Assembly (NCBI RefSeq): GCF_019844075.1
Contig: NZ_CP081964.1
Span: 2,914,001-2,978,000 of the forward strand
Origin: Curtobacterium sp. TC1
GTDB lineage: Bacteria; Actinomycetota; Actinomycetes; Actinomycetales; Microbacteriaceae
Direction of reading: 5' to 3'
DNA: 64,000 bases
The position numbers and the translations under genes are program-made. The notes below the pieces were generated by a model. That model was not told the DNA's origin and did no database searches. It saw only the letters and a program-made list of their open reading frames with translations. Below, piece after piece: positions 1 to 64,000 of this stretch. The first letter of the stretch is position 1, and the number at the start of each line of letters is the position of its first letter.

Positions 1-1195
1 GGCCGGGTCGCGGTGCGGCGACCGCGTCCGCTGCGCGGACCGCGAAGACGAGTCCCTCGAGCAGGGAGTTCGAGGCCAGTCGGTTCGCGCCGTGGACCCC
101 GGTGCAGGCGGCCTCGCCGATCGCCAGGAGCCCCGGGAGGCTCGTACGCCCCTCGGCGTCGGTGGCGATGCCGCCCATCGAGTAGTGGGCCGCCGGGGAC
201 ACCGGGACGCCCTGTCGGGTCCAGTCGAAGCCGGCCGCGCGGGTGGCCCGGGTCAGTCCGGGGAAGCGTCCGGTCAGGAAGTCCGCGCCGAGTCCGGTGG
301 CGTCGAGGAGCACGGGCGCGCCGCCCTGGTCGCGGACGGCGGCGGCGATGCCGCGGGCGACGACGTCCCGCGGGGCGAGCTCGGCGTCGGGGTGCACCGC
401 CGTCATGAAACGGCGTCCGCGCGCGTCGCGGAGGACGGCCCCCTCGCCGCGGACGGCCTCGGAGACGAGCCCGCCGTCCGGCACCGCGAGCCGGGTCGGG
501 TGGAACTGGACGAACTCCAGGTCCGCGACGACCGCCCCGGCACGCCACGCTGCGGCCACGCCGTCCCCCGTCGCGACCAGCGGGTTGGTCGTCTCGCGGT
601 ACAGGTGTCCCGCTCCCCCGGAGGCGATCACGACGGCGTCGGCGTCGATCCGTCGGGGTTCACCGAGCAGGTCGAGGACGTCGACCCCGACGACGGCGCC
701 GTCCCGGACGACCAGGTCGGTGAGGCAGGTGCGCTCGAGGATCGTGACGTGTCGACGGTGCAGGGCGTCGATGAGGGTGCGCTCGATCGCCGCACCGGTC
801 GCGTCACCGTCGGCGTGCACGACGCGCCAGCGGCCGTGCGCGGCCTCGCGCCCGCGGGCCAGGTCGTCGCCGTACCGGTCGAGGGACGACGGGTCGGTCG
901 AGCGGTCGAACGGCACGCCGAGGGCGAGCAGGTCACGGACCCTGGCGGGGCCGTCGGTGCAGAGCACCTCGACGGCGCGGGCATCGGCGCTGCCGGCGGC
1001 CGCGACGTGGGTGTCGGCCTGGTGCAGTGCCGCAGAGTCGTCGGCGCCGAGTGCCACCGCGACGCCGCCCTGGGCGTACGCGGTGGCGCTGTCGGCGAGC
1101 GCGCCCTTCGTCACCAGCGTGACGTCGTGGACGGCGCTGGCACGGATCGCTGCGGTCAGCCCGGCGATGCCGGAGCCGACGATGACGACGTGCAC
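1..1195 (-). CDS. nadB: L-aspartate oxidase, 3' end cut by window edge
   Basis: Flavoenzyme oxidising L-aspartate to iminoaspartate, the first step of de novo NAD synthesis; the product goes to NadA. About 398 codons are visible from a GTG start; the C-terminal part lies beyond base 1. The frame opens with VHVVIVGSGIAGL, an FAD-binding Rossmann loop at residues 7-12, then SATAYAQGG at about 36-44, typical of the succinate dehydrogenase/NadB flavoprotein family. Near the left edge HGANRLASNSLLEG, a highly conserved family block, is readable. It follows nadA on the same strand with about 45 bp between them, so it is very likely cotranscribed with nrtR-nadA. nadC would be expected just outside the window. 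Confidence 0.93.
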   Translation of the reverse strand, partial: MHVVIVGSGIAGLTAAIRASAVHDVTLVTKGALADSATAYAQGGVAVALGADDSAALHQADTHVAAAGSADARAVEVLCTDGPARVRDLLALGVPFDRSTDPSSLDRYGDDLARGREAAHGRWRVVHADGDATGAAIERTLIDALHRRHVTILERTCLTDLVVRDGAVVGVDVLDLLGEPRRIDADAVVIASGGAGHLYRETTNPLVATGDGVAAAWRAGAVVADLEFVQFHPTRLAVPDGGLVSEAVRGEGAVLRDARGRRFMTAVHPDAELAPRDVVARGIAAAVRDQGGAPVLLDATGLGADFLTGRFPGLTRATRAAGFDWTRQGVPVSPAAHYSMGGIATDAEGRTSLPGLLAIGEAACTGVHGANRLASNSLLEGLVFAVRAADAVAAPRPG

Positions 1196-1240
1196 GGTGG
1201 TCTCCCTCGGTCGTTCGGGTCGGGGCTCGGGGCTCGGGGC

Positions 1241-2512
1241 TCAGCCGCGGGGCTTGGCCGCGAGCATGCGCTCGAGCGCGACCTTCGCGTCGGCCTGGAC
1301 GTCGGCGGGCACGACGATCTCGTTGAGGACCTCGCCGCGGACCAGTGCCTCGAGGACCCAGGCGAGGTAGCCCGGGTGGATCCGGTACATCGTCGAGCAC
1401 GGGCAGACGACCGGGTCGAGGCAGAAGATCGTGTGCTGCGGGTACTCGGCGGCGAGCCGGTTGACCATGTTGATCTCGGTGCCGATCGCGAACGTGGTCG
1501 GCTCGGTGGCCGCGGCGACGGTCTTCCGGATCAGGTCCGTGCTGCCGGCGTGGTCGGCGGCGTCGACGACGGCCATCGGGCACTCCGGGTGCACGATGAC
1601 CTGCACGCCGGGGTGCTCGCGTCGGGCCTGCTCGATCTGGTCCACGGTGAAGCGACGGTGCACCGAGCAGAAGCCGTGCCAGAGGATGACCTTCGCCGCT
1701 TCGAGGTCGCTCGCCTCGTTGCCGCCGAGGGGCTTCCTGGGGTTCCACATCGGCATCAGGTCGGTGCTGATCCCCATGGCCTTGGCGGTGTTGCGGCCGA
1801 GGTGCTGGTCCGGGAAGAAGAGCACGCGCTGGCCGCGCTCGAACGCCCACTCGAGCACCGTCGCGGCGTTCGAGCTGGTGCAGACGATGCCGCCGTTGCG
1901 CCCGCAGAAGGCCTTGAGGTCGGCGGCGGAGTTCATGTAGGTGACGGGGATGACGGGGACCCGGCCGTCGACGTCGGGTTCCGTGCCGTAGACCGCGGTG
2001 AGCTCGGCCCAGGCGGCCTCGACGCTGTCGATGTCGGCCATGTCCGCCATCGAGCAGCCCGCTGCCAGGTTCGGCAGGATGACGCGCTGGTCGTCGCGGG
2101 CGAGGATGTCGGCGGTCTCGGCCATGAAGTGCACGCCGCAGAACACGATGGCCTCGGCGTCGGGCTTCGTCAGCGCCGCGTTGGCGAGCTGGAACGAGTC
2201 GCCGAGGAAGTCCGCGTGCCGGACGACCTCGTCGCGCTGGTAGAAGTGTCCGAGGACGACGACCCGGTCGCCGAGCGTGGCCTTCGCCCGCTCGATGCGC
2301 TCGTGCAGCTCGTCGGTCGGCGCGGTCTTGTACTCGTCCGGCAGCACGCCCTGCCGCGGTGCGCTCGTCGGGATGACGTCGGTCATCGACGAGCCGGGGC
2401 CGTACCCGGGCCGGGAGTCGAAGTCCCACGTGGGCACGGCGAGGTCGGGCGTGCAGGTGCTGCCGGCGGCCTTGCCGTTCGAGATCAGTTCGATGGTCGT
2501 CGCGATGGACAC
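1241..2512 (-). CDS. nadA: Quinolinate synthase A
   Basis: Condenses iminoaspartate with dihydroxyacetone phosphate to quinolinate using a [4Fe-4S] cluster. The 423-residue product from the GTG at 2512 has the long actinobacterial form. Candidate cluster ligands are the cysteines in FCGVHFMAET, HPECPMAVV and VCPCSTMYR; DQHLGRNT and NLAAGCSMADMA are further family blocks. The start is chosen at GTG-TCC-ATC because it follows the upstream coding end; this makes nadA overlap the 3' end of nrtR by 28 nt, so the two are translationally linked. Longer in-frame extensions towards 3136 are shadows of nrtR. Confidence 0.93.
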   Translation of the reverse strand: MSIATTIELISNGKAAGSTCTPDLAVPTWDFDSRPGYGPGSSMTDVIPTSAPRQGVLPDEYKTAPTDELHERIERAKATLGDRVVVLGHFYQRDEVVRHADFLGDSFQLANAALTKPDAEAIVFCGVHFMAETADILARDDQRVILPNLAAGCSMADMADIDSVEAAWAELTAVYGTEPDVDGRVPVIPVTYMNSAADLKAFCGRNGGIVCTSSNAATVLEWAFERGQRVLFFPDQHLGRNTAKAMGISTDLMPMWNPRKPLGGNEASDLEAAKVILWHGFCSVHRRFTVDQIEQARREHPGVQVIVHPECPMAVVDAADHAGSTDLIRKTVAAATEPTTFAIGTEINMVNRLAAEYPQHTIFCLDPVVCPCSTMYRIHPGYLAWVLEALVRGEVLNEIVVPADVQADAKVALERMLAAKPRG

Positions 2513-3219
2513 GGTGGTTCCTGTCGGTTCTGCGGTGGTGTGCCCTGCTGCAGCGGGCCGTTGTCCGCGTAGGCCAGGTGTGGGTTCGAGCGGTACAGCC
2601 GGGCCGGACGGTGCCGGCCCCCGCTCGTGGTCTCGTCGGTCGGCAGGATCGCGTCGGTCTTCTCGACCTGCCGACGGAAGTTCGCGGGGTCGAGCGCGCG
2701 CCCGAGCACCGCCTCGTACACCCCGCGCAGCTCGGCGAGGGTGAACCGGTCCCCCAGGAAGGCCTGGGCGATGCGGGAGTACGACATCTTGGTGCGGAGC
2801 CGCCAGAGCGCGTACTCCACGATGCGGTCGTGGTCGAAGGCGAGCGGCGGGTGCTCGTCGGCGAGGAACCAGCGGACGTTCCAGTCGTCCGGCACCACGT
2901 TCGCCTCGTCCGGGTGCACGAGCGCCCAGTACACGATCGACACGACCCGGCTCGGGGAGCGTCCGACGTCGCCGAACGCGTAGAGCTGTTCGAGGTACCG
3001 CGGCTGGACGTTCGTCGTCTCGCGCAGGCGGGCGGCGGCGGAGTCCTCGAGGCCCTCGTCGACACCGACCCAGCCGCCGGGCAGCGCCCACGACCCCTCG
3101 AACGGCTCGGCGATCCGGCGCACCAGCGGCATCCACAGCGCCGGCGCCCCGGTGTCGGGGTGCGGGCGCAGCGCGACGATCACGGTCGAGACCGCGACGC
3201 GGATGCCTGCTTCGTCCAT
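2485..3219 (-). CDS. nrtR: Nudix-related transcriptional regulator of NAD genes (NrtR type)
   Basis: 244 residues: an N-terminal Nudix fold (about 5-150) followed by a winged-helix part containing FTLAELRGVYEAVLGR and LDPANFRR, the known layout of NrtR repressors that sense ADP-ribose-type metabolites. The Nudix box is degenerate: the block after GGWVGVDE reads ARLRETTNV where a hydrolase would have a RE-x-x-EE-x-G pattern, so catalytic glutamates are missing. This supports a regulator rather than an enzyme. It leads the nadA-nadB operon. An ATG six codons upstream (3237) lies inside the predicted operator, so I chose the ATG at 3219, preceded by AAGG. Function is inferred from family and context. 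Confidence 0.85.
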   Translation of the reverse strand: MDEAGIRVAVSTVIVALRPHPDTGAPALWMPLVRRIAEPFEGSWALPGGWVGVDEGLEDSAAARLRETTNVQPRYLEQLYAFGDVGRSPSRVVSIVYWALVHPDEANVVPDDWNVRWFLADEHPPLAFDHDRIVEYALWRLRTKMSYSRIAQAFLGDRFTLAELRGVYEAVLGRALDPANFRRQVEKTDAILPTDETTSGGRHRPARLYRSNPHLAYADNGPLQQGTPPQNRQEPPCPSRRPSN

Positions 3220-3230
3220 GGAGGACCTTC

Positions 3231-3269
3231 GTGTCATGTTGACCCGAAGTGTTCGGGTTGCGATGACAC
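3231..3269. promoter_or_regulatory. Predicted NrtR operator, 39-bp interrupted dyad
   Basis: Two nested perfect inverted repeats share one centre at 3250: inner arms ACCCGAA/TTCGGGT (3242-3248, 3252-3258) and outer arms GTGTCAT/ATGACAC (3231-3237, 3263-3269). It lies immediately before the nrtR start, where an autoregulatory operator of the NAD operon would be. The symmetry is read directly; the identity of the binding protein is inferred from position. Confidence 0.7.
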
Positions 3270-3385
3270 TATCACTGCAGCGCGCCGCGCCGCGCCCCTT
3301 GAGGGCCGCCGGTCGTCACGAACCGGAAACAGATCGTCACGCGGCCGAAAACTCCGGGACGCCCTGCCTGGATACGGTGAGGCTC

Positions 3386-3667
3386 ATGACGACGGTGACG
3401 AGGATGCATGCCGTGGTGTCGGGGACCGTCCAGGGGGTCGGCTTCCGGTACTGGACCGCACGGAAGGCCGACGGGCTCGACCTCGTCGGGTACGCCAGGA
3501 ACCTCTGGGACGGCACCGTCGAGGTCGAGGCGGAGGGACCGTCGGTCGCCGTGGAGACCCTGATGGAGTGCCTGCGGAGCGGACCGCCGTCGGCCACCGT
3601 GACCGACGTCGAGCTCCGGCCGGTCGTGCCGCACGGCGACGCCGAAGGGTTCGCGATCCTGCACTGA
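3386..3667 (+). CDS. acyP: Acylphosphatase
   Basis: Small cytosolic enzyme (93 residues) hydrolysing acyl phosphates. The family signature GTVQGVGFRYWT is present with the catalytic Arg at residue 21, and GYARNLWDGTVEV supplies the catalytic Asn at 39; length is normal for the family. The ATG at 3386 is chosen because it puts Arg and Asn at the usual positions. It is transcribed away from nrtR; the reading frame upstream of 3386 overlaps the operator and is not credible coding. Confidence 0.92.
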   Translation: MTTVTRMHAVVSGTVQGVGFRYWTARKADGLDLVGYARNLWDGTVEVEAEGPSVAVETLMECLRSGPPSATVTDVELRPVVPHGDAEGFAILH

Positions 3668-3672
3668 CCCGG

Positions 3673-3707
3673 TCGCGCCGACCGTCCACCTGCGGATGTC
3701 GGCGCGA
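3673..3707. terminator. Inverted repeat after acyP
   Basis: Perfect 10-bp arms TCGCGCCGAC (3673-3682) and GTCGGCGCGA (3698-3707) with a 15-nt loop, five bases after the acyP stop. No U-tract follows, as is usual in very GC-rich genomes. It could also be an operator for the MFS gene starting at 3800. Confidence 0.55.
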
Positions 3708-3799
3708 AGCGGAATAATCGAATCCACTCAGGCGGTTGCCCTGTCTGCGCGTTCCGCGCCACCTCGTTCCACCAGTCGTGATCCACCAGGAGCTCCCGC

Positions 3800-5281
3800 A
3801 TGACCCAGGCCGTCGATTCCGCCCCCCGCACGGGAAGCGTCTCGCAACCGACCGCTGCCGAGACCCGACTCGTGATCGGGCTGCTGCTCGTCTCCGCGTT
3901 CGTCGTCATCCTCAACGAGACGATCATGGGTGTGGCCCTGCCGCGGCTGATGGACGACCTCGGCATCAGTGCGGCGACGGGGCAGTGGCTGACCACCGGC
4001 TTCCTGCTCACGATGGCGGTCGTCATCCCGATCACCGGGTTCCTGCTGCAGCGGTTCAACACCCGGCCGGTGTTCGTCTGGGCGATGGGCCTGTTCTCGG
4101 CCGGCACTCTGATCGCCCTGCTCGCGCCCGGGTTCACGCTGCTGCTCGTCGGCCGCATCGTCCAGGCGAGCGGCACCGCGATCATGATGCCGCTCCTGAT
4201 GACGACCGTGCTCACCCTCGTCGACCCGGCCCACCGCGGCCGCATCATGGGCAACATCTCGATCGTCATCTCGGTCGCGCCGGCCATCGGCCCGACGATC
4301 TCCGGGCTCATCCTCAACGCGTTCGACTGGCGCTGGCTGTTCGGCTTCGTCCTGCCGATCGCGATCGCCGCGCTCGTCCTCGGCATGGTGAAGGTCCGCA
4401 ACGTCTCGACGCCCCGCAGGGCACCGCTCGACGTGTTCTCGGTGATCCTGTCCGCGTTCGCGTTCGGTGGGATCGTCTACGGCCTGTCCAGCATCGGCGA
4501 AGCCGGTACCACCGGCCTGTTCGTCCCGGTCACCGCGCTCGTCGTCGGCGCCGTCGCCCTGGCGCTGTTCATCGTCCGGCAGACCCGCCTGCAGCGCACC
4601 GACAGCGCCCTCCTCGACCTGCGCACCTTCCAGACCCGCGGCTTCACCGTCCCGATCGTCGCGATGGCGCTGAGCTTCATGGCGATGTTCGGCACGCTCA
4701 TCCTGCTGCCGATCTACCTGGAGCGCGTCCTCGGGCTCGAGGTCCTGAACGTCGGACTGCTGCTGCTCCCCGGCGGGCTGCTCATGGGGCTCCTCTCCCC
4801 CGTCGTCGGGCGCATCTACGACCGTCGCGGCCCGCGCGTGCTGCTCATCCCCGGCTCGATCATCGTCAGCGCGGTGCTCTGGGCGCTCTCGACGGTCGGC
4901 GTGGACACCAGCGTGTGGTTCGTCCTCGGGGCGCACGCCGTGCTGAGCATCGGCCTGGCACTCACCTTCACCCCGCTGTTCACGGCGGCACTCGGTGGGC
5001 TCCCCCCGAAGCTCTACTCGCACGGCAGCGCCGTCCTCGGCACGGCGCAGCAGCTCGCCGGAGCCGCCGGCACCGCCCTGTTCGTCACCCTGCTCACGAT
5101 CGGCGCCGCCACCGCAGCGACCGGTGCAGGTGCGGACGCCGTGGCCGCTGCGACCGCCTCGGGCGTGAAGACCGCGTTCCTGGTCGGCGCGGTGATCTCG
5201 TTGTTCGGCATCCTGGCGTCGGTCTTCGTCACCCGCCCGGCGGTGCCCGAGGGCGCGCCGACACCCCCGCCCGTGCACTGA
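3800..5281 (+). CDS. MFS transporter, DHA2 (EmrB/QacA/LmrB-like) drug exporter type
   Basis: Membrane protein of 493 residues with about 14 hydrophobic segments, the size and layout of the DHA2 proton-antiport family. VALPRLMDDLGIS after the first helix and GRIVQASGTAIMMPLL in helix 4 are typical of the LmrB/EmrB subgroup; the motif-C region is SVAPAIGPTISGLIL. A good ribosome site (CAGGAG) precedes the ATG. It is followed by the alditol oxidase gene with about 40 bp between. Drug or metabolite export is the likely job; the substrate cannot be read from sequence. Confidence 0.88.
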   Translation: MTQAVDSAPRTGSVSQPTAAETRLVIGLLLVSAFVVILNETIMGVALPRLMDDLGISAATGQWLTTGFLLTMAVVIPITGFLLQRFNTRPVFVWAMGLFSAGTLIALLAPGFTLLLVGRIVQASGTAIMMPLLMTTVLTLVDPAHRGRIMGNISIVISVAPAIGPTISGLILNAFDWRWLFGFVLPIAIAALVLGMVKVRNVSTPRRAPLDVFSVILSAFAFGGIVYGLSSIGEAGTTGLFVPVTALVVGAVALALFIVRQTRLQRTDSALLDLRTFQTRGFTVPIVAMALSFMAMFGTLILLPIYLERVLGLEVLNVGLLLLPGGLLMGLLSPVVGRIYDRRGPRVLLIPGSIIVSAVLWALSTVGVDTSVWFVLGAHAVLSIGLALTFTPLFTAALGGLPPKLYSHGSAVLGTAQQLAGAAGTALFVTLLTIGAATAATGAGADAVAAATASGVKTAFLVGAVISLFGILASVFVTRPAVPEGAPTPPPVH

Positions 5282-5288
5282 CCGCGGT

Positions 5289-5322
5289 GCCGCCCACGGG
5301 TCCTCGTGGCATCGTGGGCGGC
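5289..5322. terminator. Hairpin ending directly at the next start codon
   Basis: Perfect 10-bp arms GCCGCCCACG (5289-5298) and CGTGGGCGGC (5313-5322) with a 14-nt loop. It sits just after the MFS stop, and its last base touches the ATG of the alditol oxidase gene at 5323. It may end MFS transcription, or hide the ribosome site of the next gene. Confidence 0.5.
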
Positions 5323-6570
5323 ATGCGGTCGACGGCGAGCGAACTGAACTGGTCCGGCACGGTCACCTACACGGCCGAGCGGGTCGTGCGTCCGGCCTCG
5401 ATCGACGAGGCCGCCGAGGTCGTCGCCCGCTCCCCCCGGGTGCACGGACTCGGCACGCGGCACTCGTTCAACGACTCCGCCGACGCCCCGGGGGTCCTGC
5501 TCGACCTGACCGCCGTCCCGACCGACCTGGTCGTCGACCCCGACCGTCGGACCGCGACGCTCGGCGCCGGCACCCGCTACGGTGTCGTCGCCCCCGACCT
5601 CGACCGCGCCGGGTTCGCGCTGCACAACATGGGGTCGCTCCCGCACATCTCCGTCGGCGGCGCGGTCGCCACCGGCACCCACGGCTCCGGCACCACCCTC
5701 GGCTCGCTCACCACCGCGGTCCGGTCCCTCGACCTGCTCGGACCCGACGGTTCGCTGCGGACCGTCGACCGCTCGGACCCGGCGTTCCCCGGCACCGTCC
5801 TGCACCTCGGGTTGTTCGGCATCGTGACCCGCGTCACGCTCGACCTCGAGCCCGCGTACCGGATGCGACAGGACTCGTACGGGCCGTTCCCGTGGAGCAC
5901 GTTCACCGACCACGTCGCCGAGGTCCACGCCGCCGGGTACTCGGTGTGCGCCTACACGGTGTTCGGCGACGAGGTCAGCGAGGCACTCGTGAAGTCCCGG
6001 GTGCCCGCCGGTGCGGACGACGTCCCCGTGCCGGACGACCTGTTCGGCGCACCCCGGCTGCCCGGCTCCCCCGGCGACGGCCACCACACGGCGCGTGACG
6101 GCTCGGTGGGACCGTGGTGGGACCGTCTGCCGCACTTCCCGATCGAGTCCGTACCGAGCCACGGGTCCGAGGTGCAGAGCGAGCACTTCGTCCCGCTCCG
6201 GCACGCGGCGGCGGCACTCGACGCGCTGCGAGGACTCGCCGACCGCATCCAACCGCACCTGCACGTGTGCGAGCTCCGGACGATGGCCGCCGACGAGCTC
6301 TGGTTGAGCCCGACCCAGGGCGAGGACGTGCTCTGCATCGCGTTCACCTGGCAGAAGCACCCGGCGGCGGTCGCCGCGCTGCTGCCCGACCTCGAGGCGC
6401 GGCTGGCGCCGTTCGACGGGCGACCGCACTGGGGGAAGATGAGCTCGCTCGACGGCGACGCGATCGCGGAGCTGTATCCACGGGTGGCGGACGTCCGCGA
6501 CCTGATCGCACGAGCCGACCCGGACCGGACGTTCGCATCCGCGTTCGGCGAGCGGGTCCTGCGGGCCTGA
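5323..6570 (+). CDS. FAD-dependent alditol (xylitol) oxidase
   Basis: 415 residues of the VAO-type FAD oxidase family, close in length and motifs to actinobacterial alditol oxidases that oxidise xylitol or sorbitol at C1 with release of H2O2. GLGTRHSFND carries the probable FAD-linking His at residue 47; ISVGGAVATGTHGSGTT is the PP-loop region, and HWGKM near the C-terminus is the aldonolactone-oxidase end motif. The ATG at 5323 gives the normal N-terminus; upstream in-frame codons are shadows of the MFS gene. No Shine-Dalgarno is visible because a hairpin fills the leader. An L-gulonolactone oxidase-like activity is the main alternative. Confidence 0.85.
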   Translation: MRSTASELNWSGTVTYTAERVVRPASIDEAAEVVARSPRVHGLGTRHSFNDSADAPGVLLDLTAVPTDLVVDPDRRTATLGAGTRYGVVAPDLDRAGFALHNMGSLPHISVGGAVATGTHGSGTTLGSLTTAVRSLDLLGPDGSLRTVDRSDPAFPGTVLHLGLFGIVTRVTLDLEPAYRMRQDSYGPFPWSTFTDHVAEVHAAGYSVCAYTVFGDEVSEALVKSRVPAGADDVPVPDDLFGAPRLPGSPGDGHHTARDGSVGPWWDRLPHFPIESVPSHGSEVQSEHFVPLRHAAAALDALRGLADRIQPHLHVCELRTMAADELWLSPTQGEDVLCIAFTWQKHPAAVAALLPDLEARLAPFDGRPHWGKMSSLDGDAIAELYPRVADVRDLIARADPDRTFASAFGERVLRA

Positions 6571-6571
6571 C

Positions 6572-6636
6572 CCGGGCCTCCCGTCCGACGCCCCTGCGCG
6601 CGGCCGACCGGCCGACCGGCCGACCGGGAGGCACGG
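6572..6636. terminator. Convergent terminator with CCGGG-CCT-CCCG core
   Basis: CCGGGCCTCCCGTC at 6572 and GACCGGGAGGC at about 6622 can pair with each other, and the first also folds alone (CCGGG/CCCG around CCT). Three GGCCGACC copies lie between. It separates the convergent alditol oxidase and 2H-phosphoesterase genes and belongs to a hairpin family recurring through the window. Confidence 0.6.
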
Positions 6637-6655
6637 TGCCGGCCCGCCACGGCCC

Positions 6656-7150
6656 TCACCGCAGGCGGGTGACCACCTTCGCGTCCCCGTCCCAGTGGCG
6701 GAGACCGCCCACGGTGAGCACCTCGGGCAGGGGTTCGTCCGCGGCCAGGACGCGGAGTGCCGCGGGCAGGTCGACGTCGCGGATGCGCCGAGCGAGGGTG
6801 ACGTGCGGCGCCCAGTGGCCGGGTCGCGACGAGCCGAGCGATCCCGGAGCGGCGGCGTCGAGCGCGCGGTGGAAGCGGGCGAGTGGCTCGTCGACGACCA
6901 CACCGAGGCCGAGCACGTGTCGACCGGGGCCGGCAGGGAAGAGCAGGACGCCGGCGACTCGCACGGTCTCGGGCACCGCGACGTCGAGGTCCGGCGGGAC
7001 GGGGAGGGCCTCGCCGGCCACGAGCGTGACGTGCGGGTCGTTCGTGCCCGAGTGGCCGAGGCTCGGCAGCTCCGCGGCGACGAGGGTCTGCCAGAGCGCC
7101 CGGACCACTGCGTCCGAGGGGCCGTCGAGGACGAGTTCGATGCTGCGCAC
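6656..7150 (-). CDS. 2'-5' RNA ligase-like 2H phosphoesterase
   Basis: About 164 residues with the two HxTx motifs that define the 2H phosphoesterase superfamily: HVTL at residue 40 and HVTL at 116. Members act on 2'-5' or cyclic phosphodiester bonds in RNA or nucleotides; the bacterial role is not well known. The GTG at 7150 (VRSIELVLDG) is chosen because it starts the conserved first strand; more upstream codons give a Cys/Arg-rich, unlikely extension. It stands alone, divergent from metQ. Confidence 0.78.
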   Translation of the reverse strand: MRSIELVLDGPSDAVVRALWQTLVAAELPSLGHSGTNDPHVTLVAGEALPVPPDLDVAVPETVRVAGVLLFPAGPGRHVLGLGVVVDEPLARFHRALDAAAPGSLGSSRPGHWAPHVTLARRIRDVDLPAALRVLAADEPLPEVLTVGGLRHWDGDAKVVTRLR

Positions 7151-7296
7151 GTACCGAGTGAACCAAGGGACCCCGTGACGGCGATGTAACACGGCGGAAC
7201 GGAACTCGCACCGTGGACTCGCTCCCGTCACACTCGACTCCACGCCGCGGACCACCGCGGCTCCCCCGCACAGCACGGCCCACGAGGAGCACCAGC

Positions 7297-8250
7297 ATGT
7301 CCGCAGCCCCTGCACTGCCCGAGAAGCCGAAGGGCAAGCGCCCGATCGGCTGGATCATCGCCGCCGTCATCGTCGTCGTGGCGATCGTCGTCGCCGTCAT
7401 CGTCGGAGTCGTGCGCTCCGGTGGCGACAGCGGTGGCGCTGCCGCCGGTGACGCTGCGCCGAAGACCGTCACCATCGGCGTCTCGGACAAGTCGCTGCCC
7501 TACTGGAACACGTACGTGCAGGCCGCCAAGGAGCAGCTCAACGTCACCGTGAAGCTCCAGAACTTCTCGGACTACTCGCTGCCGAACCCTGCGCTCAAGG
7601 ACAAGCAGATCGACATCAACCAGTTCCAGCACATCCAGTACCTGGCGAACTACAACGTCACCTCGGACGACGACCTGCAGCCGATCGGCGCGACGGCCGT
7701 CTACCCGCTGCCGCTGTACTCGACGAAGGTCTCCGACGTCGCCGACTTCGAGGACGGCGCGAAGGTCGCGATCCCGAACGACGCCATCAACGAGGCGCGT
7801 GCACTCCTGGTCCTGCAGGCCGCTGACCTGCTCGAGCTCAAGGACGGCGGCAACGCCTTCTCGACGACGGCCGACATCACCTCGCACAAGGTCGACGTGC
7901 AGACGCTCGACGCCTCGCAGACCGCCAACGCCCTGCAGCAGGGTTCCGTCGAGGGTGCGATCGTCAACGTGAACTACGCCACCTCGGCCGGGCTCGACAC
8001 CAAGGACGCGATCTTCCAGGACGACCCCAAGAGCGCCTCGGCCGCCCCGTACGTGAACGTCTTCGCCGTCCGCGACGCCGACAAGGACAACAAGACGTAC
8101 CTCGACCTGGCGGAGCTGTTCCAGGACGACGCCGTGCAGAAGGTCTTCGCGAAGGACTACCCGGACGCCGTCCCGAGCGACGAGAGCGCTGCCTCGCTGC
8201 AGAAGGAGCTCGCGACGGTCGAGTCGGACGCGAAGGCGGCAGCGGAGTAG
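7297..8250 (+). CDS. metQ: MetQ/NlpA-family methionine-binding protein
   Basis: Substrate-binding component of a MetNIQ-type ABC importer, 317 residues. The body (from about 55) carries NlpA-family features such as ITIGVSDKS-like first strand, INQFQHIQYL and the IPNDAINEARALLVLQ block. Unusually there is no lipobox cysteine: the N-terminus is a basic stretch followed by a single hydrophobic helix (about residues 17-39), so the protein seems anchored by a transmembrane helix rather than lipid. GAGGAG precedes the ATG. Its stop overlaps the metN start by one base. Methionine as ligand is inferred from the operon. Confidence 0.9.
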   Translation: MSAAPALPEKPKGKRPIGWIIAAVIVVVAIVVAVIVGVVRSGGDSGGAAAGDAAPKTVTIGVSDKSLPYWNTYVQAAKEQLNVTVKLQNFSDYSLPNPALKDKQIDINQFQHIQYLANYNVTSDDDLQPIGATAVYPLPLYSTKVSDVADFEDGAKVAIPNDAINEARALLVLQAADLLELKDGGNAFSTTADITSHKVDVQTLDASQTANALQQGSVEGAIVNVNYATSAGLDTKDAIFQDDPKSASAAPYVNVFAVRDADKDNKTYLDLAELFQDDAVQKVFAKDYPDAVPSDESAASLQKELATVESDAKAAAE

Positions 8251-9314
8251 TGCCGGTCCTCGTCGAACTCCGCGGCGTCTCGAAGCACTACCGCCGCGCC
8301 GACACCGGCGAGACCGTGGTGGCCGTCGAGGACGTCTCCCTGGACGTGCACCAGGGAGAGGTCCTCGGCGTCATCGGGTACTCCGGTGCCGGCAAGTCCA
8401 CCCTGGTCCGTCTGGTGAACGCACTCGAGCTCCCCAGCTCCGGGACCGTCACCGTGGCCGGCAGGGAACTGACGGCGATCCCCGAGCGGGACCGCCGTCT
8501 GGCGCGTCGCAACATCGGGATGATCTTCCAGCAGTTCAACCTGTTCCGGTCCCGCACCATCGCCGGCAACGTCGCGTACCCGCTCAAGGTCGCCGGTGTG
8601 CCGAAGGACGAACGGGACCGTCGCGTGGCCGAGCTGCTCGACTTCGTCGGGCTCCTCGAACGCGCCCACGCCTACCCGGAGCAGCTGTCCGGTGGGCAGA
8701 AGCAGCGCGTCGGCATCGCCCGGGCCCTCGCGGCGTCGCCCGACCTGCTGCTCGCCGACGAGGCCACCAGCGCTCTGGACCCGGAGACCACCTCCGAGGT
8801 GCTCGGGCTGCTCCGCCGCGTGAACAAGGAACTCGGCGTCACCATCATCGTCATCACGCACGAGATGGACGCCGTCCGCCAGATCGCCGACCGCGTCGCC
8901 GTGATGGAGCAGGGACGCGTCGTCGAGGTCGGGGACGTCTACGACGTGTTCTCCACGCCGAAGACGGGTGCAGCGCAGCGGTTCGTCCGCACCGCGCTGC
9001 ACGACCGCCCGTCTCCGGACACGCTCGCTCGCCTGCGCGAACGGCACCCCGGGCGCCTGGTGACCGTGCAGATCACCGACGAGGCCGGGCTGCAGAACCG
9101 GATCGACGCGGTGTTCCGGTCCGCCGGGGTCACCGCCGAGCTCGTCTACGGCGGGGTCGGCGAGATCCGCGAGCGGCGGATCGGGTCGCTCACCTACGAG
9201 CTGACCGCGGGCGGGGTCGCCGCCGACGGTGCTGGTGCACCGGACGCCGTCGACCGCGCCGTCGCCGCGCTGCGCGCCGACGGGGTCACGACCGACGAGG
9301 AGGCCGCCGCGTGA
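8250..9314 (+). CDS. metN: Methionine ABC transporter ATP-binding protein
   Basis: 354-residue ATPase with Walker A GYSGAGKST (about 43-51), signature LSGGQKQRVGIARAL and Walker B LLLADEATSALDPETT. Beyond the ATPase core there is a C-terminal region (about 265-345) of the size and type of the NIL regulatory domain, which in MetN binds methionine and inhibits transport. The GTG start overlaps the metQ TAG, and the 3' end overlaps metI by 4 nt. Confidence 0.94.
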   Translation: MPVLVELRGVSKHYRRADTGETVVAVEDVSLDVHQGEVLGVIGYSGAGKSTLVRLVNALELPSSGTVTVAGRELTAIPERDRRLARRNIGMIFQQFNLFRSRTIAGNVAYPLKVAGVPKDERDRRVAELLDFVGLLERAHAYPEQLSGGQKQRVGIARALAASPDLLLADEATSALDPETTSEVLGLLRRVNKELGVTIIVITHEMDAVRQIADRVAVMEQGRVVEVGDVYDVFSTPKTGAAQRFVRTALHDRPSPDTLARLRERHPGRLVTVQITDEAGLQNRIDAVFRSAGVTAELVYGGVGEIRERRIGSLTYELTAGGVAADGAGAPDAVDRAVAALRADGVTTDEEAAA

Positions 9315-9982
9315 ACAACTCGTTCCAGAGCGTGATCGACACGTTCGACGTCTTCCTGGCCGCCATGCGCGACACCATCGTGATGTCGCTCGTGTCGCTC
9401 GTCATCGCCGGGATCATCGGGCTCGCCCTCGGACTGCTGCTCTACGCGACCCGACCGGGCAACCTGCTCGGCAACCGCACCGCGTACACGATCATCAACG
9501 TCGTCGTGAACCTGGTCCGGCCGATCCCGTTCGTGATCTTCCTCGCCGCCATCGCCCCGCTGTCCCGCATCGTGGTGCAGACCACGATCGGCGTCCCCGC
9601 GGTGACGTTCGCGATCTCGCTGGCAGCGGCCTTCGCGGTGTCGCGCATCGTCGAGCAGAACCTGCTCGCGGTGGACCCCGGCGTCGTCGAGGCGGCGCGG
9701 GCGTCGGGCGCGCACCCGGTCTCGATCCTGCTGACCGTCCTCATCCCGGAGGGCCTCGGGCCGCTCATCCTCGGCTACACCTTCATCTACATCGGCATCG
9801 TCGACATGACGGCGCAGGGTGCGTTGATCGGTGGCGGAGGACTCGGCGAGTACGCGATCACCTACGGCTCGCAGCGGTACGACTGGTGGATCGTCTACGT
9901 GTCGGTGGCGGCGATCGTCGTCATCGTGCAGCTCGGCCAGTTCGTCGGCAACCGGTTGGCGCGCGCGACCCTGCGTCGCTGA
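9311..9982 (+). CDS. metI: Methionine ABC transporter permease
   Basis: 223 residues, five to six hydrophobic segments, with the cytoplasmic coupling-loop sequence GAHPVSILLTVLIPEGLGP typical of MetI. Starts with a GTG that overlaps the metN stop (GTGA). Last gene of metQNI; a very strong dyad follows at 10044. Confidence 0.94.
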   Translation: MNNSFQSVIDTFDVFLAAMRDTIVMSLVSLVIAGIIGLALGLLLYATRPGNLLGNRTAYTIINVVVNLVRPIPFVIFLAAIAPLSRIVVQTTIGVPAVTFAISLAAAFAVSRIVEQNLLAVDPGVVEAARASGAHPVSILLTVLIPEGLGPLILGYTFIYIGIVDMTAQGALIGGGGLGEYAITYGSQRYDWWIVYVSVAAIVVIVQLGQFVGNRLARATLRR

Positions 9983-10043
9983 CGCGGGCGCGGGCGCGGG
10001 CGGCGTGTGCTGCGTGCTCGGCACGTGCCGTGGACGTGACTGC

Positions 10044-10088
10044 CTGGAGGCCCGGTGCCGGTTCCTGGAACCGGCACCGGGCCTCCAG
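10044..10088. terminator. 45-nt perfect dyad after metQNI
   Basis: Left arm from 10044 and right arm to 10088 are perfect 22-nt complements around a single central T at 10066. The arms contain GGAGGCCCGG and its complement CCGGGCCTCC, the core seen at other gene ends in this window. With so small a loop it may act as a strong terminator for metI, or cruciform-like element. Confidence 0.7.
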
Positions 10089-10140
10089 TGCGGTGCCGTG
10101 TCGCGGGCGCGCCCCGCGTCGTCCGCCGAGCGGTCACGGG

Positions 10141-10550
10141 CTTCCACGACGCGCCGCTCACGTCCGCCGGGGTTCCACGACTCGCCGCACACGATCCGCC
10201 GAGGTTCCACGACTCGCCGCACACGATCCGCCGAGATTCCACGACTCGCCGCACACGATCCGCCGAGGTTCCACGACTCGCCGCACACGATCCGCCGAGG
10301 TTCCACGACGCGCCGCTCACGTCCGCCGAGGTTCCATGGACGCGCGCTTCAGCGACCGAGGTTCCGAAATCTCGGAAGCTCGGGATACGAGCTGGCGGGA
10401 CGGAATGCGCCCTCGACGGGACCGGTCTGGGACGCCGCCGTCCCCGCCCGGCCCCGGTCGCCGAGGTTCCACGACTCGCCGCACGCGATCCGCCGAGGTT
10501 CCACGAACGCGCGCTGCGAGCGCCGAGATTCCGAGATTTTGGAACCTCGG
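10141..10550. repeat. Tandem array of degenerate 30-32 bp repeats
   Basis: The core CCGAGGTTCCACGA recurs with TTCC at 10142, 10173, 10205, 10237, 10269, 10301, 10332, 10362, then 10467, 10499 and 10529. Spacing is exactly 32 for the central copies and 30-31 for variants. Two unit types exist: one continuing CTCGCCGCACACGATCCG, the other CGCGCCGCTCACGTCCG. No unique spacers lie between units, so it is not CRISPR. The unit is dyad-capable through CCGAGGTTCC/GGAACCTCGG. Confidence 0.85.
10523..10550. terminator. Hairpin closing the repeat array
   Basis: CCGAGATTCC (10523-10532) and GGAACCTCGG (10541-10550) pair with one mismatch around an 8-nt loop. Read on the minus strand it lies 30 bases past the stop of the phosphodiesterase gene and the loop side gives AAAATCTC, so it is a fair terminator for that gene built from the repeat core. 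Confidence 0.55.
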
Positions 10551-10580
10551 GAGCAGCGGGGCGGGGCGGCGCGGGGCGGG

Positions 10581-11357
10581 TCAGGCGGCCGGGGACTCGA
10601 CGGTCTCGACGGTGCCGGTCGCTCCGGGGTGCTCGTAGTGCGCGCGCACCAGGATCGGACGGTGGTCGGAGATGCCCGCCGGCAGGGTCTCGACCCCGGC
10701 GATGTGCAGCCCGACGCTCGTCGCGAAGTCGAAGTGCCCCGTGAACTTGCGGTAGCGCAGGTAGGTCGGCTGGTCGGAGAGCGACAGCGCGAAGCCGTGC
10801 TGTTCGATCTTGCGACGCAGGTTCGTCTGGAACCAGGGGTAGTTGAAGTCGCCGACCATGACGGCGGGGACGTCCTTCGCCAGCTCGCGCAGGAACTGGT
10901 GCGCCGCCTCGATCTGCTTGCGGCGCAGCGAGTTCGTCGCGGTCAGCGGTGAGGCGTGGAACGAGGCGACGACGACCTCGGCGTCGGCCTCGTTGTCGCG
11001 CAGGTGCATGGCGATGAGCCGCTCGTGCGCGGGCGCGAGGACCCGGTCGTGCAGGGACTTCTGCAGCGAGTGGATGCTGAAGTCCTGCACCTCGAAGCGG
11101 TCGTCGCGCTTGTAGATGGCGAGTCCGAGGCGGTTCGTGCGGGTCGACGCGGCGAGCGAGAGTCCACCGATCGACGGCGCCAGGTCGTTGCTGTCGCACT
11201 CCTGCACGCAGATGACGTCGGCGTCGGAGGCCTCTGCCAGGGCGGCGAGTTCACCGTTCGCGGTGTGCTCGCGGAGGTTGTAGCTGACGACCCGGAGGGC
11301 AGTGGGCGGCACGCCTGCGTCGGTGGCGATCGTGCTCTGCTGTTCTGGCGCGGCCAT
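10581..11357 (-). CDS. Endonuclease/exonuclease/phosphatase family protein
   Basis: 258 residues of the DNase I-like (EEP) fold. Family metal and catalytic motifs are visible: YNLRE near the start, VICVQECD, the MVGDFNYP block and the terminal GISDHRPIL with catalytic Asp-His. Such proteins cleave phosphodiesters in nucleic acids, lipids or small molecules; the substrate cannot be assigned. No signal peptide, so probably cytosolic. AGGAAGG precedes the ATG. Its 3' end borders the repeat array. Confidence 0.85.
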   Translation of the reverse strand: MAAPEQQSTIATDAGVPPTALRVVSYNLREHTANGELAALAEASDADVICVQECDSNDLAPSIGGLSLAASTRTNRLGLAIYKRDDRFEVQDFSIHSLQKSLHDRVLAPAHERLIAMHLRDNEADAEVVVASFHASPLTATNSLRRKQIEAAHQFLRELAKDVPAVMVGDFNYPWFQTNLRRKIEQHGFALSLSDQPTYLRYRKFTGHFDFATSVGLHIAGVETLPAGISDHRPILVRAHYEHPGATGTVETVESPAA

Positions 11358-11542
11358 GCTGCCTTCCTGTCCGGGTGGTCCGGGTCACCCTGCCGCGGCA
11401 ACCGTACTCGGCGTTCGCAAACGGATGCTGAGACTGTAACGCCTGTCGGGTTTCACGCGTGTGACCGTGACGGAAACGGACAGCCCCGCGGGGCGTGCGC
11501 GCGGCCGCACGGAACCGGCAGCGCTGCGCAGTACGGGACGGA

Positions 11543-12952
11543 TCAGGCGCGGACCCGGCGGGCGGGGCGGACGGTGTCCCCCGCTGTGCGGCTCATCAGG
11601 ATGCCCTCGACGCACGCGACGGCGAGCAGCGCCGCGATGACCCAGAACGCAACGGTGTACGGGCCGTCGCCACCGAGCCCACCGGCCGCACGGATGACGA
11701 CCGCGGCGACGGCGACGCCGAAGCCGGCGGCGGTCTGCTGCAGCGTCGACGAGAGGGTGTTCGCGGGGGTCATGTCGGCCTGCTCGACGTCGGCGAAGGC
11801 GATGGTGTTGTACGCCGTGAACCCGACGGAACGGGCGGCTCCGCTGACGACGAGCAGCACGGCCAGCAGCCAGAACGGGGTGTCCTCGGTCATGAAGGCC
11901 ATCGCGACGACGGTCAGCGCCGCGATCGCACTCGACACGATGATCACCGGGCGGTACCCGAACCAGCGCAGGAACGGGGTCGTCATCGGCTTGATACCGA
12001 GGTTGCCGACGAAGACCCACAGCACGGCGGACCCGGCGAGCACGGCACTCCAGCCCCAGGCGTCCTGGAACAGCAGCGGGAGCACGAACGGCACCGCGGA
12101 GACCGCCAGCCGGAACAGGCTGCCGCCGGCGTGCGACACCCGGAAGGTCTCGAGCCGGAACGCCTCGAGTCCCATGATCGGGTGCGGTGCCCGGCGGAAG
12201 TGCCGGATCGCGAACCAGCAGCAGACGGCTCCGACGACGCCGGACACGATGACGGCCAGGACCGGGATGACGTCGAGCGCGAGCAGGGACGCCATCACGA
12301 CGAGCGACCCGAGGCCGAAGCACGCCAGCAACGACCCGAACCAGTCGAACGGCACGCGCTGCGCCGCGCGCTCCTGCGGGACGAGCACGAGCGCGGCGAC
12401 GAACGCGATGACGCCGAGCGGGATGTTGATCAGGAAGATCCAGTGCCACGTGAGGGTGTCGACGAGCACGCCGCCGATGAACGGGGCGATGATCGGCGCG
12501 GCCAGCGCCGGCCAGGTCAGGATCGCGATGGCCGTGACGAGCTGCTCGCGGCCGGCGCTCCGCAGCACGACGAGCCGGCCGACGGGCACCATGAGCGCAC
12601 CGCCGAGCCCCTGCAGGATGCGCCAGAGCGTCAGGTCGACGAGGCCGGTCGACATCGCGCACAGCGCGGACGCGATCGTGAAGAGGGCGATCGCGCCCGC
12701 GAAGACCGTGCGGGACCCGATCCGGTCGGTGAGCCAGCCCGAGACGGGGATGAAGACCGCCAGCGTGACCAGGTAGGCGGTGATCGCGACGCCGACGGCG
12801 GCGGAGTCGACGCCGAGGTCGCGTCCCATCGCCGGTGCTGCGGTCGCCAGGATCGTGCCGTCGAGGAGCTCCATGAAGAAGGTGCCCGCCACGAGCACGG
12901 CGACCGCCGTGCTGCCCGTCCGTCGTCTGGGTGTCGTCGTCATCGTCGCCAT
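11543..12952 (-). CDS. MFS transporter, DHA2-type
   Basis: 469-residue membrane protein with 12-14 predicted helices. LDGTILATAAPAMGRDLG after helix 1, the motif-A-like GWLTDRIGSRTVF loop and GLGGALMVPVGR in helix 4 mark the EmrB/QacA-type DHA2 group. It diverges from the sugar-acid cluster across a 160-bp spacer holding an IclR-like site, so it may export or import a compound linked to that cluster; the family usually exports drugs. Confidence 0.87.
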   Translation of the reverse strand: MATMTTTPRRRTGSTAVAVLVAGTFFMELLDGTILATAAPAMGRDLGVDSAAVGVAITAYLVTLAVFIPVSGWLTDRIGSRTVFAGAIALFTIASALCAMSTGLVDLTLWRILQGLGGALMVPVGRLVVLRSAGREQLVTAIAILTWPALAAPIIAPFIGGVLVDTLTWHWIFLINIPLGVIAFVAALVLVPQERAAQRVPFDWFGSLLACFGLGSLVVMASLLALDVIPVLAVIVSGVVGAVCCWFAIRHFRRAPHPIMGLEAFRLETFRVSHAGGSLFRLAVSAVPFVLPLLFQDAWGWSAVLAGSAVLWVFVGNLGIKPMTTPFLRWFGYRPVIIVSSAIAALTVVAMAFMTEDTPFWLLAVLLVVSGAARSVGFTAYNTIAFADVEQADMTPANTLSSTLQQTAAGFGVAVAAVVIRAAGGLGGDGPYTVAFWVIAALLAVACVEGILMSRTAGDTVRPARRVRA

Positions 12953-13021
12953 GTCGCGTCAAAGGCTATGCCCACCGCGGCGTCACGCGACGATCCGCGT
13001 CGCAAGCTTCCGCCGCCTTGT

Positions 13022-13044
13022 TGTGCATTGCAGAATGATGCGCA
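13022..13044. promoter_or_regulatory. Candidate IclR-family operator, divergent spacer
   Basis: Contains GCATTGCAGAATG (13025-13037), which recurs with two C/T changes at 18996 before ridA, the other end of the cluster. It is also flanked by TGTGCAT (13022) and ATGCGCA (13038), an imperfect dyad. Site is about 76 bp before the PLP enzyme start and about 73 bp before the MFS start. The link to the IclR protein encoded inside the cluster is inferred. Confidence 0.5.
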
Positions 13045-13112
13045 CCAGCGCGTTGCCCTGGCGGTCCGCCGAGCGGGAGCGTGGGGGCAGCGCGACGACA
13101 GGAGGCCCACCG

Positions 13113-14324
13113 ATGACCGACGCCGACACGACGACCGGGACCGTGACCACGAAGGGCGCCTGGGATCCGGCAGCGAGCACGCCGCACCACGTCCTCGACC
13201 ACGCCCACCTGCCCGTGATGACCCTGCGCGAGTCCGCCCTGGCGAACAACACCGCCGTCATGCAGGCCTACGTCGACCGGCACGGCCTGCTGTTCGCGCC
13301 GCACATGAAGACCCACATGGCGCCGGACCTCGCCGCGCGGCAGATCGACGCCGGGGCCTGGGGCGTCACGGTCGCATCCGTCCAGCAGGCGATGGTCGCG
13401 TGGGAGCACGGCGTGCACCGCATCCTCGTCGCGAACGAGGTCCTCGACCCCGCCGGCCTCGCCTGGCTCGCGTCCCGGCGCACGGTCGACCCGGACGCCG
13501 ACGTCCTCTGCTACGTCGACTCCGCCGCGGGTGTCACCGCCGCGGTCGCCGCACAGGGGGCCGTCGGCGGCGAGCTGCACGTCCTGGTCGAACTCGGGTT
13601 CCCGGGCGGCCGCACCGGGGTCCGCTCCCCTGACGACGCGCGTGCCCTCGCGCGCCTCGCCCACGACGCCGGACTCGCGCTCCGCGGTGTCTCCGGGTAC
13701 GAGGGCGGTCTGCCCGGCGTCGACGCTGCACGCGGGTACGTCGACGGCGTGCTCGACGTCGCCGAGGACGTCCGCGGGCTCGTCGACGGTCGCGGGCTGC
13801 TCAGCATGGGCGGCAGCGCCTGGTTCGACGCCGTCGTCGACGCCGTGGCGCGACGCACCGACGACCTCGACGTGCTGCTGCGTTCGGGTGCGTACCTGAC
13901 CCACGACGACGGGTTCTACGCCGATCGCACGCCGTTCGGCCGGCACCCGGCCGAGGGATCGCTCGTCGCCGCGATCGAGGTGTGGGGACGCGTCACGTCC
14001 TGCCCCGAGCCCGGGCTCGCCCTCGTCGCGGTCGGGAAGCGCGACATCTCCTTCGACGAAGGGCTGCCGGTCGTGCGGGCGGTCCGGCCAGGAGGCACGG
14101 CGGGCGCCGCGCAGGTCGTCCCACCACCCGGGGCGGTCACCGTCACCCGCCTCGACGACCAGCACTGCTACCTGGCGCTGGCGGACGGGGCCCCCGAGCT
14201 CACGCCCGGCGACGTCGTCGTGTTCGGCATCTCGCACCCCTGCACGGTGTTCGACAAGTGGCGGCAGGTGCACGTGCTCGCCGACGACGACACCGTGCTC
14301 CGGACGATCGCGACGTGGTTCTGA
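13113..14324 (+). CDS. D-serine/D-threonine-type PLP dehydratase (DSD family), candidate D-glucosaminate ammonia-lyase
   Basis: 403 residues, fold-type III PLP enzyme (alanine-racemase-like barrel) with the C-terminal D-serine dehydratase-like domain. PHMKTHM places the PLP-binding Lys at residue 66; GISHPCTVFDKW near 376-388 supplies the His-x-Cys metal site of this family. Members eliminate ammonia from D-amino acids or related 2-amino acids. Because KDG kinase, KDPG aldolase, an N-acyl-D-amino-acid deacylase and RidA are its neighbours, I infer the substrate may be D-glucosaminate giving 2-keto-3-deoxygluconate; D-threonine aldolase or D-serine deaminase are alternatives. AGGAGG precedes the ATG; its stop overlaps the iclR start. 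Confidence 0.85.
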   Translation: MTDADTTTGTVTTKGAWDPAASTPHHVLDHAHLPVMTLRESALANNTAVMQAYVDRHGLLFAPHMKTHMAPDLAARQIDAGAWGVTVASVQQAMVAWEHGVHRILVANEVLDPAGLAWLASRRTVDPDADVLCYVDSAAGVTAAVAAQGAVGGELHVLVELGFPGGRTGVRSPDDARALARLAHDAGLALRGVSGYEGGLPGVDAARGYVDGVLDVAEDVRGLVDGRGLLSMGGSAWFDAVVDAVARRTDDLDVLLRSGAYLTHDDGFYADRTPFGRHPAEGSLVAAIEVWGRVTSCPEPGLALVAVGKRDISFDEGLPVVRAVRPGGTAGAAQVVPPPGAVTVTRLDDQHCYLALADGAPELTPGDVVVFGISHPCTVFDKWRQVHVLADDDTVLRTIATWF

Positions 14325-15169
14325 TGCGCGCGACCACCGCTGTCCCGGTGCCGACCGACGGCGACGGACCCGCGCGCAACGCTGCGCTGTCGCTGCGCCG
14401 CGGGCTCCGCCTGCTCGACTGCATCGCCGACCGCACCCGCAGCGGCGCGGTGTCCGTGAGCCTGTCCGTGCTGGCCACCGAGCTCGGCACGTCGAAGTCG
14501 ACGGTGCTCCGGCTGACCGCCCCGATGCTCGAGAACGACCTGCTGCGCCGCACCCCGGACGCCGGGTTCACGCTCGGGCTCGGCGCCCTGCTGCTCGGGC
14601 AGAGCTACCTCGAGGGCATCGACCTGCGCTCCGCCGCCGCACCGTTCCTGCGCCGGACCGCGGAGCAGACCGGGCTGACGTGCCACCTCGTGGTGCCGGA
14701 CGGCACCGACATCGTCTACGTCGACAAGGTCGAGACCCGCGGCACGGTGCGGATGGGGTCGCGCATCGGCAACCGCCTGCCCATGCGGAACACCGCCTCC
14801 GGCAAGGCGATCGTCGCGTTCGGCGAACCGGAACTGCTCGACCGCGTGCTCGCCGAACCGGCCCAGGTCATGACGGAGCACACCATCACCGACGACGACC
14901 GCTGGCGGCACGAGGTCGACCGCACGCACGGTCGCGGGTACGGCATCGACGACCGCGAGAACGAACCGGACATCCGGTGCGTCGCCGCCCCGGTGTTCGA
15001 CCACGCGAACCAGGTGGTCGGCGCGATGAGCATCTCGGGGCTCGCGTCGCGGTTCCCCGCAGCCGCGGTCCGCGAACTCGGCGACGGCGTCGTGCGGACC
15101 GCGCACGAGATCTCGGTCGCGCTGGGGTCCTCGTCGGCGCAGCTCGCACTCGCGCGGGGTGCCCGGTGA
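14324..15169 (+). CDS. IclR-family transcriptional regulator
   Basis: 281 residues: N-terminal winged helix (about 20-85, with LSVLATELGTSKSTVLRL as the recognition region) and a C-terminal IclR effector domain containing RNTASGKAIVAF and GIDDRENEPDIRCVAAPVFD. IclR proteins near KDG/KDPG genes commonly sense sugar-acid intermediates. It is embedded between the dehydratase (1-nt overlap) and the kinase (4-nt overlap), so it is part of the operon and probably controls it through the sites at 13022 and 18994. Confidence 0.92.
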   Translation: MRATTAVPVPTDGDGPARNAALSLRRGLRLLDCIADRTRSGAVSVSLSVLATELGTSKSTVLRLTAPMLENDLLRRTPDAGFTLGLGALLLGQSYLEGIDLRSAAAPFLRRTAEQTGLTCHLVVPDGTDIVYVDKVETRGTVRMGSRIGNRLPMRNTASGKAIVAFGEPELLDRVLAEPAQVMTEHTITDDDRWRHEVDRTHGRGYGIDDRENEPDIRCVAAPVFDHANQVVGAMSISGLASRFPAAAVRELGDGVVRTAHEISVALGSSSAQLALARGAR

Positions 15170-16149
15170 CCGGCTCGGTGCTGACGTTCGGCGAGACGAT
15201 GCTGCTCCTGACCGGGCGCGACGTCGGTGCGGTGCCGGACCTGGAGCACATGCGGGTCGACACCGGCGGAGCCGAGAGCAACGTCGCGATCGGTCTGGTC
15301 CGCGCCGGGGTGCCGGCCACGTGGCTCGGTCGGGTCGGCACGGACCCCGCCGGCGACCGGGTCACCGCCGACATCGGGAAGGAAGGCGTCGACGTGCTCG
15401 CCGTCCCGGACGCCGAACGCTCCACCGGCATCATGATGAAGGAGCGGCTGCTCGACGGCCGCACGCGGGTCACCTACCACCGCCGGGGTTCGGCCGGGTC
15501 GGCGCTGACGGCGACCGACCTGCCCGGCAGCATCGTCGAGACGGCGGCGCTCGTGCACGTCACGGGCATCACCCTCGCGCTCTCCGAGTCCGCGCGGGAC
15601 ACCGTGACCGCGGCCCTCGACCGGGCGTCCGCCGCCGGCGTGCCGGTGTCCTTCGACGTCAACCACCGGCCGAAGCTCATCAGCGCCGACACCGCACGTG
15701 ACCGGTACCGGGCCGTCGCCGCCCGCTCCGCGGTGGTCTTCGCCGGGGACGACGAGGCACGGCTCGTGCTCGGCCGTGACGAGCACGACGCCGACGCCGA
15801 CGAGGAATCGCTCGCGCACGAGCTCGCCGCACTGGGACGGGGCCGCGCGGTCGTGAAGCTCGGCTCCCGCGGTGCCGTGGCGTCGATCGACGGCGTGTTC
15901 CTCCGGCGACCCGCGACCCCGGTGCGCGTCGTCGACCCGGTCGGTGCCGGTGACGCCTTCGTCGCGGGGTGGCTCGCAGCGAGCCTGGGCGGAGCGGACC
16001 CTGCCGAGGCGCTCGACCGAGCCGCCGACGCCGGCGCACTCGCCTGCACCGTCGAGAGCGACTGGCGCCGCCCGGACCCCGAGGCCCTGCACCACGCTCC
16101 GGACCCGTCGGACACCGACCACGCCGTGCACGACCGCGTCGACCGCTGA
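15166..16149 (+). CDS. kdgK: PfkB-family sugar kinase, probable 2-keto-3-deoxygluconate kinase
   Basis: 327 residues. GGAESNVAIGLVRAG is the N-terminal PfkB region and DPVGAGDAFVAG (about 256-267) is the second PfkB signature with the catalytic Asp. Immediately followed by KDPG aldolase, so phosphorylation of 2-keto-3-deoxygluconate to KDPG is the best reading. The GTG overlaps the iclR stop as GTGA. A 40-bp gap separates it from the aldolase gene. Confidence 0.88.
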   Translation: MTGSVLTFGETMLLLTGRDVGAVPDLEHMRVDTGGAESNVAIGLVRAGVPATWLGRVGTDPAGDRVTADIGKEGVDVLAVPDAERSTGIMMKERLLDGRTRVTYHRRGSAGSALTATDLPGSIVETAALVHVTGITLALSESARDTVTAALDRASAAGVPVSFDVNHRPKLISADTARDRYRAVAARSAVVFAGDDEARLVLGRDEHDADADEESLAHELAALGRGRAVVKLGSRGAVASIDGVFLRRPATPVRVVDPVGAGDAFVAGWLAASLGGADPAEALDRAADAGALACTVESDWRRPDPEALHHAPDPSDTDHAVHDRVDR

Positions 16150-16189
16150 CGCCGTGCCTGCCGAACACCACCACTCGAGGAAGCGCACC

Positions 16190-16849
16190 ATGACGAACGA
16201 CACCACGAGCACCGAGCAGCACGCCGGTGCGCGGCACCGCCACCAGGCCGGACCGGCGATCGCGATCCTCCGCGGCGGCACCGGCGACCACGTCGAGGCC
16301 GTCGTCGCCACCCTGGTCGAGTCCGGCGTGACCGCGATCGAGATCACCACGAACACCCCGCGGTGGCGCGAGGGCATCGCGTGGGCGGTCGAGCGGTACG
16401 GTTCCGCGGCGTCGATCGGCGTCGGCACCGTGCTCGACGTCCGCCAGCTCGACGAGGCCGCCGCGGCCGGAGCATCGTTCGCGGTGAGCCCGCACCTCGA
16501 CGCCGAACTCGGCGAGCGCGCACACGAGCGTGGCCTCGGCTGGTACCCCGGTGCCGCGACCCCGACCGAGATCGTCCGCGCGTGGCGGCTCGGTGCCCGT
16601 GCGGTGAAGGTGTTCCCGGCGGCGCAGCTCGGCGGACCCGCGTTCCTGCGGCAGGTCATGGCACCGCTCGACTTCGTCGACGTGATCCCGACCGGTGGCA
16701 TCGGGGTCGACGACGCCGCGGACTACCTGGCCGCCGGGGCGGTCGCCGTCGGGCTCGGTTCCCCGCTCGTCGGCGACGCGCTGACCTCGGGCGACCTCGA
16801 CGCCCTGCGTGCGCGGGCCGGCCGCCTCGTCGCGGCGCTCGACCGATGA
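16190..16849 (+). CDS. eda: 2-keto-3-deoxy-6-phosphogluconate (KDPG) aldolase
   Basis: 219 residues, class I aldolase cleaving KDPG to pyruvate and glyceraldehyde 3-phosphate. Catalytic Glu is at residue 51 in TAIEITTNTP and the Schiff-base Lys at 140 in ARAVKVFPAAQLGG; GVGTVLD and IPTGGIG are further family blocks. An N-terminal extension of about 20 residues precedes the usual start; the ATG at 16190 is the only plausible one. Its stop overlaps the deacylase start by 4 nt (ATGA). Confidence 0.93.
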   Translation: MTNDTTSTEQHAGARHRHQAGPAIAILRGGTGDHVEAVVATLVESGVTAIEITTNTPRWREGIAWAVERYGSAASIGVGTVLDVRQLDEAAAAGASFAVSPHLDAELGERAHERGLGWYPGAATPTEIVRAWRLGARAVKVFPAAQLGGPAFLRQVMAPLDFVDVIPTGGIGVDDAADYLAAGAVAVGLGSPLVGDALTSGDLDALRARAGRLVAALDR

Positions 16850-18480
16850 CCGTCCCGGGGAGCACGACCGGCGGTCCGGTCCTGCTGCGCGGCGGGTCCG
16901 TGCTCGGCGTGGACGGCGCTCCGGTGCGCGCCGACGTCCTCGTCGCCGACGCCGTGATCCGCGCCCTCGGCCCGGACCTCGACGCCCCCGTCGGCGCGCA
17001 CGTGATCGACTGCGACGGTCGCCTGGTGCTGCCGGGCTTCGTCGACGCGCACTCGCACGCCGGTTCGCTCGTGTTCGACGAGGGGGTGCAGCTCGCGCTC
17101 CTGCGGCAGGGCGTGACCACGATCGTGACCGGACAGGACGGCGTCGGGCCGGCCCCGGGCGACGGTTCGTACGCCGCCACGTACTTCGCCGCCATCGACG
17201 GCCCCCACCCGGCGTACCGGGGTGGCGGGGTCGACGGGCTGCTGACGACCTACGACGGCACCACCCCGATCAACGTCGCGACGCTCGTCCCCGCCGGCAC
17301 GGTCCGTCACCAGGTCATGGGCGACGACCCGGGGCCGGCGGACAGCGCACAGCTGGCGGCGATGCGCGAGCTCGTGCGGGACGGCCTCGCGGACGGAGCG
17401 GTCGGTCTGGCGACGGGGCTCGACTACGTCCCCGGCCTGTTCGCCGACACCGCCGAGCTCGCGGCGCTCTGCACCGAGGTCGCCGCCGTCGACGGCCTGT
17501 ACGTCTCGCACATGCGCGGTGGCTACGAGGGCAACGCCCGCGCCGGCCTCGACGAGATCGCCGCCATCGTGCGTGGGTCGGGTGTCCGGGCGCACGTCTC
17601 CCACCTGCACGCCCCCGTCGACCTCGCGGTGACCGCACTCGCCGCGCTCGAGGCCGAGGGCGCCCCGATGTCGTTCGACGCCTACCCGTACTCGCGCGGC
17701 TGCACGATCCTGTCGATGCTCCTCCTGCCCGCGGCCCTCGCCCGGCCCGGCACCGAGGACCTCGCCCACGCGATCGCCGACGACGGGGGTCGCGCCGCGG
17801 TCCGTGCCGCCGTGCTCGACCGCGTGCTGTCCCGCGCTGACCTCGGCACCGGGTGGGCCGAGCAGATCACGCTGTCGCACGTGCCCGCCGCCGAGTTCCA
17901 CGCGCTGCAGGGACGGACCCTCGCCGACGCCGCCGAGGCGACCGGGACGGATCCGGTGGACCTGGCGCTCGACGTCCTGGTCGACTCGGCGCTGCAGGTC
18001 ACCGCCGTGATGCGCGTGCCCCGACCCCGGACCGCCGACGACCTCGCGCCGCTCTTCCGGCTGCCCGGGCACACGGCCGGGTCCGACGGCATCTTCGTGG
18101 GCACGCACCCGCACCCCCGGGCGTACGGCACGTTCGCGCGCTACCTGCAGGACTTCGCGCGCACCGGGCTCCTGACGTGGTGCGAGGCCTCCCGGCACCT
18201 GTCGACGACCGCCGTCGAGCGACTCGGGCTCGGCCGACGCGGCTCGGTGGCGGTCGGGGCGGTCGCGGACCTGGTGGTCGTCGATCCCGATCGGGTGGCG
18301 GCGCAGTCGAGCTACGACGAACCGATGCGCCTGGCCGAGGGCATCGACGACGTCCTCGTCGCCGGCGTCCCCGTGCTCGTCGACGGTGCCCTGACGCACG
18401 CGACCCCCGGCGCCGGGCTGCGTCGCCGTCCGGGTCGGATCGACCACGAGCAGGGAGCAGCAGGCACCGGGGGCCGGTGA
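16846..18480 (+). CDS. N-acyl-D-amino-acid deacylase family amidohydrolase
   Basis: 544 residues of the D-aminoacylase/amidohydrolase type. Metal-site HxH lies in VDAHSHAG (His69, His71); LYVSHMRGGYEG and RAHVSHLHAP carry further ligands, and GSDGIFVGTHPHPRAYGTF is the conserved C-terminal block. In characterised D-aminoacylases a Cys follows the VTG turn (NCG); here the position reads VTGQDG (Gln97-Asp98), so the metal site may differ. In this operon it could remove an acetyl group from N-acetyl-D-glucosaminate, or hydrolyse N-acyl-D-amino acids. Final plus-strand gene of the cluster. Confidence 0.85.
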   Translation: MTVPGSTTGGPVLLRGGSVLGVDGAPVRADVLVADAVIRALGPDLDAPVGAHVIDCDGRLVLPGFVDAHSHAGSLVFDEGVQLALLRQGVTTIVTGQDGVGPAPGDGSYAATYFAAIDGPHPAYRGGGVDGLLTTYDGTTPINVATLVPAGTVRHQVMGDDPGPADSAQLAAMRELVRDGLADGAVGLATGLDYVPGLFADTAELAALCTEVAAVDGLYVSHMRGGYEGNARAGLDEIAAIVRGSGVRAHVSHLHAPVDLAVTALAALEAEGAPMSFDAYPYSRGCTILSMLLLPAALARPGTEDLAHAIADDGGRAAVRAAVLDRVLSRADLGTGWAEQITLSHVPAAEFHALQGRTLADAAEATGTDPVDLALDVLVDSALQVTAVMRVPRPRTADDLAPLFRLPGHTAGSDGIFVGTHPHPRAYGTFARYLQDFARTGLLTWCEASRHLSTTAVERLGLGRRGSVAVGAVADLVVVDPDRVAAQSSYDEPMRLAEGIDDVLVAGVPVLVDGALTHATPGAGLRRRPGRIDHEQGAAGTGGR

Positions 18481-18504
18481 GGCTTCACACAGCCTGCCCG
18501 GTCG

Positions 18505-18906
18505 TCACGAGGCGCTGGGCAGCACCGCGACGACGTCGATCTCGACCAGGATGTTCGCCAGGTGCGACTGCACGGTCGTGCGGACCGGGTACGGCTGCGA
18601 GAAGTGCTTCGCGTACTCCTCGTTGAAGGCCGGGAAGTCACGGTCGGAGTGCTCGAGGTGCACCGTGGACTTCACGACGTCGTCGAGGGTGGCACCGTGC
18701 TCGGCGAGGACCGCTGCGACGTTGGCCAGCACCTGGGCGGTCTGTCCGGCCACGTCGTCGGCGATCGCGCCGGTGGCGGGGTCCTGCGGGCCGAACCCGG
18801 CGGTGTAGATGAAACCGTTGGCGACGATGCCCTGGCTGTAGGGTCCGGCGGGCTTCGGGGCGTCGTCGGTCACGATGGCGGTCTTCGGCGCGGTGGGGTT
18901 CGGCAC
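18505..18906 (-). CDS. ridA: RidA/YjgF enamine deaminase
   Basis: 133 residues. AGPYSQGI near the start and YPVRTTVQ with the catalytic Arg are RidA-family hallmarks. RidA proteins hydrolyse 2-aminoacrylate and similar enamine/imine products released by PLP dehydratases, which fits its place facing the dehydratase cluster, convergent with the deacylase (24-bp gap). The GTG at 18906 is chosen over further upstream ATG because CAGGAG precedes it and the extension is unlike the family. Confidence 0.9.
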   Translation of the reverse strand: MPNPTAPKTAIVTDDAPKPAGPYSQGIVANGFIYTAGFGPQDPATGAIADDVAGQTAQVLANVAAVLAEHGATLDDVVKSTVHLEHSDRDFPAFNEEYAKHFSQPYPVRTTVQSHLANILVEIDVVAVLPSAS

Positions 18907-18993
18907 GGTTGCTCCTGGGTTCGTCGGTCGTCGGCGGAGACTCCAGGCTAGGCGGAGGCCGTGCGGTGGCGCCGACCACACGACCGACGCTTT

Positions 18994-19011
18994 CCGCACT
19001 GCAGAACGCGG
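18994..19011. promoter_or_regulatory. Candidate IclR-family operator before ridA
   Basis: GCACTGCAGAACG (18996-19008) matches the 13-bp motif at 13025 at 11 of 13 positions, both differences being C/T. It is flanked by CCGC and GCGG. It sits about 90 bp before the ridA start, similar to the spacing at the other end of the cluster. Confidence 0.5.
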
Positions 19012-19112
19012 GGCGTGCCTCCCGTCCGGGGTGCCGCACCGACCACCCAGGTGGAGGGCGACTACCCTGGCCGGGTGCCGTCCTCCCTGCCCAAACGCCG
19101 CCGAGCGCGCGC

Positions 19113-20354
19113 GTGAGCCGGCTGGACGGCGCGGTCACCGGGACCGCCGCGAGCGGACGGCGCCGCGCACTCGACACCGTCACCTCCCTGTCGGCGTGGG
19201 CGGCCGTGCTGCTCGTCTGGACCGGCGGCCGGATCGTGTCGACGCTCTGGCTGGCGCTCGCGTACCCGCTCATCGGCAGGGCGATGCCGGACAACGCCAT
19301 CTGGGGCAACGAGCACGGCTTCACGGCGTTCCTCACCGCCTGGGACGGACAGTACTACGAGCAGATCTCGTTGCACGGCTACCCCGACGTGCTGCCGGTC
19401 GACGCCCTCGGCAACGTGGCCCAGAACGCCTGGGCCTTCCTGCCGGCCTTCCCGTTCACGATCCGGATGCTCACGGCCTCGACCGGGCTGCCGTTCACCG
19501 TCGGCGCACCGCTCATCTCCGTCCTCGCCGGCCTGCTGGCGACCTACCTGCTGCACCGCCTCGTCCGTGACCGCGCGGGCAACGCCGCGGCGATGTGGGC
19601 GGTCTTCTTCTTCACGTGCGGCCCGCTGTCGTTCCTGCTGCAGGTGGGCTACGCGGAGAGCATGTTCCTCGCGCTCACGTTCGGCGCACTGCTGGCCCTG
19701 GAGCGTCGGCGGTACGGGCTGCTCACCGTGCTCGGGGTCGCCGCCGCCTTCACGCGTCCGGGTGCGTTGGCCGTACCGCTCGTGCTCGGGGTCATCGCCC
19801 TGGTGCGGTGGGTCCGGGCGCGCCGTGGGACCGGGCGTGTGCTCGACACGTTCCCGCTCCGTGAACAGGTGCAGGTCGTCGCCGCTGGTGTCGTGATGGT
19901 GGCGGCGGGACTCGCGTGGCCCGTCATCGCGTCGCACGTGACCGGGACGCCGAACGCCTACCTCGAGACCGAGATGTCCTGGTGGGTGAACTTCATCGGC
20001 CGCGTGGACTTCGTGCCGCTGTCGCCGTGGTTCCTCATCGCGGGGCGCTGGCTCGGCGTCGGCGGGATCCTCATCGTGGTGTTCCTGCTGGTCGGGTTCC
20101 CGATCTGGCTGCTCCGCCGGTCGACGAAGCGGCTCGGGTCGACGACCGTGCTGTACTCGGCCGCCTACGCGCTGTACATCTTCGCGGTGTCGCTGCCGAT
20201 GGCCTCCACCCCGCGGCTGCTGATGCCCCTGGCGCCGTTGTTCGGGTCGCCGGAGCTCGTCGCGAAGCCCTGGATGCGGTGGACGTTCGTCACCGCGGCA
20301 CTGGCCGGGCAGCCGGTGCTCGTCGCGGTGCTCTGGCTGCTCGGGCCCCCGTAG
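19113..20354 (+). CDS. Polytopic mannosyltransferase-like (PIG-V type) membrane protein
   Basis: 413 residues with about ten hydrophobic segments. The first extracytoplasmic loop holds AWDGQYYEQISLHGYP, the acidic W-D-x-x-Y pattern of PIG-V/GT-C glycosyltransferases that use polyprenyl-phosphate mannose; QVGYAESMFLALTFGALL and FTRPGALAVPL are also typical. Probable role is adding mannose to a cell-envelope lipid or protein. Start chosen at GTG 19113; the GTG at 19076 is out of frame. No operon partner. Confidence 0.75.
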   Translation: MSRLDGAVTGTAASGRRRALDTVTSLSAWAAVLLVWTGGRIVSTLWLALAYPLIGRAMPDNAIWGNEHGFTAFLTAWDGQYYEQISLHGYPDVLPVDALGNVAQNAWAFLPAFPFTIRMLTASTGLPFTVGAPLISVLAGLLATYLLHRLVRDRAGNAAAMWAVFFFTCGPLSFLLQVGYAESMFLALTFGALLALERRRYGLLTVLGVAAAFTRPGALAVPLVLGVIALVRWVRARRGTGRVLDTFPLREQVQVVAAGVVMVAAGLAWPVIASHVTGTPNAYLETEMSWWVNFIGRVDFVPLSPWFLIAGRWLGVGGILIVVFLLVGFPIWLLRRSTKRLGSTTVLYSAAYALYIFAVSLPMASTPRLLMPLAPLFGSPELVAKPWMRWTFVTAALAGQPVLVAVLWLLGPP

Positions 20355-20384
20355 CGGTCGCCGACGGCGGTTCCGGCGGCGGGT

Positions 20385-20442
20385 CCGACGCGGAACGACG
20401 AATCCGCTGTCGTACGACAACGGGTTCGTCGTTCCGCGTCGG
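20385..20442. terminator. 58-nt near-perfect hairpin between convergent genes
   Basis: 18-bp perfect arms (20385-20402 and 20425-20442) continue through a TCCG/CGGG step with one G-T pair, one mismatch, and an inner TGTCGTACGACA palindrome. It lies between the convergent mannosyltransferase and flavin-fold genes and can serve both strands. Confidence 0.75.
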
Positions 20443-20480
20443 CCCCGGACCCGGACCCCGACCGGCCCCGACGTGCGCCG

Positions 20481-20972
20481 CTACAGCTCGACGGTCCCGT
20501 GGTCGCCGGTGTCCGGCTGGCTCTGCTTGCCGAGCGCGGCCTTGAACATCTGCACCAGGCTGCCGACGGGGCCGGTGTCCTGGGTCCAGTACTCGACCGA
20601 GACCCCCTCGACGGTGAGGAGCCGGATCGACGGGTCCTGACGCCCCTCGGGGAACCAGGCCTCGGCGAACGGGGACCACAGCTCGTCGACGACCGAGTCG
20701 TCCTGCGTCACGGTCGCGGTCCCGGCGATGGACAGGTACCCGCCCTGCGACTCGATGGCGACGTTGACGTGCGGGTTCCGGGCGATGTCCTCGACCTTCT
20801 CGCTGCCGTCCTGCACCAGGAACCGCAGGGTCCCGTGGAACGTCTTGTCCTGCACGGCGAGGGGCCGGGCGTGCAGGCTCCCGTCCTCGCTCACCGTGGT
20901 GAGCAGTGCCGTGTGGGCGCCGTGGACGATGTCCGAGATGGCGGCGCGCTGGTCCGTCTGCGTGTCGGTCAT
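20481..20972 (-). CDS. Pyridoxamine 5'-phosphate oxidase-fold protein (general stress protein 26-like)
   Basis: 163 residues with the split-barrel flavin-binding fold: TALLTTVSEDGSLHARPLAVQ at the N-terminus, LRFLVQDGSEKVEDIARNPHVNV in the middle, and YLSIAGTATV. The PNPOx-like stress proteins bind FMN, FAD or F420; PLP synthesis is unlikely. Clear AAAGGAG before the ATG. Single gene, ended by the hairpin at 20385. Confidence 0.8.
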   Translation of the reverse strand: MTDTQTDQRAAISDIVHGAHTALLTTVSEDGSLHARPLAVQDKTFHGTLRFLVQDGSEKVEDIARNPHVNVAIESQGGYLSIAGTATVTQDDSVVDELWSPFAEAWFPEGRQDPSIRLLTVEGVSVEYWTQDTGPVGSLVQMFKAALGKQSQPDTGDHGTVEL

Positions 20973-21332
20973 GATGCTCCTTTGCGTCGTGCGCCCCACC
21001 CGTCCCGACGTTCGACCGCGGGTCCGGCGGGGCCGTACCGTTCCCGCCAGTGTGCCCCTCCACGCTGGGCGCGTCCGGCACGCGACGGCACCACCCCGAC
21101 CGGGAGGCCCGCGTCGGCGCCCGCGGGCACGTCCGGACGTGCGGGTGGCCGGCTCGCAGGGCCCGCGCCCCGTCCGGTGCGGATCATGCGTCCGTACACA
21201 TCGACACGCCACCAGACGATCACCGCGTGCATCGTCGGAACATGCACACGCACTGGATGCATGCGCAACGAGCGACACTCCACGAGTCGATCCGGTGGTG
21301 GATCGACGGAAGATGCACCCGCACGGAACGGG
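20973..21332. other. 360-bp non-coding stretch, partly lower GC
   Basis: Lies upstream of the PNPOx-fold gene and downstream of the minus-strand gene ending at 21333. The part from about 21185 to 21320 is poorer in GC than its surroundings and has an inverted repeat GTGCAT (21227-21232) / ATGCAC (21242-21247) and more TGCAT words near 21258 and 21313. GACCGGGAGGCCCG, a hairpin-family core, is at about 21098. No believable gene seen. Confidence 0.5.
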
Positions 21333-21962
21333 TCAGGCGGGCTCACGGATGGTGGTCTCGACATCGACGACCTGCGGGACCCGCGGCATCGAGGCGAAGC
21401 CGAACGCGACGGGCGGGTCGAGCGGCGCGAGCGTTCCGAGGGGCTCCCCCGCCCAGGTCCCGCGCACGCCGGTGACGTCGTGCGCCCCGGTCACGCCGTA
21501 GTACTCGCGCCGGCCGTTCCCCGCCGAACCGGCGGTGCCGGACCCGGGTGCGACGAGCCGGGCGATCGGGTCGATGGCGGCGAGCCAACGGGGATCACGG
21601 GCGACGGGCTTCGGCACGATGCGGAGCAGACGTCCGAGCGGCGAGATCGTGCCGACGTCGACCGAGACCTGCAGGGCGCCGGCGTCGAGCTCCAGCCCGC
21701 GGGCCGTCCGTCGCGCCCGGACGTCGACCACGGAGACGGTGTCGAAGCGGTAGGTGCCGGAGACGTACGCGGCGACGATCTCGTCCGGCGCGAGCAGCAC
21801 GCTGGTGCCGTCGGGGAGTTCCAGGAACACGTCGGTGAACGCGCCGAAGGGCGAGCGGTCCCACATCCCGACGACGATCCGGACGCCGGAGGTGGTCCCG
21901 GCGCCCATGATCCGACCGCGGAACCGGCGCTCGACGGGAGGGGTGCTGGGACGTGACGGCAT
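21333..21962 (-). CDS. Conserved hypothetical protein
   Basis: 209 residues, no signal peptide or membrane helix. The first half is strand-rich and begins with a basic segment, then GVRIVVGMWDRSPFGAFTDVFLELPDGTSVLLAPDE; the family looks like small actinobacterial proteins of unknown function, but I do not recognise a named domain. ATG at 21962 chosen because upstream in-frame sequence is the shadow of the LLM gene. No clear partner; the LLM flavin enzyme gene lies upstream on the same strand about 80 bp away. Confidence 0.65.
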   Translation of the reverse strand: MPSRPSTPPVERRFRGRIMGAGTTSGVRIVVGMWDRSPFGAFTDVFLELPDGTSVLLAPDEIVAAYVSGTYRFDTVSVVDVRARRTARGLELDAGALQVSVDVGTISPLGRLLRIVPKPVARDPRWLAAIDPIARLVAPGSGTAGSAGNGRREYYGVTGAHDVTGVRGTWAGEPLGTLAPLDPPVAFGFASMPRVPQVVDVETTIREPA

Positions 21963-22011
21963 GCCGTGGACCGTACCCGGCGCCCCCGTGAGCCGGACCG
22001 ACGGAGTCGAC

Positions 22012-22024
22012 CCGGGCCTCCCGG
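22012..22024. terminator. CCGGG-CCT-CCCGG hairpin after the LLM gene
   Basis: Perfect 5-bp arms around CCT, 18 bases past the stop of the minus-strand LLM oxidoreductase gene. Same core as at 28871, 55125 and 58672. Confidence 0.5.
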
Positions 22025-22041
22025 CCGACCGCGCCGACCGC

Positions 22042-23151
22042 CTACGGGACGGGGACGGGCTCGGCGAGCAGCTCGCGCACGCGGGGCGCGACCTGCGTGC
22101 CGTAGAGCTCGATCGACCGCAGCATGTCCTCGTGCGGCAGACGACCGGTCGCGTACCGCATGTCGAACCGCGAGGCGCCGAGGATCCGCATGTTCCGGGC
22201 GACCTTCCGCGCCACCGTCTCGGGCGACCCGACGTAGAGCGAGCCCCCGGCGGACAGGCCGGCACGGTAGCCCGCGACGTCGAGGGGCGGCCAGCCGCGC
22301 TCCCGACCGAGCTGGTCGGTGACGGCCTTGTGGTACGGCCAGTAGCGCTCGGCGGCTTCCTCGTCGGTCGCGGCGATGAACCCCGGCGAGTGCATTGCGA
22401 TGGGCTGCTGCGGCAGGTCGAGCTGCGTGAGCGCCTGCCGGTACAGCCGTGAGAACGGGGCGAACTGCGCGGGCTGCCCGCCGATGATGGCGAGGAACAG
22501 CGGCAGGCCGTACGACGCCGCGCGGATGACCGACTGCGGCGAGCCGCCGACGCCGATCCAGGTGGGGATGGCGCCGTGCTCGAGCTTCGGGAAGACGTCC
22601 TGGTCGACCAGGCCGGCGCGCTTCGTGCCGGACCACGTGACGGCGTCGCCGCCGCGCAGGGCCGCCCAGAGCTGCAGCTTCTCCTCGAACAGGACCTCGT
22701 AGTCGCTCAGCTCGTAGCCGAACAGGGGGAACGACTCGGTGAACGAGCCGCGGCCGAGGATGACCTCGGCACGACCGTTCGAGATCGCGTCGACGGTGGC
22801 GAACCGCTCGTACACGCGGACCGGGTCGTCGGAGGACAGCACGGTCACGGCCGAGCCGATCCGGATGCGCTCGGTGCGTGCGGCGATCGCGGCGAGGACG
22901 ACCTCGGGCGCGCTCACCACGAAGTCGGCGCGGTGGTGCTCGCCGACGCCGATGAAGTCGATGCCGACCTGGTCGGCGAGAACGGCCTGGTCGACGACGT
23001 CGCGGATGCTCTGCGCGTCGGACTGCAGCGTGCCGTCGGCGAGTTCGGTGACGTCGCCGAAGGTGTCGATGCCGAGCTGCACGGGGCCGATCCGCTCGGG
23101 TGCGGGCGGCGGCACGTCCGAGGGGCGGTCGGTGCCGAATGCGTTGCTCAT
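22042..23151 (-). CDS. LLM class flavin-dependent oxidoreductase
   Basis: 369 residues of the luciferase-like monooxygenase family. [27 protein letters not shown] is the classic bacterial LLM block near residues 75-100; [12 protein letters not shown] and [24 protein letters not shown] follow. Usually uses FMNH2 or F420. The ATG at 23151 has AGGAGG seven bases before it; an earlier ATG at 23175 lacks one. Substrate unknown. Confidence 0.85.
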
Positions 23152-23275
23152 GGTTCCTCCTGATCGCATTTCCATGCGTTTGCATCAACCTACCACGACC
23201 GGGGCAGTCCGGCCAGCCGCCACGGCCAGCGCGGCCAGGCTGGCACGGCCAGCGCCCGCGTGTACGGTCGCCCGC

Positions 23276-24184
23276 ATGCCGAAGCTCCCTGACCAGACCG
23301 GACGCAGGATCGTCGTCACCGGCTCCAACAGCGGCACCGGGAAGGAAGCCGCGACCCGCCTCGCCGCCGCCGGCGCCAGTGTCGTGGTCGCCGTCCGCAG
23401 CACGGAGAAGGGCAACGCCGCCGCGGCCGAGATCCGCGCCGCCCACCCGCAGGCCGACGTCGAGGTGCGCGAACTCGACCTGGCGGACCTGGCAAGCGTG
23501 CGCCGCTTCGCCGCGGGCATCGTCGACGAGGACCGACCGATCGACGTCCTGGTCAACAATGCCGGCGTCATGGCGCCACCGCAGCGGTTCGAGACCGTCG
23601 ACGGCTTCGAGCTCCAGTTCGGCACGAACTTCCTCGGCCCGTTCGCGCTGACGAACCTGCTGCTGCCGTCGCTGCTCCGCGCCGAGGCACCGCGGGTCAC
23701 GACGATGTCGAGCCTCGCCGCGATCCCCGGTCGGATCCGCTTCGGCGACCTGCAGTGGGAACGCGGCTACAACGGCTGGCGCGCCTACGGCCAGTCGAAG
23801 CTCGCCGACCTGCTCCTCGCGCTGCACCTGCACCGGCTGACCGTCGAGGCGGACCGCACCCTGGTCAGCACCGCGGCGCACCCCGGCTACACGCGCACCA
23901 ACCTGCAGTCGGCGGGCCGCTCGCTCGGCCGTGCGAAGCCGGTGCGGTCGAGCAACCGTGCGCTCCCCTTCACGCAGGCGGTCGAGCAGGGCACGGAGCC
24001 GCTGCTCTACGCCGCGGTCGGCCCGAACGCGGTCGGCGGCGCGTACTACGGGCCGGCCGGCCCCTTCGGCCTGACCGGACCGACGACCGCCGTCTCGATC
24101 CCCGGCTCGGCGCGGAGCGCGGACCTCGCCCGCTCGCTCTGGGCCGTCGCCGAGGACCTCACCGGGACGCGTCCGCCGCTCTGA
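23276..24184 (+). CDS. Short-chain dehydrogenase/reductase
   Basis: 302 residues of the retinol-dehydrogenase-like SDR type. Cofactor motif TGSNSGTG at about 15-22, NNAGVM, and the YGQSK active-site pair with the serine in TTMSSLAAI. Likely NADP(H)-dependent with an unknown alcohol/ketone substrate. Divergent from the LLM gene with 124 bp between. Confidence 0.88.
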
Positions 24185-24225
24185 GCGCGGGGCGGGGCGG
24201 GACTCGCGCGGGGCGCGGGGCGCGG

Positions 24226-24237
24226 CCGGGAGGCCCG
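24226..24237. terminator. GGGAGGCCC core between convergent genes
   Basis: CCGGGAGGCCCG lies in a G-rich low-complexity spacer between the SDR gene and the NRDE gene. It is the reverse orientation of the hairpin core seen at several other gene ends. Confidence 0.4.
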
Positions 24238-24262
24238 TGGCGCATCCGGCGCGCCGCCCACG

Positions 24263-25054
24263 TCAGACGCGGTGCAGCTCCACGGACCCGTCCAGCCGAC
24301 CGGGTTCGGTCAGGCGGGCGTGCTGGAGGACCGTGCGGTCCGCGCCGATCGCCGCGGCGACGATCGACAGCGTGGTCATGTGCCCCTCGGCCTCGTGGGC
24401 GTCGCGGAGGATCGCGTCGGGGTGGTTACTCGGCAGCGCAGCGGACTCGGCCAGGACGCCGAACCACCCGCCCCACCCGTCCCCGGCGTCGTCGCCGGCG
24501 TCCACCGAGCGGAGTTCGTCGAACGGCCCGAGCACCGGCGGACCGACCGGGGCGTCGACCGCGCGGAAGGCCTCCAGCCAGCGGCCGATGCGCGGCGACG
24601 ACGGGTCGTCCGGTTCACCGTGCGTCACCATGTGCACACCCGGGCCGAGCTCGGTCGTGCGGACCCGCGTGCCGTCCCAGGTCAGGACCGCTGCGCCGTC
24701 GGCGGTCGCCCGCACCAGGTTGAACGCGCGGGTGGTCGGCAGGGTGCCGTCGTGTCCGGGCAACAGGTCGTCGGCGACGGCGTCGACCGGCACCACGCCC
24801 CGGGTCGTCCACGTCCCGTCGGCGGTCGGCACCGGCTCGCCGCGGCTCAGCACGACCGCGAGTCCGGCGCGGTCCGAGGCCGCGAGCCACGCACCGCCGG
24901 CAGCACGGTCGCGGACACCGCGGACCCCGGGGTCGCGGTCCGGCCACCACGCCGCCGGCGGGTCCCAGGGCCGCTCGGGCGACTCGTCCCGCAGGGCGAG
25001 CACGGTGACGGGCCACACGGACCCGGGGTCGACGCGGACGACGACGGTGCACAT
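24263..25054 (-). CDS. NRDE/TANGO2-family protein
   Basis: 263 residues starting MCTVVVRV, with the conserved Cys at position 2 that marks the NRDE (TANGO2) family; RAFNLVRATADG and HMVTHG are other family-like blocks. The biochemical role of bacterial members is not settled. The ATG at 25054 is required to place Cys2. Divergent from coaBC with only about 40 bp between starts. Confidence 0.78.
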   Translation of the reverse strand: MCTVVVRVDPGSVWPVTVLALRDESPERPWDPPAAWWPDRDPGVRGVRDRAAGGAWLAASDRAGLAVVLSRGEPVPTADGTWTTRGVVPVDAVADDLLPGHDGTLPTTRAFNLVRATADGAAVLTWDGTRVRTTELGPGVHMVTHGEPDDPSSPRIGRWLEAFRAVDAPVGPPVLGPFDELRSVDAGDDAGDGWGGWFGVLAESAALPSNHPDAILRDAHEAEGHMTTLSIVAAAIGADRTVLQHARLTEPGRLDGSVELHRV

Positions 25055-25094
25055 GCCGTCGATCCTCGCACGTGCCCCCGGTAGCGTGAGCGAC

Positions 25095-26387
25095 GTGAAC
25101 GCAGCAGCAGAGCGCGCCCTGACCGTCATCGTGGGGATCACCGGGGGCATCGCCGCCTACAAGGCCGTCGGCGTGGTCCGCGACCTCGTCAAGCGCGGGC
25201 ACGAGGTGCACGTGGTCCCGACCGAGGGGGCGCTGCGCTTCGTGGGCCTGCCGACGCTCGAGGCGCTCAGCCGCAACCCCGTCACCACGAGTGTCTGGGA
25301 CGACGTCTCCGAGGTCCGCCACGTCGCCCTCGGCCGTCGCGCGGACCTGGTCGTGGTGGCCCCGGCGACCGCGGACTCCCTGGCGCGGATGGCGAACGGC
25401 CTGGCGAGCGACCTGCTCGGCACGACGCTGCTCGCCACCGACGCGCCCGTCGTCGTCGCACCGGCGATGCACCCGCAGATGTGGGAGCACCCCGCGACCC
25501 GGGCCAACGTCGCCGTCCTGCGTGAGCGCGGCGTGCACCTGGTCGGACCGGTGGTGGGCGCACTGACGGGCGACGACGCGGGCATCGGCCGGATGGCGGA
25601 CCCCGAGGACATCGTCACGGCAGCGCTCGCCGTGCTGGACGGACCGGACGCGGCGGGTCGACGCACCGGCAGCGACCGGGTGCCGACGTCCGGCGCCCGG
25701 GCACGTGGTGACCAGGGCGACCTGTCCGGCGTCCGGGTGGTCGTCAGCGCGGGCGGCACCCGCGAACCGTTCGACCCGGTGCGCTTCGTCGGCAACCGGT
25801 CCAGCGGTCGCCAGGGCCTGGCGATCGCCGCCGACGCAGCAGCCCGGGGCGCCGTCGTCACCGTCGTCGCCGCGAACGTCGAGGCCGGCCTGACCGCAGG
25901 CATCGACGCGACCGTCGTGCCGGTCGGGTCCGCGCTCGAACTCGCCGAGGCCGTGCACGCTGCGGCGGCCGAGGCAGACGTCGTCGTGATGACGGCAGCC
26001 GTCGCCGACTACCGGCCGGCCGAGGTGCTCGCCGAGAAGCTGAAGAAGGACGCACAGGGCGAGCGGATGACGCTCGAACTCGTGCGCAACCCCGACGTGC
26101 TCGCCGACCTGGTGGCCGCGCGGCGCACCGGGCAGGTCATCGTCGGGTTCGCCGCCGAGACCGAGCCCGACCGCGCCGCCCGCATCGAGCTCGGACGGGC
26201 GAAGATCGCCCGCAAGCCCGCCGACCTGCTCGTCGTGAACCACGTCGGCTGGTCGGCCGGGTTCGAGCGCGAGGAGAACGCCATCGAGGTCCTGGTGCCG
26301 GGCGGCGAGGTCGTCCGCGAGACCTCGGGCACGAAGGCCGAGGTGGCGGCGGCGGTCCTCGACCTCGTCGCGACCGCACTGACCTGA
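25095..26387 (+). CDS. coaBC: Bifunctional CoaBC (PPC synthetase/decarboxylase)
   Basis: 430 residues. The N-terminal CoaC flavoprotein (about 1-190) has VGITGGIAAYKA, the conserved His in HVALGRRADLVVVAPATA and PAMHPQMWEHPA; the C-terminal CoaB part (about 215-430) starts VVVSAGGTREPFDPVRFVGNRSSG, the nucleotide-binding and dimer block. It makes 4'-phosphopantetheine from phosphopantothenate and Cys for CoA. The loop where E. coli Dfp has an essential Cys reads ALTGDDAGIGRM here, with Thr, as I recall for other actinobacteria. GTG 25095 is chosen, but GTG 25086 is equally possible. Confidence 0.92.
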   Translation: MNAAAERALTVIVGITGGIAAYKAVGVVRDLVKRGHEVHVVPTEGALRFVGLPTLEALSRNPVTTSVWDDVSEVRHVALGRRADLVVVAPATADSLARMANGLASDLLGTTLLATDAPVVVAPAMHPQMWEHPATRANVAVLRERGVHLVGPVVGALTGDDAGIGRMADPEDIVTAALAVLDGPDAAGRRTGSDRVPTSGARARGDQGDLSGVRVVVSAGGTREPFDPVRFVGNRSSGRQGLAIAADAAARGAVVTVVAANVEAGLTAGIDATVVPVGSALELAEAVHAAAAEADVVVMTAAVADYRPAEVLAEKLKKDAQGERMTLELVRNPDVLADLVAARRTGQVIVGFAAETEPDRAARIELGRAKIARKPADLLVVNHVGWSAGFEREENAIEVLVPGGEVVRETSGTKAEVAAAVLDLVATALT

Positions 26388-26416
26388 TTCCGAGGACCGG
26401 CGAGCACGATGGGGCG

Positions 26417-26815
26417 ATGCGACGACGTGAGCGGATCAGACGTGCCACCCGGACCGCCGGCCTCCTCGCCGTGCTCCTCGGCGGAGCCGGCGTCACCCAC
26501 TTCGCACGGCCGCGGCACTACGACCGGATCGTGCCGGACGCCCTGCCGCCCCGGCTGACGACGGTCGTGTCGGGCGTGGCCGAGCTCGGGATCGCCGCGG
26601 GGCTCGCGTTCCCGGCGACACGTCGGGCCTCGGGGTGGGCCGCGGCCGCCCTGTTCGCGGCCGTCTTCCCGGCCAACGTGAAGATGGCGAACGACCTGCT
26701 CGACAGCCCGCGATCGACCCGGGCGATGCGGCTCGTCTCGGTGCTGCGACTCCCGCTGCAGGCCCCGCTCGTCCTGTGGGCCGTCCGCGTCGGCCGGCAC
26801 GCGCCGAAGCGGTGA
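26417..26815 (+). CDS. DoxX-like small membrane protein
   Basis: 132 residues with four hydrophobic segments: residues about 13-30, 47-70, 73-90 and 108-125. VTHFARPRHYDRIVP and SGVAELGIAAGL match the DoxX-like family, whose function is poorly known. Starts about 30 bp after coaBC and overlaps the DUF2071 gene by 4 nt, so the three may be cotranscribed. Confidence 0.75.
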   Translation: MRRRERIRRATRTAGLLAVLLGGAGVTHFARPRHYDRIVPDALPPRLTTVVSGVAELGIAAGLAFPATRRASGWAAAALFAAVFPANVKMANDLLDSPRSTRAMRLVSVLRLPLQAPLVLWAVRVGRHAPKR

Positions 26816-27603
26816 GCCAGCCGTCCTGGACGCGTGCGGCCGTGCCGCTGCTGCACCGCCCGGTGACCCAGCACGCGTGGGACGACATCGTCTTCGCGCA
26901 CTGGCGCCACGACCCCGACGCCCTGACGCGACTCGTCCCACGGGGAACGCGTCCCGACGTGGTCGACGGCAGCGCCTGGGTCGGGCTGACGGCGTACGTC
27001 TTCCGCGAGACCCGGGTGCCGCCGTTCCCCTCCGCCGGTCGCCTCGGCCGCATGACCGAGGTCACCGTCGAGGTCCTGACCGTGGACGACCAGGGCCGTC
27101 GCGGCGTCGCCTACCGCACCGTGGACACCGCGAACGTGCCGGCGATCGTCGCCGCACACGCGCTGCTCGGGGTGCCGTACACCTTCGCGCACGCCCGGTC
27201 CCGCCGCCGAGGCGAGGTCGTCGCACACCGGTCGGTCCGGCACCCGGCACGTGCCCTGCACCCGGTGCGCTGGGCACGGTCGCTGCGGCAGGAACGGCCA
27301 TCGGGCACGACCAGGCCCCGGCACGCGGCCTCGATCCGGGTGACCGCCGGCGACGTCGTCGACACGCCGCTCGCCGCCGAGCTCACCACCCGGGCCGGGA
27401 TCCACGCCCGGTACCTGGCGCAGACGCTGTTCTGGCAGCGACAGCACCCACCGCTGACGGTCCGGTCGGCGCGCCTCGACCGACTCGAGGGCGACCTGCC
27501 GGACGCGGTCGGCATGCCGGGGCTGTTCGACCGGGCACCGGACTCCCTGCTCGTCGTCGACGGCACCACGGTGCGGTACGCCTGGGGCGGGGTCGTCCGG
27601 TGA
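26812..27603 (+). CDS. DUF2071/YqjF-family protein
   Basis: 263 residues, soluble. WDDIVFAHWRHDPDALTRLVP and WVGLTAYVFRETRVPPFP are the N-terminal blocks of the DUF2071 family; function unknown. The GTG start overlaps the DoxX gene stop (GTGA), and the stop overlaps the DUF1810 start in the same way, giving a coupled trio. Confidence 0.8.
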   Translation: MSQPSWTRAAVPLLHRPVTQHAWDDIVFAHWRHDPDALTRLVPRGTRPDVVDGSAWVGLTAYVFRETRVPPFPSAGRLGRMTEVTVEVLTVDDQGRRGVAYRTVDTANVPAIVAAHALLGVPYTFAHARSRRRGEVVAHRSVRHPARALHPVRWARSLRQERPSGTTRPRHAASIRVTAGDVVDTPLAAELTTRAGIHARYLAQTLFWQRQHPPLTVRSARLDRLEGDLPDAVGMPGLFDRAPDSLLVVDGTTVRYAWGGVVR

Positions 27604-28073
27604 TCGACCACACGACCGGCGACCCCGTCCGGTACGACCTCGACCGCTTCCTGCGCGCGCAGGACGGCGTGCTCGACGACGCCCTCGCCGAACTGCGGCG
27701 CGGGCGGAAGACCTCCCACTGGATGTGGTTCGTCTTCCCGCAACTCGCCGGCCTCGGGCGGAGCGCCACCGCGGAGCACTTCGGCGTTCGTGGACTCGCC
27801 GAGGCGCGTGCGTACCTGGCGCACCCGGTGCTCGGCGAACGGCTGCGGACCGCCGCCACCGTCGTCACGGACGCGCCGGCGCCCTCGGCAGAGGCACTCC
27901 TGGGCGGGACGGACGCCCTGAAGCTCCGGTCCTCGATGACGCTGTTCGGCCGGGCGGCCACCGGTGCCGAGCCCTTCGCAGCGGTGCTCGACCGCTGGTT
28001 CGACGGCGAGGAGGACCCGGTCACCGTCGGCATGCTGGACGCCGGCGACCGACCCCCCGGGGACACGCGCTGA
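27600..28073 (+). CDS. DUF1810-family protein
   Basis: 157 residues beginning VIDHTTGDPVRYDLDRFL. SHWMWFVFPQLAGLG and EARAYLAHPVLGERL are the diagnostic DUF1810 blocks, and LRSSMTLFGRAA the third. Function unknown. GTG start overlapping the upstream stop. The downstream GntR gene has its own leader. Confidence 0.85.
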   Translation: MIDHTTGDPVRYDLDRFLRAQDGVLDDALAELRRGRKTSHWMWFVFPQLAGLGRSATAEHFGVRGLAEARAYLAHPVLGERLRTAATVVTDAPAPSAEALLGGTDALKLRSSMTLFGRAATGAEPFAAVLDRWFDGEEDPVTVGMLDAGDRPPGDTR

Positions 28074-28153
28074 ACCGAGCGGAACGCCGGTCTCATATCA
28101 GGTACGGTGATCGGTGCGCGTGCACCGACCGCGCCCCGATCGAAGGAGAACGC

Positions 28154-28804
28154 ATGCCGGTCCCCCGCAGCGCCCCGACCGAGCACCAGCTGCTCCGCGA
28201 CACCGTCCGCCACAAGATCCACGACGCGATCATGGACGGCACCCTCGTCCCCGGCGAGCGGCTCAACGACGACGAGCTGATCGCCTGGCTCGGCGTCTCC
28301 CGCACCCCGATCCGCGAGGCGCTGAGCCAGCTCTCCCGCGCCGGCCTCATCGAGATGGCGCCGAACCGGTACACGCGCGTCACGACGCCGGACCCCGCCG
28401 AGGTCATCGAGGCGATGCAGACCCTCGGGGTGCTGTTCGGCGGTGTCGTCCGCCTCGCGGTGCCGCGTCTCGGCGCCGGTGCGCGCAAGAAGATCCTGGC
28501 GCAGCTCGACAAGACGATCGCCGAGCTCGAGTCGCACGACGTGCCGGCCGTCAACCACGACGCGCTCGACGTGTTCGCGCTCTACGTCGCCGAGTGCGGG
28601 AACGAGAACCTGCAGCGTGTGTGCCGCGACACCATGGACGGCCTGGCCTTCCGCCTGCGCCTGCCGAACCTCGACGAGCTCGTCGACTGGGACCGCATGA
28701 CCGAGGACTTCCGCCGGCTGCGCGCCGCGACCGAGTCCGGCGACAACGTCGCCGCCGAGCTCGCGACCGAGGCGATCCACCAGCTGCCGGGCGAGAAGCG
28801 CTGA
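28154..28804 (+). CDS. GntR-family (FadR/FCD type) regulator
   Basis: 216 residues: winged helix at about 10-75, with LVPGERLNDDELIAWLGVSRTPIREALSQL, the GntR signature, then an all-helical FCD-like effector part. AAGGAGA precedes the ATG at 28154. An AT-richer stretch (about 28090-28110, containing TCATATCAGGTA) before the start could be the promoter or own site. No adjacent metabolic gene, so the target is unknown; it may act on distant genes. Confidence 0.88.
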   Translation: MPVPRSAPTEHQLLRDTVRHKIHDAIMDGTLVPGERLNDDELIAWLGVSRTPIREALSQLSRAGLIEMAPNRYTRVTTPDPAEVIEAMQTLGVLFGGVVRLAVPRLGAGARKKILAQLDKTIAELESHDVPAVNHDALDVFALYVAECGNENLQRVCRDTMDGLAFRLRLPNLDELVDWDRMTEDFRRLRAATESGDNVAAELATEAIHQLPGEKR

Positions 28805-28830
28805 GTCCGACTGTACCGACGCACAGGAAC

Positions 28831-28883
28831 CCGCCCGTCTCGCCGGCGCGAGGCGGGCGGAGGACGTTCTCCGGGCCTCCCGG
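28831..28883. terminator. Double hairpin after the GntR gene
   Basis: First hairpin: CCGCCCGTCTCGC (28831-28843) pairs with GCGAGGCGGGCGG (28848-28860) around CGGC with one G-T pair. Second: CCGGG-CCT-CCCGG at 28871-28883, the recurring core. Confidence 0.7.
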
Positions 28884-28990
28884 ACACCCCGTCCAGGCCC
28901 GTGACCGACGCGCACGACGCTCCCAGACTGGGCGTCCGGCGAGCCGATAGCATCGCTGGCGACCACCCGATCGCCCACCCGGAGCAGCAC

Positions 28991-29446
28991 ATGAGTCCTC
29001 GATCGACGGACCGTACCGAGGTCGCCGCGCGTCTGGCTGCGGCGGTCGGACGGATCAACCGGCGAGCACGGACGGACTCGGCCTCGCTCGGGTACGGGAT
29101 CGTGTCCGCACTCGCCACCATCCAGCGCGAAGGACCCCTGCGTCCGGGCGACCTGTCGCGGATCGAGGTGGTCACGAAGCCCACGATGACCCGCATCCTG
29201 ACCGAGCTCGAACAGCGCGGGTTCATCGAGCGCGAAGCCGATCCCCGAGACGGCCGCGCCTTCATGGTCTCGGCCACCGCCGAGGGCATCGAGGCGGTCG
29301 AACGTGCGCGGTCCGACCGCACCGGCATCGTGGCCGAGCTCATCGCGGAGCTCGGCGAGTCCGACGTCGCGGCGATCGCCGGGGCCCTCGACGCCCTCGA
29401 ACGCGTCGCCCAGGGCGACCGGGTTCAGGAACCTCACACGTTCTAG
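28991..29446 (+). CDS. MarR-family regulator
   Basis: 151 residues. Winged-helix block LRPGDLSRIEVVTKPTMTRI with the wing EREADPRDGRAFMVSATAEG, the MarR hallmark. ATG at 28991; GGAGCAG upstream. It sits alone between two terminators/leaders; the next gene is the secreted transglycosylase-like gene. Ligand and targets unknown. Confidence 0.88.
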   Translation: MSPRSTDRTEVAARLAAAVGRINRRARTDSASLGYGIVSALATIQREGPLRPGDLSRIEVVTKPTMTRILTELEQRGFIEREADPRDGRAFMVSATAEGIEAVERARSDRTGIVAELIAELGESDVAAIAGALDALERVAQGDRVQEPHTF

Positions 29447-29737
29447 GCCCGAGCGGGCCGTTACCGAACCGTTACCAACGGGTGGACGGACGGTTCTGCC
29501 AGCGATCCTGGACGCGTCACCCAGTCGGGCGGGTCATCGTGTCGGCTTCGCCCGACGACGGCCTCCCCAGGGCCGGTCGCGGCGGACGGACGGGCCCCAC
29601 ACCACCGTCCGGTCCTCCCCGGTTCGCCGGACTCCCCCACCGACGCTCGTCCCGACGAGCGTCACGCCCCCAGACCGCCACCCGCGCGTCCGGGTGCCCG
29701 GAGTCCCGCACCACGAACCGCCCGACCACCGGAACCG
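29447..29737. promoter_or_regulatory. Long leader before the lytic transglycosylase-like gene
   Basis: 291 bp, no gene. Shows a direct repeat CCGTTACC (at about 29460 and 29470), a perfect 8-bp pair GTCGGGCG/CGCCCGAC (near 29524-29563), and a tight hairpin GACGCTCGT-CCCG-ACGAGCGTC at 29642-29663. Pyrimidine-rich towards the start codon. Envelope hydrolase genes of actinobacteria can carry c-di-AMP riboswitches, but I could not match that consensus here. Confidence 0.45.
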
Positions 29738-30628
29738 ATGCCAGGACGCACCCCCGACCTCCCCACCACCACCGCCTCGACCCGACGTGAGGCCCTGGAC
29801 TCCCCCAGCCGGCGCGTGCGCCGAGCCCTGCGCCACCGGGCGCTCCGCCACCGTGCGACCCTCGTCGTCGGCGGCGCCGCGGTGCTCGCCGTCGCCGGCG
29901 GCGCCCTCACGATCGGCACGCAGCCCGCCATCGGCGAAGCCCTCGGCATGGCGACCGGCACCGCGAGCGCGTCCGCGACGGCCCAGCCGGCCCTGCGCGG
30001 CACCGCCCTCGACCGTGCCCAGGCGGCGGCGACCATCTCGACCGCGAAGACCGTGCTGGCCACCGCGAACGACAAGACCGACACGGCGTCGCTCGAGCAG
30101 CACGTCGATGCACTGAGCGACTACCCGGAGCTGTCCGGCGCCGCGCTCACGACGCGCATCTCGTCGACCGTCGAGTCGACCGCGCACGTCGCCCAGGCCA
30201 GCGCGACGCAGGACAAGCGGGACGTGGACGCGAAGGCAGCAGCAGCCGCGAAGGCCGCCGCCGAGCAGCGGGCCGCAGCAGCCGCCGCCGAAGCCGCCCG
30301 TGCCCTCGCGGCCGGCAACACCGTCGCCGGCGCCAAGGCGACGGCCACCTCGCTGGCGTCCTCCGAGTACGGCTGGGGCGCCGACCAGTTCCAGTGCCTC
30401 GACAACCTGTGGACCAAGGAGTCCGGCTGGGACTACCAGGCCGTGAACGCCGACGGCGGGGCGACCGGCATCCCGCAGGCACTGCCCGGTTCGAAGATGG
30501 CGACCGTCGGCTCGGACTGGCGGACCAACGCCACGACCCAGATCAAGTGGGGTCTGCAGTACATCAGCGCCGCGTACGGCACCCCGTGCTCGGCGTGGGC
30601 GCACTCGCAGGCGAACAACTTCTACTGA
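29738..30628 (+). CDS. Secreted lytic transglycosylase-like protein
   Basis: 296 residues. Basic N-terminus and one hydrophobic segment (about 41-62) act as a signal/anchor; a long Ala/Lys/Glu-rich, probably coiled region spans about 85-195; the C-terminal 85 residues hold the lysozyme-like fold: FQCLDNLWTKESGW with the probable catalytic Glu, then GIPQALPGSKMA and IKWGLQYIS. Likely cleaves peptidoglycan outside the cell during growth or division. A strong terminator follows. Relation to aggregation-promoting-factor-type proteins is possible. Confidence 0.85.
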   Translation: MPGRTPDLPTTTASTRREALDSPSRRVRRALRHRALRHRATLVVGGAAVLAVAGGALTIGTQPAIGEALGMATGTASASATAQPALRGTALDRAQAAATISTAKTVLATANDKTDTASLEQHVDALSDYPELSGAALTTRISSTVESTAHVAQASATQDKRDVDAKAAAAAKAAAEQRAAAAAAEAARALAAGNTVAGAKATATSLASSEYGWGADQFQCLDNLWTKESGWDYQAVNADGGATGIPQALPGSKMATVGSDWRTNATTQIKWGLQYISAAYGTPCSAWAHSQANNFY

Positions 30629-30653
30629 GCGTCGACTGCACCTGATCGTCGCT

Positions 30654-30684
30654 GGACGGCCCCGGGTTCCGCCCGGGGCCGTCC
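30654..30684 (+). terminator. Strong intrinsic-type hairpin
   Basis: Perfect 13-bp arms GGACGGCCCCGGG (30654-30666) and CCCGGGGCCGTCC (30672-30684), loop TTCCG, 26 bases past the transglycosylase-like stop, followed by GTCCTGTG. Confidence 0.85.
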
Positions 30685-30702
30685 GTCCTGTGGGCATACC
30701 GG

Positions 30703-31869
30703 GTGACGACGATCGGACTGCGCCGGATGGCGCCCCGCGACCCCGCCGAGCGCCACCGCGCCGCGAGCCCCCTGGAACTGCTGTTCGACCTGGTGTTCGT
30801 CGTCGCGGTCGGGTTCGCGGCCACCAACCTGCACGAGATCGAGGCCGAGGGGCGCGTCAGCTCCGCGGTGGTGGCCTACGCGATGGTGTTCTTCGCCATC
30901 TGGTGGGCGTGGCTGAACTTCAGCTGGTTCGCGACGTCGTTCGACACCGACGACTGGCTGTACCGCGTCACGACGTTCGTGCAGATGGCCGGCGTGCTCG
31001 TGCTCGCCGCCGGGGTGCACGCCGCCATGACCGAGGGCGACTTCACGGTCCCGGTGATCGGCTACGTGGTGATGCGCCTGGCGATGGTGGCGCAGTGGCT
31101 CCGCGTCGCCGTGTCGTCCCCGCGGTACCGCCGCACCGCACTCCGGTACGCGGTGGGCATCGTCGTCGTGCAGGTGCTCTGGGTCGGGATGCTCGCACTG
31201 CCGGAGGGATCGACGGCGTGGGCGTTCCCCGTCCTCGTCCTGCTCGAGGTGCTCGTCCCGCCGATCGCCGAGGGCACGGGCGAGACGACGCCGTGGCACA
31301 CGCACCACATCGCCGAGCGGTACGCGCTGTTCACCCTCATCGTGCTCGGCGAGGGACTCGTCGCCTCGGCCAACGCGGTCATCGACGGCATCGCCGAGGC
31401 CGACCACCTCGCGTCGCTGCTCGTGCTGGCGGCCGCCGGGCTCGTCATCGTCGCGGGACTGTGGTGGATCTACTTCTCTCGCGAGCAGCACGACCACATC
31501 CGGAACCTGCCGAGCGCCCTCGTGTTCGGCTACGGCCACTACGTCGTGTTCGCCGCCGCCGGGGCGCTGCCGGCCGGGATCGAGGTCGCGGTCAGCGCGG
31601 ACGCCGGCGAGGCCGAGCTGTCGCACGCCACGGTCGCGGCGACCGTGGCCGTCCCGGTCGCGCTGTTCGTGCTCGCGATCTGGGCGCTCGCACTCCGGCC
31701 AACGCTGTCCGCCGGGTGGAACGCGACGGTCGTCGTGCTGGCCGTCGCGGTCCTCGCGACGATCACGGTGCCGGACGTCTCACTCGTCGCCACCGCGGTG
31801 CTCGTCGCGGGGATCGTCGTGGTGCTCGAGGTCGCCGAGCGGCGTCCGGGCACGCGCCGCGTGCGCTGA
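30703..31869 (+). CDS. ltrA: Low-temperature-requirement A (LtrA) family membrane protein
   Basis: 388 residues, about ten or eleven hydrophobic segments. SPLELLFDLVFVVAVG near the start and FWAWLNFSWFATSFDTDDW-type second helix, plus HIAERYALFTLIVLGEGL, are the LtrA family blocks. The family was named from a Listeria cold-growth gene; its biochemical role is unknown. GTG at 30703 used; the ATG at 30727 is an alternative start. It is flanked by a strong terminator on each side, so monocistronic. Confidence 0.87.
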   Translation: MTTIGLRRMAPRDPAERHRAASPLELLFDLVFVVAVGFAATNLHEIEAEGRVSSAVVAYAMVFFAIWWAWLNFSWFATSFDTDDWLYRVTTFVQMAGVLVLAAGVHAAMTEGDFTVPVIGYVVMRLAMVAQWLRVAVSSPRYRRTALRYAVGIVVVQVLWVGMLALPEGSTAWAFPVLVLLEVLVPPIAEGTGETTPWHTHHIAERYALFTLIVLGEGLVASANAVIDGIAEADHLASLLVLAAAGLVIVAGLWWIYFSREQHDHIRNLPSALVFGYGHYVVFAAAGALPAGIEVAVSADAGEAELSHATVAATVAVPVALFVLAIWALALRPTLSAGWNATVVVLAVAVLATITVPDVSLVATAVLVAGIVVVLEVAERRPGTRRVR

Positions 31870-31885
31870 GGACGCGACCGCGTGT

Positions 31886-31929
31886 CGGACGGGAGGTCCG
31901 TCACGGTGCCGCTACGGGCCTCCCGTCCG
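31886..31929. terminator. Convergent terminator, 16-bp arms
   Basis: CGGACGGGAGGTCCGT (31886-31901) pairs with ACGGGCCTCCCGTCCG (31914-31929) with a single G-T pair, loop 12 nt. Lies between ltrA and the convergent Asp23-like gene. Contains the recurring GGGCCTCCC core. Confidence 0.8.
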
Positions 31930-31943
31930 TCAGTGAGCCGGGT

Positions 31944-32252
31944 TCACCCCACCCGCGCGACCCGCACGTCGACCCGCGTGAGCGCCAGGCCGTGCGCAGA
32001 CGCCGCCGCGAGGGCGACGTCGTGCACGGCACGGGCCACCTCCGGCGCGGGCCGGTACCCGTCGGTGCCGATGACGACGCGCAGGACGCCGTCGTCCACG
32101 ACGACGCGTGCGGGGGTCGCGCTGGACGCGATGCCCCGGACGGCGCTGACGGTGCTCGCCACGGTCGGGCGCGCACGGTAGAGGTCGGTGACGCCGGGGA
32201 CGCCGATCACGGCCTGTTCGACCGCGGCGAGGGTGTCGTCGTCGGAGCTCAT
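31944..32252 (-). CDS. Small Asp23/Gls24-like protein
   Basis: 102 residues starting MSSDDDTLAAVEQAVIG; VDDGVLRVVIGTDGYRPAPEVARAVHDVA resembles the Asp23 (DUF322) core. Third gene of the ECF operon, with its ATG overlapping the stop of the upstream gene (ATGA) and GAGGAG ahead. Asp23 proteins of Gram-positive bacteria are membrane-associated envelope-stress proteins; no membrane helix is seen here. Family assignment is tentative. Confidence 0.6.
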   Translation of the reverse strand: MSSDDDTLAAVEQAVIGVPGVTDLYRARPTVASTVSAVRGIASSATPARVVVDDGVLRVVIGTDGYRPAPEVARAVHDVALAAASAHGLALTRVDVRVARVG

Positions 32253-32890
32253 CGGGTCTCCTCGGTGTCGGTGTCGGTATCGGTGTCGGTGTCCGTGTCG
32301 GTATCGGTGTCGGGATCCGGTTCGAGCAGGTCGCGGACCACCACGTCGACGGCCTCGACGAGCAGGTCGGTCTGCTCGGCCAGCGCCTGGGCGACACCGG
32401 TCCGGACCAGGTCCGCCGTCGCGACGATCGACGGGCCGGAGACGATCGCGACCTCGACGACCACGCGGATCGGTGCGGCGAGTTCGGTGACGTCGCCGTC
32501 GAGCCGGCACCGAGCGACGAGCACGCCCGGAACACCGTCGCCGGTCCGGCGGATCAGCGATCGGATCGCGCCCTCGGTCATCACCGGGCGCTCCGACTCG
32601 GACTGCGGGCGGAGGGGCACGTCGCGTCCGGAGCGGGACTCCAGCGAGATGTTGGCGAGCACGCCGCCGATCCAGGACTCGTCGGCCGGGGCCTCGTCGC
32701 GGGCCGCGGCCTCGAGCGATCCGAGCGACGCGTGCCGCACCCGCAGGATCGCCGCGAGGGCGTTCTGGCTCGCGGGTGAGCCGTCGATGCTCGGGTCCGG
32801 CGGCTGCATCCCGGCGTCCAGGTAGTCGGCGAGCTCGTCGATGGAGTGGCCGTCGAGGTCGTCGGGTTCGAGTGCATCGAGGTCGCTCAT
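32249..32890 (-). CDS. Asp23/Gls24-family envelope stress protein with Asp-Thr repeat tail
   Basis: 213 residues. N-terminal acidic segment (about 1-70, SIDELADYLDAGM) perhaps for contact with a partner; core of Asp23 type (about 75-190: GAIRSLIRRTGDGVPGV, PIRVVVEVAIVSGPSI); and a C-terminal run of eight Asp-Thr pairs encoded by hexamer repeats. ATG overlaps the sigma-factor stop (ATGA) with GGAGGG ahead. By context it may act downstream of, or restrain, the ECF sigma factor. Confidence 0.72.
   Translation of the reverse strand: MSDLDALEPDDLDGHSIDELADYLDAGMQPPDPSIDGSPASQNALAAILRVRHASLGSLEAAARDEAPADESWIGGVLANISLESRSGRDVPLRPQSESERPVMTEGAIRSLIRRTGDGVPGVLVARCRLDGDVTELAAPIRVVVEVAIVSGPSIVATADLVRTGVAQALAEQTDLLVEAVDVVVRDLLEPDPDTDTDTDTDTDTDTDTEETR
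32262..32315. repeat. Hexanucleotide tandem repeat (about nine copies)
   Basis: TCGGTG repeated with a few single-base changes. In the minus-strand gene each unit adds Asp-Thr to the acidic C-terminal tail. Unit gain or loss keeps the reading frame, so tail length may vary between strains. Confidence 0.85.
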
Positions 32891-33441
32891 CGCCATCCCT
32901 CCATGAGTCGGATCATGTTCTTCCTCGCTCGGGACAGGAGTCCGCGGACCGTCGACGGAGGCAGGTCGAGTTCGGCGGCGATGTCGTCGTAGCTGTACTC
33001 GAGCACCTCCTTCATGATCCAGCAGCGTCGTTGGGCTTCGGGCAGTTCGGCGAGCGCCGTCTCCGCCGCTTCCTCGCGTGAGCGGGCCTCGGCGACCCGG
33101 TCGGGAGCGTCGTCGGCGGGTGCGGCGACCTCGAGTTCGGTGACGTCGTCGTGGAACCGTCGGGCCCGGATGCGGTCCAGGCACTTCCGGCTGAGGATCC
33201 GCATCAGCCACGACTTCACCTTGGCGTGGTCGTCGAGACGGTCCAGGCGGTCCCAGGCGGTGATGAAGGTGTCCTGCACGACGTCGTCGAGTTCGTCGGT
33301 CGACCCCAGGGTCCGACGGGCGTAGGCGCGCAGGAGCGGTGTGTAGCGGCGGATCAGGACCTCGAAGGCCCGGACGTCGCCATCGGACGACCGGCCGGCG
33401 AGGACCGCGTCGTCGAGCTCGGCGAGGGACTGGTGGTGCAC
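32887..33441 (-). CDS. ECF-type RNA polymerase sigma factor
   Basis: 184 residues: region 2 with YTPLLRAYARRTLGSTDELDDVVQDTF (about 33-60), region 4 with LPEAQRRCWIMKEVLEYSYDDIAAELDLPPSTVRGLLSRARKNM (given by its ends LPEAQRRC and SRARKNM, about 133-178). No zinc-finger anti-sigma gene is adjacent; the operon continues with two Asp23-like genes instead. GTG at 33441 with GAAGGAAA ahead. The dyad at 33534 lies about 95 bp upstream. Confidence 0.92.
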   Translation of the reverse strand: MHHQSLAELDDAVLAGRSSDGDVRAFEVLIRRYTPLLRAYARRTLGSTDELDDVVQDTFITAWDRLDRLDDHAKVKSWLMRILSRKCLDRIRARRFHDDVTELEVAAPADDAPDRVAEARSREEAAETALAELPEAQRRCWIMKEVLEYSYDDIAAELDLPPSTVRGLLSRARKNMIRLMEGWR

Positions 33442-33533
33442 GCTTTCCTTCTACTGGTGGTGGTTGGAGTTCCGCTGGACGCGCTTGCGCACGGGGACGA
33501 CGCGCAGCGGCCCGACCGGTCGGGCGCTCACCG

Positions 33534-33565
33534 GTGTGACGCACCGGACCGGCGGTTCGTCACAC
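33534..33565. promoter_or_regulatory. 32-bp dyad in the sigma/MOSC divergent spacer
   Basis: GTGTGACG (33534) and CGTCACAC (33558) are perfect arms; ACCG and CGGT continue the symmetry inside with one mismatch pair. A separate perfect palindrome CCCGACCGGTCGGG is at 33511-33524. Both are placed to control the ECF operon and the MOSC gene. Binding protein unknown. Confidence 0.55.
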
Positions 33566-33595
33566 GTGCCGACGGACTTGCGCCAGAGTTGTGGC

Positions 33596-34225
33596 ATGTC
33601 GCTCGTCACCGCCGTCTGCCGCGTCGACCGTCTGCTGCCCGACTCCGGCACGATCGGCGTCACCGCCATCGACAAGCGTCCGGTCGCGGGGAAGGTCCGG
33701 GTCCGGCCGCTGGGGCTCTACGCCGACGTCCAGGCCGACCGGAAGCACCACGGCGGTGAGGACCAGGCCGTGTACGCCTACGCCGACGAGGACGCCGCGT
33801 ACTTCGCTGCGTCGCTGGGGCGCGAGATCCCGCCGGGCCTCTTCGGCGAGAACCTGCGGACCACGGGCGTCGACGTCACCGGGGCCGTCACGGGCGAGCG
33901 GTGGCGCATCGGCGAGACGCTGGAGCTCGAGGTCACGATCCCGCGGATCCCGTGCGGCACCTTCGCGCGCCGGATGGGCGTCGACAAGTGGGTGCGGCGC
34001 TTCACCGAAGAAGGCCGTCCGGGCGCGTACCTGCGGGTCGTGAAGTCCGGCCCGGTGGCAGCGGGCGACCCGGTCGTCGTGACCCACCGGCCAGCGCACG
34101 GGGTGACCATCGGCGAGGTCTTCGCGGGGCTCACCCCCGAGCGTGCCCGTGCCGTACTCGAGTCCGGGGAGCGACTCGCACCGAAGGTCGTCCGCGACGT
34201 ATCGAAGGTGCTCGCCCGCTCCTGA
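33596..34225 (+). CDS. MOSC-domain protein (YiiM-like)
   Basis: 209 residues. DRKHHGGEDQAVYAYADED contains the conserved MOSC start (HGG..QAVY), LFGENLRTTGVD and IPRIPCGTFARRMG carry the conserved Cys of the domain. YiiM-type MOSC proteins use molybdenum cofactor to reduce N-hydroxylated compounds. Start at ATG 33596 keeps the usual N-terminus; the 44 codons before it are the shadow of the dyad region. Confidence 0.87.
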   Translation: MSLVTAVCRVDRLLPDSGTIGVTAIDKRPVAGKVRVRPLGLYADVQADRKHHGGEDQAVYAYADEDAAYFAASLGREIPPGLFGENLRTTGVDVTGAVTGERWRIGETLELEVTIPRIPCGTFARRMGVDKWVRRFTEEGRPGAYLRVVKSGPVAAGDPVVVTHRPAHGVTIGEVFAGLTPERARAVLESGERLAPKVVRDVSKVLARS

Positions 34226-34241
34226 TCAGCCGCTCGCTCGG

Positions 34242-34616
34242 TCACCCGCCACGTGTCGGGTCGAGGGGACGCTTCGCTCGGGGCAGCCCGGCGACGACCA
34301 GGTCGTAGGCGTTCGCGACGAGGTCCTCGACCAGGGTCTCGTCGATGCCGTCACCGGGTGCGAGCGTGATCCAGTGCCGCTTGTTCATGTGCCACCCCGG
34401 TGTGATCTCGGCGTGGTCGCGGACGAGGGCGGCGCCGTGCGGTGGTGCGCACTTCAGGTTGACGATCGGCACACCCCGGAGCTCGCTCGTCATCACGAAC
34501 ATCTTGTCGACGACCTTGTAGACGACGGCGCCCTCGCCGAAGGGCTCGGTCTCGAACGCCGCGGGCAGGCCCATCGCCGTACGACTCGCGATCTCGTGCA
34601 GCTGCGCGCCGTCCAT
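34242..34616 (-). CDS. MmcQ/YjbR-family protein
   Basis: 124 residues. FETEPFGEGAVVYKVVDKMFV, NLKCAPPHGAALVRDH and PGWHMNKRHWITL are the complete set of YjbR-family blocks; the fold resembles a DNA-binding domain but the role is unknown. Convergent with the MOSC gene with a 16-bp gap. Confidence 0.87.
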   Translation of the reverse strand: MDGAQLHEIASRTAMGLPAAFETEPFGEGAVVYKVVDKMFVMTSELRGVPIVNLKCAPPHGAALVRDHAEITPGWHMNKRHWITLAPGDGIDETLVEDLVANAYDLVVAGLPRAKRPLDPTRGG

Positions 34617-34771
34617 GCACCCAGCATGCCCGAGACGCCCGACACCGCGTCTCGCGGACCGGACCTGTTCGGGGGCATGTCCTGAGCGTCGTTCACATCG
34701 TAGGATCAGCTCGCCGCGTACCCGACGCGGCGGTCGCTCCGGCGATCACCCACTCCTTCCAGGGGGAACCC

Positions 34772-35071
34772 GTGCGCATCATCCGTACCCTCGGCATCGC
34801 CGCCGCCACCGCCGTCCTCGCCACCACCGTCGTCGTCGGTGGGGCCTCCACCGCGCAGGCGGCACCGAAGACCTACGCCAACTGCACCGCGGTGCACAAG
34901 GTGTACTCGGGCGGCATCGCGAAGAAGTCCGTCACGAAGAACAAGGTCGTCTCCGGCGGCAAGACCACGACCCGTGCGCTCAAGGGCACGGTGAAGAAGG
35001 ACGACGCCCTGTACAAGGCGAACGCGAAGCTCGACCGCGACAAGGACGGCATCGCCTGCGAGAAGAGCTGA
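34772..35071 (+). CDS. Secreted Excalibur-domain protein
   Basis: 99 residues. Signal peptide ending AQAAPKT at about residue 28-32 (hydrophobic core 8-24). The mature part opens with YANCTAVHKVY and ends LDRDKDGIACEKS, the Excalibur calcium-binding domain with its Asp/Asp/Asp-Gly loop and paired Cys. Thought to be an extracellular module, often beside nucleases; here it is alone. GTG start; AGGGGGAA ahead. Confidence 0.88.
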   Translation: MRIIRTLGIAAATAVLATTVVVGGASTAQAAPKTYANCTAVHKVYSGGIAKKSVTKNKVVSGGKTTTRALKGTVKKDDALYKANAKLDRDKDGIACEKS

Positions 35072-35127
35072 CGCGCTGACGCGCCGAAGCACTGACCCTC
35101 GGACGCCCCGTCGATCCGGCGGGGCGT

Positions 35128-35712
35128 TCAGAGCGTCGGCACGCCCTCGTGCCCGGACCTCGGACGGGCGGTCCCGGCGACCCCGGTGACGACCGAGCCG
35201 GCGGGGACGTCCTTCGTCACCACGGTGTTCGCGCCCACGACGGAGTCCTGCCCGATGGTGATCGCCCCGATCAGCGAGGATCCCGCGCCGAGCACGACGC
35301 GGTCGCCCACCACCGGGTGCCGTCGGGCCCCCGGGCCGTGGTCCCCGCCGCGTCCGCCGAGGGTCACCCCGTGGAACAGCACGACGTCGTCCCCGATCAC
35401 CGCGGTCGCCCCGATCACGACGCCCATGCCGTGGTCGATGAAGAACCGCCGACCGATGCGGGCGCCCGGGTGGATCTCGATGCCGGTCACGGACCGTGCC
35501 GCCTGACCGATGACCCGTGCGACGAACCGCGATCCGGGCAGCCCGGTGGCCGTCCAGAGCCGGTGCGTCAGGCGGTAGGTCCAGATGGCGTGCAGCCCGG
35601 AGTAGACGATCGCGTTCTCGAGGTCACCACGGGCGGCGGGGTCGCCGCGGCGTGCTGCGGCCAGGTCCTCCCGGACCGTCCGCAGCACGCCTCGTCGGAC
35701 GGGACGACTCAC
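35128..35712 (-). CDS. cysE: Serine O-acetyltransferase
   Basis: 194 residues of the short EpsC/CysE type: N-terminal helical part, then left-handed beta-helix hexapeptide repeats with HPGARIGRRFFIDHGMGVVIG and GVTLGGRGGDHG. Makes O-acetylserine for CysK. Starts with GTG overlapping the cysK stop (GTGA). The C-terminus ends in Leu rather than the Ile that inserts into CysK in enteric enzymes, so complex formation cannot be assumed. Confidence 0.94.
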   Translation of the reverse strand: MSRPVRRGVLRTVREDLAAARRGDPAARGDLENAIVYSGLHAIWTYRLTHRLWTATGLPGSRFVARVIGQAARSVTGIEIHPGARIGRRFFIDHGMGVVIGATAVIGDDVVLFHGVTLGGRGGDHGPGARRHPVVGDRVVLGAGSSLIGAITIGQDSVVGANTVVTKDVPAGSVVTGVAGTARPRSGHEGVPTL

Positions 35713-36647
35713 GCAGTGAGTCCCTCGAAGAGCACCGTCGACAGGTAGCGCTCCCCGGTGTCGCAGACGATCGCGACGACGCGCTTGCCGGCGTTCTCGG
35801 GCCGGGCGGCGATCTCGATCGCGGCGTGGATGATCGCACCGGAGGAGATGCCGGCGAGGATGCCCTCGTCGGTCGCGAGCGCCCGCGCCACGCGCAGGGC
35901 GTCGTCGAGCTCGACGTCGAACACCTCGTCGATGACGGACTGGTCGAGGACCTCGGGGATGAAGTTCGCGCCGATGCCCGCGATCTTGTGCGGTCCGGCC
36001 TTGCCCTCGGTCAGGAGCGGGGAGTCCTTCGGCTCGACCGCGACGATCTGCACGCCGGGCACGCGCTCCTTGAGCACCTGACCGACACCGGTGATCGTGC
36101 CACCGGTCCCGACACCCGCGACGAACACGTCGACGTGCTCCTCGGTGTCGCGCAGGATCTCCTCCGCCGTGGTCTTCCGGTGGATCGCGGCGTTCGCGGC
36201 GGTCTCGAACTGGTGGGCGAGGATCGCGCCGGGGGTCTCGTCGACGATCGCGGCAGCTCGCTCGACCGCGCCCTTCATGCCCTCGGGACCCGGGGTGAGC
36301 ACGATCTCCGCCCCGTAGGCGCGCATCACCGCACGACGCTCGACGCTCATCGTCTCCGGCATCGTGATGACCACCTTGTAGCCGCGGGCCGCGCCGACGA
36401 GCGCGAGGGCGATGCCGGTGTTGCCCGACGACCCCTCGACGATGGTGCCGCCTGGCTTCAGGTCGCCGGACTGCTCGGCCGCGTCGATGATCGCGACGCC
36501 GAGGCGGTCCTTCACGCTGGCGCCGGGGTTGTAGAACTCGAGCTTCGCGAGCACCTCGGCGCCGCCCGCCTTCGGCAGCCGGTTCAGCTTGACGAGCGGG
36601 GTGTTGCCGAACGCCTGCGAGATGTTGTCGTAGATGGTGCCGCTCAT
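35709..36647 (-). CDS. cysK: Cysteine synthase A (O-acetylserine sulfhydrylase)
   Basis: 312 residues. PLP Lys lies in NPGASVKDRLG, the phosphate cup includes GSSGNTGIALA and GVGTGGTITG, with ISSGA near the C-terminus. Makes cysteine from O-acetylserine and sulfide, coupled with cysE. CAGATG-type context at the ATG with GAGGACGGAC before it. A 240-bp leader with a long inverted repeat precedes it. Confidence 0.95.
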   Translation of the reverse strand: MSGTIYDNISQAFGNTPLVKLNRLPKAGGAEVLAKLEFYNPGASVKDRLGVAIIDAAEQSGDLKPGGTIVEGSSGNTGIALALVGAARGYKVVITMPETMSVERRAVMRAYGAEIVLTPGPEGMKGAVERAAAIVDETPGAILAHQFETAANAAIHRKTTAEEILRDTEEHVDVFVAGVGTGGTITGVGQVLKERVPGVQIVAVEPKDSPLLTEGKAGPHKIAGIGANFIPEVLDQSVIDEVFDVELDDALRVARALATDEGILAGISSGAIIHAAIEIAARPENAGKRVVAIVCDTGERYLSTVLFEGLTA

Positions 36648-36885
36648 CTGGTCCGTCCTCTTCGGGTCAGGTCGCGTCCCACATCCTGGAGGCGCGGTGT
36701 GCGCCCGATCCTAGCGACCGGACCCCAGGCGGTCCTGTCCACCGCCGTGCTCTCGCCGGACGTCCGCCGCAGCTTGCCCCGCCAAAGCGACATCGTGCCG
36801 CCGACTGTTCGCGGGGATGAGTCGCTTCCCCGGGACAGACAGGAGGCTGGGGCTCGGAAGCATCACGTCGGCGGCACGGACAGGG
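36648..36885. other. Non-coding leader of cysK with a 12-bp inverted repeat
   Basis: CGTGCCGCCGAC (36794-36805) and GTCGGCGGCACG (36867-36878) are perfect complements 61 nt apart; AGCGAC/GTCGCT at about 36786 and 36820 nests partly inside. It is upstream of cysK and also just past the dipeptidase stop, so it could be leader structure or terminator. No gene seen. Confidence 0.5.
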
Positions 36886-37923
36886 TCAGCGCACGAACGC
36901 CGTCCGCGCGAACCGCTCGTCGGTCGCCTCGAGGACCCGCAGCACGTTGCCCCCGGCGAGCGCTCGCAGGTCGCCCGCTCCCCAGCCGCGCCGGGCGAGC
37001 TCGGCCGCGAGCACCGGGTACCGCGACACGTCGCGCAGGTCCGGTGGCAGCACCGGAGTGCCGTCGTAGTCGCCACCGAGGCCGATGTGCGCCGCACCGG
37101 CGACGTCACGGGCGTGCTCGACGTGGTCCGCCACGTCCGACACGGTCACGAGCGGTGGCTCCCCCACCGAGCCGGCGTCCTCCCAGTCCGCCCAGGCGCG
37201 CGAGACGAACTTCGGCACGAACGTGATCATCACGATGCCACCGTTGTCCGACAGCCGGGCCAGCACGTCGTCCGGCACGTTCCGCGGGTGGTCGTCGACG
37301 GCGACGGTGGACGAGTGGCTGAAGACGACGGGCTGCGTGGCGACGTCGAGGGTGTCCCGCATGGTCGCGGGGGCGGTGTGCGACAGGTCGACGAGCATGC
37401 CGATGCGCTCCATCTCGGCGACCACCTGGCGGCCGCGGTCGGTCAGCCCGCCGTGCGGACGCGAACCCGTCGCCGAGTCGGCCCACGGGGTGTCGTCGTT
37501 GTGCGTGAGGGTCATGTAGCGGACGCCGAGCCGGGCGAAGTCGCGCAGCACCGCCAGGTCATCCCCGATGGAGTGCCCGCCCTCGGCGCCGAGCAGCGAC
37601 GCGATCCGTCCCGACTCGACGGCTGCCAGCACCTCGGTCGCCGTCCGCGCCAGGGCGAGCGAGTCCGAGTACCGCTCGATGATCCGGTGCGCGAGGTCGA
37701 TCTGCTGCAGCGTGGTCCGCACCGGGTCCGGCTCGTCGGCGGGGACGAAGACCGACCAGAACTGCCCGACGACCCCACCGGCGCGGAGCTTCGGCAGGTC
37801 GGTGTGCAGCGAGTCGACCTCGGTGTCGATGCCCTCGACCCCGGAGTCGTGCGTCTCGCGGCGCTCCCACGGCAGGTCGTTGTGGCCGTCGATGACCGGG
37901 AACGGGATCGCGTCGAACGTCAT
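36886..37923 (-). CDS. Membrane dipeptidase (peptidase M19) family
   Basis: 345 residues, zinc-dependent. IDGHNDLPW supplies the first His-x-Asp ligands, GAEGGHSIGDD the bridging Glu, LVDLSHTA and VFSHSS the two His sites, and HIGLGGDYDGTP the C-terminal Asp. Hydrolyses dipeptides including those with a D-residue in some members. No signal sequence, so cytosolic. ATG 37923 chosen. Confidence 0.9.
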   Translation of the reverse strand: MTFDAIPFPVIDGHNDLPWERRETHDSGVEGIDTEVDSLHTDLPKLRAGGVVGQFWSVFVPADEPDPVRTTLQQIDLAHRIIERYSDSLALARTATEVLAAVESGRIASLLGAEGGHSIGDDLAVLRDFARLGVRYMTLTHNDDTPWADSATGSRPHGGLTDRGRQVVAEMERIGMLVDLSHTAPATMRDTLDVATQPVVFSHSSTVAVDDHPRNVPDDVLARLSDNGGIVMITFVPKFVSRAWADWEDAGSVGEPPLVTVSDVADHVEHARDVAGAAHIGLGGDYDGTPVLPPDLRDVSRYPVLAAELARRGWGAGDLRALAGGNVLRVLEATDERFARTAFVR

Positions 37924-37967
37924 GTCCCCGACGCTACCGCGCACCCACCCGTGGCTAGGCTCGGCAC

Positions 37968-38543
37968 GTGGACCCCGTGACCCTCCGGACCGATCGCCTG
38001 GTGCTGTCCGTGCCGCTGCCCGCCGACACCGAGGACGTCATCGCGTACGCGAACGACCCCGACGTCGTCGCGTACACACCGGTACCGGTGCCCTACGGCC
38101 ACGCCGAGGCACACCACTGGATCACCGACGTCGTGCGCGCGGGCTGGTCCACGGACTCCCGCTACGAGTTCGGCATCCGGCGGGTCGACGACCTCCGACT
38201 GCTCGGGACGATCGGGCTGTTCGGGTTCGTCGACGGCGCGGCGGAGGTCGGCTACGCCGTGCACTCGGACGGTCGTGGCCACGGCTTCGTGACCGAGGCC
38301 GCAGCCGCCGTCCTGGAGTGGGCGTTCGCGCCGTCTCCCGACGGACTCGGGCTCGTCCGCGTGCAGTGGCGGGCGATCGCGACGAACACCCCGTCCGCGG
38401 CGACCGCGCAGCGGCTCGGGCTCCGCTACGAGGGGCGACTCCGGTCCGGTGTGTCCCACCGCGGGCGACGCCACGACCAGCTCATCGCGGCCGCTCTGCG
38501 CGACGACGACCGCTCGACGCCGACGGTCTGGCCCGCGACGTGA
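37968..38543 (+). CDS. GNAT acetyltransferase (RimJ/RimL-like)
   Basis: 191 residues. Starts VTLRTDRLVLS, GTIGLFGFVDGAAEVGYAVH and GRGHGFVTEAAAAVLEWAF give the acetyl-CoA binding loop, NTPSAATAQRLGLRYEGRLR the final part, all typical of N-terminal/ribosomal protein-type GNATs that act on proteins or small amines. GTG start, 4-nt overlap with the next gene. Confidence 0.85.
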   Translation: MDPVTLRTDRLVLSVPLPADTEDVIAYANDPDVVAYTPVPVPYGHAEAHHWITDVVRAGWSTDSRYEFGIRRVDDLRLLGTIGLFGFVDGAAEVGYAVHSDGRGHGFVTEAAAAVLEWAFAPSPDGLGLVRVQWRAIATNTPSAATAQRLGLRYEGRLRSGVSHRGRRHDQLIAAALRDDDRSTPTVWPAT

Positions 38544-39037
38544 CGGTGTCGTTCCGGGTCGTCACCGAACTCGCTGCCCCGCCCGAGCGCGCGTTCGCGC
38601 TGTCGCTCGACATCGGCGCGCACGAGCGGTCGATGGCCGCGACCGACGAACGCGCCGTCGCCGGCACGACCTCCGGCACGATCGGCCTGGGCGAGTCCGT
38701 CACCTGGCGCGCGCGGCACTTCGGGATCGTCTGGCGGATGACGAGTGAGATCACCGCTCTGGAGGCCGCGCACCGGTTCGTCGACGAACAGGTACGTGGG
38801 CCGTTCGCCCGGTTCCACCACGAGCACCGGTTCGAGCCGTCGGCCGGCGGCACGCGCATGGTCGACACCATCACCTTCCGGGCGCCGTTCGGTCCCCTCG
38901 GTCGGCTGGCCGAGGTCGTCGCGCTCGAGCGCTACCTGCCGCGGCTCATCCGGGAGCGGAACGCGTCGCTCGCCGCCGAACTGCAGGCCGACGGCAACGA
39001 CGGTCAGGGCGCCGCGAGCTCCCCCAGCGCGTCGTAG
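38540..39037 (+). CDS. SRPBCC (START-like) ligand-binding protein
   Basis: 165 residues. VSFRVVTELAAPPERAFAL at the start and RMVDTITFRAPFGPLGRLAE near the end are typical of polyketide-cyclase/SRPBCC proteins with a hydrophobic cavity. Coupled to the GNAT by GTGA overlap. Its 3' end overlaps the convergent RpiR gene by 34 nt. Role unknown. Confidence 0.8.
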   Translation: MTVSFRVVTELAAPPERAFALSLDIGAHERSMAATDERAVAGTTSGTIGLGESVTWRARHFGIVWRMTSEITALEAAHRFVDEQVRGPFARFHHEHRFEPSAGGTRMVDTITFRAPFGPLGRLAEVVALERYLPRLIRERNASLAAELQADGNDGQGAASSPSAS

Positions 39038-39837
39038 GCACTCGCCACCGCGTCGACCCGCGCGCGGCCAGCCGGCCCCGAGGCTTCGTACACGTCGTTC
39101 GCGATGGCCGCGACGACCGCGAACAGGGCCGCCATGGAGTCGAACGCTGCCGGTGAGTCGACCGGGCACAGGATCGCGGTGTTCGCCGGTGCCGCGATGA
39201 CGGCGGCGGTCGGGTCGCCCAGCACGACGACGTCGGCGCCGGTCGACACGCAGTGCCGCACGATCCGGTCGACCCCGGCGGTGTGGCGGCGCACGGTCAC
39301 CAGGACGACGAGGTCACGACGGTCGAGGTCGGCGACCTCTTCTCCGAGCCGCTGCCCAGGCGCCGGACCGACCCGGACGTCGGAGCGGACCTGGGCGAGC
39401 TGCGCGCGGAGCTGCAGCGCCACCGGGTAGGCGCCACGCTCCCCGAACACGAGCACACGGCGGGCACGGACGATGCGCCGCGCGAGCCGCGGACGATCGG
39501 CACGGGCCAGCGAGGCGAACGCGGCGTCGAGGTTGCGCGCCTCGACCGCGCGCTGGTCGACGTGGGCGGCGTCCTCCGCCACCCACGGCAGGCCGGAGCC
39601 GCGTGCGGACATCAGGTTCTGCCGGACCTCGGCCGCGTCCTGGAACCCGAGCGACCGGACGAGCCGGGACACCGTGGCCTTCGACGTGCCCGACTCGGCG
39701 GCGAGCTCGGCCGAGGTGCCGACGAGCAGGAGTTCCGGGTCGTGCCGGACCATCGCGGCGACGCGTCGTTCGGCGGGCGAGAGCTGCTCCCAGACGGAGT
39801 CGATGCGGGCGCGGACGTCGGGTCCGGCGGTGCTCAT
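39004..39837 (-). CDS. MurR/RpiR-family regulator of the allantoin operon
   Basis: 277 residues: N-terminal HTH_6 (about 1-80, SAELAAESGTSKATVSRLVRSLGF) and C-terminal SIS sugar-phosphate-type domain (about 120-250, RRVLVFGERGAYPVALQLRAQL and VVLVTVRRHTAGV). It is the last gene of the allantoin operon, overlapping allC (ATGA), so autoregulated as part of it. RpiR proteins often sense phosphorylated sugars, but HpxU/RpiR-type regulators of purine catabolism are known. Confidence 0.88.
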   Translation of the reverse strand: MSTAGPDVRARIDSVWEQLSPAERRVAAMVRHDPELLLVGTSAELAAESGTSKATVSRLVRSLGFQDAAEVRQNLMSARGSGLPWVAEDAAHVDQRAVEARNLDAAFASLARADRPRLARRIVRARRVLVFGERGAYPVALQLRAQLAQVRSDVRVGPAPGQRLGEEVADLDRRDLVVLVTVRRHTAGVDRIVRHCVSTGADVVVLGDPTAAVIAAPANTAILCPVDSPAAFDSMAALFAVVAAIANDVYEASGPAGRARVDAVASAYDALGELAAP

Positions 39838-41093
39838 GCCCGGGCCACCCGGTCCACCGCGACGGCCAGCGCGTCGAGCCCGAGCGCGATGTCGGGCGTC
39901 GAGACGAACTCGTCCGGGTGGTGGCTGATGCCGTCCGGGTTGCGGAGGAACAACATCGCGACGTCGGTGACGAGCCCGAGCGACATGGCGTCGTGTCCGG
40001 CCCGCGAGAACAACTCCATCGGGGCGGTCTCGCCCGTGGACTCGATGCCGGCGCGGACGGCGTCCATCAGCCGCGGCGCGCAGAACACCGCCGGCGCCCG
40101 GTGCACCTCGGTCGGCGTGACACTGACCCCGCGCCGTTCGCCGATCAGCGAGAACGCCTTCGTGAGCTCGTCCCACACCGCGTCGCGGCCGTCGTCGAAC
40201 TCGCCGCGCAGGTCCACCGAGAACCGCGCGAGCCCGGGGACCACGTTCACCGCGCCGGGTTCGACGGTCATCGTGCCGACGGTGCCGACGTGGTGCGACG
40301 CGCGGCAGATCCGCTCGACGGCGAGGGCCGCCTCGGCCGCGGCGAGCAGGGCGTCGTGGCGACGCTCGTACGGGGTGCCGCCGGCGTGCCGTGCCTCACC
40401 GACGGCCTCGACGGAGAAGCGCCGGGCGCTCGCGATGCTCGTGACGACGCCGAGCGCCTGACCGGCCTGCTCGAGGTACGGGCCCTGCTCGATGTGCGCC
40501 TCGAGGTACCCGGCGAGCGTCGTCGGGTCCGCCGCGGCGTCACCGACGCGGGCCGGGTCGAGCCCGAACCGGGTGAAGGCCTCGCGCAGGGTGACGCCGT
40601 CGCCGTCCGCCAGGTCCCACCAGGACTCGTCCCACACCCCGGCGACGGCGGACGACCCGAGCAGGGCCTTGCCGAACCGGGTCCCCTCTTCGTCGGAGAA
40701 CGCGATCACCTCGAGCGCGACGGGCAGCGGTCCCGCAGCCGTCAGCCGAGCGGCGGTGCGGACGGCCATCAGGACCCCGACGATGCCGTCGTACCGGCCG
40801 GCGTCCACCACGGTGTCCAGGTGCGAGCCGAGCAGCAGCACGGGGGCGTCGGGCGTCGCGCCGTCGACCCGTCCGTGCAGGTTGCCGGCGGCGTCCTGCC
40901 AGGTGCTGAGTCCGGCGTCCTGCATCCACCCGGCGACGATCGCGTTGACGCGCGCGTGCTCGGGTGACAGGTACACGCGGGTGATCCGGCCGGTCTCCTC
41001 GGTGACCAGGGCGAGCTCGTCGCACCACCGCGCCACGAGCTCGGCGTCCGCGGTGCCGAGCGCGGTGGCGCTCACGACTGGGGCCGCGCTCAC
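39834..41093 (-). CDS. allC: Allantoate amidohydrolase (M20 family)
   Basis: 419 residues. Metal-site residues: His/Asp in GSHLDTVVDAGRYDG, Glu pair in FSDEEGTRFG, HIEQGPYLE, and His in GISHHPDEF. Hydrolyses allantoate to ureidoglycine (or ureidoglycolate with loss of ammonia); beta-ureidopropionase and N-carbamoylase are relatives, but the neighbours decide. GTG start overlapping pucG stop; stop overlaps the regulator start. Confidence 0.88.
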   Translation of the reverse strand: MSAAPVVSATALGTADAELVARWCDELALVTEETGRITRVYLSPEHARVNAIVAGWMQDAGLSTWQDAAGNLHGRVDGATPDAPVLLLGSHLDTVVDAGRYDGIVGVLMAVRTAARLTAAGPLPVALEVIAFSDEEGTRFGKALLGSSAVAGVWDESWWDLADGDGVTLREAFTRFGLDPARVGDAAADPTTLAGYLEAHIEQGPYLEQAGQALGVVTSIASARRFSVEAVGEARHAGGTPYERRHDALLAAAEAALAVERICRASHHVGTVGTMTVEPGAVNVVPGLARFSVDLRGEFDDGRDAVWDELTKAFSLIGERRGVSVTPTEVHRAPAVFCAPRLMDAVRAGIESTGETAPMELFSRAGHDAMSLGLVTDVAMLFLRNPDGISHHPDEFVSTPDIALGLDALAVAVDRVARA

Positions 41094-42337
41094 GCCGGCA
41101 CCCCGACCGGCGCACCGGGGACGGTGCTGTCACGGTAGAGGTCCAGGGCGGCGTCGACCCCACCACCGTGTGGGACGGCGTGGCCGGCCCGGCGGAGTGC
41201 GTGCTCGAGGGCGGCGAGCGTCGTCACCACGGTGTCCTTGCGGGCGTTGTAGCCCATGGTGCCGATGCGCCAGACCTTGCCGTGCAACGGTCCGAACGAG
41301 GTTCCGATCTCGATGCCGTGGTCGTCGAGCATCGATGCCCGCACCTGGTCGCCGACGACGTCGGACGGGATCTCCACCGCGACGACGTTGTGCATCTTGT
41401 GCGCGACGTCACCGAACACCTCGAGGCCGAGCGCCTGCACGCCCTGCAGCATCGCGCGCCCCGCGAGCTCGTGGCGTGCGATCGCCTGCTCGACCCCTTC
41501 GTCGAGCAGGATGCGGGCGCACTCGTTGGCGGCGTAGAGCATCGAGGCGGCCTCGGTGTGGTGGTTCAGCCGCCGCGGACCCCAGTAGTCCAGGATCATC
41601 GCGAGGTCCAGGTAGTTCGAGCGGATCGGCTCGTCGGCGACGTCGTCACCGGGTTCGCGGATGCCGGCCTCGACGCTGCGGCGGTCGTCGAGCACCGCGG
41701 TCGCCCGCGGCGAGACGGTGACCGGCGCGCTGCCGGAGGGGCCGCCGAGGCACTTCTGCAGTCCGGCGCTGACGGCGTCGATGCCCCAGGCGTCGACCTC
41801 GAGCGGGTTGCCGCCGACGGTCGCCGTCGCGTCGGTGTAGAAGAGCACGCCGTGCCGCTCGCAGATCGCGCCCAGTTCGTCGAGCGGCTGGTTCATCGTC
41901 GTGGACGTGTCGCCCTGCACGATCGCCAGCACCTTCGGCCGGACGCGGACGATGGCGTCCTCGATCGCGGTCGGCGTGAACACCTGACCCCACGCGGTCT
42001 CGATGGTGTGGACCTCGGCCCCGGCACGGCCGGCGATCTCGGCGAGCAGGTGCCCGAACCGGCCGAACACCGGCACGAGCACGCGGTCACCCGGCGCGAG
42101 GAGCGACACGAGCACCGCCTCGATCCCGGCGCGCGAGGTGCCGTCGACGAGCACGGTGGCCTCGTTCGCGGTGCCGAACACACCGCGGTACAGCTCTTGG
42201 GTGTCGTTCATGGCGGAGGTCATCCACGGGTCGTACTGCCCGACGAGCGGGGTCGACAGGGCGCGGAGCACGCGCGGGTCGGCGGTGATCGGCCCGGGGC
42301 CCATCAGGAGGCGGGCTGGCGGGTTCACGGGGTGCAT
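41090..42337 (-). CDS. pucG: (S)-ureidoglycine-glyoxylate aminotransferase
   Basis: 415 residues of fold-type I class V aminotransferases (AGXT-like). MGPGPITADPRVLRALSTPLVGQYDP is the start block (quoted by its ends MGPGPIT and GQYDP), QGDTSTTMNQPLDE and TDATATVGGNPLEVD follow, and the PLP Lys is in AGLQKCLGGPSG. In this operon it should convert ureidoglycine and glyoxylate to oxalurate and glycine. AGAAGGA before the ATG. Its leader holds two operator-like motifs. Alanine or serine-glyoxylate aminotransferase activity is the alternative. Confidence 0.88.
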   Translation of the reverse strand: MHPVNPPARLLMGPGPITADPRVLRALSTPLVGQYDPWMTSAMNDTQELYRGVFGTANEATVLVDGTSRAGIEAVLVSLLAPGDRVLVPVFGRFGHLLAEIAGRAGAEVHTIETAWGQVFTPTAIEDAIVRVRPKVLAIVQGDTSTTMNQPLDELGAICERHGVLFYTDATATVGGNPLEVDAWGIDAVSAGLQKCLGGPSGSAPVTVSPRATAVLDDRRSVEAGIREPGDDVADEPIRSNYLDLAMILDYWGPRRLNHHTEAASMLYAANECARILLDEGVEQAIARHELAGRAMLQGVQALGLEVFGDVAHKMHNVVAVEIPSDVVGDQVRASMLDDHGIEIGTSFGPLHGKVWRIGTMGYNARKDTVVTTLAALEHALRRAGHAVPHGGGVDAALDLYRDSTVPGAPVGVPA

Positions 42338-42351
42338 GGCGGGTCCTTCTG

Positions 42352-42384
42352 TTCCGGAAACGAGCGTACCGGAACGATCGTTAC
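42352..42384. promoter_or_regulatory. Two tandem operator-like motifs before pucG
   Basis: On the minus strand GTAACGATCGTTCCGG is followed directly by TACGCTCGTTTCCGG. The first overlaps the allB stop. The pattern ACGNTCGTTYCCGG or ACGNTCGTTCCGG also occurs at 46331, before the permease. This allows a second promoter for pucG-allC-rpiR inside the operon. Confidence 0.6.
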
Positions 42385-43835
42385 AGACGTGTTTCGGTGA
42401 CGGCAGCGGTCGCGGGGACGCGGCCCGGACGGTCGACGAGCTGCCCCTCGACGGCCGTGACGCCGGACGCGGTGGACGCCACCACGCGCCCGCGCAACCA
42501 GGTCTCGGTGACGCGCCCCCGGGCCTCCAGGCCGGCGAACGCGGACACCGGGTTGCGGTGGGCGAGGCCGGCCACGTCGATGACCGCCGTTGCGGACGGG
42601 TCGAACACGGCGAAGTGGGCGAGCGCACCGGGGGCGATGACCCCGCGGTCGGCGAAGCCGACGAGCGCTGCCGGACCGGTGGTGAACAGCGGCAGCAGCG
42701 CCTCGAGCGGGACGCCGCGACGGAGGGCCTCGGTCCAGACGGCACGGAACCCGACCTGCAGGCCGGCGATCCCGCCCCAGGCGAGGCCCCAGTCGTCGAC
42801 CTTGAGGTCGGCGGTCGACGGCGAGTGGTCCGACACGACCATGTCGATCGTGCCGTCGAGTACGCCCGCCCACAGGGCGTCGCGGTTCGCGTCGTCGCGG
42901 ATCGGCGGGCAGCACTTGTACTCCGTCGCGCCGTCCGGGATCGTCCCGGACTCGAACGACAGGTAGTGCGGGCAGGTCTCGACCGTGATCCGGACGCCGT
43001 CGTCCTTCGCGGCACGGATCATCGGGATCGCGCCGGCGTCGGACAGGTGCAGGACGTGGACCCGGGCGCCGGTGGCCCGCGCGCCGTCGATGACCCGGGC
43101 GATCGCGGACCGCTCCGCGTCGACGGGGCGGGTGGCGAGGAAGTCCTCGTAGTGACCGCCGAGCGCGGCGTGGTCGACCAGGAAATCGGGGTCCTCGGCG
43201 TGCACGATGAGCAGCGCGTCGATCCGGGCGACCTCCTCGATCGCGGCGCGCAGCTGGTCGGCGTCGAGGTGCGGGAACTCGTCGACCCCGGACGGCGCGG
43301 TGAAGCACTTGAACCCGAAGACGCCGGCGTCGTGCAGAGCGCCGAGCGCGCCGGCGTTGTCCGGCACGGCCCCGCCCCAGAACCCGACGTCGACGGCGAC
43401 CCGGCCCTCGGCACTCGCGCGCTTCACGGCGAGCGCCTCGACCGTCGTCGTCGCGGGGATCGAGTTGAGCGGCATGTCGATGATCGTCGTGACCCCGCCG
43501 AGCGCAGCGGCCCGCGTCGCGGACGCGAACCCCTCCCACTCGGTGCGGCCGGGTTCGTTGACGTGCACGTGCGTGTCGACGAGGCCGGGCAGCAGGACCT
43601 GGCCGTCCGGTACGGTGCGGTCGTCGCGCGTGCGGACCACGGCGTCGGCTGGCAGGACGCCGTCGACGCGACCGTCGCGCACGACGACCGCCGCGGGTCG
43701 GAACGCTCCGTCGATCCACGCGCGGTCCGCGCGCAGGACGAGGTCCGCGACGGTGTCGGTGTCGACGTCGGTGCGGGTGTCGACGTCGGTCCGGGCGTCG
43801 ACGTCGGTCCGGGCGTCGACCGGGAGGCCCGTCAT
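42381..43835 (-). CDS. allB: Allantoinase with repeated N-terminal extension
   Basis: 484 residues, cyclic amidohydrolase opening allantoin to allantoate. HVHVNEPGRTEWEGF gives metal ligands, FKCFTAPSG the carboxylated Lys, LIVHAEDP, VHVLHLSDA and MVVSDHSPST the rest. The first 35 residues are not normal for the family: VDARTD-type hexads repeated from three 18-bp DNA units. The ATG at 43835 is supported by its overlap with the racemase stop (ATGA). Confidence 0.92.
   Translation of the reverse strand: MTGLPVDARTDVDARTDVDTRTDVDTDTVADLVLRADRAWIDGAFRPAAVVVRDGRVDGVLPADAVVRTRDDRTVPDGQVLLPGLVDTHVHVNEPGRTEWEGFASATRAAALGGVTTIIDMPLNSIPATTTVEALAVKRASAEGRVAVDVGFWGGAVPDNAGALGALHDAGVFGFKCFTAPSGVDEFPHLDADQLRAAIEEVARIDALLIVHAEDPDFLVDHAALGGHYEDFLATRPVDAERSAIARVIDGARATGARVHVLHLSDAGAIPMIRAAKDDGVRITVETCPHYLSFESGTIPDGATEYKCCPPIRDDANRDALWAGVLDGTIDMVVSDHSPSTADLKVDDWGLAWGGIAGLQVGFRAVWTEALRRGVPLEALLPLFTTGPAALVGFADRGVIAPGALAHFAVFDPSATAVIDVAGLAHRNPVSAFAGLEARGRVTETWLRGRVVASTASGVTAVEGQLVDRPGRVPATAAVTETRL
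43761..43814. repeat. Three 18-bp tandem units in the allB start
   Basis: GTCGACGTCGGTCCGGGC-type units at 43761, 43779 and 43797 differ by one or two bases. Translated on the minus strand they give D-A/T-R-T-D-V hexads at residues about 7-24 of allantoinase. In-frame, so copy number can vary without a frameshift. Confidence 0.85.
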
Positions 43836-44596
43836 GCGCCCGCCCCGACCGTCGCGCCCGCCACCGGCTGGCGTTCGAAGCCCGCCAGCAGACCCGACAT
43901 CGCCTTCGTCGGCGGGGTGGCGTACTCGCCGTGCTTCCCCGTCGCGAGCCCGAGCCGCACGAGCGACTCGGCGAGCACGGTCGCCGCGGCGACGCCGTCG
44001 ACGACCGGCGCGCCGATCGCCCGCGAGACCTCGGCACAGAAGTCCGCCATCCCCGCGCAGCCGAGCACGACCGCGTCGGCTCCGCCGGCGATGACGGCCC
44101 GGCACTCCTCGATCACCAGGGCGCGCGCACCGGAGGCGGGGTCGTCGAGTTCGAGCACCGCGACCTCGCACGCCCGGATCTCGGTGACGAGCGGGGCGAA
44201 GCCGTAGCGCTCGGCGAGCTCGTGGGCCCGTCCCGTCGTCCGGGCCAGGGTCGTCACGACGCCGAACCGGCGCCCGAGCATCGCCGCCGCGTGGAAGCCC
44301 GCCTCGGCGATCCCGATGACCGGCCCGGTGGCGAGTTCCCGCGCCGCGTCGAGCCCGGGGTCGCCGAAGCAGGCGACGACGTAGGCGTCCACGCCGTCCT
44401 GCTCCCCGAGCGCGATCTGCTCGAGGAGCCCCGGCACCGCGAGCGCCTCTTCGTAGTGGCTCTCGATCGATGCCGGGCCCATCGTGGGGTTCACGGCCTC
44501 GACGATCGTGCCCGGGCCGGCGACCGCGGTGGCGGCGACGCCGATCGAGCGGGTCATCGAGGCGGTGGTGTTCGGGTTGACGACGCGGATGCGCAT
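43832..44596 (-). CDS. Allantoin racemase (Asp/Glu/hydantoin racemase family)
   Basis: 254 residues. The two catalytic cysteines lie in VVACFGDPG and VLGCAGMADF; MRIRVVNPNTTASMT is the start block of the family. In this operon it should interconvert R- and S-allantoin so that all of it can be used by allantoinase. Start ATG with AAGGACC ahead; stop overlaps allB start. Confidence 0.88.
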   Translation of the reverse strand: MRIRVVNPNTTASMTRSIGVAATAVAGPGTIVEAVNPTMGPASIESHYEEALAVPGLLEQIALGEQDGVDAYVVACFGDPGLDAARELATGPVIGIAEAGFHAAAMLGRRFGVVTTLARTTGRAHELAERYGFAPLVTEIRACEVAVLELDDPASGARALVIEECRAVIAGGADAVVLGCAGMADFCAEVSRAIGAPVVDGVAAATVLAESLVRLGLATGKHGEYATPPTKAMSGLLAGFERQPVAGATVGAGA

Positions 44597-44651
44597 CGGG
44601 GTCCTTCCGGTGGTGCGGGTGTCGCTGGTGGGTCGCTGTCGCTGGGGCGTC

Positions 44652-46211
44652 TCAGGCTCGTCCGACGGCGGCGCCGTCGTCGACCGTCGGGTCGTCCGCA
44701 GCGAGTTCCGGCATGCTCGGCCGGACCCGCTCGAGGGCCCAGAAGACCACGAGTCCCAGGCCGCAGCCGATGAACCAGCTGTAGTTGTTCAGCCCGGGCA
44801 GGATCCCGAGGGCCGGCGGCAGGACCGCGCTGGCGACCGAGACCACACCGGTGACGACGAGGGTGCCGATGGCGTTGGGGTTGAAGCCGCCGCGGTACCA
44901 GTACCGGGCCGAGGTGTCCTTCGTGTACATGTCGTCGACGGCGATCCGCTGCTTCCCGACGATGTAGTACCCGGCGATCAGGATGCCGAACAGCGGTCCG
45001 ATCAGGGCACCGAGCACCCCGAGCGTGTACAGGATGGCCTGGTCGTTGCCGTACCAGTTCCACGGGGTCAGCAGCACGGAGCCGACCGCCGCGATCATGC
45101 CACCGGCTCGCCACGAGATCTTGCGCGGCGCGACGTTCGAGAAGTCGAACGCGGGGCTGATGAAGTTCGCGACGATGTTGATGCCGACCGTCGCGGTGAC
45201 GAAGGTCAGACCGCCGAGCAGGATCGCGAACGGGGCGCCGATCGCCTGCACCGTCTCGATCGGGTCGGTGATGAGCTTGCCGAACACCGGCACCGTCGCA
45301 CTCGCGCACAGCACGGTGAGCACCGAGAAGAACAGGAAGTTGATCGGCAGGCCCCAGAAGTTGCCGCGCTTGACCGACCGGAACGACCTGCCGTAGCGCG
45401 AGAAGTCACCGAAGTTGAGCATCGGGCCGGAGAAGTAGCTGACCACCAGGGCGACCGCGGACAGCATGACCGGGATGGACGCCCCGAAGGACAGCGGCTC
45501 CCCCACCGACAGCGTGAACGAGATGTTGCCGATGCCGGCCTGGCTGACGAGGTAGATCGCCAGCGCGATCATCACGACGTACACCGCCGGGCCCGCCCAG
45601 TCGATGAACTTCTTGATGGCCTCCATGCCCATCCAGAACAGGGCGCCCTGCGCGACCCACAGGATCGCGTACGAGATCCAGCCGAGCGCCGACAGCCCCA
45701 GGAACGAGTGCTCGAGCAGTCCGGCCGAGGCGGGGATGAACTTCAGGAAGATGATGTTGAGCGACTGCGCGGCCAGGAACGTCTGCACGCCGTACCAGGC
45801 CATCGCGATGAGGCCACGGATGATCGCCGGGACGTTCGCGCCGAGCACCCCGAACACCGCTCGGTTGATCACCGGGTACGGCACCCCGGTGCGCTGGGAG
45901 GGCTTGGCGACGAGGTTGGCGAAGACCTGGACGATCAGGATGCCGACCACCAGGGCGATGAGCACCTGCCAGCTCGCGATGCCCAGCGCGAAGAGCGAGC
46001 CGGCGGTGACGTAGCCGCCGACCGAGTGCACGTCGGACATCCAGAACGCGAAGAAGTTGTAGCTCGTCCAGCTCTGCTTGCGCAGCGGGGCGAGGTCCTC
46101 GTTCGTGAGCGCCGGGTCGTACCCGGGCTTGACGACGCCGGCACCTGCGGGTGCAGCGGTCGTGGTGGGGGCGTGGGGCGCTGCGACGGGTGTCGCGAGA
46201 TCGGTAGCCAT
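44652..46211 (-). CDS. pucI: NCS1-family permease, probable allantoin importer
   Basis: 519 residues, about 12 membrane helices. LTNEDLAPLRKQSWTSYNFF before helix 1, GVPYPVINRAVFGVLGAN and FGDFSRYGRS are typical of Mhp1/PucI-type nucleobase-hydantoin symporters. First gene of the allantoin operon; the racemase follows after 55 bp. Sodium or proton symport of allantoin is inferred from context. Confidence 0.88.
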   Translation of the reverse strand: MATDLATPVAAPHAPTTTAAPAGAGVVKPGYDPALTNEDLAPLRKQSWTSYNFFAFWMSDVHSVGGYVTAGSLFALGIASWQVLIALVVGILIVQVFANLVAKPSQRTGVPYPVINRAVFGVLGANVPAIIRGLIAMAWYGVQTFLAAQSLNIIFLKFIPASAGLLEHSFLGLSALGWISYAILWVAQGALFWMGMEAIKKFIDWAGPAVYVVMIALAIYLVSQAGIGNISFTLSVGEPLSFGASIPVMLSAVALVVSYFSGPMLNFGDFSRYGRSFRSVKRGNFWGLPINFLFFSVLTVLCASATVPVFGKLITDPIETVQAIGAPFAILLGGLTFVTATVGINIVANFISPAFDFSNVAPRKISWRAGGMIAAVGSVLLTPWNWYGNDQAILYTLGVLGALIGPLFGILIAGYYIVGKQRIAVDDMYTKDTSARYWYRGGFNPNAIGTLVVTGVVSVASAVLPPALGILPGLNNYSWFIGCGLGLVVFWALERVRPSMPELAADDPTVDDGAAVGRA

Positions 46212-46299
46212 GGCGTCCTCCGAGGGAGTGGGATGCGGAGGCGGTGATCGCCTCCACCACAGAAGCTAGGGAGCCTCTTCGCGCCCGCCGTTTCCCTCG

Positions 46300-46346
46300 T
46301 GTAACGGTCGTGTGTCGGGGACACGGTCCTGAAACGCTCGTTCCGG
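46300..46346. promoter_or_regulatory. Operator-like motifs before the allantoin permease
   Basis: GAAACGCTCGTTCCGG at 46331-46346 closely matches the two motifs before pucG. A weaker relative, TGTAACGGTCGT, is at 46300. They are 90-135 bp before the permease start in the spacer shared with the divergent esterase gene. A separate dyad GTGCACA/TGTGCAC (46355-46361, 46366-46372) is close to the esterase start. Confidence 0.6.
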
Positions 46347-46384
46347 ACCAGAACGTGCACAGGTGTGTGCACGATGATGGGCGC

Positions 46385-47140
46385 ATGCCTGACACCATCC
46401 GCTACGTCGCGATCGGCGACAGCTTCTCGGAGGGCCTCGGCGACGCCGGTGTCGTACCGTTCCCCGGCTGGACCGGCCGACTCGCGAGCGGCATGGCCCG
46501 AGCGCACGACGCGGACGTCCGGTACGCCAACCTCGCCGTCCGCGGGCGCCTGCTCGCCGGGGTCCTCGAGGACCAGCTCGACGCCGCGCTGGCGCTCGAC
46601 CCCACGCCGACGCTCATCACGTTCTGCGCCGGCGGCAACGACCTGCTGCGGCCGCGGTTCGACGCCCGTGCCCTCGTCGCCCCGCTCGAGGAAGCGGTCA
46701 GGACGGTCCTCGACCGCGGCGTCCACCTGACGCTGCTCAGCCCGGCCGACCCGAGCGCCCGGCTCCCCCTGGGACATCTCATCAACGCGCGCGGCGACGC
46801 CTGGGCCGATGCCCTCGCCGACCTCGCCCGCCGGTACGACCTGCCCTTCGTCGACGTGTCCCGCGATCCGCACCTGCGCCGCGCGGAGTTCTGGTCCGAG
46901 GACCGGCTGCACATGAACGACACCGGCCACCAGCGCGTCGCCGACCTCGCCCTGCACGCGATCGGGGACGGCCCCCTGCCCGCCGAGCCGGTGTCGGAGC
47001 CGACCGGCCGGGCACGGCTGGCCGAGGAACTCCGCTACTACCGCGAGCACGTCCTGCCCTGGGTGCAGCGCCGCGTCACCCGGCGGTCGTCGGGCGACGG
47101 TCGGTCGGCAACCTACCCGGAGTGGACCGCGGTCGGCTGA
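46385..47140 (+). CDS. SGNH/GDSL hydrolase
   Basis: 251 residues, no signal peptide. Block I GDSFSEGLGD with the nucleophile Ser, block III AGGNDLLRP, block V DRLHMNDTGHQRVAD with catalytic Asp and His. Cytosolic esterase or lipase of unknown substrate. C-terminal tail (about 200-251) is basic. Divergent from the allantoin permease gene. Confidence 0.88.
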   Translation: MPDTIRYVAIGDSFSEGLGDAGVVPFPGWTGRLASGMARAHDADVRYANLAVRGRLLAGVLEDQLDAALALDPTPTLITFCAGGNDLLRPRFDARALVAPLEEAVRTVLDRGVHLTLLSPADPSARLPLGHLINARGDAWADALADLARRYDLPFVDVSRDPHLRRAEFWSEDRLHMNDTGHQRVADLALHAIGDGPLPAEPVSEPTGRARLAEELRYYREHVLPWVQRRVTRRSSGDGRSATYPEWTAVG

Positions 47141-47256
47141 TCACGCAGGATCACGGCGGTTCTCCGCACGCTCGCCGTGGTCCGCTTGTCGTCACCCGGC
47201 GCACCGGTTCTACTCGGATGGATCACGTCCGAGCCGAACTCAGGGGAGACGGCACC

Positions 47257-47844
47257 ATGACCACTGCGCCACGCCCATCCGGCACCACCGCGACACGTAC
47301 CCCGACCGTCAGCACCCCGACGGGCACCCCCAGCACCGCGCACGGCATCGACCACATCGGCCTCACCGTGCCCGACATCGACCAGGCGACCGACTTCTTC
47401 GTCCTCGGACTCGACGCGGTCCCGCTCTACGACCGGTTCCTCCGGAGCGAACCGCTCCGCGGCGAACCGGACGTGCAGCGCCGGCTCGGCATCCCGAAGA
47501 CGATGGCCCAGGGTGCGCTGCGGATGCTCGCGCTGCCCAACGGCCCGGGCCTCGAGCTCTTCGAGTACCACGGTCCCGATCAACGCCCGGCTGCCCGGGC
47601 GAGCGACATCGGCTGGCAGCACGTCGCGTTCTACGTCGACGACATCGACCACGCGCTGTCGCACCTCGAGACCGCCGGGGGTCAGCGCTACGCCGACCCA
47701 CGGGACCTGGGCGGCAACGAGGGTGGGTACGGCAACCGGTTCGTCTACGTCGGGACCCCGTGGGGATCGACGATCGAGCTGATCACCTACCCGAGCAGGC
47801 AGTCGTACGAGGACCACGCCCCGCGACGCAAGTGGCGCGTCTGA
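47257..47844 (+). CDS. VOC-family (glyoxalase-like) protein
   Basis: 195 residues. A Thr/Pro-rich N-terminal tail of about 28 residues precedes GIDHIGLTVPDIDQATDFF, the VOC start with a metal His; GLELFEYHG and GWQHVAFYVDDIDHALSHLE follow with WGSTIELITYP at the end. Metal-dependent dioxygenase or lyase fold, substrate unknown. AGGGGAG before the ATG. Confidence 0.82.
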   Translation: MTTAPRPSGTTATRTPTVSTPTGTPSTAHGIDHIGLTVPDIDQATDFFVLGLDAVPLYDRFLRSEPLRGEPDVQRRLGIPKTMAQGALRMLALPNGPGLELFEYHGPDQRPAARASDIGWQHVAFYVDDIDHALSHLETAGGQRYADPRDLGGNEGGYGNRFVYVGTPWGSTIELITYPSRQSYEDHAPRRKWRV

Positions 47845-47847
47845 GGG

Positions 47848-48351
47848 TCAGCGCACCGAGCCCGTCGCGATGTACGTCCGCGTCGGCTTGCCGGTGAGGG
47901 CGTGCGGGAACTCGACCCCGTCCGCCCGGAACCCGCCGGCTTCGTAGAGCCGCAACGCCCGCTCGTTGCCGGCGAGCGCGTGCAGGACCACCGCGGGGTG
48001 TCCCGCAGCCGACGCCGCGTCGACCGACGCAGCCAGGAGCGCGCGGCCGACACCCCGCGCCTGCACGTCCGGACGGACGGCGAGCAGGGAGAGGTACGCG
48101 GCGTCGGACGGGTCGGTCGACCGGCCGGTCCCCGGAGCCGTCACGAGCGCGAACCCGTCGATCGCGCCGGCCGCTGCCGCAGCGACGACCAAGGCGACCC
48201 GCGGCACGGCGAACTTCGACGCCGCGCGGGCTCGCACGGCACCGGACTCCGGCAAGCCGTCCCGCGCCGCGACCGCTGCGACCCACAGGTCGACGCAGGC
48301 CGACACCTCGTCCGGGGCCGCTGGACGCACGGACACGGACGGTTCGATCAC
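47848..48351 (-). CDS. GNAT acetyltransferase
   Basis: 167 residues. LSLLAVRPDVQARGVGRALLAASVDAA (ends LSLLAVR and ARGVGRAL) is the acetyl-CoA block, and LHALAGNERALRLYEAGGF the C-terminal part. GTG start. Only 4 bp separate it from the VOC stop (convergent) and 5 bp from the LLM gene stop on the same strand. Confidence 0.83.
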   Translation of the reverse strand: MIEPSVSVRPAAPDEVSACVDLWVAAVAARDGLPESGAVRARAASKFAVPRVALVVAAAAAGAIDGFALVTAPGTGRSTDPSDAAYLSLLAVRPDVQARGVGRALLAASVDAASAAGHPAVVLHALAGNERALRLYEAGGFRADGVEFPHALTGKPTRTYIATGSVR

Positions 48352-48355
48352 CCGA

Positions 48356-49759
48356 TCAGCCTACGACCGCGCTGCTGCCGATCCTGAACGACGCCCCACG
48401 GTGCTCGTCGGGCAGCCGGTCCCCGCGGCCGTGCAGCTTGTGCCGCAGCGACCCGGGCTCGTAGCCGGTCGGGTACGCGCCGCGGGCCCGGAGTTCCGGG
48501 ATGACGAACTCGATGACGTCCTCCCACGTGCCCGGCGTCACCGCGTACGCCAGGTTGAACCCGTCGACGTCGGTCAGCTCCTGGATCTCCTGCAGCCGGT
48601 CGGCGATGGTCGCTCCCCCGCCGACCGCGACCGGACCGAGTCCACCGATCGCCGTGTGCCGGGCGAGGTCGCGGATCGTCCACGAACTGCCGTCCTCACC
48701 CGTCGCCGCCGCGATGTTCGCCGCCGCCGACTGGATCGCGTTCGACTCGACGTCACCGAGGGGCTCGTCGAGGTCCCACTGCGACAGGTCGACACCCATC
48801 CACCCGGAGTTGAGCACCAGCGCGCCGAGCTCCGACGCGTACGACAGGTAGTCCTCGTACTTCGCCTGGGCCAGCTCGTCGGTGGCGTCCGTGATCACGG
48901 TGAGCAGTGTGTAGACGCGGGCGGCGTACCGGTCGCGACCAGCTGCCTCCAGGGCGTCACGGACCTTCGCGACGGTCGACGCGAGCTGCTCGACGGTCGG
49001 GGCGCCCACGAAGACCGCCTCGGCGTTCTCCGCTGCGAAGCGGATGCCGCGCGGCGACGCGCCCGCCTGGTAGATGACGGGCGACCGCTGCACCGACGGC
49101 TCGGACAGGTGGATGCCCGGCACGTCGAAGTGCGTGCCGTGGTGATCGATCGGGTGCACCTTCGCCGGGTCGGTGAAGACGCCGGACTCGCGGTCGGCGA
49201 CGACCGCGTCGTCCTCCCACGAGCCCTCCCACAGCTTGTAGAGGACCTCGAGGTACTCGTCGGCCACGTCGTACCGGTCGTCGTGCGACAGCTGGTCGGT
49301 CTGCCCCATGTTCCGCGCGGCACTCGGCAGGTAGCCGGTGACGACGTTCCAGCCGACCCGCCCCTTGGTCAGGTGGTCGAGGGTGGAGATGCGCCGGGCG
49401 AACGGGTACGGGTGCTCGTACGCCGTCCCCGCCGTGATGCCGAAGCCCAGGTGCTCGGTCACCGAGGCCATCGCCGACACCAGCAGGATCGGGTCGTTCA
49501 CGGGCACCTGCGACCCGGTGCGGAGCGCGGCCTCGTTCGAGTCGCCGTAGACGTCGTACGTCCCCAGGACGTCGGCGATGAAGATGCCGTCGAACGCGCC
49601 GCCCTCGAGCGTCTTCGCGAGGTCGGTCCAGTAGGTCAGGTCGCGGTAGTCCCGCGATCGGTCACGCGGGTGCCGCCACAGTCCGGAGGACTGGTGCGCG
49701 ACGCAGTTCATGTCGAACGCGTTGAAGCGGATCTGCCGGGGCTCGCTGCTGCTGGTCAC
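48356..49759 (-). CDS. NtaA/SnaA/DszA-type flavin monooxygenase
   Basis: 467 residues, large LLM group working with reduced FMN. RFNAFDMNCVAHQSSGLWRHP at the start, ITAGTAYEHPYPFARRISTLDHL in the middle and GRVGWNVVTGYLPSAARN are the diagnostic NtaA/DszA blocks. Such enzymes open sulfur or nitrogen heterocycles, alkanesulfonates or chelators; no flavin reductase gene is next to it. GTG at 49759. Confidence 0.87.
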   Translation of the reverse strand: MTSSSEPRQIRFNAFDMNCVAHQSSGLWRHPRDRSRDYRDLTYWTDLAKTLEGGAFDGIFIADVLGTYDVYGDSNEAALRTGSQVPVNDPILLVSAMASVTEHLGFGITAGTAYEHPYPFARRISTLDHLTKGRVGWNVVTGYLPSAARNMGQTDQLSHDDRYDVADEYLEVLYKLWEGSWEDDAVVADRESGVFTDPAKVHPIDHHGTHFDVPGIHLSEPSVQRSPVIYQAGASPRGIRFAAENAEAVFVGAPTVEQLASTVAKVRDALEAAGRDRYAARVYTLLTVITDATDELAQAKYEDYLSYASELGALVLNSGWMGVDLSQWDLDEPLGDVESNAIQSAAANIAAATGEDGSSWTIRDLARHTAIGGLGPVAVGGGATIADRLQEIQELTDVDGFNLAYAVTPGTWEDVIEFVIPELRARGAYPTGYEPGSLRHKLHGRGDRLPDEHRGASFRIGSSAVVG

Positions 49760-49880
49760 GCCTGGCGACGCTACGTGCGGCTCCTGCTTCCGTCATGCAT
49801 CGTGACGAAGCGTGACGGCCCGCAGCTGTCGACGGCCGGCTGTCGGCGCACTGGTGTGCGATGGCCGGTGCAGGTCCGGC

Positions 49881-49944
49881 CCGCACAACCGAGGTCGTCC
49901 CGAACCGGCGGATCGCGCGGCGCGGATGCACTTCGGTTGTGCGG
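49881..49944 (-). terminator. Terminator-like inverted repeat, 15-bp arms
   Basis: CCGCACAACCGAGGT (49881-49895) pairs with ACTTCGGTTGTGCGG (49930-49944) with one G-T pair, 34-nt loop. It is 19 bases past the stop of the minus-strand glyoxalase gene. Confidence 0.65.
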
Positions 49945-49962
49945 CGGTGCGCCGGCCGCGAT

Positions 49963-50331
49963 TCAGGCGCGGTCGTGCAGCGTGATCTGGTAGCCGTCCG
50001 GGTCGGCGAACGTGAACGTCCGGCCGAAGGGGCCGTCGATCGGCGCCGAGACGATCGTGTGACCATCGGCCGCGAGTGCGTCGTGGACGGCCTGCACGTC
50101 GGTGGCGTGGAGCCAGATCGCCGCCCCGATGCCCGGTTGCGCGACCGCGTCGAGGTCGGTGCCGGGGACGACGTCCCGCAGCGCGAAGGCGATGGGCGTC
50201 GTCTCGAAGACGACGGCGTGCGGCGGGCCGGCCTGCGAGCGGACGAGACCGAGGTACTGCTCGTAGAACGCCTGCGACGCCGCCAGGTCGCGGGTCTGCA
50301 GGGAGATGAAGTCGGGGCCGGTGACGGGCAT
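49963..50331 (-). CDS. Glyoxalase/bleomycin-resistance-type VOC protein, MarR target
   Basis: 122 residues. FISLQTRDLAASQAFYEQYLGL at the start and RTFTFADPDGYQITLHD at the end are the VOC/glyoxalase blocks. AGAAGGAG precedes the ATG. It faces away from a MarR gene with two perfect palindromes between, so it is very likely repressed by that MarR. May act on a toxic small molecule or as a binding protein. Confidence 0.87.
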   Translation of the reverse strand: MPVTGPDFISLQTRDLAASQAFYEQYLGLVRSQAGPPHAVVFETTPIAFALRDVVPGTDLDAVAQPGIGAAIWLHATDVQAVHDALAADGHTIVSAPIDGPFGRTFTFADPDGYQITLHDRA

Positions 50332-50350
50332 GCGGTGCTCCTTCTTGTTG

Positions 50351-50394
50351 TGTCAGTCTTCTGACACGGGACAATCTATGTCAGACTACTGACA
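50351..50394. promoter_or_regulatory. Twin MarR operators
   Basis: TGTCAGTCTTCTGACA (50351-50366) and TGTCAGACTACTGACA (50379-50394) are two palindromes with identical 6-bp arms and 28 bp between centres. The second runs into the marR ATG. The layout can control both the VOC gene and marR. Confidence 0.85.
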
Positions 50395-50951
50395 TGAGTC
50401 AAGACGGCAGCGACAACAGCGACGCCAGCGACGTCATCGACCTCGAGACGTCCCTCGGGTACCTGCTGAAGGAGGCCGCGAGCGCGCTCCGCACCGCGAT
50501 GGAGGGGGTGCTGCGCCCGCTCGGCATGACGATGACGCACTACTCGTGCCTCGAACTCCTGGCGCAGCGGCCCGGGCTGTCGAACTCCGAGCTCGCGCGC
50601 GGCGCGTTCGTCACCCGGCAGTCGATGAACGTGCTGCTGCAGGCGCTGGAACGGGACGGCTTCGTGACGCGGGCCACCGAGGCGCCGGTCGGCAAGGCGC
50701 TCCCGACACGACTGACGGCGAGCGGCCGCACGAGCCTCGAGCGGGCGAGTGCAGCCGTCCGCGGTGTCGAGGTCCGCATGCTCGGCGGGCTGTCCGACGA
50801 ACAGCAGGCGGCGGCGCGGGGCGCATTGCGCAGCATGGTGCGGGCCCTTCGTGGAACCGCTGACGACGAGGCCGGCTCGCCCGGACGCACCGTCCCCGCG
50901 CGGACCGATGCATCCGAACGGACACCGGACACCGGCGGTTCCGAGGAGTAG
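50394..50951 (+). CDS. MarR-family regulator
   Basis: 185 residues. Helix-turn-helix at about 60-85 with LSNSELARGAFVTRQSMNVLLQALE, wing region VTRATEAPVGKALPTRLTASG. The last 35 residues are a charged, probably disordered tail. Divergent from the VOC gene; start codon overlaps an operator, so it should be autoregulated. Ligand unknown. Confidence 0.9.
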   Translation: MSQDGSDNSDASDVIDLETSLGYLLKEAASALRTAMEGVLRPLGMTMTHYSCLELLAQRPGLSNSELARGAFVTRQSMNVLLQALERDGFVTRATEAPVGKALPTRLTASGRTSLERASAAVRGVEVRMLGGLSDEQQAAARGALRSMVRALRGTADDEAGSPGRTVPARTDASERTPDTGGSEE

Positions 50952-51003
50952 CCCTGACACAGGAGCGCGAAGGACCAGATCCTCTCAGGGAAGGGCGGAC
51001 GCC

Positions 51004-51579
51004 ATGGCGCTGCAGGACGACGACGCCACCGACGTCGGCGGAGACCGACGACTGCGGACCGCACTGCTGATCGTCGGCATCGTGGCGGTCCTCGTCGGCG
51101 TCGCATCGCTCGTGCTCCCACACGCGACACTGTTCGCGGTCGCATGGGTGTTCGGCGTCTACCTGCTGGTGTCCGGACTGTCGATGATCGTCCGTGCATT
51201 CGCCCGCGGGATCGGTACCGGCCACCGCATCGGCCTGGTCGTCCTCGGTGCACTGATCCTGGCCGGCGGCATCGTCGCGCTCGTCGCGCCGCCTGTCGGG
51301 GTGCGGTGGATCGCGTTCGTGATCGGCTTCGCATGGTTGCTCGAGGGCATCACGCTGCTCTACGCCCCGACACCGACGAACCGTGCGCTGACCATCGGTG
51401 CCGCGGTACTCAGCATCGTCATCGGCGTGCTCGTGATCAACCTGCCGTCCATCGGAGCAGCGCTCGCCGTCGTCGCGATCGCGGGCTTCCTGATCCTGTT
51501 CGGCATCGTGCAGATCGCACTCGGGATCACCCTCGGACGCGCTGACCGGTCCGAGCCGCCCGCCGGTAGAGCAGCCTGA
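51004..51579 (+). CDS. HdeD-like (DUF308) membrane protein
   Basis: 191 residues with six hydrophobic helices starting at about residue 18. LYLLVSGLSMIVRAFA-type and FAWLLEGITLLYA repeats match the duplicated DUF308 unit of HdeD-like proteins, linked to acid stress in enterics but unknown here. AGGGAAGGGCGG ahead of the ATG at 51004. Confidence 0.78.
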   Translation: MALQDDDATDVGGDRRLRTALLIVGIVAVLVGVASLVLPHATLFAVAWVFGVYLLVSGLSMIVRAFARGIGTGHRIGLVVLGALILAGGIVALVAPPVGVRWIAFVIGFAWLLEGITLLYAPTPTNRALTIGAAVLSIVIGVLVINLPSIGAALAVVAIAGFLILFGIVQIALGITLGRADRSEPPAGRAA

Positions 51580-51602
51580 CCACTGACTCCTAGGCTCGAC
51601 GG

Positions 51603-52058
51603 GTGGACGTCGCACTGCGGGACAGCATCTCCGAGGACATCGAGTGGCTCGTGGAACTGCGTGCGCAGGTCCTCCGCGCCGACCTGGAGCGTCTCGGCCG
51701 CTTCGACGCGGTCCGGGTCCGGCAACGGATGCGGGATGCCTTCGCGCCCGAGCACACCCGTGTCGTCGTGGTGGACGGCCGCGATGTCGGCTCGATCGCC
51801 ACGCGGATCGACGACCACACCCGCTGGGTCGAGCACTTCTACCTCGCTCCCGAGGTACAGGGGCGTGGCGTCGGATCGACCGTGCTCCGGAGCATCCTGT
51901 CCGAGGCCCACCCGGGTGCGACGCGACTGAACGTCCTGCAGGGCAGCGCCGCGCGACGACTCTACGAGCGGCACGGGTTCGTCGTCGACACCGAAGACGA
52001 CGTCGACGTCTTCATGACCCTGCGCGGTCCGGACCGAGCACGGTACGGAGCATCCTGA
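51603..52058 (+). CDS. GNAT acetyltransferase
   Basis: 151 residues. HFYLAPEVQGRGVGSTVLRSIL is the acetyl-CoA block, and LNVLQGSAARRLYERHGF the C-terminal block. GTG start. Its last 47 bases overlap the end of the convergent TetR gene. Substrate unknown. Confidence 0.82.
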   Translation: MDVALRDSISEDIEWLVELRAQVLRADLERLGRFDAVRVRQRMRDAFAPEHTRVVVVDGRDVGSIATRIDDHTRWVEHFYLAPEVQGRGVGSTVLRSILSEAHPGATRLNVLQGSAARRLYERHGFVVDTEDDVDVFMTLRGPDRARYGAS

Positions 52059-52587
52059 GCTGCTCGTCGACCACGTCGGCCATCCGGCGGTCGGCGGGGC
52101 CCGTGAGCCATGCTTCGAGTGCCAGGTGGAAGAGCATCACGGTCGTCTCCGCGATCACAGCGGATCCGGGCCGGTCGAGGCCCCGGGCGACGAACGCCGC
52201 ACGGACCGCGTCGGTGAGGTCAGCGCGCTTCCGGGCGTCGCGCTCCCGCAGTGAGGGCTCGGCCAACACCAGTCGCCGCACCGCACCGACCTGGTCGTGA
52301 TGCCCCTCGAACCGCCCGTCGGCGACCTGGCGGAGACCGTGCACGACGATGTCGAGCGGGTCGATCCCGGCCGGCGCGGCCTCGATGGCGGCTCGGGCGA
52401 GGTCGGGGATCTCGTCGCCGGCGAAGATCACCTCGCGCTTGTCGGCGAAGTACCGGAAGAAGGTCCGGGTGGTGAGCCCCGCACGTGCCGTGATCTGCGG
52501 CACGGTCGTCGCCGAGTAGCCCTGCTCGGCGAAGAGCTCGAAGGCAGCTCGCTCGAGTCGCCCTCGGGCATCCGGAGACCAACGCAT
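52012..52587 (-). CDS. TetR-family regulator
   Basis: 191 residues. N-terminal HTH with ATTVPQITARAGLTTRTFFRYFADKRE (ends ATTVPQIT and FRYFADKRE, about 26-52), then ligand-binding helices. Divergent from the quinone-oxidoreductase-like gene with two perfect 17-bp palindromes between, so it very likely represses that gene and itself. Confidence 0.9.
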   Translation of the reverse strand: MRWSPDARGRLERAAFELFAEQGYSATTVPQITARAGLTTRTFFRYFADKREVIFAGDEIPDLARAAIEAAPAGIDPLDIVVHGLRQVADGRFEGHHDQVGAVRRLVLAEPSLRERDARKRADLTDAVRAAFVARGLDRPGSAVIAETTVMLFHLALEAWLTGPADRRMADVVDEQLRMLRTVLGPDRAGS

Positions 52588-52605
52588 GGGTCAACAGTAG
52601 TGGTG

Positions 52606-52652
52606 ATGACACGCCGTGTCATGATTGAATGGTCGATGACACGTCGTGTCAT
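52606..52652. promoter_or_regulatory. Twin TetR operators
   Basis: ATGACACGCCGTGTCAT (52606-52622) and ATGACACGTCGTGTCAT (52636-52652) are near-identical palindromes, centres 30 bp apart. They sit 19 bp before the tetR start and 31 bp before the oxidoreductase start. Confidence 0.87.
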
Positions 52653-52682
52653 GACCCACTTCGAGCAAGGGATCCGGACACC

Positions 52683-53735
52683 ATGTCGTCAACGGACAAC
52701 GCAGCACTCTGGACCACGTCGACCGGGCGGTTCACCGTCGGCCCCGCGCCGGTCCCCCAGCTCGGCCCCGGCGAACTCGTCGTCCGGGCCGAAGCCGTCG
52801 CCGTGAACCCGGTCGACGCCGTCGGCGGACTCTTCCGACACCTGGTGTTCCCGAAGCTCCGGTTCCCGGCGGTGCTCGGGTCGGACGTCGCCGGCATCGT
52901 CGTCGCGACCGGCGCCGGCGTCGAGCGTTTCCGCGTGGGCGACCGGGTCGTCGGGCACGCAGCGGGGCAGGAGCAGCACCGGAACAGCTCCGCCGAAGGA
53001 GCCTTCCAGCACCAGGTCCTCCTGCTCGAACGTGTGACGACCTCGGTGCCGGACGACCTGCCCGTCGAGCAGGCAGCGGTCCTGCCGCTCGCCGTCTCGA
53101 CCGCAGCGGCCGGGCTCTTCGAACCGGACCAGCTCGCGCTGTCACTCCCGACGGCCGACGCATCCGAGCGCTCGGGGGTCGTCCTGGTGTGGGGCGCGTC
53201 GACGAGTGTCGGCGCCAACGCCGTCCAGCTCGCCCGGGCCGCCGGGTACGCCGTGATCGGCACCGCGTCGCCGAAGAACCACGGGTTCGTGCAGTCCCTC
53301 GGTGCCGAGGCCGTGTTCGACTACCGCGACGACGGTGCCGCACGTCGCGTCCTCGACGCACTCGCCGACCGCGAGCTCGCCGGTACCCTCGCCTTCGGCC
53401 AGGGCTCGCTGACCCGCACGCTCCCGATCGTCCGGGCAGCCACCGGGTCCGGCCGACTCGCTTCGGCGTACCCGACGCAGGTGACGACGATCCGTGCGCG
53501 GCTCGAGCGTCGACACGGCGTCCACGTCACCGCGATCTGGGGCGGCCGCCCGACCGAATCGGAGGTCGGCCCCGCGATCTACCGCGACCTCCTGCCCGAA
53601 GCACTCCGCACCGGTCGGTACCAGGCGACGCCGACCGCATCCGTCGTCGGATCCGGACTCGCCGCGATCCCGGAGGCCCTCGCCGAGCTCCGCGCCGGTG
53701 TCTCCGCCCGGAAGCTCGTCGTCACGCTCCCCTGA
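52683..53735 (+). CDS. Zinc-free MDR alcohol dehydrogenase/quinone reductase-like protein
   Basis: 350 residues. GroES-like part with GELVVRAEAVAVNPVDAV and SDVAGIVVATGAGVERFRVGDRVV; Rossmann part with VVLVWGASTSVGANAVQLARAAGY. Catalytic zinc ligands are absent. Close in style to NADPH-dependent quinone or enoyl reductases induced by electrophiles. Under control of the divergent TetR gene. ATG 52683 chosen. Confidence 0.87.
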   Translation: MSSTDNAALWTTSTGRFTVGPAPVPQLGPGELVVRAEAVAVNPVDAVGGLFRHLVFPKLRFPAVLGSDVAGIVVATGAGVERFRVGDRVVGHAAGQEQHRNSSAEGAFQHQVLLLERVTTSVPDDLPVEQAAVLPLAVSTAAAGLFEPDQLALSLPTADASERSGVVLVWGASTSVGANAVQLARAAGYAVIGTASPKNHGFVQSLGAEAVFDYRDDGAARRVLDALADRELAGTLAFGQGSLTRTLPIVRAATGSGRLASAYPTQVTTIRARLERRHGVHVTAIWGGRPTESEVGPAIYRDLLPEALRTGRYQATPTASVVGSGLAAIPEALAELRAGVSARKLVVTLP

Positions 53736-53753
53736 CCCGGTAGCGTCAGCGAC

Positions 53754-54569
53754 GTGACCGATGCCGACGTGCCCGACGACGAGACCTTCCGCTTCACGAT
53801 GTCGGGCGGCGGCACGCCACGGGGCCACCTGCAGGATCCGAGCTCCGTGACCCTGCACCTCGATCCGCGGCGCATCGGCGACGCGGCCCGGGGCAAGGAG
53901 ATGTTCACCCGGGCGATGGACCAGCAGCACACGGCGCTGACGGCGTACGCTGCGGCACTCGATGCCGCCGACGGCGACGTGACTGCCCCGGCGGTGCAGG
54001 ACGCCGCGACCGCACTCCACGAGGCACTCCAGTTCCTCCCGATCGCCCACACCGTGTACACGGGCGTCGGCTTCCCCACGGCGCGCATCGGGGACGGCTC
54101 CCGCCCGCCCGCACTGCGACCGGAACTCGGCGAGCGCGCCTTCGGCGTCCACCCGGACATGCTCACGGCGATCCACGGGGACACCTCGCAGCGCTGGGAG
54201 CTCGCGTGCGAAGAGGACATCCCCCTCGCCGTCGAGATCACTCTGGCGACCGACCCGGACGAGAACGTGCGGTCCGCGTTCCTGTCCGGAACCACCCGGT
54301 CACGAACCGTCGTCCTGCTCATGGAACAGCGAGAGACCGACCCAGACGTGCTCGAACAGCTCGCCCAGCAGAGCTACGCCAGCCCCGAGCGGAAGTTCCC
54401 CCTGCCGCTCGCCGACCTCGTTCCCCGAGAACTGGACGGTCTCTGGGAGCTCCTCGGTCTCGACGACCGGGCCGTCGCGCTCGCGAAGGCCCGCTGGGCA
54501 CGAGCGCAGGAAGGCGACGAGCGCATCACGGTCGGCGACGCGCTCCGCGAGATCGGCGCGGTCAGCTGA
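53754..54569 (+). CDS. Hypothetical protein with repeat-like helical C-terminus
   Basis: 271 residues, soluble, GTG start. I do not recognise the family. Residues about 155-215 (ITLATDPDENVRSAFLSG, VLLMEQRETDPDVLEQLAQQ) resemble helical leucine-rich-variant or HEAT-like repeats. Follows the oxidoreductase gene by 18 bp, so it may be cotranscribed and TetR-controlled. Last 8 bases overlap the convergent GNAT gene. Confidence 0.6.
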   Translation: MTDADVPDDETFRFTMSGGGTPRGHLQDPSSVTLHLDPRRIGDAARGKEMFTRAMDQQHTALTAYAAALDAADGDVTAPAVQDAATALHEALQFLPIAHTVYTGVGFPTARIGDGSRPPALRPELGERAFGVHPDMLTAIHGDTSQRWELACEEDIPLAVEITLATDPDENVRSAFLSGTTRSRTVVLLMEQRETDPDVLEQLAQQSYASPERKFPLPLADLVPRELDGLWELLGLDDRAVALAKARWARAQEGDERITVGDALREIGAVS

Positions 54570-55032
54570 GCGGCTTCGCGTACCAGCGGTCCGAGTACGG
54601 GTCCGCGTTGAACGGGGCGACCCGGACGAACCCGAGCCGTTCGTAGAGCGCACAGGCCTCGGCGAGATCGGCGCGGGTGTCCAGGCGCAACGACGTGATC
54701 CCGCGTGCCCGGCAGCGGCCCTCGACGTGGCGCAGCAGCGCCGAACCGACACCTCGGCCGCGGTACTCCGGCAGCGTGAAGACCTTCGTCAGCTCGCCGA
54801 CGTCGCGCACGAAGCGCACGCCGGCGCAGGCGATCGCCGCTCCCCCGTCGACGGCGACGACGAACAGCCCGGAGTCCCCCTGCAGGTCGTCGAACGGCTC
54901 GTCGAGCACCGCGCGGTCGACCTCGGCCGACGTCGCCGACCGCCCGTACCACCGCGACGCGACCTCGGTCAGGTAGGCCCGCACGATCGCGTCGGCCCGG
55001 CCTGCGCCGGGTCGCTCCGTCTCGAAGATCAC
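54562..55032 (-). CDS. GNAT acetyltransferase
   Basis: 156 residues. TLPEYRGRGVGSALLRHVE is the acetyl-CoA block, SLRLDTRADLAEACALYERLGF the rest. I use GTG 55032 because a purine-rich GAAGGGGG tract sits just before it; a GTG at 55059 would place the nine-G run inside the coding region. The run may vary in length. Confidence 0.8.
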   Translation of the reverse strand: MIFETERPGAGRADAIVRAYLTEVASRWYGRSATSAEVDRAVLDEPFDDLQGDSGLFVVAVDGGAAIACAGVRFVRDVGELTKVFTLPEYRGRGVGSALLRHVEGRCRARGITSLRLDTRADLAEACALYERLGFVRVAPFNADPYSDRWYAKPLS

Positions 55033-55036
55033 CGCG

Positions 55037-55045
55037 CCCCCCCCC
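55037..55045 (-). promoter_or_regulatory. G9 homopolymer in the ribosome-binding site
   Basis: Nine G residues on the minus strand just before the GNAT start. This is the only such long homopolymer I noticed in the window. Slippage would change ribosome-site spacing, or shift frame if the upstream GTG is used. Confidence 0.7.
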
Positions 55046-55097
55046 TTCGATCGGCACACCGTTCAAGCCTTCCCGGGCCCGGTCGGCGACCAGCTGC

Positions 55098-55137
55098 GGA
55101 CGGGAGGCGCGGGGCGGGCCCGCACCGGGCCTCCCGG
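55098..55137. terminator. Hairpin with CCGGG-CCT-CCCGG core after sufU
   Basis: GGACGGGAGGC at 55098 can pair with the GCCTCCCGGTC half at 55130, and CCGGG-CCT-CCCGG (55125-55137) folds alone. It is downstream of the minus-strand sufU gene. Confidence 0.6.
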
Positions 55138-55172
55138 TCGGTCGGTGGTCGCGATCGCGAGCCGCACCCGGC

Positions 55173-55622
55173 TCAGCGGGACGCGGTCGCCTCGCGCGCG
55201 GCGGCTTCCGCCGCGACCCAGGCGAGCATGCCGCACTTGACGCGCATGACGAACTTGGAGACGCCGTGGAAGGCGACGAGGTCCTCGAGGACGTCCTCGT
55301 CGGGCTCACCGACGCCACGTGAACGCATCATGGTGCGGAACTCCTCGGTCAGTGCCAGGAACTCGGGCACCGTGCGGCCGACGGCCATGTCGGTGAGGAC
55401 CGATGCCGAGGCCATCGAGATCGAGCAGCCGTCACCCTGCCAGGCGAGCCCGGCGATGCGGTCGGTGCCGGGATCGAGCCGCAGGCTGACCGTGATCTCG
55501 TCGCCGCACGTGGGGTTCCGGTCGAAGTGCGAGGCGTCCGCGTCCGGCATCGCACCGTCGCCGTGCCGCGCCTTGGCGTGGTCGAGGATGACCTGCTGGT
55601 ACAGGCTGTCGAGGGCGTTCAC
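55173..55622 (-). CDS. sufU: SufU-type sulfur-transfer/Fe-S assembly protein
   Basis: 149 residues. Three zinc/sulfur-binding cysteines: NPTCGDE, GDGCSIS and RVKCGMLAW, the SufU layout. Takes persulfide sulfur from SufS for iron-sulfur cluster assembly. GTG start overlaps sufS stop (GTGA). The rest of the SUF operon is not beside it, so it must be elsewhere. Confidence 0.93.
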   Translation of the reverse strand: MNALDSLYQQVILDHAKARHGDGAMPDADASHFDRNPTCGDEITVSLRLDPGTDRIAGLAWQGDGCSISMASASVLTDMAVGRTVPEFLALTEEFRTMMRSRGVGEPDEDVLEDLVAFHGVSKFVMRVKCGMLAWVAAEAAAREATASR

Positions 55623-56920
55623 GCGGTCGCTCCGAAGTAGTCGCGGATCTCGGCGACGGCTGCGAGGAACCGGTCGACGTCGTGCTCGGTCGTGTACACG
55701 TACGTGCTGGCACGGCTGGTGGCGACCAGGCCGAGGCGGCGGTGCAGCGGCTGCGCGCAGTGGTGCCCCGAGCGGACGGCGATGCCCTGCGCGTCGAGGT
55801 ACTGCGACACGTCGTGGGCGTGCACCCCGTCGACGTCGAACGACACCAGGCCCGATCGCGGGACGCCGACCGGCGGACCGACCACGCGGATGCCCGGTAC
55901 GGCGGCCAGACCGTCGAGCATGCGGCGGGCGAGGTGCTCCTCGTGTGCGCGGACCCGCTCCATGCCGATGCCCTGCAGGTAGCGGACCGCCTCGGCCAGG
56001 GCGACGGCCTGCGACACGGGCTGCGTACCGGCCTCGAACCGCTCGGGTGCCGGCATGAACTCCGACGCCTCCATGGTCACGGTGGTGATCATGGAACCGC
56101 CGGTGCGGAACGGCGGCAGCGCGTTCAGCAGTTCGCTGCGCCCCCAGAGCACGCCGATGCCGTTCGGACCGAGCATCTTGTGGCCGGAGAACGCGGCGAA
56201 GTCGACGCCGAGCTGTTGCACGTCGAGCGGCCGGTGCGGCGCGGACTGGCAGGCGTCGAGGACGACCAGGGCACCGCGGGCGTGGGCGAGACCGACGATC
56301 TGCTCGACCGGGGCGACCATGCCCGTGACGTTCGAGACGTGGGCGAACGCGACGACCTTCGTGCGGTCGGTGATCAGGGCGGCGGCGTCCTCCGCGGTCC
56401 AGGTGCCGTCGTCGGCGACCGGGACCCAGCGGAGCGTCGCACCGGTCAGGGCGGCGAGCTCCTGCCAGGGCACGAGGTTCGCGTGGTGCTCGGCCTCGGT
56501 CACCAGGATCTCGTCACCGGGTCCGATGCGGAAGCGAGCGGCGTCGACTCCGCCACGGCCCCGGCTGGCGTTCGCGATGCCGTACGCGACGAGGTTGAGG
56601 GCGTCGGTGGCGTTCGCGGTCCACACGACCTCGCTCGGCCCGGCAGCGCCGATGAAGTCGGCGACGGTGGCGCGGGCGTCCTCGTAGGCGTCGGTGCTCA
56701 GCGCCGCGAGCGTGTGCGCCCCGCGGTGGACGGCGGCGTTGTCGTGCTCGAGGAACCGGCGTTCGGCGTCGAGGACCTGGGTCGGCCGTTCGGCCGTCGC
56801 CCCGGAGTCCAGGTACGCCAGCGGTTGCCCGTTCACGTCCTGCGCGAGGATCGGGAAGTCCGACTTGATCGTCTCGACCTCGGCCTCGGTGAGCGGCTGG
56901 TTCGGCGCCACGACTGTCAC
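55619..56920 (-). CDS. sufS: SufS-type cysteine desulfurase
   Basis: 433 residues. PLP Lys in FSGHKMLGPNG, catalytic Cys in RSGHHCAQPLH, with EAEHHANLVPWQELA and AYLDSGAT typical of group II desulfurases. Removes sulfur from cysteine and passes it to SufU, which is coupled 3' to it. CAGGAGGACG ahead of the GTG at 56920. Confidence 0.94.
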   Translation of the reverse strand: MTVVAPNQPLTEAEVETIKSDFPILAQDVNGQPLAYLDSGATAERPTQVLDAERRFLEHDNAAVHRGAHTLAALSTDAYEDARATVADFIGAAGPSEVVWTANATDALNLVAYGIANASRGRGGVDAARFRIGPGDEILVTEAEHHANLVPWQELAALTGATLRWVPVADDGTWTAEDAAALITDRTKVVAFAHVSNVTGMVAPVEQIVGLAHARGALVVLDACQSAPHRPLDVQQLGVDFAAFSGHKMLGPNGIGVLWGRSELLNALPPFRTGGSMITTVTMEASEFMPAPERFEAGTQPVSQAVALAEAVRYLQGIGMERVRAHEEHLARRMLDGLAAVPGIRVVGPPVGVPRSGLVSFDVDGVHAHDVSQYLDAQGIAVRSGHHCAQPLHRRLGLVATSRASTYVYTTEHDVDRFLAAVAEIRDYFGATA

Positions 56921-57001
56921 GTCTCGTCCTCCTGGTGTTGCTGTCCGGAGCAACCCGTCAATGGTGGCCGTTGTTCCCGACGGCGTCCAGTCGGCACGGG
57001 A

Positions 57002-57033
57002 ACGGCCCAGGACCACGCCGGGTCCTGGGCCGT
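57002..57033 (-). terminator. Strong hairpin after the MT0933-like gene
   Basis: Perfect 13-bp arms ACGGCCCAGGACC (57002-57014) and GGTCCTGGGCCGT (57021-57033), loop ACGCCG, 13 bases past the stop. Confidence 0.85.
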
Positions 57034-57046
57034 CGTACCGTACGGG

Positions 57047-57259
57047 CTACTCGTTGCCGATCTTCTCGTCCGCAGCGTCGCGGGCGCCGTCGATCTTGTC
57101 GTCGTACTTGCCGCCGGTGGCCTTCTTGACCGCGTCGGCGACGCCACCGAGGACCTTGTCGCTGATGTCCTCGGCCTTCTCGCTCTTCAGGGCGTCCTGG
57201 ACCTTGTTGTCCTTCAGGAAGTCCTGGGCCTTCTTCGTGATGTCGTCGAACCCCGCCAT
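57047..57259 (-). CDS. MT0933-like small antitoxin-type protein
   Basis: 70 residues, highly charged and helical, with KAQDFLKDNK at the start and GGKYDDKIDGARDAADEKIG at the end, the pattern of the MT0933-like family annotated as antitoxins in mycobacteria. No toxin gene is adjacent, so the antitoxin label is only by family. GAGGAG before the ATG at 57259; strong terminator after. Confidence 0.75.
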   Translation of the reverse strand: MAGFDDITKKAQDFLKDNKVQDALKSEKAEDISDKVLGGVADAVKKATGGKYDDKIDGARDAADEKIGNE

Positions 57260-57355
57260 GGCCTGCTCCTCAGCTCGGTGCGGAGCCCGTCGCTCCGTCA
57301 TGCCGCAGATGGTAGGCCGCGCAGCCGTCGTCCGCCCCGGAACGTGACGGAGTGT

Positions 57356-58639
57356 TCACACCATCTGGGCGCTGCGTCGACGTGCCAGGACGTAGCCGAC
57401 CGCGACCGCCCCGGACACCGCGAGGAGTGACGGGATGAGGATGTCGGTGCCCTCCTGCGTGAACTCGACCACCAGGACGAGCGCGGTGAACGGGGCCCGC
57501 ATCGTGGTCGCCAGGAACGCCGCGGCGCCGACGAAGGCGAACGCTGCCAGGCCCGGACCGTCGGCCGGCCAGAGCAGGAGCCACGCGCCGCCGAGGCCGC
57601 CGCCGATCGCCGAACCGATCGCGATCGAGGGCGTCAGGGCGCCACCGACCGCGCCGGCACCGATGGTGGCCGAGGTGGTGATGGTGCGGACGATGCCGAG
57701 CAGCAGGAGCAGCACGATGGGAGCCAGTCCGGCGACGGTGCCGTCGTCCAGCGAGGCGTTCATCGCGACGAGGCCCAGTGCCCGCCCGTTGCCGAGGATC
57801 TCGGGGAACGGCACGGCGATGAGCCCGACCATCGCGAACACCACCGGCAGCACGACGAGCAGGTGCCATCCCTTGGGAGCGATGCCCTGCAGCCGGTTGG
57901 TGAGCTTCACGAACCCGACGCCGGCCAGGCCGAGGACGGGCCCGACGATGATCGCCCAGACGAGCAGCGACGGCGACATGTGCATGGCCGGCACGTGGTA
58001 GAGCACCTCGTCCGGGATCACGAGCCGGGCGACGAACGCGGCGACGGCACTCGTGGCGAACGCGGGCAGGGCCGTGGCGAAGCTGATCTCGCCGAGCAGG
58101 ACCTCGACGGCGAACAGCGCCCCACCGAGCGGGACGTCGTACACCGCGGCGAGACCCGCCGCCGCTCCGCAGGCGACCAGGATCTTCGTCTCGCGCGGGG
58201 TGAGCCCCGCACGGCGGGTGACGAGCTGGGAGAGCCAGGCGCCGACCTCGCGCGGGGCGACCTCCTTGCCGATCGAGGCGCCGAGACCGACCGCCAGGAT
58301 CTGCACGCCGGCGTTCGCCAGGGTCGCGAGCGCGGGCATCCGCTTGCCGTTGACCGCGGCGGTGACCGACACGATCGGGCGCCCCCAGCGCCGGAGCGCC
58401 CACCAGGCGAAGCCCGTCAGGACACCGGCGGCCACGAGCGCGAGGAACCGGTTCAGCGCCGAGGGCGCGTCCGCCGCCTCGAGGTGCCCGCCGAAACCGT
58501 AGCCGAAGGCCACGAACTGGATGAGCTGCAGGGCGAGCCACACGGCGATGCCGGCGATGCCCCCGGAGACGCCCACCAGGGCGGTGACGACTGCGAGCTT
58601 GAGCGCCCAGACGGGGGTCGCGTGTCCGGAGCGCGGCAT
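57356..58639 (-). CDS. ClC-family chloride channel/transporter
   Basis: 427 residues, about 10-12 membrane helices. GASIGKEVAPREVGAWL is the variant of the GREGP filter motif, and the TSATIGAGAVGGALTPSIAIGSAIGG block is the GxFxP-like region. Short, without a CBS domain. Substrate may be chloride or fluoride; filter residues differ from the standard. ATG 58639 is chosen over the 58672 start because the latter overlaps the hairpin. Confidence 0.85.
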   Translation of the reverse strand: MPRSGHATPVWALKLAVVTALVGVSGGIAGIAVWLALQLIQFVAFGYGFGGHLEAADAPSALNRFLALVAAGVLTGFAWWALRRWGRPIVSVTAAVNGKRMPALATLANAGVQILAVGLGASIGKEVAPREVGAWLSQLVTRRAGLTPRETKILVACGAAAGLAAVYDVPLGGALFAVEVLLGEISFATALPAFATSAVAAFVARLVIPDEVLYHVPAMHMSPSLLVWAIIVGPVLGLAGVGFVKLTNRLQGIAPKGWHLLVVLPVVFAMVGLIAVPFPEILGNGRALGLVAMNASLDDGTVAGLAPIVLLLLLGIVRTITTSATIGAGAVGGALTPSIAIGSAIGGGLGGAWLLLWPADGPGLAAFAFVGAAAFLATTMRAPFTALVLVVEFTQEGTDILIPSLLAVSGAVAVGYVLARRRSAQMV

Positions 58640-58671
58640 GTCGAGAACCCTAGCGGCTCCGATCGCCGACA

Positions 58672-58684
58672 CCGGGCCTCCCGG
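58672..58684. terminator. CCGGG-CCT-CCCGG hairpin after corA
   Basis: Perfect 5-bp arms around CCT, 15 bases past the corA stop and 33 bases before the ClC start. One of the recurring cores. Confidence 0.6.
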
Positions 58685-58699
58685 TCGTCCTGCCTGCCG

Positions 58700-59683
58700 T
58701 CAGAACCAGCGCTTGACCTTGAACACCACCCACAGGATCGCAGCGAACAGGATCATCCCGACGATCGACAGCGGGTACCCCCACGTCCACGTCAGCTCCG
58801 GCATGTGGGTGAAGTTCATGCCGTAGATCGCCGCGATGAGGGTCGGGGCGAACAGGATCGCCGCCCAGCCGGAGATCCGCTTCGTGTCGTCGTTCTGCTT
58901 CTGCGCCGCCAGGGTGGAGTCGACGGTCAGCGCGTTCTGCAGCAGCTGCCTGAACGTGTCCAGCCGTTCCACCGTGCGGATGGCGTGGTCGAGGACGTCG
59001 CGGAACCGGCGCTGCATCTCGATCGGCAGGTGGTACTTCTCGGCGCCGCGGTGCAGGTTCTCGATGATGTGGATGAGCGGGCGGGCCGCACGCTGGAAGT
59101 CGACGACCTCGCCGAACAGCTCGTAGACGCGGCGGGAGACCCCGGCCTCGCCCGCGAACAGCTGGTCCTCGATCTGGTTGATGTCCTCTTCCAGCCCGTC
59201 GATCACCGGCACGTAGCCGTCGACGATCGTGTCCATCAGCGCCCAGAGCTGCGCCTGCGGCCCGACCGTCACCAGGCCGGGCTTGCCGCTCATCCGCTGC
59301 AACGCACGCGGCACGGTCGACCTGCCACGGGGGTCGGCCTTCACCACGACGAGGAAGAAGTCCTCGCCGACGAACGCGTGCACCTCGCCGAACGCCACCT
59401 CTTCCTGCCCGTCGTTGTAGAGCGCGGGCTTGAGGACCACGAAGAGCGTCGAACCGTACCGCTCGAGCTTCGGCCGCTGGTGTCCCTCGGCCGAATCCTC
59501 GACCGCGAGCTCGTGCAGGCCCAGGGCGACCGCGACGTCGCCGAGCTCCTGCGCATCCGGTTGGTACAGCACGATGCACGCGCTCGCGCCCTGTTCGTCG
59601 AGCATCCGGAAGGTGTCGTCCAGCGACGGACTCGCCATCGGGGCGATCCGGTCGACGTACACGGTGTTCATCTCGACGCTCAC
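58700..59683 (-). CDS. corA: CorA-type magnesium/cobalt transporter
   Basis: 327 residues: cytosolic N-terminal domain, long helical stalk (about 190-265), two C-terminal helices with the pore signature YGMNFTHMPEL between. This is the Mg2+/Co2+ channel family. GTG start at 59683. The next gene upstream ends 17 bp away. Confidence 0.93.
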   Translation of the reverse strand: MSVEMNTVYVDRIAPMASPSLDDTFRMLDEQGASACIVLYQPDAQELGDVAVALGLHELAVEDSAEGHQRPKLERYGSTLFVVLKPALYNDGQEEVAFGEVHAFVGEDFFLVVVKADPRGRSTVPRALQRMSGKPGLVTVGPQAQLWALMDTIVDGYVPVIDGLEEDINQIEDQLFAGEAGVSRRVYELFGEVVDFQRAARPLIHIIENLHRGAEKYHLPIEMQRRFRDVLDHAIRTVERLDTFRQLLQNALTVDSTLAAQKQNDDTKRISGWAAILFAPTLIAAIYGMNFTHMPELTWTWGYPLSIVGMILFAAILWVVFKVKRWF

Positions 59684-59699
59684 GCGACAACCGTACGGC

Positions 59700-60050
59700 T
59701 CAGCGGAGCGAGCGGTAGCGCGCCGTCCCTTCGGGGGCGAACAGGACGGTGCCGTCGGCCGTGACGAAGAGTGCGAAGTACCCGTCCACGATCCGATCCG
59801 CCGCGTCGTCCAGCGCGAGCTCGCGCCAGCCCGACCGCCCGAGGGACCAGACCACGTCGCCGGACGCCGACTCGCGAAGCGCCTCTGCCGCGTGGTTCGA
59901 GACGTCCTCGACGCGTTCGGGTCGCCACCAGCCCGCCTTCGAGAGCCGCTGCTCTGCCTTGTCGTGGCGCCCGCGGGTGAGGAGTCCGTCGATCCGTCCG
60001 GCGTGCTGCGGAGTGGCGATGGCGACGACCGCTTCGGCGAGGGAGTCCAT
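59700..60050 (-). CDS. Hypothetical protein
   Basis: 116 residues, soluble, not recognised. Two parts: helical start (MDSLAEAVVAIATPQHAGRI) and a C-terminal strand-rich segment ending GYFALFVTADGTVLFAPEG. Same strand as corA and close to it, so it may be cotranscribed. Divergent from the TspO-like gene. Confidence 0.6.
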   Translation of the reverse strand: MDSLAEAVVAIATPQHAGRIDGLLTRGRHDKAEQRLSKAGWWRPERVEDVSNHAAEALRESASGDVVWSLGRSGWRELALDDAADRIVDGYFALFVTADGTVLFAPEGTARYRSLR

Positions 60051-60174
60051 GCCCGCCTGTCTACGCCGCGCCGCGCGTGCCCGCCGTCCCCCGTCGGCTG
60101 AACGCAGCCTGCGGACCCGGTCGGACCACCCGCTTACGGTTCAGGTCATCAGCATGCTGACGAAGGGAACGGTC

Positions 60175-60975
60175 ATGAAGAGGATCTGGAAGCGCATCGC
60201 AGTCGCCGTGAGTGCCGTCGTCGCGGTGGTCGGGGCGTTCGTCGGGTCCGGCGCGGCCGGTGGGACGCCGATCCAGGACGCCGCCGGTGGGGCACTGTCG
60301 GCCTCGTCGACGGCGATCGCGCCGGACGGCCCCGCGTTCTCGATCTGGAGCGTCGTCTACGTCGGCCTCATCGCCTACGCGATCCGCCAGCTCTTCCGCA
60401 CGACGGACGATGCCCGGCACGCGACACTGGCGGTACCGGCGATCCTGTCGCTGCTGCTCAACGCGGCGTGGATCCTGTCGGTGCAGTTCGGGTTCCTGTG
60501 GGCGAGCGAGCCGATCATCGTCGCCCTGCTCGCGGTGCTGGTCTGGACCTTCACGATCCTGCGGCGGACGAAGCCCTCGGGGATCGTCGAGGCGATCGTC
60601 ACCGACGGCACGTTCGGGCTCTACCTCGGCTGGGTGTGCGTCGCGACGGCGGCGAACACGGCTGCGGTGCTGACGGCAGCGGGCTTCCGGGGCTTCGACC
60701 TCGGGCAGGACGTCTGGGGCGTGCTGGTCGCCGCGGTGGCCGGGCTCGTCGGGCTGCTGCTGGCGGTGTGGGGTCGGGGCCGCCTGGCGCCGATGCTCTC
60801 GCTGGCCTGGGGTCTGGCGTGGGTCGCGGTCGCGCGGCTCGACGGCCCGCTGGTGTCGACGCCGACCGCCGTCGCCGCGGTGGTCGCAGCCGCCGCGGTC
60901 GTGGTGGTGACGGTCGCCGTGCGGGCGCGTGCGGGCTGGTCCGGCGCGCGTGGGCTGGCCCGAGTCTCGGCCTGA
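60175..60975 (+). CDS. TspO/MBR-like tryptophan-rich membrane protein
   Basis: 266 residues, longer than the 150-160 of a typical TspO, with about eight hydrophobic segments. PDGPAFSIWSVVYVGLIAYAI holds the TspO-like PxWxFxxVW-related segment, and NAAWILSVQFGFLWAS the central one. This looks like the extended TspO-related group of actinobacteria. May bind tetrapyrrole or act in stress. AAGGGAAC precedes the ATG. Confidence 0.72.
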   Translation: MKRIWKRIAVAVSAVVAVVGAFVGSGAAGGTPIQDAAGGALSASSTAIAPDGPAFSIWSVVYVGLIAYAIRQLFRTTDDARHATLAVPAILSLLLNAAWILSVQFGFLWASEPIIVALLAVLVWTFTILRRTKPSGIVEAIVTDGTFGLYLGWVCVATAANTAAVLTAAGFRGFDLGQDVWGVLVAAVAGLVGLLLAVWGRGRLAPMLSLAWGLAWVAVARLDGPLVSTPTAVAAVVAAAAVVVVTVAVRARAGWSGARGLARVSA

Positions 60976-61039
60976 GCGACACTTCTCGGGCGCTCGGCTG
61001 CGAGAACTGTCGCCCAACCCGAGTCTCGGGGCTCGGGCT

Positions 61040-62140
61040 CTACCGCGCGGACGCCACGAGCCCGTGCGCAGCCGCCACGGCCTCGTTCGTGACCTGGCCG
61101 GCGTGCACGTTCAGGCCGAGGGCGAGCGACGGATCGGCGGCCAGCGCGGCCTCCCACCCGCGGTCGGCGATCGCCACGGCGTACGGCAGCGTCGCGTTCG
61201 TCAGCGAGATCGTCGAGGTGCGCGGCACGGCACCGGGCATGTTCGCCACGCAGTAGTACACGGTGTCGTGCACCGCGAACGTCGGGTCGTCGTGGGTGGT
61301 CGGGTGCGAGCCCTCGAAGCAGCCGCCCTGGTCGATCGCGATGTCGACGAGCACCGAGCCCGGCCGCATGTCCGCGACCATGGCGTCGGTGACGAGCTTC
61401 GGCGCGGACGCCCCGGGGATGAGCACGGAGCCGATCACCAGGTCCGCGTCCCGGAGCTCCGAGGCGATGGCGTGCGCGGAGGACCGCAGGGTGGTGATGC
61501 GGCCGTCGAACCGGGCGTCGAGCGCGCGCAGTCGGGGCAGGCTGATGTCGAACACGGTGACGTCGGCCCCCATGCCGAGTGCCATCGTGGCGGCGTGCTC
61601 GCCCGCGACGCCTCCGCCGATCACGACGACGCGACCCTTCGGCGTGCCGGGCACCCCACCGAGCAGCAGTCCGCGGCCGCCGTTCGTGCGCATCAGGTGG
61701 TACGCGCCGACCTGGGCGGAGAGCCGTCCGGCGACCTCGGACATCGGCGACAGCAGCGGCAGGGAACGGTCCGGCAGCTGCACGGTCTCGTAGGCGATCG
61801 CAGTGGCTCCGGAGCCGATGAGCGCATCGGTCAGGGGGCGGTCGGCCGCCAGGTGCAGGTAGGTGAAGAGCACCTGACCCGGCCGGATGAGCGGGTACTC
61901 GGACGCCACCGGCTCCTTCACCTTGAGGATCAGGTCCGCGCGTGCCCAGACCTCGTCCGCGGTGTCGACGATCTCGGCGCCGGCGGTCCGGTACTCGTCG
62001 TCGGGGAAGGCCGATCCGGTGCCGGCCCCCGCCTGCACCAGGACCTGGTGGCCGTGCAGCGCCAGCTCGGCGACACCTGCCGGGGTGGCCGCCACGCGGT
62101 ACTCGTTGTTCTTGATCTCAGCGGGGACGCCGATGCGCAT
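61040..62140 (-). CDS. ald: Alanine dehydrogenase
   Basis: 366 residues. [17 protein letters not shown] is the start block; catalytic Lys in LKVKEP and His in [11 protein letters not shown] loop [33 protein letters not shown]. Converts alanine to pyruvate and ammonia reversibly. AAGGAG before the ATG at 62140. A CATCCGGATG palindrome (62217-62226) in the leader could be an operator; AldR-type Lrp regulators often control this gene. Confidence 0.94.
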
Positions 62141-62267
62141 CGCAGACTCCTTCGTGGGTGGTGCTCTCGTCCCCACCATTCAGCGCCGGATTCGTTGCGG
62201 CGAGGTTACAGCCGAACATCCGGATGAACCACCGCTGATCCGTGCGATGGAATTCGGAGCGCAGTGC

Positions 62268-63656
62268 TCAGAAGACCTTCCCCGGGTTGAGGATGCCCGC
62301 CGGGTCGAACACCCGCCGGATCCCCCGCTGCAGGTCGAGCACGTCGTCGCCGAGCTCGTCACCGATCCACCGACGCTTCAGCACCCCCACCCCGTGCTCG
62401 CCGGTCAGGGTCCCGCCCAGCTCGATCGCCGCACGGAACACCGCGTCGGCGGCGTCCCAGACGTGGGCAGGCACCTCGTCGCCGTCGAAGACGAAGTTCG
62501 GGTGCAGGTTGCCGTCGCCGGCGTGCGCCACGGTGGGGATCGCGAGACCGTACTGCCGACCGATCGCCTCGACGCGTGCGAACATCTCGGCGAGCCGGCT
62601 GCGCGGCACCGCGACGTCCTCGATGAGCACCCGACCGCGCGCCTCCATCGCGGCGTGGAACGACCGACGGATGGTGAGCAGGCGCTCGCGTTCCGCCGCC
62701 GACCCGGCCAGGTGCACGGTCCCACCCTCGGCCTGGAGGCACGGCACGGCTCCCAGCGCCGCCTCGGTCGCGCCCGCGCCGTCGAACTCCACGAGCAGGA
62801 AGACCCCGCCCGCCGAACTGCTCCCCACCGTCTCGGACAGTACCTCCGGCCCGAGGTACGCCGCGATCCCCTCGAGGGCGAGCGCGTCCAGCAGCTCGAC
62901 CGTCGACGGCCGCTCCGGTCCCGCCACGACGGCCGCCGCCGCTGCCGCGGCCTGCTGCACCGTCGGGTAGACGGCCGCGAGCGTCGCCGGCTCCCCCGCC
63001 GGGACCGGCACGAGTCGGACGGTCGCGCCGACGATGACACCGAGCGTGCCCTCGGACCCGACGAGCAACGCCGTCAGGTCGAGACCGGTCACCCCCTTCA
63101 CGGTGCGGTGGCCGGTCGACACGAGCCGACCGTCGGCGAGCACGACGTCGAGTCCGAGCACGGCCTCGCGCGTGACGCCGTACTTCACGCACCGCAGACC
63201 GCCGGCGTTCGTGGCGATGTTGCCGCCGATGCTCGCGATCGCCGCACTCGCCGGGTCCGGCGCGAAGCGCAGCCCGTGCTCGACGACAGCGGCGTTCAGC
63301 GCTCCGTTCAGCACCCCGGGTTCGACGACGGCGAGCTCGTCCTCCACCGACACCTCGACGATGCGGTCCATCCGCGCGACGCTGAGCACCACCGTGCCCT
63401 CGGTGCCGTTCGCGCCGCCGGCCAGTCCGGTGCCGGCTCCGCGCGGGACGACGGGCACGCCCAGCGCCGAGCAGGTCCGGAGCGTCGCCTGCACGTGCTC
63501 GACGGCCCGGGCCTCGACGACGGCGACCGGCCCGCCCGGTGCGATCCAGCCGGACTTGTCGGTCCGCGCGGCGTCGAGCACGCCCGGGTCGGTCCGGACG
63601 ACGGCGCCGTCCGGGTCGTGCAGGGCGGCGCGGAGCGCGGTGACGACGGTGTCCAT
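62268..63656 (-). CDS. FAD-linked oxidase (GlcD/D-lactate dehydrogenase-like)
   Basis: 462 residues. FAD-binding PCMH domain with VVPRGAGTGLAGGA and SIGGNIATNAGGLRCVKYG, C-terminal oxidase part with HAGDGNLHPNF and GEHGVGVLKRRWI. Typical of glycolate oxidase GlcD or D-2-hydroxyacid dehydrogenases; no GlcE/GlcF beside it. ATG 63656. Substrate not resolved. Confidence 0.9.
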   Translation of the reverse strand: MDTVVTALRAALHDPDGAVVRTDPGVLDAARTDKSGWIAPGGPVAVVEARAVEHVQATLRTCSALGVPVVPRGAGTGLAGGANGTEGTVVLSVARMDRIVEVSVEDELAVVEPGVLNGALNAAVVEHGLRFAPDPASAAIASIGGNIATNAGGLRCVKYGVTREAVLGLDVVLADGRLVSTGHRTVKGVTGLDLTALLVGSEGTLGVIVGATVRLVPVPAGEPATLAAVYPTVQQAAAAAAAVVAGPERPSTVELLDALALEGIAAYLGPEVLSETVGSSSAGGVFLLVEFDGAGATEAALGAVPCLQAEGGTVHLAGSAAERERLLTIRRSFHAAMEARGRVLIEDVAVPRSRLAEMFARVEAIGRQYGLAIPTVAHAGDGNLHPNFVFDGDEVPAHVWDAADAVFRAAIELGGTLTGEHGVGVLKRRWIGDELGDDVLDLQRGIRRVFDPAGILNPGKVF

Positions 63657-63709
63657 GTCGCCACGCTACCGCCGCGGGTTCGACTCCCTCGGCTCGGCAC
63701 CCACGGCGG

Positions 63710-64000
63710 TCAGCGTGCGCGAAGCGACTCGCTCGGCAGCTCGCCGAAACGGGTGCGGTACGTCGCCGAGAACCGCCCGAGGTGCCCGAAGCCCCATGAC
63801 CGGGCGATGTCGGCGACCGTGGTCTCGTCGCGCGCACCCCCGAGCAGGTCCGCCCGCGCACCGTCGAGTCGCACCCCGCGCAGCAGGTCGCCGGGGGTCT
63901 GGTCGAGGTGCCGTCGCAGCGACTGCTGCAGCCCGCGTGGGCTGAGTCCCGCGGCCGCGGCGATCTCCGGCGTTCCGATCGGCTCGCGGGCGTGATCGTG
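63710..64000 (-). CDS. AraC-family regulator, N-terminus beyond the window
   Basis: Only the C-terminal 96 residues are here. They form the double HTH of AraC: GTPEIAAAAGLSPRGLQQSLRRHL and TTVADIARSWGFGHLGRFSATYR, ending GELPSESLRAR. The frame is open to base 64000. Same strand as the GlcD-like gene with a 53-bp gap, so a regulatory link is possible. Confidence 0.9.
   Translation of the reverse strand, partial: HDHAREPIGTPEIAAAAGLSPRGLQQSLRRHLDQTPGDLLRGVRLDGARADLLGGARDETTVADIARSWGFGHLGRFSATYRTRFGELPSESLRAR

Follow-up and report, generated by a model that had tools for sequence, protein, structure and literature searches.

In PMC9537276, OngB, OngC and KdgK of Pseudoalteromonas prydzensis convert N-acetyl-D-glucosaminate (GlcNAc1A) to KDG-6-P in vitro, the RidA gene is required for growth of this bacterium on GlcNAc1A, and the aldolase step is only hypothesised (kdgA being present in the clusters of Vibrio, Klebsiella and Serratia); the route is described there as a trait of Gammaproteobacteria and one betaproteobacterium. 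PMC12017989 presents the OngB deacetylase as a single new family in which the Cys site is conserved. Literature searches of open-licence PubMed Central gave no actinobacterial version of the route among the results listed; in an Antarctic Arthrobacter chitin paper the word 'aminoacylase' occurs only in the reference list (PMC13106269). A haloarchaeal glucosaminate proposal was rejected as an instance of the same route (it is phosphorylated, uses another lyase, and its main text is without 'aminoacylase'; PMC12343721).

The locus analysed here lies in a window of 64,000 nucleotides (the whole stretch of DNA under study) from Curtobacterium sp. TC1, a bacterium of soil and plants. In its proposed steps it resembles the ong clusters (a D-aminoacylase-like deacetylase, a PF14031 fold-III deaminase, a PfkB KDG kinase and RidA) and, like those of Vibrio, Klebsiella and Serratia, it includes a KDPG aldolase. 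It departs from them in its deacylase, which sits on a separate branch and has Asp replacing the zinc-binding Cys97 of OngB together with other pocket residues (the zinc ligands His222 and His252 are retained), in a dehydratase on a different branch, and in a regulator that is IclR instead of MurR/RpiR. Neither RpiR nor an SSS importer, a TonB receptor or GH20 was found among the six cluster genes and the MFS neighbour (the profile scan of the window covered these and the metNI-like genes). The genome also lacks an AA10 LPMO (0 matches to PF03067), and a coupled chitin-oxidation pathway, of which an earlier note had said that an actinobacterial version would be notable, is not supported for this organism. 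The reaction order that the note likened to the marine gammaproteobacterial route is the best-supported reading; the deacylase falls outside the OngB family of that route.

With D-aminoacylase and N-acyl-D-glutamate deacylase (1m7j, 3gip; subtype V) the Curtobacterium deacylase shares the HxH motif, two metal His, the catalytic Asp and the carboxylate-binding Tyr and Arg, while it differs in that the Cys ligand is Asp within the GQDG turn, the Lys254 equivalent in its branch is His, Thr or Arg, and the gene neighbours belong to sugar-acid metabolism. Similarly, the dehydratase has the PF14031 domain and the PHxKT and SHPC motifs of fold-III D-serine dehydratase-like deaminases (3gwq), but is set in a context of sugar-acid catabolism. 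D-glucosaminate dehydratase and the KDG pathway achieve the same reaction starting from free glucosaminate, whereas in the Curtobacterium cluster a deacylase step would precede it.

Layout of the locus and candidate operators

Six genes were verified, each as an open frame ending in a lone terminal stop (the start codons are our choice), and five of them (dehydratase, IclR, PfkB kinase, KDPG aldolase and deacylase) make up a single tight operon that ridA opposes (Table 1). The near-continuous arrangement described in the earlier note was recovered with all its genes, overlaps and single gap; the span it gave (13025-19011) runs ~90-105 nt beyond the coding ends and nearly matches two palindromes that frame the cluster.

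Table 1. Positions in the window of the cluster genes, the MFS neighbour and the two palindromes
Feature	Position	Strand	Remarks
MFS transporter (DHA2/MdtD-like by profile)	11543..12952	-	Pfam MFS_1; divergent from operon
Palindrome TTGTGCATTGCAGAA	13021..13035	no strand	Candidate IclR operator between MFS gene and operon
Dehydratase	13113-14324	+	Pfam D-ser_dehydrat and Ala_racemase_N
IclR regulator	14324-15169	+	Pfam IclR_C and HTH_IclR; 1-nt overlap with dehydratase
PfkB kinase	15166-16149	+	Pfam PfkB; GTG start; 4-nt overlap with IclR
KDPG aldolase	16190-16849	+	Pfam KDPG and KHG aldolase; 40-nt gap after PfkB
Deacylase	16846-18480	+	Pfam Amidohydro_3; 4-nt overlap with aldolase
RidA	18505-18906	-	Pfam Ribonuc_L-PSP; GTG start; member of the same candidate regulon
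Palindrome TTCCGCACTGCAGAA	18992..19006	no strand	Candidate IclR operator of ridA

Each palindrome is one mismatch from the consensus TTCTGCANTGCAGAA, the first standing 77 nt from the dehydratase start and the second 85 nt ahead of the ridA start, and no third copy at <=1 mismatch was found in the 4.16-Mb genome. The palindrome also precedes ridA in 8 of 29 Curtobacterium-type loci and, by script, the dehydratase in 21 of them (22 if we count L004, whose site was labelled 'other' and is probably the dehydratase site); as the consensus was built from dehydratase upstream sequences, the dehydratase counts are partly circular and the ridA counts are not. We infer that the IclR protein, for which zero NCBIfam models reached their cut-off, binds this common palindrome and so controls both the operon and ridA. 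A regulon with a distant transporter was also considered and rejected, the genome-wide scan having given no such site at <=1 mismatch.

The MFS neighbour (best NCBIfam model MdtD, 257.5 bits, under the cut-off of 426) has homologues in 29 of 31 Curtobacterium-type loci (tblastn E<=1e-30) and in no other fetched locus; in 27 of the Curtobacterium-type loci its gene is divergent from the dehydratase. We regard it as a candidate co-regulated transporter. Looser clustering grouped five other DHA2-like proteins with it. GntP and MHS transporters are absent near the Curtobacterium-type loci, and the single GntP of the genome is situated away from the cluster, with no palindrome site nearby.

Enzymes of the operon

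The nearest solved relatives of the deacylase are N-acyl-D-Glu deacylase, 9g5m, D-aminoacylase and PpOngB (164-145 bits), and we propose from its sequence that it may act as an N-acyl-aminoaldonate deacylase. PpOngB has the structure entries 9kb1, 9kb3 and 9kb4. The altered metal turn pointed out previously (VTGQDG, residues 94-99) is present, but it is no private oddity: the GQDG motif occurs in 119 of the 120 best database relatives, the remaining one being unreadable to the search pattern. A mutated or dead turn is ruled out by this invariance. Asp98 takes the place of the zinc-binding Cys, and everything else of the subtype V ligand set (two His, HxH, catalytic Asp) is present. Asp fills this column in 17/17 and 42/42 aligned sequences, which (with the 119/120) are fairer figures than the 49/49 of our GQDG set, defined by the motif and hence uniform by construction. 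Within that set (its tallies omit seven rows whose motif was different or unread) the PpOngB residues His68, His70, Tyr194, His222, His252, Tyr285, Asp368 and Arg379 are identical in 49/49 sequences. Lys254, Glu226, Ser290, Ser291 and Ser292 of PpOngB are all replaced in the window deacylase; across the 49 sequences the Lys254 column holds His, Thr or Arg, the Glu226 column Gly, Tyr or Val, the Ser290 column Gly (48/49) and the Ser292 column Thr (31, with Thr also in the window enzyme) or Ser (17), and the Gln298 column falls in a poorly aligned, untrusted region.

In the deacylase tree (a thinned set of 84 rows, built by a quick method with SH-aLRT support only) OngB relatives, D-aminoacylase and N-acyl-D-Glu deacylase form an 11-row group (98%) that contains zero GQDG rows, and the 49 GQDG sequences split off together with one GADG row at 91% (26% without that row). 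This separate branch, together with the pocket residues, rules out OngB orthology.

The dehydratase, the only PF14031 match of the genome (69.9 bits, cut-off 22), has 3gwq (annotated as a D-serine deaminase) as its best solved relative (238 bits), and an identity as the D-hydroxyaspartate aldolase BhcC (NF045642) was discarded (88 bits, cut-off 690). In its tree (thinned to 62 rows, quick method, SH-aLRT only, with long branches meeting) the window enzyme lies outside the proteobacterial/ong group, within a set supported at 96%. It is a putative aminoaldonate ammonia-lyase performing an OngC-like step. According to PMC9537276, OngC additionally accepts D-serine and D-threonine; the dehydratase by itself is therefore no pointer to a sugar acid.

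The kinase (Pfam PfkB, 161.5 bits) finds its best solved relative in the KDG kinase 1v19 (146 bits), with which it has the stretches YxRxGSAGSAL, DVNxR and GAGDAF in common, and its best NCBIfam model is a bifunctional KDG/KDGal kinase (194 bits, far under the cut-off of 440); we propose that it is a 2-keto-3-deoxygluconate kinase. The aldolase exceeds the cut-off of eda (TIGR01182; 167.7 against 156.05 bits), stays under that of the KDPGal aldolase subfamily (153 against 207), and carries at residue 140 a VKVFP motif whose Lys we take to be the Schiff-base residue. It is the only eda match of the genome, in which 6-phosphogluconate dehydratase (Edd) was not found: the sole ILVD_EDD protein is IlvD (TIGR00110, 729.7 over 618.15; edd, 243.9 under 708.25). 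Thus, the aldolase is left without the classical Entner-Doudoroff feeder, and an ordinary role in that pathway is ruled out.

Gene neighbourhoods across actinobacteria

The cluster recurs across the Curtobacterium-type loci and in many other genera. In a further 31 Curtobacterium-type loci, of which one bears the title Microbacteriaceae bacterium and some are cut by contig ends, the dehydratase lies nearby in 29, the kinase in 29, the aldolase in 30, RidA in 30 and IclR in 29. The 68 non-Curtobacterium GQDG loci have, within 8 kb, the dehydratase in 64, RidA in 64 and a kinase or aldolase in 50, the latter in several gene orders and families; neither kinase nor aldolase is found at this distance in the other 18 (L057, L070 and L080 included). 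In the neighbourhood counts Comamonas L085 was scored without a kinase because its kinase sits beyond 8 kb. Kinase or aldolase is near only 1 of 27 non-GQDG amidohydrolases (19 GNCG, 2 other motifs, 6 unread), a difference with a Fisher p of 1.4e-10 over rows that are not independent. Four ong-like loci (L127, L128, L130, L133), omitted from the 27, pair GNCG deacylases with a kinase, so that GQDG marks the pathway only among the compared actinobacteria. We stress that the neighbourhood rows (match threshold 55 bits) stem mostly from GQDG-family searches, a biased sample in which genera repeat and in which 11 rows (five of them Curtobacterium-type) had an unreadable motif; they span 24 groups (Curtobacterium included), and in 18 of these one row or more has a kinase or aldolase. 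Eda scored above its cut-off elsewhere in 14 of the 15 GQDG genomes whose fetched region had no aldolase.

None of the transporter families accompanies the cluster throughout, and the invariably linked carrier of another sugar acid that would have refuted the earlier reading was not seen. A GntP gluconate-family permease is near 10 of the 68 non-Curtobacterium GQDG loci; the one scored by profile is above the cut-off of TIGR00791 (373.5 over 292.75) and reaches 381 to 239 against the GntP/gluconate equivalog models and 220 against DsdX, all below the respective cut-offs. At L057, L070 (neighbours identified by profile) and L080 (by BLAST cluster) an SDR and a lactonase of the 7-bladed type accompany the deacylase, next to an ABC transporter of the carbohydrate type. 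The SDR and lactonase are the pair required for aldonate formation, and at L070 the former passes the glucose 1-dehydrogenase model PRK07231.

Proposed pathway and competing readings

We reason that the cluster serves actinobacteria as an operon for the catabolism of an N-acyl-2-amino-2-deoxy-aldonate, most likely GlcNAc1A (a reading to which we give a probability of roughly 60%). A GlcNAc1A-type acid would be imported, the GQDG amidohydrolase would strip the acyl group from it, and the fold-III PLP enzyme would turn the free aminoaldonate into 2-keto-3-deoxygluconate with loss of water and ammonia, RidA hydrolysing the enamine/imine intermediate of this step; the PfkB kinase would then yield KDPG, which the aldolase would split into pyruvate and glyceraldehyde 3-phosphate. 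The order of chemistry put forward in the earlier note (deacylase, ammonia-lyase, KDG kinase, KDPG aldolase, with RidA alongside) stands as the best-supported reading, and gains from the palindrome pair, the sole KDPG aldolase without Edd, the recurrence across genera and the neighbours seen in other actinobacteria (GntP, or a lactonase with a dehydrogenase); its choice of N-acetyl-D-glucosaminate as the substrate is less secure. Counting against the pathway are the PpOngB pocket residues replaced in the window deacylase, the 18 of 68 GQDG loci with no kinase or aldolase within 8 kb, the low kinase scores for the KDG-kinase models, and the absence of an AA10 LPMO from the genome and of GntP and MHS transporters from the Curtobacterium-type loci.

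More tentatively, and at somewhat less than even odds, the GQDG branch may represent N-acetyl-aldonate deacetylases that evolved separately from OngB, a second family that has Asp where OngB has the zinc Cys and that Actinobacteria recruited for the OngB step, with the dehydrogenase and lactonase of L057, L070 and L080 making the aldonate intracellularly from an imported amino sugar. If so, N-acetyl amino sugars would enter the Entner-Doudoroff end by an oxidative, non-phosphorylating path independent of LPMOs, and the GlcNAc1A route would be widespread in actinobacteria too, its deacetylase having arisen separately with a different metal ligand and partly in hosts that have no LPMO themselves (as in 7 of the 18 GQDG genomes sampled). 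Such bacteria would likely consume the oxidised chitin ends that others release. The family would be a testable example of D-amino-acid enzymes recruited convergently to sugar acids, and many 'N-acyl-D-amino-acid deacylase' labels would need correction.

The foremost alternative, which we consider unlikely, keeps the chemistry and changes the epimer, so that N-acetyl-D-galactosaminate or another N-acyl-aminoaldonate would be degraded and the kinase and aldolase would act on the matching 2-keto-3-deoxy acid. The bifunctional kinase models and the score of the aldolase for the KDPGal subfamily speak for it, and Comamonas L085 (with deaminase, RpiR and D-aminoacylase) has an annotated KDGal kinase and KDPGal aldolase, so galacto-type versions plausibly exist; yet the Curtobacterium aldolase exceeds the cut-off of eda only, the solved protein closest to the kinase is a KDG kinase, and GlcNAc1A is the substrate of the known pathway of this kind.

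Less probable still is catabolism of N-acyl-D-serine or -threonine, in which RidA would clear 2-aminoacrylate and the kinase and aldolase would serve an unrelated sugar acid sharing the operon. Kinship to D-aminoacylase and D-serine dehydratase, the broad specificity of OngC, the 18 GQDG loci without a nearby kinase and aldolase, and the YheO-like PAS regulator and metabolite:H+ symporter (each near 33 of 49 non-Curtobacterium loci) speak for it. The GntP family includes the D-serine carrier DsdX, and its tested member has a small margin for one gluconate model, which counts against the main reading. That member is nevertheless closer to gluconate carriers than to DsdX, and the association with kinase and aldolase in several orders and families, the sole eda in a genome without Edd, and the loci with SDR and lactonase favour the aminoaldonate pathway.

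A true ong cluster obtained from proteobacteria would share the reaction set and RidA, but is very improbable given both tree placements, the IclR regulator and the lack of SSS, TonB and GH20 genes among the six cluster genes and the MFS neighbour. Chance neighbours or a decaying cluster, for which we found no supporting evidence, merit almost no credence in the face of overlapping open reading frames, genus-wide conservation and a paired palindrome: the gene neighbourhood is not due to chance.

Operon layout, dedicated chemistry and candidate regulon

Curtobacterium supplies the best protein relatives and loci, and the window accordingly belongs to a genome of this genus, at contig positions 2914001-2978000. 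The six genes of the cluster all have open frames, and by Pfam family those on the plus strand encode a PF14031 dehydratase, an IclR regulator, a PfkB kinase, a KDPG aldolase and an Amidohydro_3 deacylase, overlapping by 1-4 nt with a 40-nt gap as the single exception; the RidA gene lies on the minus strand. Both the sole eda-type aldolase and the sole PF14031 match of the genome are inside the operon. As the only ILVD_EDD protein of the genome is a dihydroxy-acid dehydratase, 6-phosphogluconate dehydratase is absent from it and the operon aldolase is left without its classical feeder; the adjoining PfkB kinase is the enzyme that would most obviously supply it. When a dehydratase acts on a 2-amino-3-hydroxy acid of D configuration, the product is a 2-keto-3-deoxy acid, and a kinase and KDPG aldolase beside such an enzyme make sense only if this product is a sugar acid. 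We read the cluster as an actinobacterial operon for N-acyl-2-amino-2-deoxy-aldonates, most likely N-acetyl-D-glucosaminate (GlcNAc1A).

Coordinates of features in the window and of the SDR-lactonase clusters in the comparison loci
Feature	Sequence	Coordinates	Remarks
Tandem array, 32-bp unit	window	10142-10336 (and 10463-10482)	6.2 copies, 94% matches
MFS gene	window	11543-12952	divergent, upstream of operon; tblastn-conserved in Curtobacterium-type loci
Palindrome copy 1	window	13021-13035	one mismatch to TTCTGCA-N-TGCAGAA; 77 nt from dehydratase start
Six-gene cluster	window	13113-18906	
Dehydratase	window	13113-14324	
Palindrome copy 2	window	18992-19006	one mismatch to TTCTGCA-N-TGCAGAA; 85 nt from ridA start
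SDR-lactonase cluster	L057	5542-10655	Geodermatophilaceae genome
SDR-lactonase cluster	L070	5791-11075	Microbacteriaceae MAG
SDR-lactonase cluster	L080	5779-10955	Microbacteriaceae MAG

The MFS gene had a tblastn match (E<=1e-30) in 29 of the 31 Curtobacterium-type loci (divergent from the dehydratase in 27 of these) and in none of the fetched loci outside this set. The 32-bp array, downstream of metNI-like ABC genes, is a dispersed REP-like element: its 20-bp core recurs at 19 genome places at <=1 mismatch (reversed control, 0).

The conserved palindrome emerged from the alignment of Curtobacterium regions 5' of the dehydratase. Shuffled windows held on average 0.02 occurrences at <=2 mismatches, and two occurrences in 0 of 100 shuffles. 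At <=1 mismatch the whole 4.16-Mb genome contains the window's two copies only (0.086 expected from base composition), and two mismatches add 2 further places, the reversed control pattern having 2. Among Curtobacterium-type loci it precedes ridA in 8/29 and the dehydratase in 21/29; an additional copy in locus L004 probably likewise precedes the dehydratase, and no others were seen in the 492 kb of these loci. The non-Curtobacterium-type loci held a single one in 1.65 Mb. Since the palindrome stands at both the operon and ridA, we place ridA in the same candidate regulon, with IclR as the inferred protein bound at these sites.

Deacylase and dehydratase lineages

Four proteins are similarly close to the window deacylase, at 164-145 bits: N-acyl-D-glutamate deacylase, 9g5m, D-aminoacylase and PpOngB, the last being the deacetylase of the GlcNAc1A (ong) pathway of Pseudoalteromonas prydzensis. 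Its metal turn reads GQDG, with Asp98 replacing the zinc Cys; this Asp is invariant in two alignments (17/17 and 42/42 sequences), and the motif with Asp could be read in 119 of the top 120 relatives. A tree of 84 sequences separated the 49 GQDG rows, together with one GADG row, from the rest with 91% SH-aLRT (26% for the 49 alone), and the OngB relatives, D-aminoacylase and N-acyl-D-glutamate deacylase formed an 11-row group (98%) with zero GQDG rows. Aligned with a near relative of OngB, whose Cys likewise occupies position 97, 49/49 GQDG sequences have His68, His70, Tyr194, His222, His252, Tyr285, Asp368 and Arg379, so the machinery binding the N-acyl alpha-amino carboxylate is largely retained. 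The Lys254 column holds His (39), Thr (9) or Arg (1), and further sugar-contacting OngB residues are altered (residue roles, including sugar contacts, follow PMC12017989). Judged from sequence, the GQDG deacylase is an enzyme with an altered metal site and a side-chain pocket of its own; if it deacetylates GlcNAc1A, this function would have been reached from a branch other than that of OngB.

In the dehydratase tree (62 rows), the ong-like and other proteobacterial deaminases form one group with 3gwq (87%), and the majority of actinobacterial rows a second (96%), which includes one Pantoea and one Sinorhizobium row. Of the 41 non-Curtobacterium GQDG-linked dehydratases, 40 lie in the 96% group; the Curtobacterium enzymes stand apart from this group, with one Nonomuraea row and the Sinorhizobium row (97%). 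Given that the corresponding deacylases group together, the dehydratase gene was likely replaced in Curtobacterium (the window gene; comparison locus L082), as far as a tree weakened by long branches can indicate.

Neighbourhoods of the GQDG deacylases

We compared 80 deacylase-family loci of named genomes or MAGs, 40 regions that came from 37 of 41 other matching genomes (out of a 396-genome phylum sample) and 13 plasmid-collection loci. Within 8 kb of the GQDG deacylase, the 68 non-Curtobacterium loci contained a dehydratase in 64 cases, RidA in 64, the kinase in 42, the aldolase in 39 and either of these two in 50. Only one of 27 non-GQDG amidohydrolases had a kinase or aldolase nearby (a weak hit, in a region also holding a GQDG gene). 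The widely varying gene orders of the GQDG loci favour functional linkage over mere common descent. Where the fetched region held no aldolase, 14 of 15 GQDG genomes had an Eda over cut-off elsewhere. Locus L087 (genome G370) carries GQDG and GNCG amidohydrolases (the latter another metal-turn class) ~1 kb apart, on a contig that also has an Eda gene close to its end. In a Microbacterium plasmid (L132 5721-6603), the PfkB kinase adjoining the dehydratase is annotated as two pieces and is probably broken in that record.

A GntP permease lies near the deacylase in 10/68 GQDG loci, i.e. in 8 of 11 genomes of the sampled group f5/g9, one f6 genome and Tsukamurella (L083). In the last, RidA-IclR-kinase is divergent from dehydratase-deacylase-aldolase-GntP, and the permease scores over the cut-off of the gluconate:H+ symporter model; gluconate/GntP equivalogs give it 381 to 239 bits, the D-serine carrier DsdX 220. 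Among the 80 named-genome and MAG loci, 33 of the 49 non-Curtobacterium ones have a metabolite:H+ symporter near the deacylase, and likewise 33 of 49 a YheO-like PAS regulator (examples, L047 3339-4718 and L062 4441-5193; best symporter models, metabolite/H+ symporter and shikimate transporter).

Three loci (L057, L070 and L080) share a different order, in which a carbohydrate-type ABC transporter is followed by a divergent dehydratase, SDR, GQDG deacylase and lactonase. In L070 and L080 the last two genes are separated by RidA; in L057 RidA lies on the opposite strand, ~2 kb farther along. The SDR and the lactonase (PF10282) had profile matches in L057 and L070, and those of L080 were assigned through BLAST clusters common with these genes. 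The L070 SDR passes a glucose 1-dehydrogenase subfamily model (235, cut-off 215), a SIS-domain gene adjoins the ABC genes in L070 (profile scan) and L080 (same cluster), and L080 has a ROK gene. As a dehydrogenase and a lactonase together make an aldonate from a sugar, we regard these clusters as a separate line of evidence that the substrate is an aldonate; it looks as if an amino sugar is oxidised to the aldonate inside the cell, possibly an LPMO-independent formation. However, kinase and aldolase are absent within 8 kb in all three, which counts against the aldonate reading.

Relation to chitin oxidation

In PMC9537276, the first three pathway reactions are demonstrated for P. prydzensis, and the complete pathway is assigned to Gammaproteobacteria and one betaproteobacterium. 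Searches of the open-access literature turned up neither an account of an actinobacterial version nor one of the GQDG family. The route proposed for the operon follows the same logic as the ong pathway, with a deacylase of another lineage and a different regulator and transport. GH18 and GH20 genes are present in the window genome, and no AA10 LPMO was found in it. LPMOs occurred in 15 of the 396 sampled genomes, 11 of them f5/g9 and all 11 with a GQDG deacylase, and in none of the remaining 7 GQDG genomes read (the window's included); the association is confounded by one genus. The cautious reading is that Curtobacterium imports either oxidised ends that other organisms produce or a different N-acyl-aminoaldonate. 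A Comamonas plasmid (L085 2-11835) may carry a counterpart of the ong route for galactosaminate: it encodes a KDPGal aldolase and KDGal kinase together with RidA, a peptide-type ABC transporter, an amino acid deaminase, RpiR and a D-aminoacylase.
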